DNA of 32,542 nucleotides from Leptotrichia sp. oral taxon 879 str. F0557. GTDB taxonomy: Bacteria > Fusobacteriota > Fusobacteriia > Fusobacteriales > Leptotrichiaceae. Below the pieces are notes generated by a model. That model was not told the origin of the DNA. It saw only the letters and a program-made list of their open reading frames with translations, and made no database searches. Position 1 is the first letter of the stretch. Each line of letters opens with the position of its first letter. Made by a program: the position numbers and the translations under genes. Below are positions 1-32,542 of the stretch, piece after piece. The stretch spans positions 12,389 to 44,930 of the forward strand of contig NZ_KI271352.1 of NCBI RefSeq assembly GCF_000469385.1, read 5' to 3'.

Positions 1-1
1 A

Positions 2-601
2 AGAACAGAAACAGGAAGAGTATTTTATGAAGTGTCTGAAAATCTGAAAAAAGCAGTTCTTCTAAATATTATCTGCTTTACCATAACAGAAATATTAATG
101 TTTTCCGGGATAAAAATTGGAATACTGCTTTTACTTAGCTGTGCTGTAATAAGTATAACATACGGGAACAAATATTATTATCCAAAAGAAAAAACAAAAG
201 ATACGCTTGAGATAATAAATGAAGATTTTTATTTAAATGGAAAATTACTGGATATTAAAGGCTATAACTGGGGTACTGAGTTATTTCCTCTATTTGGCAC
301 TCGAATAATCAGATCTAAATCTCACATCTATCTTCTTGATGGAAAAAAGGAAATCTGTTTTGTGCCTGAGAAAAACTTAAAAGGAGGATCTTCGCAAATA
401 GATATAATAATAGAAAATAGCAGAATCTCAGAAATTGTGGACAACATGATAGACATAATTCAGAAAAAGCAGATTCCAAAAGTAAAATTTAGGCTTTTTA
501 AAATGAAGATAATGCAGAGTATGCTTCTTTTTATACCTTTTATGCCAATTATGACATTCGTTTTACTATATGGAAGTAAAGTACATATACATTTATTTTA
601 A
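2..601 (+). CDS. Unrecognised membrane protein, probably 5'-truncated by the window edge
   Basis: I do not recognise this protein. The reading frame is open to the left edge, so the gene may start outside the window. The first possible start inside is a GTG at 32, whose nearest purine-rich stretch (aggaag, 12-17) is far for a ribosome binding site. From that GTG the product is 189 residues: two adjacent hydrophobic segments (about residues 8-24 and 25-45), a charged middle of about 100 residues with alternating strand-like segments, and a hydrophobic segment near the C-terminus (about 160-182). The arrangement suggests an inner-membrane protein with a cytoplasmic middle domain, but no catalytic motif is visible. 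An ATG at 27 in another frame stops after six codons and is not a credible start. Confidence 0.6.
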   Translation, partial: RTETGRVFYEVSENLKKAVLLNIICFTITEILMFSGIKIGILLLLSCAVISITYGNKYYYPKEKTKDTLEIINEDFYLNGKLLDIKGYNWGTELFPLFGTRIIRSKSHIYLLDGKKEICFVPEKNLKGGSSQIDIIIENSRISEIVDNMIDIIQKKQIPKVKFRLFKMKIMQSMLLFIPFMPIMTFVLLYGSKVHIHLF

Positions 602-659
602 TAGGATAAGAAATAGCTGATGAAATTTTGAATAGTTAAATACAGACAGAGGTGAAAAA

Positions 660-1085
660 ATGAAAAATAAAAAAATAAATCTAACTATGATGGCAGGAAT
701 GATTTTAATGAGTATGGGATGTGAAGCAAAGGGGAAAGCTTCCCAAAGCAGTATTTCAGGAAAATATAATGTGGAAACGCTGACTACAAAAGGGCAGACT
801 GTAAAGGTGGCAGGTCAGGAATGTTTTGAAAATTCATATTTTGAAATAAAAGGAAATATTGCCTATATAAGCCTTAACAATGTAGTTAACGGGAACTGTA
901 TAATAAAGGCAGGAACCTATGATATGCAAAGTAAGGGCAACGGGAGATATATTCTTGTAGGAAATGGCAAGGAATCAGATGAAATTATTGTAAAAAATGG
1001 AAAAGTACAGTATAATCAGGATACAGGAATTTCAATGACATTTTCCAAAGATGTGACATCTACTCCAGAAAATATGAAAAAATAG
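660..1085 (+). CDS. Small probable lipoprotein, function unknown
   Basis: The 141-residue product begins with a basic stretch (MKNKK) and a hydrophobic segment ending in Gly-Cys (Cys21), which looks like a type II signal peptide. The lipobox (MSMGC) is imperfect because position -3 is Ser. The mature part is rich in short beta-type segments and has two further cysteines, which could form a disulfide outside the membrane. The pattern (a SGKY motif, alternating polar and hydrophobic stretches, a final strand) resembles small lipocalin-like or META-like secreted domains, but the match is too loose to name a family. The ATG is preceded by an aggtg ribosome binding site. It lies 58 bases after the upstream membrane-protein gene and 84 bases before another probable lipoprotein gene. 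Confidence 0.7.
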   Translation: MKNKKINLTMMAGMILMSMGCEAKGKASQSSISGKYNVETLTTKGQTVKVAGQECFENSYFEIKGNIAYISLNNVVNGNCIIKAGTYDMQSKGNGRYILVGNGKESDEIIVKNGKVQYNQDTGISMTFSKDVTSTPENMKK

Positions 1086-1169
1086 TTTACTTTTTGATTA
1101 AAAAGTTAAAAAATATAGCATTTTTAGTGTAACCAGGAAAATTTATTATTAGAAAAATCAGGAGGAATC

Positions 1170-2288
1170 ATGAAAAGATTTATATCATTTGTTTTGCTGG
1201 CAATTATGTTTATAACAAGTTGCGGAATTAGCCAAAGTGCTGAAGAGAATGATGATAAAAAGGCTGTAATAGCGGCTTTTGAAGATTATATCAATGCGAC
1301 AAAAAATGAAGACACAAAAAAAGTTAATGAATATCATTTAATATGGTTTAATATCTGGCGTACTTCACAGGAAAGTTATAAATATCTTACTTATAAAATA
1401 AATAAAATTGAACTAACAAAGCAGAAAAACGGAAGCGGAAGGGACATAAAGCTGGCTTATGTAAATGTGTCACTAAAATATCCCGATTTAAACTATACAA
1501 TGTCTAAATTTTATAAAAACAAAGACTTTAATTCGTTAGTTAAAGGAAAAAGCAGGCTGACACAAATGGAAATAATAGAAAAAGAAGTGTCTTCCTTTTT
1601 AAAAAGTGAATTAAAGAAAAATGATATAAAATATATCGAAAAGGAAATGACTGTAAAATTTGAGTACTTCTATCCGCTTAAAAAATGGAAAATTCCTTAT
1701 GATGAGAATATAGAGTTTATAAATATTCTTTCACTTGACAGCTATAAAATAAAAGGAATGGATAAAACCATAGGAGAAATTGTAAGAACGCCGGAAAATG
1801 ATGATGATAGAAAACTTTTAATCAGTGAAAAAGAGGAAAAAATAAGAAATAAAACAGCAAAAATTGATGATTATAAACTGCTTCTAATACTTTACTCGCC
1901 GGTAAAAAATCCTGATAACATTAACTTTAAAAGAATATCGCAAAAATTAGTAGAAAATTTCCCTAATTATCCGGAAGGATACCGTATTATGACAGATTTC
2001 CTTTATCATAATTATCCTGATAATTATTCAGAAATATTAAATTATGCACAAAAAGGAATTGAAGCATATAAAAATGTCGATACAAAAAAATATCCGGAAT
2101 TTATTTATGAAAATAGCATAAATCATCCATTAAACGAACTGTATACAATTATGATAGATGTTTATTTGAAAAAAGGTGAAAAGGAAAAAGCACTGGATGT
2201 GTTCAATAAAAACAAAAAAATTATAAAATATTGGATGCCTCCTGCGAATTACGCACAGCTTGTAAAAAGGCTGGGTGTACAATGGTAG
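1170..2288 (+). CDS. Probable lipoprotein with helical-repeat C-terminus, function unknown
   Basis: The 372-residue product starts with a clear type II signal peptide: a basic start, a hydrophobic run, and the lipobox ITSC with Cys18 as the predicted lipidated residue. A domain of about 150 residues follows with the layout of NTF2-like or DUF4878-type lipoprotein domains (an initial helix containing FEDYINATKNEDTKKV, then several strands). The C-terminal third is helical, with segments such as FPNYPEGYRIM and KKGEKEKALDVFNKN that look like degenerate tetratricopeptide repeats. The start is supported by a strong aggagg site seven bases ahead of the ATG. Function is not known; a surface-anchored scaffold or stress-related lipoprotein is only a guess. 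Its neighbours are also exported proteins. Confidence 0.72.
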   Translation: MKRFISFVLLAIMFITSCGISQSAEENDDKKAVIAAFEDYINATKNEDTKKVNEYHLIWFNIWRTSQESYKYLTYKINKIELTKQKNGSGRDIKLAYVNVSLKYPDLNYTMSKFYKNKDFNSLVKGKSRLTQMEIIEKEVSSFLKSELKKNDIKYIEKEMTVKFEYFYPLKKWKIPYDENIEFINILSLDSYKIKGMDKTIGEIVRTPENDDDRKLLISEKEEKIRNKTAKIDDYKLLLILYSPVKNPDNINFKRISQKLVENFPNYPEGYRIMTDFLYHNYPDNYSEILNYAQKGIEAYKNVDTKKYPEFIYENSINHPLNELYTIMIDVYLKKGEKEKALDVFNKNKKIIKYWMPPANYAQLVKRLGVQW

Positions 2289-2349
2289 AATTTATAAATT
2301 TTCACAAATAACTAAAAATTACAACAACAATAATAGGAGTTGATTTATT

Positions 2350-2640
2350 ATGAAAAAAATTATTTTTGTATTTTTAATATTAGCAAGTGCCTACAGTTTT
2401 GCAGCACAAAAAACTTTAAGAACGGTAGAAAAATGTCGTGTAACTTCAAGAGGTATGACAAAAGATGGCAAAAGATTCGCAAACTGTGTGAGCCTTCAGT
2501 CAGGAAAAACATTTAATTTTACAGGACTTGTTGACCAGACTTATTACAAATTTTCCAAAGGAACAGTATTTAAAGTGTATTTTTATGGAAATGGAAATAG
2601 AAATTTAACTTTGGAAACTTTTGACTATATTGGTAATTAA
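2350..2640 (+). CDS. Small secreted protein, function unknown
   Basis: The 96-residue product has a classical Sec signal peptide (MKKIIFVFLILASAYSFA) with a likely signal peptidase I cut after SFA. The mature part is about 78 residues, with two cysteines that could form one disulfide, and many basic and aromatic residues in strand-like segments. I do not recognise the family. The ATG is preceded by aggag about ten bases upstream. It lies 61 bases after the lipoprotein gene and before a strong hairpin terminator, so it is probably the last gene of the block starting left of the window. The broken gene at 5449-5611 encodes a similar type of product (signal peptide plus short Cys-containing mature chain), though I see no clear sequence similarity. 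Confidence 0.7.
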   Translation: MKKIIFVFLILASAYSFAAQKTLRTVEKCRVTSRGMTKDGKRFANCVSLQSGKTFNFTGLVDQTYYKFSKGTVFKVYFYGNGNRNLTLETFDYIGN

Positions 2641-2752
2641 TTTACTAAAAATAATATTTTTTAAATATTTTAAATAAAAAAATTTAAAATGTCATATAAG
2701 AAGTAAAATAACAAAACATAATTGAGAAATTTTTGAAAAAATATTATTACTG

Positions 2753-2792
2753 TACCTCCAATCTTGAAAATTAAATTGGAGGTATATTTTTT
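2753..2792 (+). terminator. Rho-independent terminator after the secreted-protein gene
   Basis: A perfect 10-bp stem (tacctccaat at 2753-2762 pairing with attggaggta at 2775-2784) with a 12-base loop is followed by a T-rich run. It lies 113 bases after the stop of the small secreted-protein gene and before the glgP promoter, so it separates the two transcription units. Confidence 0.75.
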
Positions 2793-2827
2793 ATTTTCTT
2801 CAAGTCTTTTCATACCCCAATCTTTTC

Positions 2828-2845
2828 GACATTTACGTAAACGTC
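2828..2845. promoter_or_regulatory. Operator-like palindrome abutting the glgP -35 box
   Basis: An 18-base inverted repeat centred on ACGT, with tttacgtaaa (2832-2841) as a perfect core and only one mismatched pair in the outer arms. It ends one base before the TTGACA hexamer. A central CG dyad flanked by A/T tracts is typical of LacI/CcpA-family operators, which often control maltodextrin and glycogen genes. The regulator is inferred, not seen. Confidence 0.45.
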
Positions 2846-2874
2846 TTGACAAACTTTAAAATAAATTATATAAT
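2846..2874 (+). promoter_or_regulatory. Sigma-70 promoter of glgP
   Basis: TTGACA (2846-2851) and TATAAT (2869-2874) both match the housekeeping consensus exactly and are separated by 17 bases. Transcription would start near 2881, leaving a leader of about 155 bases before the glgP GTG start. Confidence 0.85.
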
Positions 2875-2898
2875 ATGGCAACATAGTAAAACAACTTT

Positions 2899-2984
2899 AA
2901 AATTGGATATAACTTATAATTAAATTGCTTAAATCACAAATTTATTTATTATAATAATAATCCAATTTTGAAGTGGTTAAACCA
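2899..2984 (+). other. Inverted repeats in the glgP mRNA leader
   Basis: aaaattggat (2899-2908) can pair perfectly over 10 bp with atccaatttt (2960-2969), enclosing an AT-rich loop of about 50 bases. Just downstream is an 11-base palindrome tggttaaacca (2974-2984). Both lie within the predicted transcript and could be an RNA structure or protein sites. No known riboswitch class is recognisable. Confidence 0.35.
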
Positions 2985-3035
2985 TTAAATTTATTATAAA
3001 AAACAAAATTTATTTGAAAGGAAATAATCAAAACA

Positions 3036-5300
3036 GTGAGTTATAATTTTACAGATTTTTTACAGAAAAAAAATGAAAAAAATTTAAATGAAATGACAAA
3101 TCAAGAAATTTATTACAAATTACTGGAATATGTTAAAGAAAGAGCAGATGAAAAAACACCTAATAAATCTAAAAAGAAAATATACTACATTTCTGCAGAG
3201 TTCTTAATTGGAAAATTGTTGTCAAATAATTTGATTAATTTGGGGATTTATAAGGAAGTAAGGGAAGAATTGAAGGCTGCAGGAAAAAACTTGAGCCACA
3301 TTGAAGAAATAGAAGTGGAACCTTCATTAGGAAATGGTGGACTTGGAAGACTTGCTTCGTGCTTTATTGATTCAATGTCAACTTTAGGAATCAATGGAGA
3401 AGGAGTTGGACTTAACTATCACTGCGGACTGTTTAAGCAGGTTTTCAAGAACAATGAGCAAAAAGCTGAGGCAAACTACTGGATAGAAGACCAAAGCTGG
3501 TTAAGAGATACAAATATTGGATATGAAGTAAAATTCAAAAACTTCAGTTTACATTCAAAATTAAAAAGAATTGATATTTTAGGATATGAAAAAGATACAA
3601 AAAATTATTTGAATTTGTTTGATATTGAAAGCATTGACTACAATTTGATAGAAAATGGAATATCATTCGATGAAGAAAATATTGAAAAAAATCTAACATT
3701 ATTCCTATATCCTGACGATAGTACAAAAAAAGGAGAATTGTTACGTATTTATCAACAATATTTCATGGTATCAAATGCAGCAAGATTGATTATTGCTGAA
3801 GCAACTGAAAAAGGAAGCAACATTCACGATTTAGCAGACTACGCATTTGTTCAAATTAACGATACACACCCAAGTATGGTAATCCCTGAATTAATTCGTA
3901 TTATGACGGAAGAGCATAATATTTCTTTTGAAGAAGCAACAGAAATTGTAACAAAAATGACAGGATACACAAATCACACAATTTTGGCAGAAGCATTGGA
4001 AAAATGGCCTTTAGACTATCTGGAAGAAGTTGTGCCAAATATTGTTGAAATTATAAAAAAATTGGATAAAGTTATAAAAGCTAAATATTCAGATGAAAAA
4101 GTACAAATTATTGATGGACAAAATAGAGTTCATATGGCAAATATGGATATTCATTTTTCTTCAAGTGTAAACGGAGTTGCTTATCTGCATACTGAAATCT
4201 TGAAAAATAGTGAACTTAAAGAATTTTATGAAATTTATCCAAACAAATTTAATAACAAAACAAATGGTATTACATTCAGAAGATGGCTTGAAAGCTGTAA
4301 CGAAGACTTGGCAGACTACTTGAAAGAATTAATTGGTACAGGATACTTAACAGATGCTGAAAATCTAAAAGAACTTTTAAAATATGTTGATGATAAAAAT
4401 GTTTATGAAAAATTATCACAAATTAAACACGAAAATAAAATTAAATTGAAAAAATACTTACAACATACACAAGGAATCGTTATTGATGAAAACAGTATCA
4501 TTGATACTCAAATTAAGAGATTCCACGAATATAAACGTCAACAAATGAACGCTTTGTATGTAATTAAAAAATATTTAGACATTAAAAATGGAAAATTACC
4601 AGAAAGAAAGATAACAGTATTATTCGGTGGAAAAGCTGCACCAGCCTACATCATTGCTCAAGACATAATCCACTTAATACTTTGTCTATCAGAAATAATA
4701 AACAACGACCCAGAAGTAAACAAATACTTAAATGTTTACCTAGTTGAAAACTACAATGTAGGATTAGCTGAAAAAATTATTCCAGCAACAGATATTTCTG
4801 AGCAAATCTCGCTTGCTTCAAAAGAAGCCAGTGGAACTGGAAATATGAAATTTATGCTAAATGGAGCATTGACTCTTGGAACGATGGATGGAGCAAATGT
4901 GGAAATTCATGAGCTTGTAGGCGATGAAAATATCTACATTTTTGGAAAAAATAGTGATTATATAATTAAATTATACGAAACATCAGGTTATGTTTCAAAA
5001 GATTACTACAAGCAAGATGGAATAAAAGAAGTAGTTGATTTCATAACGTCAGATAAATTATTAAAAGTAGGAAATAAAGAAAGATTAGAAAGACTTCAAA
5101 ATGAATTAATAAATAAAGACTGGTTTATGACATTAATCGACTTTGAAGATTACTACAACACAAAAGAAAGAATGTTTAAAGACTATGAAAACAAAGACTT
5201 GTGGTACAAAAAAGTAATAAACAACATAGCAAAAGCAGGATTCTTTTCATCAGATAGAACAATCGCACAATATGAAAATGAAATCTGGAAAACTAAATAA
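3036..5300 (+). CDS. glgP: Glycogen/maltodextrin phosphorylase
   Basis: Cytoplasmic enzyme that removes terminal alpha-1,4-glucosyl units from glycogen or maltodextrin with phosphate, giving glucose 1-phosphate. The 754-residue protein shows the GT35 phosphorylase hallmarks: [10 protein letters not shown] (about 50-59), [10 protein letters not shown] (98-107), [10 protein letters not shown] in the C-terminal half, and the pyridoxal-phosphate motif [12 protein letters not shown] with Lys605 as the Schiff-base lysine. It is short at the N-terminus compared with animal enzymes and lacks their phosphorylation segment, as is usual in bacteria. The start is GTG, with gaaagga about 14 bases ahead, a rather long spacing; no better in-frame start is visible. 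It stands alone between its promoter and a terminator; no other glycogen gene is present, so preference for glycogen or maltodextrin cannot be told. The operator-like palindrome at its promoter suggests regulation by carbon source. Confidence 0.95.
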
Positions 5301-5310
5301 ATTTTATAAG

Positions 5311-5334
5311 ACGGGGATTTAATGTCCTCGTTTT
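5311..5334 (+). terminator. Rho-independent terminator of glgP
   Basis: acgggga (5311-5317) pairs with tcctcgt (5325-5331), seven pairs including one G-T, and is followed by ttt. It starts 10 bases after the glgP stop codon. Confidence 0.65.
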
Positions 5335-5398
5335 AAATTTACAAAAATCTATATTACAAAGTAAAATCTAATCAAAAAAAAATATAACAAAATTGAAA

Positions 5399-5426
5399 TT
5401 GTAATATTATAAACATTTGTTACAAT
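5399..5426 (+). promoter_or_regulatory. Possible weak promoter before the broken small gene
   Basis: TTGTAA (5399-5404) and TACAAT (5421-5426) are spaced by 16 bases, 22 bases ahead of the TTG start of the frameshifted gene. Both hexamers deviate from consensus and the surroundings are AT-rich, so chance is possible. Confidence 0.3.
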
Positions 5427-5448
5427 AAAACAAAAAATTGTAAGGAAG

Positions 5449-5611
5449 TTGATATTTATTAAAAAAATATTTTTAATTGTAATACTTGCAATAATTACAG
5501 TAAGCTAGTCCAAAAGAATGGGTAGCATATAATAAAAGAAGTGTGCGATGCTACTATAAAGATGAAAGTGGATATGTTTATTGCGAAGACAAATGTGGAA
5601 ATCGCCATTAG
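5449..5611 (+). pseudogene. Frameshifted small secreted-protein gene
   Basis: A good ribosome binding site (aaggaag) abuts a TTG start. The first frame encodes a signal peptide (MIFIKKIFLIVILAIITVS) and stops at a TAG at 5506-5508. The second frame opens right there (5504) and continues as ASPKEWVAYNKRSVRCYY, then a Cys-rich tail ending in KCGNRH, to a TAG at 5609-5611. Joined, the two give one plausible exported protein of about 53 residues whose signal-peptidase site (Ser-Ala-Ser region) falls on the junction. A shift of one base within about 5501-5508 would restore the frame. It is either a real loss-of-function mutation or an assembly error; there is no homopolymer at the junction, which argues somewhat against a sequencing slip. 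Family not recognised. Confidence 0.55.
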
Positions 5612-6031
5612 TATAAAATTTTAGAGAAATGAATTGTTGTGTTTGAAGCAAAATTTTTGAAATTTTCTTTCTTTTTTTATTTCATAGGATTGCTCATTGC
5701 TGCAAATCCTTATATTGGAGTAAAAAAATTATCCTAATAATTAAAATTATGGTAAGATTTTAATTTTTAAGTAAAAGACAACTTAATTTGAGTTTTTCTA
5801 TTATACTTAAGTTGATAATAACCTTATGAAATTAGAATAATTTTTGTTGAAAGCAAGCTTTGTATTTTACTGTAAAATTGAAATTTGAGAGCGTGAGTAC
5901 AGAGGTATGGCGTTTGATACCTCTGTGTTAAAATAAATTAAATATAGTAAATAAAATAAAAAACAATTATTACTCAAAAATAATTTTAGAATAGAAAATA
6001 GAAAAGTTTAAAAAAAGTAAAGAAAATGGTA
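5612..6031. other. Non-coding stretch with two hairpins and no convincing gene
   Basis: After the pseudogene there is about 420 bases of AT-rich sequence without a convincing gene. A 32-codon frame from GTG 5639 to TAA 5737 would give one hydrophobic peptide but lacks a clear ribosome binding site. An 8-bp inverted repeat (5779-5786 with 5807-5814) and a perfect 10-bp hairpin (5899-5926) are present. I see no tRNA or known RNA family here. Confidence 0.5.
5899..5926. repeat. Perfect 10-bp hairpin without T-tract
   Basis: acagaggtat (5899-5908) pairs fully with atacctctgt (5917-5926) around an 8-base loop. No T-run follows on either strand, so it is not a standard terminator. Its 3' arm shares the 11-mer tgatacctctg with the L10 leader at 8950-8960. 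It lies upstream of the rpmG promoter and so would not be part of that mRNA. Confidence 0.5.
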
Positions 6032-6060
6032 TTGACAAAAAAAGAGGAATATGATATTAT
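6032..6060 (+). promoter_or_regulatory. Sigma-70 promoter of the rpmG operon
   Basis: TTGACA (6032-6037), a 17-base spacer, and TATTAT (6055-6060). Start of transcription would be near 6067, about 50 bases before rpmG. No convincing promoter is seen between here and rplA, so it may serve rpmG, tRNA-Trp, secE, nusG, rplK and rplA. Confidence 0.8.
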
Positions 6061-6116
6061 AAATGAGCTAGTTTATTCTGGTAATACCAATATTTTATTG
6101 GGAGGGATAGAAAACA

Positions 6117-6266
6117 ATGAGAGTACAAGTTATTTTAGAATGCACTGAAACTAAGTTGAGACATTATGTTACAACTAAAAACAAAAAAACTCATCCTGAA
6201 AGATTAGAGTTAAGAAAATATAATCCAGTGCTTAAAAGACATTCTCTTTATAGAGAAGTCAAATAA
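6117..6266 (+). CDS. rpmG: 50S ribosomal protein L33
   Basis: A 49-residue basic protein of the large ribosomal subunit, near the E site. It begins [11 protein letters not shown] and contains [13 protein letters not shown] and [11 protein letters not shown], all typical of bacterial L33. Zinc-binding versions carry two CxxC pairs; here only Cys9 remains and the second pair is replaced (KYNP), so this is the zinc-independent type. A gggagg site precedes the ATG. rpmG upstream of secE and nusG is a widespread bacterial arrangement, and here tRNA-Trp follows 16 bases after the stop. Confidence 0.95.
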
Positions 6267-6282
6267 TCTCATAAAAATAGAT

Positions 6283-6358
6283 AGGTCAGTAGTTCAATTG
6301 GTAGAGCGTCGGTCTCCAAAACCGAAAGTTGCGGGTTCGATTCCTGCCTGGCCTGCCA
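6283..6358 (+). tRNA. tRNA-Trp (anticodon CCA)
   Basis: A 76-base cloverleaf with encoded CCA end. The acceptor stem aggtcag/ctggcct pairs with one G-T; the anticodon stem tcggt/accga holds loop ctccaaa with anticodon CCA at 6316-6318; the T-arm contains the invariant ggttcgattcc. It lies between rpmG and secE, so it is probably cut out of the operon transcript by RNase P and 3' processing. Confidence 0.97.
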
Positions 6359-6490
6359 TTTTATTTTATGGGAATTTTTTTTTGAAAGTATCAATTTAAT
6401 TAATATCATAAAGATTGATCAAGTGTTAAATGATTATACAGTCAGTGTTTAGGTTTTATTTAAATTCCTAAATAATTCTAGGAGAAAATC

Positions 6491-6706
6491 ATGAGTAAAT
6501 TTAATTTAAAAGAAGTTTTGGGGAATTTACGTGAAGAATATAAGAAAATATATTGGCCTGATAAAATAGAAGTTTATCATGTAACTGTAATTGTGATTCT
6601 TATGACAGCATTTATAGCGATATATACACTACTTTTTGATACAGCATTTAATTTTGTGCTGGCAAAGATAAGTGATGTTTTGAAAAATCTTATAGGAGGC
6701 GCGTAA
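6491..6706 (+). CDS. secE: Preprotein translocase subunit SecE
   Basis: Small essential subunit of the SecYEG channel; in the membrane it clamps SecY. The 71-residue protein has the family pattern of an amphipathic cytoplasmic helix ending in the conserved EYKKIYWPDKIEV segment (about 16-28) followed by a single membrane helix (about 29-58). The length is typical for the single-span SecE of Gram-positive and related bacteria. An aggaga site precedes the ATG. The stop codon is separated from the nusG GTG by one base, and the nusG ribosome binding site lies inside the last secE codons, so translation of the two is likely coupled. Confidence 0.95.
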   Translation: MSKFNLKEVLGNLREEYKKIYWPDKIEVYHVTVIVILMTAFIAIYTLLFDTAFNFVLAKISDVLKNLIGGA

Positions 6707-6707
6707 A

Positions 6708-7334
6708 GTGACTGAAACAAAGAAAAAAATTGAAGATGAAATTGTATACGAAAAAAAATGGTATATAATTCATACGTATTCTGGCTATGAAAAAAAAGTG
6801 GCGGCAGATCTTGAAAAAAGAATAGAGTCGCTTGACTTGACAGATAGAGTTTTTAGAATTTTAGTTCCTGAAGAAGAGGTGCTAGAAGAAAAGCGAGGTA
6901 AACAAGTAAAAGTTTCAAGAAAACTTTTTCCAAGTTACGTAATGATAGAAATGCTTTCTGTTAGAGAAGAAAATGAGCTAGGATTAGGATATCGTGTTGA
7001 CAGTGATGCTTGGTATGTTATAAGAAATACCAATGGAGTTACTGGATTTGTAGGTGTTGGAAGTGATCCAATACCGTTGTCTGATGAAGAAGCTTCAAAT
7101 TTGCTGGCTAAAGTTGGTATTAATGTAGAAGGTGAGGAAAAAGCACCAAGACTAGATATTAATTTTGAAGTTGGTGAAGTTGTTAATGTCAAAAGTGGAT
7201 CTTTTGATGGACAACAAGGAGAAATTTCTGAAATTGATTATGAACATGGTAAAGTGAAAGTAATGCTTGAAGTTTTAGGGCGTTTAACTCCTGTAGAAGT
7301 AGAGCATACTGAAATAGAAAAAATAGACTATTAA
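6708..7334 (+). CDS. nusG: Transcription termination/antitermination factor NusG
   Basis: Elongation factor that binds the RNA polymerase clamp and links it to Rho or the ribosome. The 208-residue protein has an NGN domain (KKWYIIHTYSGYEKKVAADL from about residue 16, then LFPSYVMIEM and the WYVIRNTNGVTGFVG segment) and a C-terminal KOW domain (about 152-208: FEVGEVVNVKSGSFDGQQG and ending GRLTPVEVEHTEIEKI). A short acidic/basic extension of about 15 residues precedes the NGN domain. The start is GTG, with aggagg seven to eight bases ahead inside secE. It is followed by rplK, as in most bacteria. Confidence 0.96.
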   Translation: MTETKKKIEDEIVYEKKWYIIHTYSGYEKKVAADLEKRIESLDLTDRVFRILVPEEEVLEEKRGKQVKVSRKLFPSYVMIEMLSVREENELGLGYRVDSDAWYVIRNTNGVTGFVGVGSDPIPLSDEEASNLLAKVGINVEGEEKAPRLDINFEVGEVVNVKSGSFDGQQGEISEIDYEHGKVKVMLEVLGRLTPVEVEHTEIEKIDY

Positions 7335-7410
7335 AAAAGTCAAAAATAAAAACTGAAAAACGAAAGTATTATTAAAGAATAATAATTAGCGAAATTTTAA
7401 TTTGAAAGAA

Positions 7411-7452
7411 AAGTGGGAGATTTAACAAATTCAATTACCACAAAGGAGGAAA
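7411..7452 (+). promoter_or_regulatory. L1-binding leader upstream of rplK (copy 1)
   Basis: Contains GTGGGAG (7413-7419) and TTACCAC (7435-7441). GTGG pairs with CCAC and an inner attt/aaat stem closes a short loop. The two conserved strands match the L1 site of 23S rRNA (GGUGGGAG with AUACCACC), which is the basis of L1 autogenous repression of the L11-L1 operon. The shine-dalgarno aaggagg follows directly, so L1 bound here would cover it. A near-identical copy precedes rplA (39 of 42 bases the same). Confidence 0.75.
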
Positions 7453-7453
7453 A

Positions 7454-7879
7454 ATGGCTAAAGAAGTAATCGGAAAGATTAAATTACAATTAGAAGCGGG
7501 GAAAGCGAATCCTGCACCACCAGTAGGACCTGCATTAGGACAACATGGGGTAAATATTGCAGAATTTTGTAAAGCATTTAATGCTCAAACACAAGATAAA
7601 ATGGGATTTGTAATTCCAGTAGAAATAACTGTTTATGCAGATAGAAGTTTTACTTTTGTTTTAAAAACTCCACCTGCATCAGATTTATTAAAAAAAGCAG
7701 CTAAAGTTCAAAAAGGTGCTGGAAACTCTTTAAAAGAAGTTGCTGGAACTATAACAAAAGCTCAATTACAAGAAATTGCAGAAACAAAAATGCCAGACTT
7801 AAATGCTGGATCAGTTGAAGCAGCTATGAATATTATTGCAGGAACTGCAAGAAGCATGGGAATCAAAATTTCTGAATAA
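7454..7879 (+). CDS. rplK: 50S ribosomal protein L11
   Basis: Stalk-base protein of the large subunit that binds the GTPase-associated region of 23S rRNA and contacts elongation factors. At 141 residues it has the standard length. The N-terminal domain shows the Pro-rich [16 protein letters not shown] signature (about 20-35) and the C-terminal RNA-binding domain has [25 protein letters not shown] and the final GTARSMGI segment. A consensus aaggagg lies five bases before the ATG, directly after an L1-type leader. It follows nusG after 119 bases and precedes rplA after 114. Confidence 0.98.
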
Positions 7880-7945
7880 TAAAAAAGAGATTTTAATAAC
7901 CGATAATATAATTCTATAATAAAAAAATTAAATGATTAGTAAAAC

Positions 7946-7987
7946 AAGTGGGAGATTTAGTAAATTCAATTACCACAGAGGAGGAAA
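7946..7987 (+). promoter_or_regulatory. L1-binding leader upstream of rplA (copy 2)
   Basis: Same design as the copy before rplK: GTGGGAG (7948-7954), a small attt/aaat stem, TTACCAC (7970-7976) and then agaggagg. Two of the three differences from copy 1 fall in the hairpin loop (ac against gt), leaving the paired bases untouched. It would let L1 repress its own cistron directly as well as through rplK. Confidence 0.72.
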
Positions 7988-7993
7988 TAATAA

Positions 7994-8701
7994 ATGGCAA
8001 AAAGAGGAAAAAGATATAATAACATTTCTCAAAAAGTAGATAAAATGAAAGTTTACACACCAGAAGAAGCATTGGAATTAGTTTTTGAAACTAAAAGTGC
8101 TAAATTTGTGGAAACAGTAGAATTAGCAATAAGATTGGGAGTAGATCCAAGACATGCTGATCAACAAGTAAGAGGTACAGTTTCATTGCCAAATGGTACA
8201 GGTAAAACTGTAAGAATTTTAGCTATCACAAGTGGAGAAAATATTGACAAAGCATTAGCTGCAGGAGCAGATTTTGCTGGAGATGATGAATATATTAACA
8301 AAATTCAAGGTGGATGGTTAGATTTTGATTTGGTAATTGCTACGCCTGATATGATGCCTAAATTAGGTAGATTAGGAAGAATCTTAGGAACTAAAGGATT
8401 AATGCCTAATCCTAAATCAGGAACAGTTACAACAAATGTTGAACAAACAGTTCAAGAATTTAAAAAAGGAAAAGTTGCGTTTAAAGTTGATAAATTAGGA
8501 TCAATTCACTTACCAATTGGGAAAGTTGACTTTACAAAAGAAGCTATCGTAGAAAACTTCAAAGTTGCTTTAGATCAAATTATTAAATTAAAACCAGCTG
8601 CTTCAAAAGGACAATATTTAAGAACAGTTGCAATCTCATTAACTATGGGACCTGGAATTAAAATTGATCCATTATTGGCTGGAGCATTTGTAGCTGAATA
8701 G
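7994..8701 (+). CDS. rplA: 50S ribosomal protein L1
   Basis: Protein of the mobile L1 stalk, which helps release deacylated tRNA from the E site, and translational repressor of its own operon. The 235-residue length is typical. Family segments include YTPEEALELVFETKSAKFVE, VRGTVSLPNGTGKTVR, the LGRLGRILGTKGLMPNPKSG signature (about residues 123-142) and GKVAFKVDKLGSIHLPIGK. An aggagg site precedes the ATG. The gene is followed by a stem-loop that probably ends the transcription unit. Confidence 0.98.
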   Translation: MAKRGKRYNNISQKVDKMKVYTPEEALELVFETKSAKFVETVELAIRLGVDPRHADQQVRGTVSLPNGTGKTVRILAITSGENIDKALAAGADFAGDDEYINKIQGGWLDFDLVIATPDMMPKLGRLGRILGTKGLMPNPKSGTVTTNVEQTVQEFKKGKVAFKVDKLGSIHLPIGKVDFTKEAIVENFKVALDQIIKLKPAASKGQYLRTVAISLTMGPGIKIDPLLAGAFVAE

Positions 8702-8713
8702 TATAAAAATAAT

Positions 8714-8744
8714 ATTACCGAGTAGATTTTTTCTATTCGGTAAT
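8714..8744 (+). terminator. Hairpin after rplA, probable terminator
   Basis: attaccgagtag (8714-8725) pairs with ctattcggtaat (8733-8744): 12 pairs with one G-T and a T-rich 7-base loop. The run after the stem is only weakly T-rich (ttta), so it may act as a terminator or as a 3'-end stabiliser. It lies 12 bases after rplA. Confidence 0.6.
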
Positions 8745-8786
8745 TTAGATAAATGTTTAATTTGGAAATAATTTTTTAAAAGATAC

Positions 8787-8815
8787 TTGCATTTTTTAAA
8801 AAGTTATTGTATAAT
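8787..8815 (+). promoter_or_regulatory. Promoter of rplJ-rplL
   Basis: TTGCAT (8787-8792), 17 bases, TATAAT (8810-8815). The transcript would start near 8822 and carry a leader of about 190 bases that contains the L10-type structure. Confidence 0.72.
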
Positions 8816-8860
8816 AATACATATTGATTTGTGACACATAAATCGTATAAATATAACCAA

Positions 8861-8990
8861 AGACAGTAGGTAGAATGAAAGTTCTTTAAACCCTACCGAG
8901 GTAAATATTATTACAAATAGATATTAGAATAATAGATATTTTTATAGTATGATACCTCTGGGCTTATTGTTTTTGTTTCAGAGGCTTTTT
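8861..8990 (+). ncRNA. L10 leader with transcription attenuator
   Basis: The gacagtaggt...ccctaccgaggt core is the known ribosomal protein L10 leader, which binds the L10-L12 complex and autoregulates rplJ-rplL. gtagg (8866-8870) pairs with cctac (8892-8896). Next, gaggta (8898-8903) can pair with tacctc (8953-8958). The latter overlaps cctctg (8955-8960), the left arm of a terminator with cagagg (8979-8984) followed by cttttt. The two pairings exclude each other, so this looks like an antiterminator/terminator switch: L10-L12 binding would favour termination before rplJ. The terminator ends 21 bases before the rplJ start. Confidence 0.82.
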
Positions 8991-9011
8991 ATTATAAGGA
9001 GGTGAAACAAA

Positions 9012-9518
9012 TTGCCAGCACAAGCAAAATTAGAAGCAGTAAAAAGTTTAGTTGAAAAATTGAAAGAAGCTAAAGCGGTAGTATTTGTTGATTATAAAGG
9101 AATTAGTGTTAATGAAGATACTGAACTTCGTAAAACTGCAAGAGAAGCAGGAGTAGAATATTTCGTTGCTAAAAACAGATTGTTTAAAATAGCATTGAAA
9201 GAAGCAGGATTTGATACAAATGTTGATGATTTATTAGAAGGAACTACATCGTTTGCATTAGGATATGAAGATGGAGTTGCACCATCTAAATTAATTTTTG
9301 ATTTTGGAAAAAAATTAAAAGATAAATTGTCAATTAAAGGTGGATTGCTGGAGTCTGAAAGAGTTGACGTGTCAACTGTTGAAGCATTGGCTAAATTACC
9401 ATCAAGAGACGAATTACTTGGTCAAATTGCTTATGGATTGTTGTCGCCAGTTAGAATGTTGGCTGTTGCATTAACAAATGTTGCAGAACAAAAAGAAACT
9501 GGAGCATCAGCAGAGTAA
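9012..9518 (+). CDS. rplJ: 50S ribosomal protein L10
   Basis: Anchors the L7/L12 dimers to the ribosomal stalk and, with L12, represses its own mRNA. The 168-residue protein has the expected N-terminal RNA-binding domain (KAVVFVDYKGISVNEDTELR, then EYFVAKNRLFKIAL) and a C-terminal helix (about 137-160, LLGQIAYGLLSPVRMLAVAL) that binds the L12 dimers. The start is TTG, nine bases after aaggaggtg; the sequence MPAQAKLEAV fits the usual N-terminus. Expression is likely set by the attenuator just upstream. Confidence 0.97.
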   Translation: MPAQAKLEAVKSLVEKLKEAKAVVFVDYKGISVNEDTELRKTAREAGVEYFVAKNRLFKIALKEAGFDTNVDDLLEGTTSFALGYEDGVAPSKLIFDFGKKLKDKLSIKGGLLESERVDVSTVEALAKLPSRDELLGQIAYGLLSPVRMLAVALTNVAEQKETGASAE

Positions 9519-9581
9519 TTTTAAACATAAAATAATTTTAAAAATATAAAAATAAATAAAAAATTAGGAGGAAATAAAATA

Positions 9582-9953
9582 ATGGCATTTAATAAAGAAC
9601 AATTTATAGAAGATTTAAAAGCTATGTCTGTATTAGAATTAAAAGAAGTAGTTGAAGCTATTGAGGAAACATTTGGAGTATCAGCTCAACCAGTAGCAGT
9701 AGCAGGAGGTGCAGCAGCAGGAGGTGCAGCAGCTGAAGAAAAAACTGAATTTGATGTAATCTTAGTATCTGCAGGAGGAGCTAAATTAGCAGTAATTAAA
9801 GAAGTAAGAGGAATTACTGGATTAGGACTTAAAGAAGCTAAAGAATTAGTTGAAGCTGGTGGAAAAGCAATTAAAGAAGGAGTTGCTAAAGAAGAAGCTG
9901 AAGCAATAAAAGCTCAATTAGAAGGTGCAGGAGCAACTGTAGAATTAAAATAG
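9582..9953 (+). CDS. rplL: 50S ribosomal protein L7/L12
   Basis: Flexible stalk protein that recruits and activates translational GTPases. The 123-residue acidic protein has the N-terminal dimerisation and L10-binding domain (about 1-35), an Ala/Gly hinge (about 36-52, [15 protein letters not shown]), and the C-terminal domain with [20 protein letters not shown] and the [12 protein letters not shown] factor-binding helix. A strong aggagg site lies upstream. It is 63 bases after rplJ and is followed directly by a strong terminator. Confidence 0.98.
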
Positions 9954-9975
9954 TAAAAAGAAAATCAATAGTGAA

Positions 9976-10008
9976 GACACTCTTAAGGATTATAGAGAGT
10001 GTCTTTTT
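9976..10008 (+). terminator. Strong terminator after rplL
   Basis: gacactct (9976-9983) pairs with agagtgtc (9996-10003), 12-base loop, followed by ttttt; A-T pairs extend the stem. Its position between rplL and rpoB means rpoBC probably depends on its own promoter or on read-through. Confidence 0.85.
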
Positions 10009-10430
10009 CCACTACAAAACTTTAAAATTGAATAATTAATTATTCTTTTTTGTATTAATTTTTATAAATAAGTCAAACAAATTCATAATTATAATACGAT
10101 AAAGCTACTTCTAAAAGAATATCGAAAAGGATTACTTTTAGATAAATTCAGTTGTTTTTTAATAATCAAATCTGAAAAGTGGTTTTGGTATAATTAACTT
10201 TAAGGCTAAATATAGAGGTTTACATGTTTAAAACAGGAGTATTTTTAGTCTATTTTTTAGTTTTTTATAGTATAACGATATGAGTTTTTATAAAGGTTGC
10301 TTAGTTTAAGTGACGTGAAATAACAAATCGAAATTATGAGAACATTTTTAGATGAAGTTTGAATTTTTAAATTTAATTTTTGATTTGAATTTAAGAAGAA
10401 TGTGTTCTTTTATAGGGAGGAATTTTTTAA
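10009..10430 (+). promoter_or_regulatory. rpoB upstream region with extended -10 promoter
   Basis: About 420 bases without a clear gene. A perfect 8-bp hairpin (tctaaaag 10110-10117 with cttttaga 10135-10142) is followed 13 bases later by a T-run (10155-10160). An extended -10 element TGGTATAAT lies at 10186-10194 with no good -35, implying a start near 10201 and a leader of about 230 bases. In that leader is a 19-codon frame (10224-10283). Near the rpoB start a smaller stem (aagaa/ttctt) precedes the gggagg site. No known r-protein leader or riboswitch is recognisable. Confidence 0.5.
10224..10283 (+). CDS. Possible 19-residue hydrophobic leader peptide before rpoB
   Basis: ATG at 10224 follows an agagg site by five bases and lies just downstream of the predicted start of the rpoB transcript. 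The frame ends at TGA 10281-10283 and encodes a very hydrophobic peptide beginning MFKTGVFLVYFL. It could be an upstream reading frame in the rpoB leader. Short AT-rich frames with Phe/Leu/Ile arise easily by chance here, so support is limited to the placement and the ribosome binding site. Confidence 0.2.
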   Translation: MFKTGVFLVYFLVFYSITI

Positions 10431-13400
10431 ATGAACAAACTTATTGAAAGATATAGTTTCGGAAAAATAGTAGACAGAGGGGAAATGCCACACTTTTTAG
10501 AATTTCAATTAAATTCTTATGAAGATTTTTTACAGACTAAAGTGCCACCTCAAAAAAGAGAAAATAAAGGATTTGAAGCAATCTTTAATGAAATTTTTCC
10601 AATTGAATCCAGCAATGGGTTACTAAAATTAGAATACTTATGGTATGAAATTCACGATAATGATGAACCTTTAAATGATGAATTGGAATGTAAAAAAAGA
10701 GGTAAAACATATTCTGGACAATTAAAAGTTAGATTAAAATTGACTAACAAGAGAACAGGAGAGATTCAGGAAACATTAGTTCATTTCGGAGATATACCAC
10801 TTATGACTGATAAAGCGACATTTATTATAAATGGTGCTGAAAGAGTCGTTATTTCTCAATTACACAGATCACCAGGAATTACTTTTAACAAGGAATTAAA
10901 TATTCAGACAGGAAAAGATGTGTTTATTGGGAAAATTATCCCTTATAAAGGAACATGGCTTGAATTTGAAACTGATAAAAATGACATCTTAAATGTAAAA
11001 ATTGATAGAAGAAAGAAAGTATTATTACCAGTATTTTTAAAAGCAGTTGATTTTTTCCAAAATAATACGGAAATTATGAATCATTTCTTTGAAGAAAAAG
11101 AAGTAGAGTTGTCAGAACTTTATTCAAAATATAGAGATACTGAGCTGGAAGAAGTTTTGCGTTCAAGATTAGAAGGAAGTTTTGTAAGGGAAGATATTTT
11201 AGATGAAGAAACAGGAGAGTTTGTTGCAGAAGCAGAAGAAATTATTGATATGCCTGTAATTCAGAAAATAATAGATGCAAAAGTGCCTGTAATTAATATT
11301 TGGGAAGTGAAGCCTGAAGATAGAATTATTGCAAACGCTTTAGTGCATGATAGCACAAAAAATAGTGATGAAGCTGTTATTGAAGTGTTTAGAAAATTGC
11401 GTCCAGGAGACTTGGTAACTGTAGACAGTGCCAGATCGCTTGTTAAACAGATGTTCTTTAATCCTCAAAGATACGATTTAGCAGATGTTGGAAGATACAA
11501 GGTCAACAAAAGATTAAAACTGGATGTTCCAGCTGATGTAATCGTATTGACAAAAGAGGATGTTTTGCAGACTATTGAGTATGTAAAAAATCTTGTAAGC
11601 GGAGAAGGATTTACAGATGATATTGACAACTTGTCAAATAGACGTGTAAGAGGTGTTGGAGAGCTGCTTTCTATCCAAATAAAAGGTGGAATGCTTAAAA
11701 TGTCTAAAATGGTCAGAGAAAAAATGACAATCCAAGATATTACGACATTGACTCCGCAAAGTTTATTAAATACAAAGCCGTTAAATGCCTTAATTCTTGA
11801 GTTTTTTGGAAGTGGACAGTTGTCACAATTTATGGATCAGTCTAATCCATTGTCAGAATTGACTCATAAGAGAAGAATTTCAGCATTAGGACCAGGGGGA
11901 CTTTCGAGAGATAGAGCAGGGTTTGAGGTGCGTGACGTTCATAACTCGCATTACGGAAGAATTTGTCCAATAGAAACTCCAGAGGGACCAAATATCGGAC
12001 TTATTGCTTCACTTTCAACTTATGGGAAAGTTAATAAATACGGATTTATAGAAACTCCGTTTGTAAAAATAAATGATGGAAAAGCTGATTTTAATGATAT
12101 TAGATATTTAGCAGCTGATGAAGAGGAAGGACTGTTTATCGCACAGGCTGATACTCCTATTGATAAAGATGGAAATTTCTTGACTGATGAAGTTGTTTGC
12201 CGTTATGGAGATGAAATTGTGCATATTGATAAATCAAAAGTTGATATTTTGGACGTATCACCTAAACAGCTAGTATCTGTTTCAGCGGGATTAATTCCAT
12301 TCTTGGAACATGATGATGCCAACCGTGCATTGATGGGTTCAAATATGCAACGTCAAGCAGTACCATTATTAAAAACGCAGGCTCCTTATGTAGGAACTGG
12401 GCTTGAAAGAAAAGTTGCTGTGGATTCAGGAGCAGTAATTACTTCAAAAGCAGCAGGAACTGTAACTTTTGTGGATGCAAGAAAAATTATTGTAACTGAT
12501 AAAGAAGGAAAAGAACATTACCATAGATTATTAAACTTTGAAAAATCTAACCAATCAATGTGCTTACACCAAAAACCAATTATTGATTTGGGAGATAAAG
12601 TTAAAAAAGGTGATATTATTGCAGATGGACCATCTACTGCGGGTGGAGATTTGGCATTAGGTAAAAATATCTTGCTGGCATTTATGCCTTGGGAAGGATA
12701 TAACTTTGAGGATGGAATCCTTATTTCTGAAAGACTTAGAAAAGATGACGTATTTACATCAATTCATATTGAAGAATTTGATATTGAAGCAAGAACTACA
12801 AAATTAGGAGATGAAGAAATTACAAGAGAAATTCCTAATGTTTCTGAAGAAGCTTTGAGAAATCTTGATGAAAATGGAATTGTAAGAATAGGAGCTCATG
12901 TAACTCCTGATGATATCCTTGTTGGAAAAGTAACTCCAAAAGGGGAAACTGAACCACCAGCAGAAGAAAAATTATTACGTGCAATCTTTGGGGAAAAAGC
13001 AAAAGATGTAAGAGATACTTCATTAAGACTTCCACACGGAGTAAAAGGAACTGTTGTAGACGTACTTGAATTGTCTAAGGAAAATGGAGATGATTTGAAA
13101 GCTGGAGTAAATAAACTAATCAGAATTTATATTGCGGAAAAAAGAAAAATAATGGTTGGGGATAAAATGTCTGGACGTCATGGAAACAAAGGGGTTATTT
13201 CAAGAGTATTACCAGTTGAAGATATGCCACATTTAGAAAATGGAACACCGATAGATGTTTGTCTTAACCCACTTGGGGTGCCATCACGTATGAATATCGG
13301 ACAGGTTTTGGAAGTGCATTTGGGACTTGCAATTGGAGATATTGACAAATATATTGCAACACCAGTATTTGATGGAGCAAGTGAAGAAGATGTTAAAAAT

Positions 13401-13877
13401 TACTTGGAAGAAGCTGGATACAGCAGAACTGGTAAAGTAAAACTGATTGACGGAAGAACTGGACAGCCATTTGACAATCCAGTAACAGTCGGACGTATGT
13501 ATATGCTAAAACTTCACCATTTGGTAGAGGACAAAATGCATGCCAGAGCAATTGGACCATATTCACTTGTTACTCAGCAGCCACTTGGAGGAAAAGCCCA
13601 ATTTGGTGGACAAAGACTTGGAGAAATGGAAGTTTGGGCATTGGAAGCCTACGGTGCGTCAAATATCCTTCAAGAAATGCTTACAGTTAAATCAGACGAC
13701 ATTAGCGGAAGAACAAAAACTTATGAAGCTATCGTAAAAGGACAGGCAATGCCAGAAGCAGACGCTCCAGAATCATTTAGAGTCTTAATTAAGGAATTCC
13801 AGTCACTTGGATTAGATGTTGCTCTTTATGATAAAGATGGGGAACAAATTGAACTAGATAAGAATGTAGATGCTTAG
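10431..13877 (+). CDS. rpoB: RNA polymerase subunit beta
   Basis: Catalytic subunit forming one pincer of RNA polymerase. The 1148-residue protein is compact compared with the E. coli subunit (1342), lacking its large lineage-specific insertions. The rifampicin-pocket segment runs from Gly460 ([20 protein letters not shown], then [11 protein letters not shown]). All major contact residues (E. coli Gln513, Asp516, His526, Arg529, Ser531) are unchanged, so the sequence gives no sign of rifampicin resistance. Active-site segments [12 protein letters not shown] (750-761) and [12 protein letters not shown] (910-921) are intact. A gggagg site lies nine to ten bases before the ATG. It is followed by rpoC after 110 bases containing a hairpin without a T-tract. 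Confidence 0.99.
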
Positions 13878-13933
13878 TAAAAAATAGTTAAAAATAAAAT
13901 TTTAAATTAAAAGTTAAAATATAAAAAGTTTTC

Positions 13934-13958
13934 CCACTTTACTTTTCAAAAAAAGTGG
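13934..13958 (+). other. Intercistronic hairpin between rpoB and rpoC
   Basis: ccacttt (13934-13940) pairs with aaagtgg (13952-13958) around an 11-base A/T-rich loop. No T-run follows, so it is more likely an RNA processing or stability element than a terminator; rpoC follows 29 bases later with its own gaggagg site. Confidence 0.45.
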
Positions 13959-13987
13959 AATTAAAGAATAGAGGAGGCTCTTAACGA

Positions 13988-16900
13988 ATGAGTATAAGAG
14001 ATTTTGACAGTATTCAAATAAAATTGGCATCGCCAGAAAAGATTTTGGAATGGTCGTATGGTGAAATTACAAAAGCCGAAACAATAAATTATAGAACTTT
14101 AAAACCTGAAATGGACGGATTATTCTGTGAGAGAATATTTGGGCCGTCTAAGGATTATGAGTGTGCCTGCGGGAAGTACAAGAGAATGCGTTACAAAGGC
14201 ATGGTATGTGAAAAATGTGGTGTTGAAGTGACAACTTCAAAAGTTAGACGTGAAAGAATGGGACATATAAAACTTGCTACTCCAATTGCACATATCTGGT
14301 ATTCTAAAGGTACGCCTAACAAAATGAGCCTTTTATTGGGAATCAGTACGAAAGAATTGGAATCAGTTCTATATTTTTCAAGATATATTGTGACTGATCC
14401 AGGAGAAACTGGGCTTCAAAAAGGTGAAATTCTGACTGAACGTGAATATAAACTATATGAAAACCAGTTTAAAAATGAATTTACAGCAAAAATGGGAGCT
14501 GAGGGAGTTCTAGCCTTGCTTGAGGAAATCGACTTGTTTGAACTAGAAAAAACTTTGCAAGGAGAAATGGATACAGAACACTCTACACAAAAAAGAAGAA
14601 AAGTTATAAAAAGATTAAAAGTAGTTAGAGATTTGATAGAAGCAGGGAACAGGCCAGAATGGATGATTTTGACTGTATTACCTGTAATTCCTGCGGATTT
14701 ACGTCCGATGGTTCAATTAGATGGTGGAAGATTTGCCACTTCTGACTTGAATGATTTGTACAGAAGAGTAATCAACAGAAATATCAGACTTAAAAAATTG
14801 ATGTCAATAAAAGCGCCTGAAATTGTAATAAAAAATGAAAAAAGAATGCTTCAGGAAGCAGTTGACGCATTAATTGATAACGGTAGACGTGGAAAACCAG
14901 TTGTTACACAAAACAATAGGGAATTAAAATCGCTTTCTGATATGCTGAAAGGGAAACAAGGACGTTTTAGACAAAATCTACTAGGAAAACGTGTGGACTA
15001 TTCAGGAAGATCGGTTATAGTCGTTGGACCAAATTTAAAAATGAATCAATGTGGACTTCCTAAAAAAATGGCACTTGAGCTGTATAAACCATTTTTAATG
15101 AGAGAACTTGTAAAAAGGGAACTTGCCTCAAATATAAAAGTGGCTAAGAAAATGGTTGAGGAAGAAGACGAAAACGTATGGGAATTGATTGAAGAAATTA
15201 TTAAAAATCACCCAGTTCTTTTAAATAGGGCGCCAACATTGCACAGACTTTCAATTCAAGCCTTTGAGCCAACATTAATTGAAGGGAAGGCAATAAGACT
15301 TCATCCGCTTGTATGTTCCGCTTTTAATGCGGATTTTGATGGAGACCAAATGGCAGTTCATTTGGTATTGTCACAAGAAGCCCAAATGGAAGCAAAATTA
15401 TTAATGCTTGCAACAAATAATATTATTGCACCATCAAGTGGTAGACCAATAGCAGTTCCATCACAAGATATGGTAATGGGATGTTATTATATGACAAAGG
15501 AAAGAAAAGGTGTTAAAGGAGAAGGAAAATCTTTCTCTAACAAAAACCAGTTAATTACAGCATACCAAAATGGACAAGTTGCAGTTCACGCACTTGTAAA
15601 TGTAAGAATTGATGGAAAAACAGTACAAACTACACCTGGACGTCTTATGTTTAACACAATGCTTCCAAAAGAAGTGAGAGATTATACAAAAACTTTTGGT
15701 AAAGGTGAATTAGGAAAGTTAATCGCTGAACTGTATAAAAAATTTGGATTTGAAAAAACATCTGAACTGCTTGATAAAATTAAAGAGTTTGGATTCCACT
15801 ATGGAACACTTGCTGGAATTACTGTTGGAATTGAAGATTTGGAAATTCCTGAAAGTAAAAAGGCTATTTTGGAAAAAGCTGAAAATGAAGTGGCTGAAAT
15901 TGAGGAACAATATAAATCTGGAGAAATTATTGATGCAGAAAGATACAGAAGAACAGTCGCAATATGGGATGAGGCAGTTTCAAAAGTAACTAAGGAAATG
16001 ATGGATAACTTGGATGAATTCAATCCAGTTTATATGATGGCGAACTCTGGAGCTAGAGGTTCGATTGCACAAATGCGTCAACTTGGTGGAATGCGTGGAC
16101 TTATGGCAGATACGCAAGGGCGTATTATCGAAATGCCGATTAAAGCTAACTTTAGAGAAGGGCTTAACATTCTTGAATTCTTTATGTCATCACATGGAGC
16201 GAGAAAAGGACTTGCGGATACAGCATTGAGAACTGCCGATTCAGGATACTTAACAAGAAGACTTGTTGATATTTCACACGAAGTTATCGTAAATCATGAT
16301 GACTGTGGATGTGAACATGGAATTGTCGTATCAGATTTGATGGATGCTGGGGAAGTAATCGAAAAATTAAGTGAAAGAATTTATGGAAGAAACTTGGCAA
16401 CAGACTTAATTCATGAAGGAAAAGTAATTGCCAAAAGAAATACTTTAATAACGGATGATTTGATTAAGAAGATTGAAGAATTAGATATTCGTGAAGTTGA
16501 AATAAGAACACCTTTGACATGTAAATTGGAAAAAGGAGTTTGTAAAAAATGTTACGGATTAGATCTTTCTAATCACAAGGAAATTCTTAAAGGGGAAGCA
16601 GTTGGAGTTATCGCGGCTCAGTCAATTGGGGAACCCGGTACACAGCTTACAATGCGTACTTTCCATACAGGAGGGGTAGCAACAGCGGCGTCTGTTCAGT
16701 CAGACTATAAAGCTGATGTTTCTGGAAAAGTTAAGCTTAAGGATATCTCTGTACTTGTAAATGAGGAAGGCAAAGAAATTGTTGTTTCACAAAATGGACG
16801 TGTAATAATAGGAAAACATAGATATGAAGTACCATCAGGCTCGACTTTACACGTAAAAGATGGAGATTCAGTTAAGAAAGGACAAGTACTGGTAGAATTT

Positions 16901-18061
16901 GATCCTTATCAAATACCGATTATTACATCTGTTGAAGGAAAAGTAGAATTTAGGGATATTTACGTAAGGGAAAATATTGACGTAAAATATGGAGTTACTG
17001 AAAAAGTGGCGATAAAACCTGTGGAAAGTAATGATGTAAACCCTAGAATAATAATTTATACAAAAGATGATAAGAAAGTAGAATATGCAGTTCCTTATGG
17101 GGCATATTTAATGGTAAGTGAAGGAGAAACTGTTAAAAAAGGTCAAATTATCACAAAAATCCTAAAGACTGGAGAAGGAAATAAAGATATTACAGGAGGA
17201 CTTCCTCGTGTACAAGAATTATTTGAGGCAAGAAACCCTAAAGGAAAAGCTATTCTATCAGAAGTTGCAGGGCGTGTAGTTTTCTCTGACAAAAAGAAAA
17301 AAGGTATGAGATTAATCTTGATTGAAGATCCTGAAAGTGGGGAATTAATACAAGAATATACTGTTCCTGTTGGAGAGCATTTAGTTGTAACTAATGAGAT
17401 GTTAATTGAAAAAGGTGCGAAAATAACTGACGGGCCTGTTTCACCACACGATATTCTGAAAATAAAAGGACTTGTAGAAGCACAGCAATTTATTCTTGAA
17501 TCAGTACAGCAAGTTTATAGAGAGCAAGGAGTTGCGGTTAACGATAAACATATTGAGATAATCGTAAAACAAATGTTCCAAAAAATTAAAGTTAAAGAAG
17601 CTGGAGATTCATTATTTCTTGAAGATGAGTTAATCGATAAAAAAATTGTGGAACGTGAAAATGAAATATTAATTTCAAAAGGAAAACGTCCAGCAACTTA
17701 CGAACCAGTAATTCAAGGTATTACAAAAGCAGCTGTAAATACAGAAAGTTTCATTTCTGCGGCATCGTTCCAAGAAACTACAAAAGTTCTTGCAAATGCG
17801 GCTGTTGAAGGAAAAACAGACAGACTTGAAGGATTGAAGGAAAATGTAATCATTGGTAAAAAAGTGCCAGGAGGTACAGGATTCAATGATTATAAATATT
17901 TGGATGCAGTCTTAAAAAATGATATTGTAGAAGAGGAAGCTGTGGAAACTGAAGTGGAAGTAGATGGAGAAAAAGTAGAAGTTACAGAAACTTTAGGTTC
18001 CTTAAAGGACAATCCAAATGAAATTATAGAAACTGTTGAAGAAACAGCAGAAGTTGAATAA
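13988..18061 (+). CDS. rpoC: RNA polymerase subunit beta prime
   Basis: Catalytic subunit carrying the active-site magnesium. The 1357-residue protein has the N-terminal zinc site (Cys59, Cys61, Cys74, Cys77), the catalytic NADFDGD loop (447-453), the second zinc site (one of Cys773/Cys775 with Cys845, Cys852, Cys855) and the trigger-loop start MRTFHTGG (889-896). The trigger loop is split: its second half, before [15 protein letters not shown] (from 1068), comes only after about 165 inserted residues of barrel-sandwich-type strands. This equals the SI3 insertion known from proteobacterial beta prime and explains the length relative to Bacillus (about 1199). The last 40 residues are an acidic tail rich in Glu and Val. 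It forms an operon with rpoB; no T-tract terminator is visible after it. Confidence 0.99.
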
Positions 18062-18160
18062 TTAAGATAATTTAAACTTGATTAGTAAATGTATACTCGT
18101 AACAACTATGAATATAAAATTTTAATATTACTGTCAAAATTAGATTATTAATATAATATT

Positions 18161-18199
18161 GTGAATAGGGAGATTTGTGAATATAAATTTCCCTTATTC
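18161..18199 (+). other. Stem-loop upstream of gmk
   Basis: gaata-ggga (from 18163) pairs with tccc-tattc (to 18199) with one bulged T and a loop of about 17 bases. No T-tract follows on the + strand. A TATAAT at 18152-18157, with only a poor -35, precedes it, so it may be part of a gmk leader. It could otherwise stabilise the rpoC 3' end. Confidence 0.4.
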
Positions 18200-18226
18200 G
18201 CGTAAAAAAATAAAAGGTGGTTTCTA

Positions 18227-18778
18227 ATGAAAGGAAAACTATTCATTATTTCAGGGCCTTCAGGCTCAGGAAAATCAACAGTTACAAAATTAGTAAAAGA
18301 TCGACTAAATATTCCATTATCAATATCAGCTACAACTCGACAGCCAAGAGACGGAGAAATCGATGGCAAAGATTACTTTTTCTTAACTAAAGAAATTTTT
18401 GAACAAAAAATAAAAAATGATGAATTTTATGAATATGCAAATGTTCATGGAAATTATTACGGAACATTGAAGGAAGTAGTAGAAAGTAATCTAAATAAAG
18501 GATTAAATGTAATTTTGGAAATTGATGTGCAAGGTGCATTAATTGCGAAGGAAAAGAAAAAAGATGCTGTATTGGTATTTTTTCGTACAAAGGATATGGA
18601 AACTCTTGAAAAAAGGCTTCGTAACAGAAATACTGATACAGAAGAAGTTATTCAGACACGTTTAAAAAATGCGTTAAAAGAACTGGAATATGAAAAAAAA
18701 TATGATTACACTATAATAAATAATGATATTGAAGAATCTTGCACAGCATTGATAAATATTATTAATCCACAAAATTGA
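18227..18778 (+). CDS. gmk: Guanylate kinase
   Basis: Phosphorylates GMP to GDP with ATP in the purine nucleotide pathway. The 183-residue protein shows the P-loop GPSGSGKST (10-18), the GMP-binding segment ISATTRQPRDGEIDGKDYFF, and EYANVHGNYYGT, followed by ILEIDVQGAL and the lid-region RLRNRNTDTEEVIQTRL. The length is slightly short of the usual 200 or so, but no domain is missing. An aggtgg site precedes the ATG. gmk followed by rpoZ is a common bacterial pairing; they are separated by 36 bases. Confidence 0.97.
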   Translation: MKGKLFIISGPSGSGKSTVTKLVKDRLNIPLSISATTRQPRDGEIDGKDYFFLTKEIFEQKIKNDEFYEYANVHGNYYGTLKEVVESNLNKGLNVILEIDVQGALIAKEKKKDAVLVFFRTKDMETLEKRLRNRNTDTEEVIQTRLKNALKELEYEKKYDYTIINNDIEESCTALINIINPQN

Positions 18779-18814
18779 TATAAATTCTAAAATAATAGGA
18801 GAAAATTATAAAAA

Positions 18815-19012
18815 ATGAAAAAAGAAAAAATAACAATAGATGAACTATTGACTAAAATACCAAATAAATATGAGCTTGCAATTGTATCAGGGAAAATTGC
18901 AAAAAGAGAATTTGCTAAAGGGAAGCAAAAATCGGAAATAATGGATGAAGTTTTTAAAGATATTATGGAAGATGATGTGGAAATAATTCGTGAAACTAAT
19001 GAGGAAAATTAA
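18815..19012 (+). CDS. rpoZ: RNA polymerase subunit omega
   Basis: Small subunit that helps fold and assemble beta prime. The 65-residue protein has the omega pattern: ITIDELLTKIPNKYELAIVSGKIAKREF (split here as ITIDELLTKIPNKYE and LAIVSGKIAKREF), aligning with the conserved N-terminal helices that bind the beta prime tail, and an acidic end. An aggaga site lies upstream. It follows gmk, the usual neighbour. Identification rests on both the motif and the context, because omega is poorly conserved. Confidence 0.9.
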   Translation: MKKEKITIDELLTKIPNKYELAIVSGKIAKREFAKGKQKSEIMDEVFKDIMEDDVEIIRETNEEN

Positions 19013-19032
19013 AAAAATTTGTTTATAAAGTA

Positions 19033-19060
19033 TTGACTATTTAAAAAAACAAATTATACT
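19033..19060 (+). promoter_or_regulatory. Promoter of dnaG-rpoD
   Basis: TTGACT (19033-19038), 16 bases, TATACT (19055-19060), 54 bases before the dnaG ATG. It would allow expression of dnaG, rpoD and downstream genes apart from gmk-rpoZ. Confidence 0.7.
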
Positions 19061-19113
19061 AATAGTGTAAATATTTTTTATTGACTGTTTTTTTTATGGA
19101 GGAATAAGAAATA

Positions 19114-20937
19114 ATGATTTATAGTGAAAAAGAGATACAGAAATTAATTGATAATTTAGATATTGTTCAAGTGATTGGAGAATATGTAAATTTAAAAAAG
19201 GCAGGTTCAAATTATAAAGGCTTATCTCCTTTTAAAGATGAAAAGACTCCATCTTTTACAGTCAGCCCAGTAAAAAATATTTTTAAGGATTTTAGTACAC
19301 AAATTGGCGGAAATGTAATTTCGTTTTATATGAAAATCAATGATGTTAGTTTCATTCAGGCAGTAGAAGAGTTATCTCGAAAGTATAATATTCCACTCAA
19401 GAAAAATAGGGAATATAGGACAATCAATCAGGAAATTGAAAGAAAAAAGGCTCTAAACAAGGAGTATTACGAAATAATGAATGAAGCCCAGATATTTTTT
19501 AGAGAAAATATTGAAAAATATCCTGAAGCATTAGAATATATGAAGGAACGTAATTTCTCTATTGAAGAAATCAGAAAATTTGGGATAGGATTTGCCAATA
19601 GTTCAAGAGATGAATTATTTCAGCATTTATTAAAAAAAGAATTTCCAGAAGAAAAGATAATAGAATTAGGACTTGTCAAAAGAAATGAAAATGGTGAAAT
19701 TTATGATAGCTTTAGAAATAGAGTGATTTTTCCAATTTACAATATAAATTCTCAGATTGTAGGATTTGGGGGACGTATAATTGAAAAAAATACTAATTTG
19801 CCTAAATATCTAAATTCTCCAGATTCGCCTATTTTTAAAAAAGGAAATGAACTTTTTGGAATAAAGCATCAAGGAGAAAATATTAGGAAAAAAGGCTTTG
19901 TGATGCTGATGGAAGGCTATCTTGATGTACTTACAGCCCAAAAGAATGGTTTTGAAAATGCAGTTGCAAGTCTTGGAACTGCACTTACTGAGGAACAGGC
20001 ACAACTTTTAAAAAAATATACAGATAAAATATTGATTTCATATGATAACGATGAAGCTGGGAAGAATGCCATAATAAAAGCAGGATACATTTTAAAAAAA
20101 TATGATTTTGATGTAAAGTGTCTAGTTATAGATGGAAATGAGAAGGATCCTGATGAGTTCTTGAGGAAAAATGGTAAAAAGGCATTTATAGAAGTTGTAA
20201 AGAAATCAGAAGAAATTTTTGATTTTTTAACAAAGGAAGCTTCAAAAGATTTGGATTTGAATGACATAAGTGGAGAAAGAAAATTCATTGAAAGATTAAA
20301 ACCATTTTTTTCAAATGTTAAAAATAATCTTAATAAAAATCTATATTTACAAAGATTATCAGCCAATTTTGGAATTAATGAATTTGTTTTAGAAGAGGAA
20401 CTCAAAAATTTGCCAAATAAAACTTCTAAAATAAAAAAAAGAAGAATCTATGAAAATCAGAAAGTTCAATACAAAAAGCAAAAAAGAGACTTATATATTG
20501 AACTGGAAGAACAAACACTTATATATATATTGGAATTTTATAAATCAGAAAAGGAAAAATGTATAGAACTTCTAAATAAAGAATTTAGCCATCCGATTTT
20601 TAATGAACTAATAGAAAAATTGAAAGATATAGATTTTGATATAATGAAGCTTGATAAAATTGATATTAGTGAAGAAAATAGGGAGATTGTAACAAACTTG
20701 AAGTTACGGGCAGATAATGACATTAAGGATAAGGAAATTTATTTTAGGGAAATTTATTCTGGCTGGTTTGAGCGTGAAATAGATGAGGAAAGACAAAAAA
20801 CTGAGGAAGAAAACGATAGAATTAAGAAAATTGAATTAAAAAAAATATTATCAAAATTAAAAAATATTAATAAAATTAGTGAAATAGAAAAATTATATAA
20901 TGAATTTATATTGATAAGGAGACCGAATTATGTCTGA
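19114..20937 (+). CDS. dnaG: DNA primase, lacking the canonical zinc ligands
   Basis: Makes RNA primers for replication together with the DnaB helicase. The 607-residue protein has the CHC2-type N-terminal domain (1-100), the RNA-polymerase core with Toprim fold (MEGYLD with Glu267 and Asp271; YDNDEAG with Asp311 and Asp313) and a helical C-terminal helicase-binding region (about 460-607). The N-terminal domain keeps its frame ([15 protein letters not shown], 34-48; [10 protein letters not shown], 64-73), but all four zinc-ligand positions are replaced. CPFH becomes Ser38-Pro-Phe-Lys41 and the CxxC becomes Asp59-Phe-Ser-Thr62. I recall the same kind of loss in Bacteroidetes primases. The ATG has ggagg 12 bases ahead. 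It overlaps rpoD by eight bases. Confidence 0.97.
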
Positions 20938-22108
20938 TAAAAAACAAAATTTAAAAAATAGTCTCGCAAATTTTATAAAACAGGCACGAGAGCAAAAAGT
21001 TGTAAGTTACGAAGAAATAAATTCTGTTTTATCTATCGGATTTTCAACTGAAAAAATCGAGCAGTTAATAAAAAAACTGACTGATGACGGTGTTCAAATC
21101 GTAGATACTATAAAGGAAAAAGAGGATTTATTAAAAGTTCCTGATTCCATAGAAGCTATCGAAAAAATGGAAATATCGGATTTTGAAGATTCGCATGATG
21201 AATTTGTAGAGAGTGAAATCGACGATTCGGAAGTGGATAAACTATTACAGACAGATTTGTTAAAAATGGCAGAAAGTATGGATGTAGATGAACCAATAAA
21301 AATGTATTTGCGTGAAATTGGACAAATTCCACTACTTAGCTATGAAGAAGAAATCGAATATGCTCAACGAGTTTTAAATGGCGAGGAGGAAGCAAAACAG
21401 AAATTAATAGAGTCAAATCTAAGGCTTGTTGTCAGTATCGCAAAAAAACATACAAATCGTGGCTTGAAAATGCTGGATTTAATTCAAGAAGGAAACATGG
21501 GGCTTATGAAGGCTGTGGAAAAATTTGAATATGAAAAAGGATTCAAGTTTTCGACTTATGCAACTTGGTGGATTAGACAGGCTATAACACGTGCAATTGC
21601 AGATCAGGGAAGAACAATAAGAATACCTGTTCATATGATTGAAACAATTAATAAAATCAAAAAGGAAAGCCGTATTATTTTACAGGAAACTGGAAAAGAG
21701 CCAACAGCAGAGGAATTGGCTGAAAAGTTAGAATTACCAGTAGAAAAGGTAAAAAGTATTTTGGAAATGAATCAGGATCCGATTTCACTTGAAACTCCAG
21801 TTGGAAGTGAAGAGGATAGTGAACTGGGAGATTTCGTGGAAGATGATAAATTTGCGAATCCTTATGACGCAACAACAAGAGTTCTATTGAAGGAACAGCT
21901 TGATGAAGTATTAAAAACATTAAATGAGCGTGAGGAAATGGTGCTTAGATATAGATATGGACTAGATGACGGTTCTCAGAAAACTCTTGAAGAGGTGGGG
22001 AAAATCTTTAATGTAACAAGGGAACGTATTAGACAGATTGAGGTAAAAGCATTAAGAAAATTAAGACATCCAAGCAGAAGAAAAAAATTGGAAGATTACA
22101 GGAGCTAA
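20930..22108 (+). CDS. rpoD: Primary sigma factor (sigma-70/SigA)
   Basis: Housekeeping sigma factor that directs RNA polymerase to -10/-35 promoters. The 392-residue protein has a short region 1.1-like N-terminus (about 1-65), an acidic linker, region 1.2 (about 120-155, [22 protein letters not shown]), region 2 (158-228, with [18 protein letters not shown] and the -10 reading segment [10 protein letters not shown]), region 3 (238-300) and region 4 (326-385, ending in the helix-turn-helix [18 protein letters not shown]). Length and content fit the group 1 sigma factors of Gram-positive and fusobacterial type. It begins inside dnaG (eight-base overlap) with aaggaga just upstream, so translation is probably coupled. 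The stop codon lies in a terminator-like stem. A divergent paralogue follows. Confidence 0.98.
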
Positions 22109-22130
22109 AGTTGTTATTTAGCTCCTTTTA
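22100..22130 (+). terminator. Hairpin at the rpoD stop codon
   Basis: aggagctaaa (22100-22109) pairs perfectly with tttagctcct (22117-22126) around a 7-base loop, followed by ttt. The rpoD TAA is in the left arm. The T-run is short, so partial read-through into the sigma paralogue and nif3 genes is likely; I saw no clear promoter in the 58 bases that follow. Confidence 0.6.
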
Positions 22131-22184
22131 GATATTTAGGATTTTTAGATGAACTAAATAATAAATAAAATAAGGGGAAAAAAG

Positions 22185-23135
22185 ATGTTAAAAAATGTTT
22201 TTGAAGATATAAGAAAAAAAGGAAGTTTCAGTTTTGAAAAAATTATAGAAAATCATACGATGAATGATGATGAATTTTTTGAATTTTTGAAATTTATCCA
22301 TTTGGAAAATATTCCAGAGGTTAGGACTTCAACTGATGGAAGTGATTTTATCGTATTAGAAGATGAGAATATTTTTATTGAAGAAAAGGATATGATAAAG
22401 TCTTATTTAGAAGATATAAAGAGAAAATACGAGGAACTTGAGAAAAAAAGTAAAAATGAGAAAGAAAGGGAAGAATTAATTGATAAATATTTAAAAATTG
22501 CAGTAAAAGAAAGCTTGCTTTATTCAAAATACGGATTTTCGTTTTTAGATACAGTTCAGGAAGCTACACTTGGAATTATGTCAGGTTTGAATTATTATGA
22601 TGAAATTATGAAAATAACAAAAGAGCCTGAATTTTTTGTGAAAAATTTTGCTGTAAAATATATTTTGGAATTTCAGAAGGAACTGCTAAAAGATATTAAA
22701 TCATCTGAATTATCATATATTTTATATTTAAAAGTAAAAGTTGACAGGAGTATGGGATTTTCAATGGATGAAATAAGTAAACAGATGAATGTTTCAAAAG
22801 AATATATTGAACAGCTTGAAAAACTATTTGACGAGGTAGAGCCTGAGGAGCTGATTGGAAATTCACAGATATTGGAAAAGGCTGATAAAATTACACAAAT
22901 GTATATTCTTGAAAATATTCCTAAAAAACTAAATTATCTAGATGAGCAGATTTTAGTTATGACTTATGGACTGGATGATAAAGTGTATACAGAAAAGGAA
23001 ATTGCAAAATCTTTAAATATTGCTAGTCACAATGTAAATATTTTAAAGGAAAAGGCACTTAATAAGTTATCAATTGACTTAATGAGAAATGATTTTGTAG
23101 AAAATAATGAAGAGGCAAATTATACAATAAATTAA
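22185..23135 (+). CDS. Degenerate sigma-70 family paralogue
   Basis: A 316-residue protein that aligns by eye along most of RpoD. Residues 98-134 (LIDKYLKIAVKES, then FLDTVQEATLGIMSGL) match region 2.1-2.2 ([30 protein letters not shown]). Residues 190-225 (MGFSMDEISKQMNVSKEYIEQL) match region 3. Residues 253-295 (DEQILVMTYGLDDKVYTEKE, then NILKEKALNKL) match region 4. The -10-melting and recognition segment ([13 protein letters not shown] in RpoD) is absent and replaced by FFVKNFAVKYILEFQ, without the aromatic Tyr/Trp-Trp. The region 4 helix keeps its frame but loses the Arg-rich recognition residues (RERIRQI to SHNVNIL). So it may bind core polymerase yet not read normal promoters. It has an aaggggaa site and lies 77 bases after rpoD. 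Function unknown; an anti-sigma-like or modulator role is inference. Confidence 0.75.
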   Translation: MLKNVFEDIRKKGSFSFEKIIENHTMNDDEFFEFLKFIHLENIPEVRTSTDGSDFIVLEDENIFIEEKDMIKSYLEDIKRKYEELEKKSKNEKEREELIDKYLKIAVKESLLYSKYGFSFLDTVQEATLGIMSGLNYYDEIMKITKEPEFFVKNFAVKYILEFQKELLKDIKSSELSYILYLKVKVDRSMGFSMDEISKQMNVSKEYIEQLEKLFDEVEPEELIGNSQILEKADKITQMYILENIPKKLNYLDEQILVMTYGLDDKVYTEKEIAKSLNIASHNVNILKEKALNKLSIDLMRNDFVENNEEANYTIN

Positions 23136-23162
23136 GAAAAATAATGAAAGGAAAAGGAAATT

Positions 23163-23975
23163 ATGAAATTATGGGAAATAATAGGAGAGCTTCACACAAT
23201 CTTTAATCCTAAAATTACTGAAAACTGGGATAATGTCGGACTTCTTGTGGGAGATAACACAAAGGAAGTCAATAAAGTGTTATTTTGTCTGGATGTAACA
23301 GAAAAAGTTGTAAAACAAGCTGTAGATAACAATGTAGATTTGATAATTTCACACCATCCAGTTATTTTTTCAGGTCTAAAGAAAATTACAAATGAAACTG
23401 TACATGGAAGAAAGTTATTAAAATTAATAGAAAATAAAATAGCGGTTTATTCAATTCATACTAATTCTGATTTTGCAATTAATGGGTTAAATGACTTTAT
23501 AATGGATAAACTAAATCTAGATGGGGGAAAAATAATTTTTAATGAACACGAATTTGAAGACTATAATCCAATAAAAAATAAGGTGGAACATGTACATAGC
23601 GGACTTGCAAGAATAAAGATATTAAATGAGGAAATGAGACTGGAAGACTTGCTTGAAAGAATAAAGGATTCTCTTGGAATAAGCTATGTAAGGTATGTTG
23701 GCAATAAAGATGCATATGTACGAAAAATTGGACTTGTTACAGGTGGTGGAAGTTCATTTATGTATGAAGTGGCTGATAAAATTGATGTGTTTCTCACAGG
23801 AGACTTGAAGTACCACGAGGCTTTAGATGCTTTAGAAGAAGGGCGTATTTTAGTTGACATTGGACATTTTGAAAGCGAATACTTGTTTGTAGATATGATG
23901 GAACAGAAAATGGCGAAATTCTTTAATGGAGAAATGATTCGACATTTTGAAGACGAGATATTTAAGTTAGGATAA
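23163..23975 (+). CDS. Nif3/DUF34 family metal-binding protein
   Basis: A 270-residue member of the Nif3-like family (often labelled GTP cyclohydrolase 1 type 2, a name with weak support). Visible metal ligands are the His64-His65 pair in ISHHPVIFSG, His99 with Asp103 in IHTNSDFAINGLND, and His235 with Glu239 in GHFESEY, which in known members hold a two-metal centre in a toroidal hexamer. The protein lacks the extra central domain (about 370 residues) found in many Firmicutes homologues. It lies 27 bases after the sigma paralogue, in the place where other bacteria have rpoD-trmK-nif3, with no trmK seen here. A molecular role is not established; metal-insertion functions have been proposed. 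Confidence 0.88.
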   Translation: MKLWEIIGELHTIFNPKITENWDNVGLLVGDNTKEVNKVLFCLDVTEKVVKQAVDNNVDLIISHHPVIFSGLKKITNETVHGRKLLKLIENKIAVYSIHTNSDFAINGLNDFIMDKLNLDGGKIIFNEHEFEDYNPIKNKVEHVHSGLARIKILNEEMRLEDLLERIKDSLGISYVRYVGNKDAYVRKIGLVTGGGSSFMYEVADKIDVFLTGDLKYHEALDALEEGRILVDIGHFESEYLFVDMMEQKMAKFFNGEMIRHFEDEIFKLG

Positions 23976-24036
23976 AATTATTTTAAAAGTAATAATAAGA
24001 AAGTCTAAAAATATAATAAAATCAGACAAAAAAATT

Positions 24037-24064
24037 TTGAATATCCAGTACAAAGTGTTATAAT
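24037..24064 (+). promoter_or_regulatory. Promoter of the Nramp-like gene
   Basis: TTGAAT (24037-24042), 16 bases, TATAAT (24059-24064), followed by a leader of about 150 bases. No recognisable Mn or Fe regulator box and no known metal riboswitch was seen in the leader. Confidence 0.6.
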
Positions 24065-24221
24065 ACCTTTATAATTTCAAAAATTTGAGAATCAAAATAT
24101 ATTTAAAACTCTTTAAATTATAAATGCAAGATAAATAAAGCAAAATAATAACTTTTGAGTTTTAGATTTAAAATAATTACTTTAATTTTTGAAAAAAACA
24201 AGAAAAAAGGAAGGTGTTTCT

Positions 24222-25496
24222 ATGACAACTACTCACACAAGCTGGTATCACAAGTTTAAAGCCTTTGGACCTGGAATTCTTATGGCTTCAGCGGCTATTG
24301 GAGGTTCTCATATCGTGGCATCTACACAAGCGGGTGCATTATACGGATGGCAATTGGCAATCATTGTAATTTTAGTTAATATTTTTAAATATCCATTTTT
24401 CCGTTTTGGAACTCAATATACGTTAGAGCGTAAACATTCATTGATTGAAGGATATGAAGAAAAAGGAAAAATTTACTTATGGGTATTCTTTATTATGAAT
24501 ATATTTTCTGCGGTTATTAATGTTGCGGCAATAGGTATTTTGACAGCAGCAATTTTGGCAAATATTCTGAAATTGACATTTTTAAGTAGCCTTACTCCTA
24601 CAGCAATGGCTTCAATGATTAATTTGCTTACTACAATTGTTCTTGTAGGCTCACTTGCAATGATGGTATTTGGAGGTTATAAACTATTGGACAGCTCTTC
24701 AAAATTTATAGTTATTTCTTTGACAGTTGCAACAATCATTGCAGTAGCTATTGCATTATTTAAACAGCACCCTGTAGCTCCTAATTTTGTTGTTCCATCT
24801 CCTTGGAAACTTGCTGCATTGCCATTTATTGTTTCATTAATGGGATGGATGCCTGCGCCAATTGAAATTTCGGCAATTAATTCCATGTGGACAGTTGAAA
24901 AGCAGCAGAGTATGAAAGTTCCTCACAAGATTGCAATGCTTGACTTTAATGTAGGTTACTGGGTTACAACTATTCTAGCGTTTGTTTTCCTTGCATTGGG
25001 AGCATTAATTCAGTATGGTACAGGTACAGCAATTAAAGGAGCAAGTGCAGCCTATATTGCACAATTCATTCAGATGTACTCAAGTGTAATTGGAAGTTGG
25101 TCAGGTCTTCTTATTGCGTTTATTGCGTTTATGTGTATTTTTGGTACGACAATCACCGTAGTAGATGGTTATTCACGTGCTAATGCAGAATGTCTACGTT
25201 TAATTTGTAAACAGAAAGAAGTAAAGACTTCACATTTTAATATCTGGATGACTTTAACTGTAGTTATAGCAATGATTATTGTATTTTTCTTTGCTGGAAA
25301 TGTTGCAGCAATGATGAATTTTGCAATGATATTTTCATTTGTTTCGGCTCCAGTTTATTCGTATCTTAATTTTTCACTTGTGAAGGATAACAATAAATTA
25401 CCTGTCTGGCTATGGTTTTTATCAGTTGCAGGAATTGTTTATCTGGCAGGATTTACAATATTCTTCCTTGTGTATTTATCAGGAATTTTAAAATAG
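24222..25496 (+). CDS. Divergent Nramp-family transporter
   Basis: A 424-residue integral membrane protein with about 11 hydrophobic helices and the Nramp fold pattern. The family entry motif GPG in the first helix is present (16-18), but the metal-binding DPGN that should follow is GGSH (27-30). In the sixth helix the usual MPHN is MPAP (210-213). These changes remove the Asp and Asn carboxamide ligands used by Mn/Fe transporters, so the substrate is not predictable from the classical family; Nramp-related magnesium transporters and other divergent clades also alter these sites. I chose the ATG at 24222, which has aaggaaggtg nine bases ahead; a TTG at 24189 in the same frame would add a basic 11-residue tail that overlaps the ribosome binding site. 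It is a single-gene unit with its own promoter and terminator. Confidence 0.85.
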   Translation: MTTTHTSWYHKFKAFGPGILMASAAIGGSHIVASTQAGALYGWQLAIIVILVNIFKYPFFRFGTQYTLERKHSLIEGYEEKGKIYLWVFFIMNIFSAVINVAAIGILTAAILANILKLTFLSSLTPTAMASMINLLTTIVLVGSLAMMVFGGYKLLDSSSKFIVISLTVATIIAVAIALFKQHPVAPNFVVPSPWKLAALPFIVSLMGWMPAPIEISAINSMWTVEKQQSMKVPHKIAMLDFNVGYWVTTILAFVFLALGALIQYGTGTAIKGASAAYIAQFIQMYSSVIGSWSGLLIAFIAFMCIFGTTITVVDGYSRANAECLRLICKQKEVKTSHFNIWMTLTVVIAMIIVFFFAGNVAAMMNFAMIFSFVSAPVYSYLNFSLVKDNNKLPVWLWFLSVAGIVYLAGFTIFFLVYLSGILK

Positions 25497-25506
25497 AGTA
25501 ACATAC

Positions 25507-25542
25507 AAGACTGTTTTAGAAATTGGAACAGTCTTTATTTTT
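25507..25542 (+). terminator. Terminator of the Nramp-like gene
   Basis: aagactgtt (25507-25515) pairs with aacagtctt (25527-25535), nine pairs, followed by the T-rich ttattttttaa. It lies 10 bases after the stop codon. Confidence 0.85.
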
Positions 25543-25551
25543 TAATTGTTT

Positions 25552-25580
25552 TTGATAATTTTTATAAAATATAGTATAAT
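25552..25580 (+). promoter_or_regulatory. Promoter of the cysteine desulfurase-thiI unit
   Basis: TTGATA (25552-25557), 17 bases, TATAAT (25575-25580). The leader to the start codon is long (about 190 bases). In it, attcaaaaatt (25648-25658) can pair perfectly over 11 bases with aatttttgaat (25713-25723), although in such AT-rich DNA this could be chance. Confidence 0.7.
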
Positions 25581-25776
25581 AGGAATATATATTTCTTAGG
25601 ATAATATCTATAATATTTAAAAAAAACTAAAAAAATAAACACAATATATTCAAAAATTTTTAAATTTAGGCAAAAAAAGCAGATAATATCAGGATTTAAA
25701 TAATATAATCATAATTTTTGAATTTGGTTTTAAATGATTTTTTAGTTGAAATAGTCCGATTATTTTAGGAGGAAAG

Positions 25777-26925
25777 ATGATTTACTTAGATAATTCAGCT
25801 AGCACAAAGCCACGTAAAGAAGTTATAGATGTGCTTATTCAGACAATGGAAGAAAATTATGCAAACGCTGATGCAATTCACAGTTTTTCCCATAATATTC
25901 TTTTAAAAATAAAAAATGCAAGAAAAATCATAGCTAACTATCTGAAGGTGGAAGCTGAAAGAATTTATTTTACAGCAGGGGGAGGAGATGGAAATAATCT
26001 TTTATTGCAGGGAATTATTAATGCAAACTCTCGTACAAAAAAGCATCTTATAACAACAAAAATTGATCATCCGTCAGTTTATGAGGTATTTAGACATTAT
26101 GAAACTGCTGGTTTTGAAGTTGATTTTCTAGATGTTGATAGAGATGGATTTGTGAATTTGCAGCAGCTTCAAGATGCAATTCGTGAAGATACGTTGATTG
26201 TATCTGTGGGAGCAGTAAATAGCGAAACTGGAGCAATTCAGGATTTAGAAAAAATTTCGAAAATTATTCAAGCAAAAAATAAGGATACATATTTTCATAC
26301 TGATTTTGTGCAAGGTCTTGGATGTACAGATATAAAATTTGATAAATTTCCTGTAGATGCAATAACAATAAGTGGACATAAAATTCATGCACCAAAGGGA
26401 ATTGGAGCCATCTATATAAATAAACGTGTCAAAATTGCAAATATAATTTACGGTTCAAATGCTGAAAATGGAATTGTAAAAAGAACAATGCCTACGGAAC
26501 TTATTCTTGCATTTACAAAAGCTGTGGAAATTTTATCGAGGGAAGATAAGCTAGAAATGGAGCATTCTCAAAAAATAAAGAAATTACTTGCAGACAGGAT
26601 TTGTGAAGAGATTAATGATATCAAGCTTAATTCATCACTTGATCCTGAAAAATCAAGTCCGAAAGTTCTGAATATATCTTTTAAGGGAACAAAAGCCGAA
26701 GTATTAACACATTTTCTGGGAATGTATCAAATTTATGTTTCCACAGGCTCAGCTTGCTCATCAAAGAAAGGGAATAGTAGAATACTTGAAGTTATGGGTC
26801 TTAATCAATCGGAACTTGATGGAGCAATAAGATTTAGTTTTTCGAAAGATAATACTGAAAAACAGATTGCTGAAGTTGTTAAAATACTAAAGGAAAGTGT
26901 GGAAAGAATTAGAAAAATGAGATGA
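25777..26925 (+). CDS. Cysteine desulfurase (NifS/IscS family)
   Basis: A pyridoxal-phosphate enzyme that takes sulfur from cysteine to form a persulfide for transfer. The 382-residue protein has the class V aminotransferase layout: YLDNSASTKP at the N-terminus, DHPSVYE with the PLP-stacking His, NSETGAIQDL, the Schiff-base lysine in SGHKIHAPKG (Lys202), and the catalytic Cys327 in STGSACSSKKG. The phosphate-binding loop reads TAGGGDGNN (66-74), where the family usually has Thr-Glu after the two glycines; here they are Gly70 and Asp71. Immediate linkage to thiI (34 bases apart) suggests it feeds ThiI, like the NifZ-ThiI pair of Bacillus, rather than general Fe-S assembly (no iscU seen nearby). 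An aggagga site precedes the ATG. Confidence 0.94.
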   Translation: MIYLDNSASTKPRKEVIDVLIQTMEENYANADAIHSFSHNILLKIKNARKIIANYLKVEAERIYFTAGGGDGNNLLLQGIINANSRTKKHLITTKIDHPSVYEVFRHYETAGFEVDFLDVDRDGFVNLQQLQDAIREDTLIVSVGAVNSETGAIQDLEKISKIIQAKNKDTYFHTDFVQGLGCTDIKFDKFPVDAITISGHKIHAPKGIGAIYINKRVKIANIIYGSNAENGIVKRTMPTELILAFTKAVEILSREDKLEMEHSQKIKKLLADRICEEINDIKLNSSLDPEKSSPKVLNISFKGTKAEVLTHFLGMYQIYVSTGSACSSKKGNSRILEVMGLNQSELDGAIRFSFSKDNTEKQIAEVVKILKESVERIRKMR

Positions 26926-26959
26926 TATTTTTTTTTAATAATATTTAGAAAGGGAAAAA

Positions 26960-28150
26960 ATGAAAAATTATACTAATAAAAATTTATTAGACGCGATAGG
27001 TCTTTCTTATGGAGAATTGTCACTGAAAGGGAAAAACAGAGGACAATTCGAAAAAAAATTACGAAATAAAATCAATAAAGTGTTAAAGGGATTTGATTAT
27101 AGGCTTTTTGACGATTTGTCAAAATTATATGTTTTAATAAATCCTCAAAATCTAGATGAAGTAACAGACAAGTTAAAAAAAGTTTTTGGAATAGTCGGGC
27201 TTAATCAGTCAGCAAAAGTTGAAAGAAATGATGAATTTATAAAGGAAAAAGTGCTAGAATTTGCAAACTATGCTTATGAAAATGGAGCTAGAACTTTTAA
27301 AATAACAGTCAATCGAAGTAATAAAGGATTTGAAAAAAAATCTATGGATTATGCACGTGAACTCGGAGGACATGTACTTGTAAACAGTCCGTTTGAAAAA
27401 GTTAAAATGAAAGATCCAGATGTTATGATAAATATAGATATTAGAAAAAATGTTTATATTTACACAGATAGAATAAAAACTTATGGAGGACTTCCTCTTG
27501 GATCGACAGGAAAGGGGCTTGTTCTTTTATCGGGTGGAATAGACAGCCCAGTTGCTTCGTTTATGATGGCAAAAAGAGGGATGCGTCTGAACTTTATTAC
27601 ATTCCACAGTTTCCCATTTACAAGTCAGCAGGCTCTTGAAAAAGTAAAGGAATTAACTGATATTTTATCACTTTATGTTGGAAAAACAAGACTTTATTCG
27701 TTAAATATACTAAAAATTCAGGAAGCAATAAATACTCAGACAAAAAAAGATTTAGCAACAATTTTGACAAGACGTGCTATGATGCGTCTAGCTGAAAGAT
27801 TGTCAAATACTATGCAATACCAAGCTTTAATTACAGGAGAAAGCCTTGGACAAGTGGCGTCTCAAACAATGGGAGGGCTTACATGTACAAATGCTTCTGT
27901 AGAAAAATTGCCAGTATTTAGGCCTCTTATCGGAATGGACAAGACAGAAATAATTGAAATTGCAAAGGAAATAGAAACTTACGAAAAATCTATTGAACCG
28001 TATGAAGATTCATGTGTAATTTTTGCATCAAAGCATCCAGTTACAAATCCAAAGCTGGAAGATGTACTGGAAGAAGAGGCAAAGATTGAAAACTATGATG
28101 AAATTATGAATGAAATTTTTGAGGAACGTGAGTATTTTAATTTTGGGTAA
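26960..28150 (+). CDS. thiI: tRNA 4-thiouridine synthase ThiI
   Basis: Adenylates uridine 8 of tRNA and transfers sulfur to give s4U, and can pass sulfur to the thiazole pathway. The 396-residue protein has the N-terminal ferredoxin-like domain and THUMP domain (about 1-170, with ELSLKGKNRGQFEKKL and FKITVNRSNKGF) and the PP-loop ATPase domain (SGGIDSPVA, 191-199; TGESLGQVASQT, 292-303). It lacks the C-terminal rhodanese domain of the E. coli enzyme, as in Bacillus. The candidate catalytic cysteine is Cys352 in EPYEDSCVIF; Cys309 in GGLTCTNAS is another cysteine near the active site. The cysteine desulfurase just upstream is the probable sulfur donor. Confidence 0.96.
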   Translation: MKNYTNKNLLDAIGLSYGELSLKGKNRGQFEKKLRNKINKVLKGFDYRLFDDLSKLYVLINPQNLDEVTDKLKKVFGIVGLNQSAKVERNDEFIKEKVLEFANYAYENGARTFKITVNRSNKGFEKKSMDYARELGGHVLVNSPFEKVKMKDPDVMINIDIRKNVYIYTDRIKTYGGLPLGSTGKGLVLLSGGIDSPVASFMMAKRGMRLNFITFHSFPFTSQQALEKVKELTDILSLYVGKTRLYSLNILKIQEAINTQTKKDLATILTRRAMMRLAERLSNTMQYQALITGESLGQVASQTMGGLTCTNASVEKLPVFRPLIGMDKTEIIEIAKEIETYEKSIEPYEDSCVIFASKHPVTNPKLEDVLEEEAKIENYDEIMNEIFEEREYFNFG

Positions 28151-28185
28151 AAATAAATTTTAAAAAATAATAATGGAGAAATTTT

Positions 28186-29751
28186 ATGAAAGAAAAAAAA
28201 GATTTGAAAAAACAGAAAAAAGAAACATCAGAAGGTGGATTTAAGAAAAGAATTGAGGAAATAAAAAGGATAATTTATTTAATTTATAGAAATTATCGAG
28301 ATGGAGAAACACAAATACTTGCAATTTCTCTTACTTACTATTCACTTTTAGCAATTTTTCCTGTAGTTGCTCTAGTTTTAGGAATTACAAAAGGATTTGG
28401 ACTAGATAAGATATTTATACAGAAATTTTTTGAATTATGGCCGGGAAATAACAGCTTTCTAAAAATAATTGTAGATATAGCGCAAAGACTTTTATTATCA
28501 ACAGAAAGTAGTATATTAACAGGTGTAGGAATTGTAATTTTGATTTATTCTGCAGTAAAAGTTTTGATAATGCTGGAAAATTCATTTAATAAAATATGGA
28601 AAATTAATAAAAAAAGATCTATAACAAGAAGAGTTATTGACTATATTGCGATTATATTTTTAGGACCAATATTTTTTGTATTATTGTCGGCATTAAATTC
28701 AATTGCAGTCGAGGAAATGGTAAAACATTTTCCAAGTAATGGTGTATTACTTAATTTGTTTATCGGACTTTTCGGGCCTGCAACGTATATTATTCTGTTC
28801 AGTTATCTATTTTATATAATTCCAAATACAAATGTAAAAATAAAGCCAGCAGTTTTTGCCGGAGTTGTAACAACAGCTCTTACCTTTGGATGGAAACTGT
28901 TATTTTTACTATTACAATCTTCAATTACAAAATATAATATAATTTATGGAAGCCTTGCATTAATTCCAATTTTTCTAATTTGGGTGCAATATGTATGGGT
29001 AACAATTTTATTAGGAGCACAAATAGCATTTTCAATACAGACTTCTGATGAGTTTTTATATAATGAAAAAATTGAAATGCCAATAAAGGTAAAAAGAGAA
29101 GCGGGAATTCTAATTTTATCATTAATAATTAAGAATTTTGTGGAGAAAAAGGAAGCGTTCACATATCAGAAATTAACGGATAGACTAGGTATGGAAGTGT
29201 TTTTTGTAAAAGAAGTGTTGTCCGATCTTGAAAAAATGGGATTCATAAATGAAGTGTTTTATGACAAAAATTCAGATAGTCAATATCAGGTTGCATACAG
29301 CCCTGAATCTATAACAATTAAAGAATTTATGAAAAAATTTGACACTAAAAATATCGAACATTATAAAGATATTTTTGACAATTTAAATGAGGATGATCAA
29401 AAACTTCTTGAAAAAATAAGAGAAAAATTAGCAATGAAAAAAATTGAAAGTTCTGAGAATGAAAATGAAATTTCGAAACAAGAAGTAGAATTTTCAGAAA
29501 CAGAATATTTTAAAGAAACAAAAGTTCCTGAAAATTCAAGAAAGTCAGAAGAATTAACAATAGATTTTCAAATTTCAAAGCAATCAAAACAAAAAAATGA
29601 AAATTTACAAGTAAAAGATTCTCCTAAAATAATAAGAAAAGAAAAATTAAATCGTGATCCTGAAATTCAATCATCTTCAAAAGAAACTGAAAACTCTCAA
29701 AATAAACAAAAAAAGGTCAGATATGAAGATGGAACTTGGAAATTCTTTTAA
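28186..29751 (+). CDS. YihY/BrkB family membrane protein with cytoplasmic C-terminal extension
   Basis: A 521-residue inner-membrane protein. The YihY/BrkB core (about 33-290) has some six hydrophobic helices and family segments LAISLTYYSLLAIFPVVAL, ENSFNKIWKI, SYLFYIIPNTNVKIKPAV and YGSLALIPIFLIWVQYVW. The natural substrate is unknown; the old ribonuclease BN label is considered wrong. After the core come about 75 residues with a winged-helix pattern (AFTYQKLTDRLGMEVFFVKE, then LSDLEKMGFINEVF; about 322-360). A tail of about 110 residues follows that is rich in Lys, Glu, Ser and Gln with no visible fold. The E. coli protein is about 290 residues, so the C-terminal half is extra and may act in the cytoplasm. 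It lies 35 bases after thiI. Confidence 0.88.
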   Translation: MKEKKDLKKQKKETSEGGFKKRIEEIKRIIYLIYRNYRDGETQILAISLTYYSLLAIFPVVALVLGITKGFGLDKIFIQKFFELWPGNNSFLKIIVDIAQRLLLSTESSILTGVGIVILIYSAVKVLIMLENSFNKIWKINKKRSITRRVIDYIAIIFLGPIFFVLLSALNSIAVEEMVKHFPSNGVLLNLFIGLFGPATYIILFSYLFYIIPNTNVKIKPAVFAGVVTTALTFGWKLLFLLLQSSITKYNIIYGSLALIPIFLIWVQYVWVTILLGAQIAFSIQTSDEFLYNEKIEMPIKVKREAGILILSLIIKNFVEKKEAFTYQKLTDRLGMEVFFVKEVLSDLEKMGFINEVFYDKNSDSQYQVAYSPESITIKEFMKKFDTKNIEHYKDIFDNLNEDDQKLLEKIREKLAMKKIESSENENEISKQEVEFSETEYFKETKVPENSRKSEELTIDFQISKQSKQKNENLQVKDSPKIIRKEKLNRDPEIQSSSKETENSQNKQKKVRYEDGTWKFF

Positions 29752-29788
29752 TAAATAAAAATTATGCAACTAAAAAGGAGACTTAGAA

Positions 29789-31231
29789 ATGATAGTAATA
29801 GTACTAGTAATGACGATTATAAATATTATTTCAGTAGCCGCAATAATTATTTATCTTAATAGAAAAAATAATAAAAATACGGAAAAAATGATAATAAATC
29901 AAATAAATGAAAATAATAAGGAAAATTTTGAGGAAAATAAGAAAAAATTTGATGAAATTGAAAAATCAATAAATCTTAATACAAAAAATAATTTACTCGA
30001 AGGAATAAGCAATTTAGGAAATGTACTATCTGAAAATAACGAAAAACTTCTTTTAAGATTTAATGAGCTTGGGCAGAATATAAATACCACGATGAATACT
30101 AATAATCAGCTTTTATCTAAGAATCATACTGAAAATACACAACTTTTGACCACAAGTATGAATAACAATATTCAAAAACTGTCTGTCAGATTAAATGAAA
30201 ATAATACAGCATTGACGGGTGTTATGACTGAAAATAATCAGTATTTAACTAAAAATATAAATGAATTTAAGGACGGGCTTAATAAAAATATAAATGAAAA
30301 TTTTGAAAAATTAAGTCATAAAGTTGAAAGCAGACTTGATTTAATGAATACAAAGGTAGAAGAGCGCCTGTCGAAAGGGTTTGAAGAAACTACAAAAACT
30401 TTTGGAAATGTGCTGGAAAGATTAAGTAAAATTGATGAAGCACAAAAAAAGATAGAGGCATTATCAAGTAATGTTGTTTCACTTCAGGATATTTTAACAG
30501 ATAAAAAAAGCCGTGGAATTTTCGGAGAAATTCAGCTTTATCAAATATTATCTTCAGTTTTTGGAGAAAAAAACGATAAACTTTACCAAAAACAATATAA
30601 ACTTTCAAATGGAACAATTGTTGATTCTATTATTTTTACTCCAGAACCCCTTGGCAACATTGCAGTTGACTCAAAATTCCCATTAGAAAATTATAGAAAA
30701 ATGTATAATAATGAATTATCTCAGATTGAAAGAGAAAGTGCTAGAAAAGATTTTGTAAGTGACTTGAAAAAACATATAGATGCAATTTCTTCAAAATATA
30801 TAATAAAAAATGAAACGAGTGAACAAGCAATATTATTTCTTCCGGCCGAAGCAATTTTCGCTGAAATAAATGCTTATCATACAGACATAATTGAATATGC
30901 TTACAAGAAAAATGTGCGAATAGCTTCACCAACAACATTAATTTCAGTATTGACAGTAATTCAGGTTACGATGACTAATTTGGAACGTGACAAATATGCA
31001 AACATAATTCAGCAGGAATTGGAAAAATTGAACGTTGAATTTACAAGATATCGTACACGTTGGGATAATTTACAAAAGGATATTGAAAAAGTTTCCAAAG
31101 ATGTAAAAGAAATAAACACAACTTCAAATAAAATAAGCAAAAGATTTGTAGAAATTTCAAATGCAAAATTTGAAGAAAAAATAGGAAATAACAATTCAGA
31201 AAATTTTAAAATCTTAGAAATTGAAGAATAA
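29789..31231 (+). CDS. rmuC: DNA recombination protein RmuC homologue
   Basis: A 480-residue protein anchored by an N-terminal membrane helix (about 2-22), followed by a long Asn- and Glu-rich coiled coil (about 30-225) and the RmuC domain (about 236-440). The domain shows GIFGEIQLYQILSSVFG, DSIIF with Asp279, and VDSKFPLENY with Asp294 and Lys296. These fit the restriction-endonuclease-like PD-(D/E)XK site predicted for the family. In E. coli RmuC limits inversions between short inverted repeats; its biochemical activity is not settled. The C-terminus is again helical. An aaaggaga site precedes the ATG. It lies 37 bases after the YihY-family gene and probably shares its transcript. Confidence 0.9.
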   Translation: MIVIVLVMTIINIISVAAIIIYLNRKNNKNTEKMIINQINENNKENFEENKKKFDEIEKSINLNTKNNLLEGISNLGNVLSENNEKLLLRFNELGQNINTTMNTNNQLLSKNHTENTQLLTTSMNNNIQKLSVRLNENNTALTGVMTENNQYLTKNINEFKDGLNKNINENFEKLSHKVESRLDLMNTKVEERLSKGFEETTKTFGNVLERLSKIDEAQKKIEALSSNVVSLQDILTDKKSRGIFGEIQLYQILSSVFGEKNDKLYQKQYKLSNGTIVDSIIFTPEPLGNIAVDSKFPLENYRKMYNNELSQIERESARKDFVSDLKKHIDAISSKYIIKNETSEQAILFLPAEAIFAEINAYHTDIIEYAYKKNVRIASPTTLISVLTVIQVTMTNLERDKYANIIQQELEKLNVEFTRYRTRWDNLQKDIEKVSKDVKEINTTSNKISKRFVEISNAKFEEKIGNNNSENFKILEIEE

Positions 31232-31271
31232 ATGAATTTGATAAATTTAACAAAAAAGTTATGCTAAATTC

Positions 31272-31299
31272 TATAAAAAACAGTTTTATACAATTTTTA
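31272..31299 (+). terminator. Weak AT-only hairpin after rmuC
   Basis: tataaaa (31272-31278) pairs with ttttata (31284-31290), loop aacag, followed by caattttta. With only A-T pairs it may be a poor terminator or chance. Confidence 0.3.
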
Positions 31300-31351
31300 C
31301 CATAAATAAAATCAAAAAAAGTATTAGTATAAAAAGGAGAAAGAATAAACA

Positions 31352-32410
31352 ATGCAAAAAAATGGAATAATATTTGGAAAATTTTATCCATTGCATACTG
31401 GACATGTTAATTTCATTCAAATAGCCAGTGGTTACGTAGAAAATTTATATGTTGTCGTATGTACAGATGAAGATAGGGACAAAAAATTATATGAAGAATC
31501 TAAAATGAAGAAAATGCCGACCATAAAAGATAGAATCAGATTTGTAGAGAAAACTTTTAAACATCAGAAAAACATAAAAATAATACATCTTGCAGAAGAT
31601 GGAATTCCTTTTTATCCAAATGGCTGGAAATTATGGAGTGAAAGGGTACAGGAAGCACTTTTAAAAAATAAAATTAAAGTGGATATAATTTTCACAAACG
31701 AAACTCAAGATGTAGAAAATTATAAAAACAATTTTTTAACATTACCAAATTTCGAAAAAACTTTTAATAAAAATTTGAAAATTCAATTAATAGACATAAA
31801 TAGAAATAATTTTCATATCAGTGCAACAGAAATAAGAAAAAATCCATATAAAAACTGGTTTTTTATTCCAAAATATATAAGAGAGTTTTTTGTCTTAAAA
31901 GTAGCAATAATCGGTTCAGAACACTCTGGAAAAACTAATTTGGCTCATAAATTATCCAATTACTACAATACAACTTATGTAAAAGAATATAGAAAAGAAT
32001 ATATAAAAGAAGAATTACAAAATCATATAGAAAATATACAATATTCTGATTATAGCAATATTGCTTATGAACATAACAGAAGAATATTGGAATCTGTTAA
32101 AAATGCTGACAAACTAACTTTTATAGATACTGAATTTTCCTCTTTACAGACTTTTTCAATAATTCAAAATTATCAAAAAAACCTAGTAATAGAAGATTTA
32201 ATTAAACACAGTAGCTTTGATATACTAATATATATTGAAAAAGAAATAAATTCGAAAAATGAAAAATCTGAATTTGATAATATATTACAACACTTACTAA
32301 AAAAAAATAATCAAAAATTCATAAAATTATTTTATAAAAACAATAAAAGTCTTACAGAAAATTATATAAAGAGTATTGAAATAATAAATAAATATCTCGA
32401 AATAAATTAA
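31352..32410 (+). CDS. nadR: Bifunctional NMN adenylyltransferase/ribosylnicotinamide kinase (NadR type)
   Basis: NAD salvage enzyme. The first half (about 1-175) is an NMN adenylyltransferase with the nucleotidyl-transferase motif GKFYPLHTGH (9-18) and the closing motif ISATEIRKNPYKNWFFIP. The second half (about 180-352) is a ribosylnicotinamide kinase with Walker A GSEHSGKTNL and the FIDTEF segment carrying a Walker B-type Asp. It lacks the N-terminal helix-turn-helix that makes the enterobacterial NadR a repressor, so only the catalytic roles are expected. An aaggaga site lies 12 bases before the ATG. It follows rmuC after 120 bases; a partner nicotinamide riboside transporter is not seen in the window. 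Confidence 0.92.
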   Translation: MQKNGIIFGKFYPLHTGHVNFIQIASGYVENLYVVVCTDEDRDKKLYEESKMKKMPTIKDRIRFVEKTFKHQKNIKIIHLAEDGIPFYPNGWKLWSERVQEALLKNKIKVDIIFTNETQDVENYKNNFLTLPNFEKTFNKNLKIQLIDINRNNFHISATEIRKNPYKNWFFIPKYIREFFVLKVAIIGSEHSGKTNLAHKLSNYYNTTYVKEYRKEYIKEELQNHIENIQYSDYSNIAYEHNRRILESVKNADKLTFIDTEFSSLQTFSIIQNYQKNLVIEDLIKHSSFDILIYIEKEINSKNEKSEFDNILQHLLKKNNQKFIKLFYKNNKSLTENYIKSIEIINKYLEIN

Positions 32411-32527
32411 AAATAATTTATTGGAATAATATCATTAAAACTAAGAAACAATAAGCGCTTTCTAAGAACTAAAAAATGGTTTACGAATAAAAATATGAAA
32501 AAATTTAGAAAAATTCAAAAAAAGTAG

Positions 32528-32533
32528 TTGACA
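32528..32533 (+). promoter_or_regulatory. Lone -35 hexamer at the right edge
   Basis: A consensus TTGACA lies nine bases before the end of the window; the -10 would fall outside. It may start the next transcription unit. The 118 bases between nadR and this point are AT-rich, with only a short palindrome aagcgctt (32453-32460). Confidence 0.35.
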
Positions 32534-32542
32534 AAAGGGAGC

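What the first reader, a model, noticed from the sequence alone, without database searches (positions are those of the whole stretch)
22185..23135. Full-length sigma-70 paralogue next to rpoD with a destroyed -10 recognition segment
By-eye alignment with the adjacent RpoD runs through regions 2, 3 and 4: [50 protein letters not shown], and [25 protein letters not shown]. Yet the segment that melts and reads the -10 box is lost and the region 4 helix has no Arg-rich recognition face. The core-binding part of region 2.2 (QEGNMGLM to QEATLGIM) is the best preserved. This pattern suggests a protein that still docks on RNA polymerase but does not select promoters like a sigma: a sigma antagonist, a polymerase-holding factor or a factor for unusual promoters. 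It probably arose by tandem duplication of rpoD. The role is inference.
Basis: partly seen in the sequence, partly recalled or inferred. Interest (0 to 1): 0.75.

Follow-up and report, generated by a model that had tools for sequence, protein, structure and literature searches.

The report
Sigma factor relative that lost promoter-reading
Next to its main transcription sigma factor this Leptotrichia carries an old, phylum-wide sigma-factor relative that kept the parts expected to dock on RNA polymerase but has lost, more than once in the phylum, the parts that read promoters, so it may be a sigma-shaped brake or helper rather than a sigma factor.

Summary
The ORF is real (window 22185-23135, 316 aa) and is a diverged sigma-70-family protein. 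It is not a Leptotrichia oddity. Orthologues occur in 96 of 98 Fusobacteriota genomes examined, usually just after rpoD and nearly always directly before a Nif3/DUF34 gene. Some lineages keep a sigma with an intact melting segment. One single loss of that segment is rejected on an RpoC+RpoD tree (AU p 7e-6); the best tree needs four, and fewer (at least two) cannot be excluded. The gene stays under purifying selection; in Leptotrichia the replacing segment is itself constrained (dN/dS 0.08), so this is repurposing, not decay. Tandem duplication of rpoD is neither shown nor excluded. Best mechanism (inferred): X docks on core polymerase without reading promoters and competes with RpoD or holds polymerase idle. 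No binding was tested, and some reduced-genome relatives lost even the docking glutamine. New variant of a known kind.

The parts
20930..22108 (+). rpoD, primary sigma factor (392 aa), the adjacent relative
   Evidence: regions 1.1, 1.2, 2, 3, 4 found; TIGR02393 404.1 bits, cut-off 354
22101..22129 (+). Terminator-like hairpin GGAGCTAAA...TTTAGCTCC + TTTT overlapping the rpoD stop codon; may partly separate rpoD and X transcripts
   Evidence: Read directly from sequence, similar stems in other Leptotrichia; the tool's terminator scan, which needs 5 T in 8, found none
22185..23135 (+). X: diverged sigma-70-family protein, 316 aa
   Evidence: AlphaFold2 pLDDT 84.4, pTM 0.83; Foldseek PDB hits at E <= 0.001 are sigma subunits
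22185..22370 (+). N-terminal helical domain (residues 1-62), region-1.1-like, net negative
   Evidence: Helices 2-12, 17-23, 28-41; profile link to group B N-domain E 2.5e-5, and that to RpoD N-domain E 1.4e-5, direct link weak (E 0.08); charge -9 for residues 1-66
22533..22592 (+). Region 2.2 docking motif (residues 117-136, GFSFLDTVQEATLGIMSGLN)
   Evidence: Gly398 and Gln406 equivalents invariant in 80 of 80 X; dN/dS 0.066
22629..22751 (+). Helix (residues 149-189) replacing regions 2.3/2.4; no -10 reading residues, but conserved
   Evidence: Trp433/Trp434 equivalents are Asn/Phe; dN/dS 0.080; helix 149-189; residues 97-168 fit E. coli sigma70 378-447 at 1.4 A over 70 residues
22905..23078 (+). 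Region 4 (residues 241-298), recognition helix without the Arg/Gln -35 contacts
   Evidence: PF04545 E 9.4e-9; -35 contact positions 2% kept, 4.1 44% kept; dN/dS 0.039 and 0.053
23163..23975 (+). Nif3/DUF34 gene, persistent downstream neighbour of X
   Evidence: PF01784 E 1.8e-76; follows X within 238 bp in 77 of 77 measurable loci of the 80-sequence set (without the mis-assigned G018 row)

Best explanation
X is a vertically inherited sigma-70-family paralogue of Fusobacteriota that in Leptotrichiaceae has become a promoter-blind, sigma-shaped protein. Shown here by computation: sigma fold, loss of the residues that melt and read the -10 element and contact the -35 element, retention of the region 2.2 motif (Q406 equivalent in 80 of 80) and of region 4.1, purifying selection, and more than one loss in the phylum. 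Inferred: it binds core RNA polymerase at the sigma docking sites (beta-prime coiled-coil through region 2.2, beta flap through region 4), and, having no promoter to bind and an acidic region-1.1-like N-domain that could sit in the DNA channel, it competes with RpoD or keeps polymerase in a non-initiating state, so tuning the free polymerase pool.
For: Profile and fold matches to sigma factors. In Leptotrichiaceae 1% of -10 contact cells kept against 92% of region 2.2 docking cells; by whole segment 2.2 40%, 2.3 1%, 2.4 10%, 4.1 44%. dN/dS median 0.07, lowest in 4.1, 4.2 and 2.2. Family in 96 of 98 genomes. A single loss of the melting segment rejected, AU p 7e-6; best tree four changes, 5-95% range of bootstrap trees 3-4. 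Published analogy (passages seen): T4 gp33 is a sigma-4 mimic on the beta flap that reads no DNA and represses, and a gp55-gp33 fusion competes with sigma70 (PMC2988020); sigma 2.2 binds the beta-prime coiled-coil, and acidic sigma 1.1 occupies the polymerase channel (PMC4598750).
Against: No binding data. The lists of core- and DNA-contact residues are recalled, and were fixed after I had seen the alignment. Region 2.2 could be kept for folding. In g2/g7/g10 the Q406 equivalent is D, N or A (by eye) while the gene persists. The region-1.1 link of the Leptotrichia N-domain to RpoD is indirect. Region 4 of the window protein still passes the Pfam model of a DNA-binding region. One g14 genome has no X although rpoD and Nif3 are in place, and in one Leptotrichia an insertion element splits X, so it is not indispensable everywhere.
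Confidence: 0.45

Rival explanations
1. X is still a working alternative sigma with unusual promoters, possibly needing an activator that supplies DNA contacts and melting; in group B lineages (g18-21, g24, g26, and g27 by its sequence) this is very likely true, in Leptotrichia less so.
For: Group B keeps YATWWI-type melting residues (W433 and W434 equivalents in 10 of 10) with changed -12 readers (Q437 to K/R, T440 to I); 30 of 42 Fusobacterium-like forms keep both Y430 and W434 equivalents; region 4 of the window protein passes the Pfam cut-off and its 4.2 segment stays positively charged on average in Leptotrichiaceae (+2.4).
Against: In Leptotrichiaceae the W433, W434 and F427 positions are mostly N, F and P and only 1% of contact cells are kept; region 3.2 finger not recognisable (5% kept).
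Confidence: 0.22
2. X no longer works on RNA polymerase; the sigma fold has been reused for another task, perhaps together with Nif3/DUF34, the gene right behind it.
For: X precedes Nif3 even where it has left rpoD (g7, g10, g11) and overlaps it in 53 of 77 measurable loci; the g2/g7/g10 forms have lost the docking Gln. B. subtilis DUF34 YqfO affects over 400 genes (PMC8670212, passages).
Against: sigma-70, dnaG and DUF34 genes are common operon neighbours anyway (PMC8469502 Table 3, passage), so linkage may be inertia; G065 has an X-like gene but no Nif3 hit; G018 has Nif3 without X. Co-transcription was not tested.
Confidence: 0.25
3. X is a decaying duplicate on its way out.
For: Faster evolution than RpoD (dN/dS 0.07 against 0.026); not found in G018 and G001, interrupted in G077, in pieces in G057.
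Against: dN/dS within the genus 0.03-0.23, median 0.07; segments 2.1 to 4.2 at 0.04-0.17 except the short insert after 2.2 (0.34), with the 1.2/linker and tail at 0.27 and 0.33; open full-length frame in 91 of 98 genomes (3 more are cut by contig ends), even in genomes of 1.2-1.4 Mb.
Confidence: 0.04

Closest known systems
Primary sigma factor RpoD/SigA (group 1 sigma-70)
   Same: Domain order, sigma-2 and sigma-4 fold, region 2.2 motif, region-1.1-like N-domain, adjacent gene
   Different: No -10 or -35 reading residues, no recognisable region 3.2 finger, evolves faster
Alternative sigma factors (groups 2-3: RpoS, RpoH, SigB/F/G)
   Same: Second sigma-70-family gene beside the primary one; group B orthologues have intact melting residues and an HTH
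   Different: Alternative sigmas lack region 1.1 (PMC4598750, passage); X falls outside RpoD/RpoS in the tree and is degenerate in most genera examined
Phage T4 gp55/gp33 split sigma
   Same: Diverged sigma-2 on the beta-prime coiled-coil and a sigma-4 mimic that reads no DNA (PMC2988020, passages)
   Different: X is one chromosomal protein with an N-domain, no clamp-binding tail known; gp55 still recognises promoters; homology of X to gp55/gp33 not tested
Sigma-like proteins reused for other tasks (e.g. YlxM, an HTH protein of the signal recognition particle; recalled, no call)
   Same: Sigma region-4-like HTH put to non-sigma use
   Different: X keeps the whole sigma-2/sigma-4 plan

Membership tests
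Sigma-70 family protein (homology) | Significant match to sigma-70 profiles in region 4 | tested here: met
   PF04545 35.1 bits, cut-off 24.1
Sigma-70 family protein (homology) | Match in region 2 | tested here: met
   Not by Pfam r2 for the window protein, but by NCBIfam stretches 71-139 and 84-140, below those models' own cut-offs, by fold 97-168 on sigma70 378-447 at 1.4 A, and in 40 of 58 members by PF04542 at E <= 0.01
Functional sigma factor | Region 2.3/2.4 residues for -10 melting and reading | tested here: not met
   1% of contact cells kept in 21 Leptotrichiaceae; W433/W434 are N (S once)/F. Residue list recalled
Functional sigma factor | Region 4.2 -35 contacts (R584, E585, R586, R588, Q589) | tested here: not met
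   2% of cells kept. Residue list recalled
Functional sigma factor | Core-binding motif of region 2.2 | tested here: met
   Motif kept: Q406 equivalent 80 of 80. The motif was tested, not binding
Functional sigma factor | Binds core RNA polymerase and directs initiation | not testable with these tools
   Needs biochemistry
Group 1 (primary) sigma | Region 1.1 | tested here: inconclusive
   Group B N-domain to RpoD N-domain E 1.4e-5; Leptotrichia N-domain to group B 2.5e-5; directly to RpoD 0.08; Fusobacterium-like group none
Tandem duplicate of rpoD | Groups with fusobacterial RpoD | tested here: inconclusive
   Free tree puts X outside RpoD+RpoS (90/87); joint clade not rejected, AU p 0.164
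T4 gp55/gp33-type pseudo-sigma | Docks on beta-prime coiled-coil and beta flap without -35 reading | not tested
   Analogy from PMC2988020 passages only

The most novel reading that the evidence does not exclude
Fusobacteriota carry a chromosomal, promoter-blind sigma: a sigma-shaped subunit that occupies the sigma docking sites of RNA polymerase and plugs its DNA channel with an acidic N-domain, acting as a phylum-wide dosage brake or hibernation factor. It evolved at least twice, most likely three or four times, by loss of promoter reading from one ancestral alternative sigma that already had a second, DNA-independent job.
Probability: 0.28. Interest if true: 0.85.

Novelty: new variant of a known kind. 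Interest (0 to 1): 0.6.

Why it matters
Sigma factors are defined by reading promoters. A family in which promoter reading was lost more than once while the gene was kept under selection suggests a sigma function that does not need DNA. Orthologues beside rpoD in Fusobacterium-like genomes make this directly testable in a laboratory strain. Such proteins can match general sigma-factor models (the first Fusobacterium-like member scores 47.7 bits on TIGR02937, cut-off 42.9), so they may be labelled sigma factors and be miscounted.

Tried and rejected
Rejected: chance similarity; decay; Leptotrichia-only gene; a single loss of promoter reading (AU p 7e-6, and 1e-6 for f1 with the degenerate f2 genera, RpoC+RpoD). 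Not settled: tandem duplication of rpoD; region 1.1 identity of the Leptotrichia and Fusobacterium-like N-domains; whether g25 and the Fusobacterium-like clade lost it separately (p 0.052) and whether f1 and f6 did (p 0.42).

Errors found and corrected. (a) For genome G018 I first took the ORF after rpoD (L052) as X. It is Nif3 (confirmed), and no X was found there. It was in the X set (one row of 81; group D 43 rows). Counts quoted here come, without it, except segment charges (the Leptotrichiaceae figure is not affected); the odd -777 gap for L052 is this error. Alignments A1-A4 and both structure models did not contain it. (b) In one search the test of g25 plus the Fusobacterium-like clade gave p 8e-5 only because the G018 RpoD row was left outside the group; repeated properly with RpoD alone it is not rejected (p 0.57 with G018 inside, 0.64 without it), nor is a single loss on RpoD alone (p 0.106). 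I therefore added RpoC and lowered my earlier 'at least four losses' to 'at least two, best tree four'; interest went from 0.62 to 0.60 for this. In one search the G001 row was dropped because my trimming motif was absent.

Led nowhere: papers on this gene. Searches gave none that I recognised from their (capped) listings; in PMC11005410, PMC1924603 and PMC12153356 I saw only the passages. Genome-wide scan outside the phylum: the one genome-contig scan returned one locus, so presence in other phyla is open. Viral fold library: phage sigma factors among the hits, two matches at E <= 0.001, one of them unnamed. VIA Z-scores of 7.8-10.2 are in the range that unrelated helical proteins can reach, so I rely on the sequence evidence first.

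Full report
What is there. The ORF at 22185-23135 encodes 316 aa, between rpoD (20930-22108) and a Nif3/DUF34 gene (23163-23975, PF01784 E 1.8e-76). The genome is a Leptotrichia: the protein is 99% identical to one in L. hongkongensis. I call the protein X. The Pfam region 2 profile finds two sigma genes in the own genome, rpoD and a 273 aa sigma elsewhere; it does not find X.

Homology. Region 4 passes Pfam's cut-off. NCBIfam RpoD-type models match in up to three stretches, below their own cut-offs. BLASTP against the adjacent RpoD gives E 1e-8 at 22% identity. The 60 PDB sequence matches shown (of 67) are named sigma factors. An AlphaFold2 model from 58 orthologues has pLDDT 84 and pTM 0.83. 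The 28 PDB chains at E <= 0.001 are, by title and chain, sigma subunits or models holding one, and residues 97-168 fit E. coli sigma70 378-447 at 1.4 A over 70 residues. Whole-chain TM-scores are low (0.18-0.24 of the query in the list), as the domains sit differently. A Fusobacterium-like orthologue modelled separately gives the same picture (118 chains at E <= 0.001, of which the 50 best are listed).

Distribution. I examined the 98 Fusobacteriota genomes offered by the genome search. X was found in 96: 80 full frames after rpoD or before Nif3 in the first set; 11 more full frames found by profile or by position before Nif3 (G064, G097, G065, G082, G083, G091-G096); 3 cut by contig ends (G013, G086, G089); and 2 broken (G077 by an element with an ORF that looks TnpB-like by eye; G057 in pieces). 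It was not found in G001 (0.8 Mb, also no Nif3 hit) and G018 (rpoD directly followed by Nif3). The profile also catches RpoD itself, so for G097 (E 6e-17) the call rests on position as well. Of the 80, 73 lie within 741 bp downstream of rpoD (71 measured, L014 and L070); the 7 of genus g25 do not (six lie 1.4-3.7 kb away, the seventh, G061, is on another contig). Nif3 follows within 238 bp in 77 of 77 measurable loci (no Nif3 in the stretches held for L019, L083, L099), overlapping in 53, 37 of these by 4 bp. Where X has left rpoD (g7, g10, g11) it is still before Nif3. Leave-one-genus-out profiles recover each of the 80 (weakest E 2e-37 for a nominal 1000 sequences). The g2/g7/g10 forms look unlike sigmas but match the Leptotrichiaceae profile over 257 of 281 columns (E 3.8e-16), and the g11 forms over 279 of 313 (E 6.9e-21).

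Anatomy across the family (19 RpoD rows as reference). Group B (10 sequences) keeps the melting aromatics (Y430, W433, W434 equivalents 10 of 10) but has changed -12 readers (Q437 to K/R, T440 to I); one f4 orthologue looks the same. Group C (g25, 7), group D (Fusobacterium-like, 42) and group E (Leptotrichiaceae, 21) have no Trp at 433; W434 is kept in 7 of 7 C, 32 of 42 D and 0 of 21 E. The Q406 and G398 equivalents are invariant in 80 of 80. Using recalled residue lists, -10/extended -10 cells kept are B 44%, C 20%, D 19%, E 1%; region 2.2 docking cells B 70%, C 40%, D 75%, E 92%; -35 helix cells B 40%, C 3%, D 10%, E 2%. By whole segment in E: 2.2 40%, 4.1 44%, 2.3 1%, 2.4 10%, 3.2 5%. So in Leptotrichia the two segments expected to dock on polymerase are the best kept and the DNA-reading ones are gone. 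Group C fits this less well (docking cells 40%). E. coli numbering was checked on the K-12 RpoD sequence.

Selection. Within the genus (12 genomes, 66 pairs; 53 pairs with dS 0.05-1.5 used) median dN/dS is 0.070 for X (range 0.03-0.23) and 0.026 for rpoD (52 pairs). By segment, from all pairs: 4.1 0.039, 4.2 0.053, 2.2 0.066, 2.3/2.4 replacement 0.080, N-domain 0.080, 2.1 0.086, linker 216-240 0.12, region 3-like 0.17; 1.2/linker, insert and tail 0.27-0.34. The replaced segment is therefore under constraint.

History. An RpoD tree (46 fusobacterial rows and E. coli) puts group B genera as early branches of f2, with g26 (f3) and g27 (f4) also intact; degenerate forms sit in f6, in f1, in g25 and in the Fusobacterium-like clade; fewest changes four. 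RpoD alone cannot reject fewer losses (one loss p 0.106; g25 with the Fusobacterium-like clade p 0.57-0.64), and the rejection was an artefact of a mis-set group. With RpoC added (27 genomes, 1614 columns; G001 has RpoC alone), f1 and f2 are starred clades, the best tree again needs four changes, the 5-95% range of bootstrap trees is 3-4, and starred branches alone force two. One single loss is rejected (p 7e-6), and so is f1 with the degenerate f2 genera (p 1e-6); g25 plus the Fusobacterium-like clade is borderline (p 0.052), f1 plus f6 not rejected (p 0.42). So there were at least two losses and most likely three or four, on the assumption that promoter reading is not regained. The seven intact X tested form one clade (100/99), outside RpoD plus RpoS (90/87); a clade of X with fusobacterial RpoD is not rejected (p 0.164). 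X is old and looks vertically inherited; whether it is a duplicate of rpoD is open.

N-terminal domain. Group B's matches the RpoD region 1.1 part (E 1.4e-5) and Leptotrichia's matches group B's (E 2.5e-5), but directly to RpoD only E 0.08 and for group D nothing. It is acidic in the window protein (-9 over 66 residues). By the review PMC4598750 (passages), sigma 1.1 is found only in group 1 sigmas and its acidic domain sits in the polymerase channel.

Mechanism. Shown by computation: a sigma fold without promoter-reading residues, under selection. Inferred: docking on core polymerase, then competition with RpoD or a non-initiating complex. T4 gp33 and the gp55-gp33 fusion show that such a thing can work (PMC2988020, passages). 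Against: no binding data, and g2/g7/g10 have D, N or A at the docking glutamine by eye. The Nif3 link could mean another job, but DUF34 genes commonly sit in operons with sigma-70 and dnaG genes (PMC8469502 Table 3, passage).

Verdict. The larger finding is the phylum-wide family with more than one loss of promoter reading. I found no paper on it in searches, which see a limited library and list only their best hits.

Noticed in passing
L113:1552-4430 (G077): In one Leptotrichia species X is split between the N-domain and the rest by an element carrying an ORF (417 aa) that looks TnpB-like by eye.
   Followed up: partly
window 22101-22129: Hairpin plus short T run overlapping the rpoD stop codon, with similar stems in other Leptotrichia; could set the rpoD:X transcript ratio.
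   Followed up: partly
L052:2794-3597 (G018): One g14 genome (91% complete) has rpoD directly followed by Nif3, and no X was found: perhaps a natural deletion.
   Followed up: yes
L119:2480-3337, L148:2246-3061, L147:2240-3049, L116:2494-3336, L117:2527-3384: X orthologues in g10, g7 and g2 genomes so diverged that they no longer look like sigma factors and have lost the Q406-equivalent glutamine.
   Followed up: partly
L086:3591-6155 (g25): PTS EIIC and serine dehydratase genes lie between rpoD and X, while X and Nif3 stay overlapped.
   Followed up: no
L094 (G046 C83), L112 (G052): Further RpoD-like or sigma-like genes (358 aa, 59% identical to RpoD; 273 aa) in two genomes; extra sigmas or contamination.
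   Followed up: no
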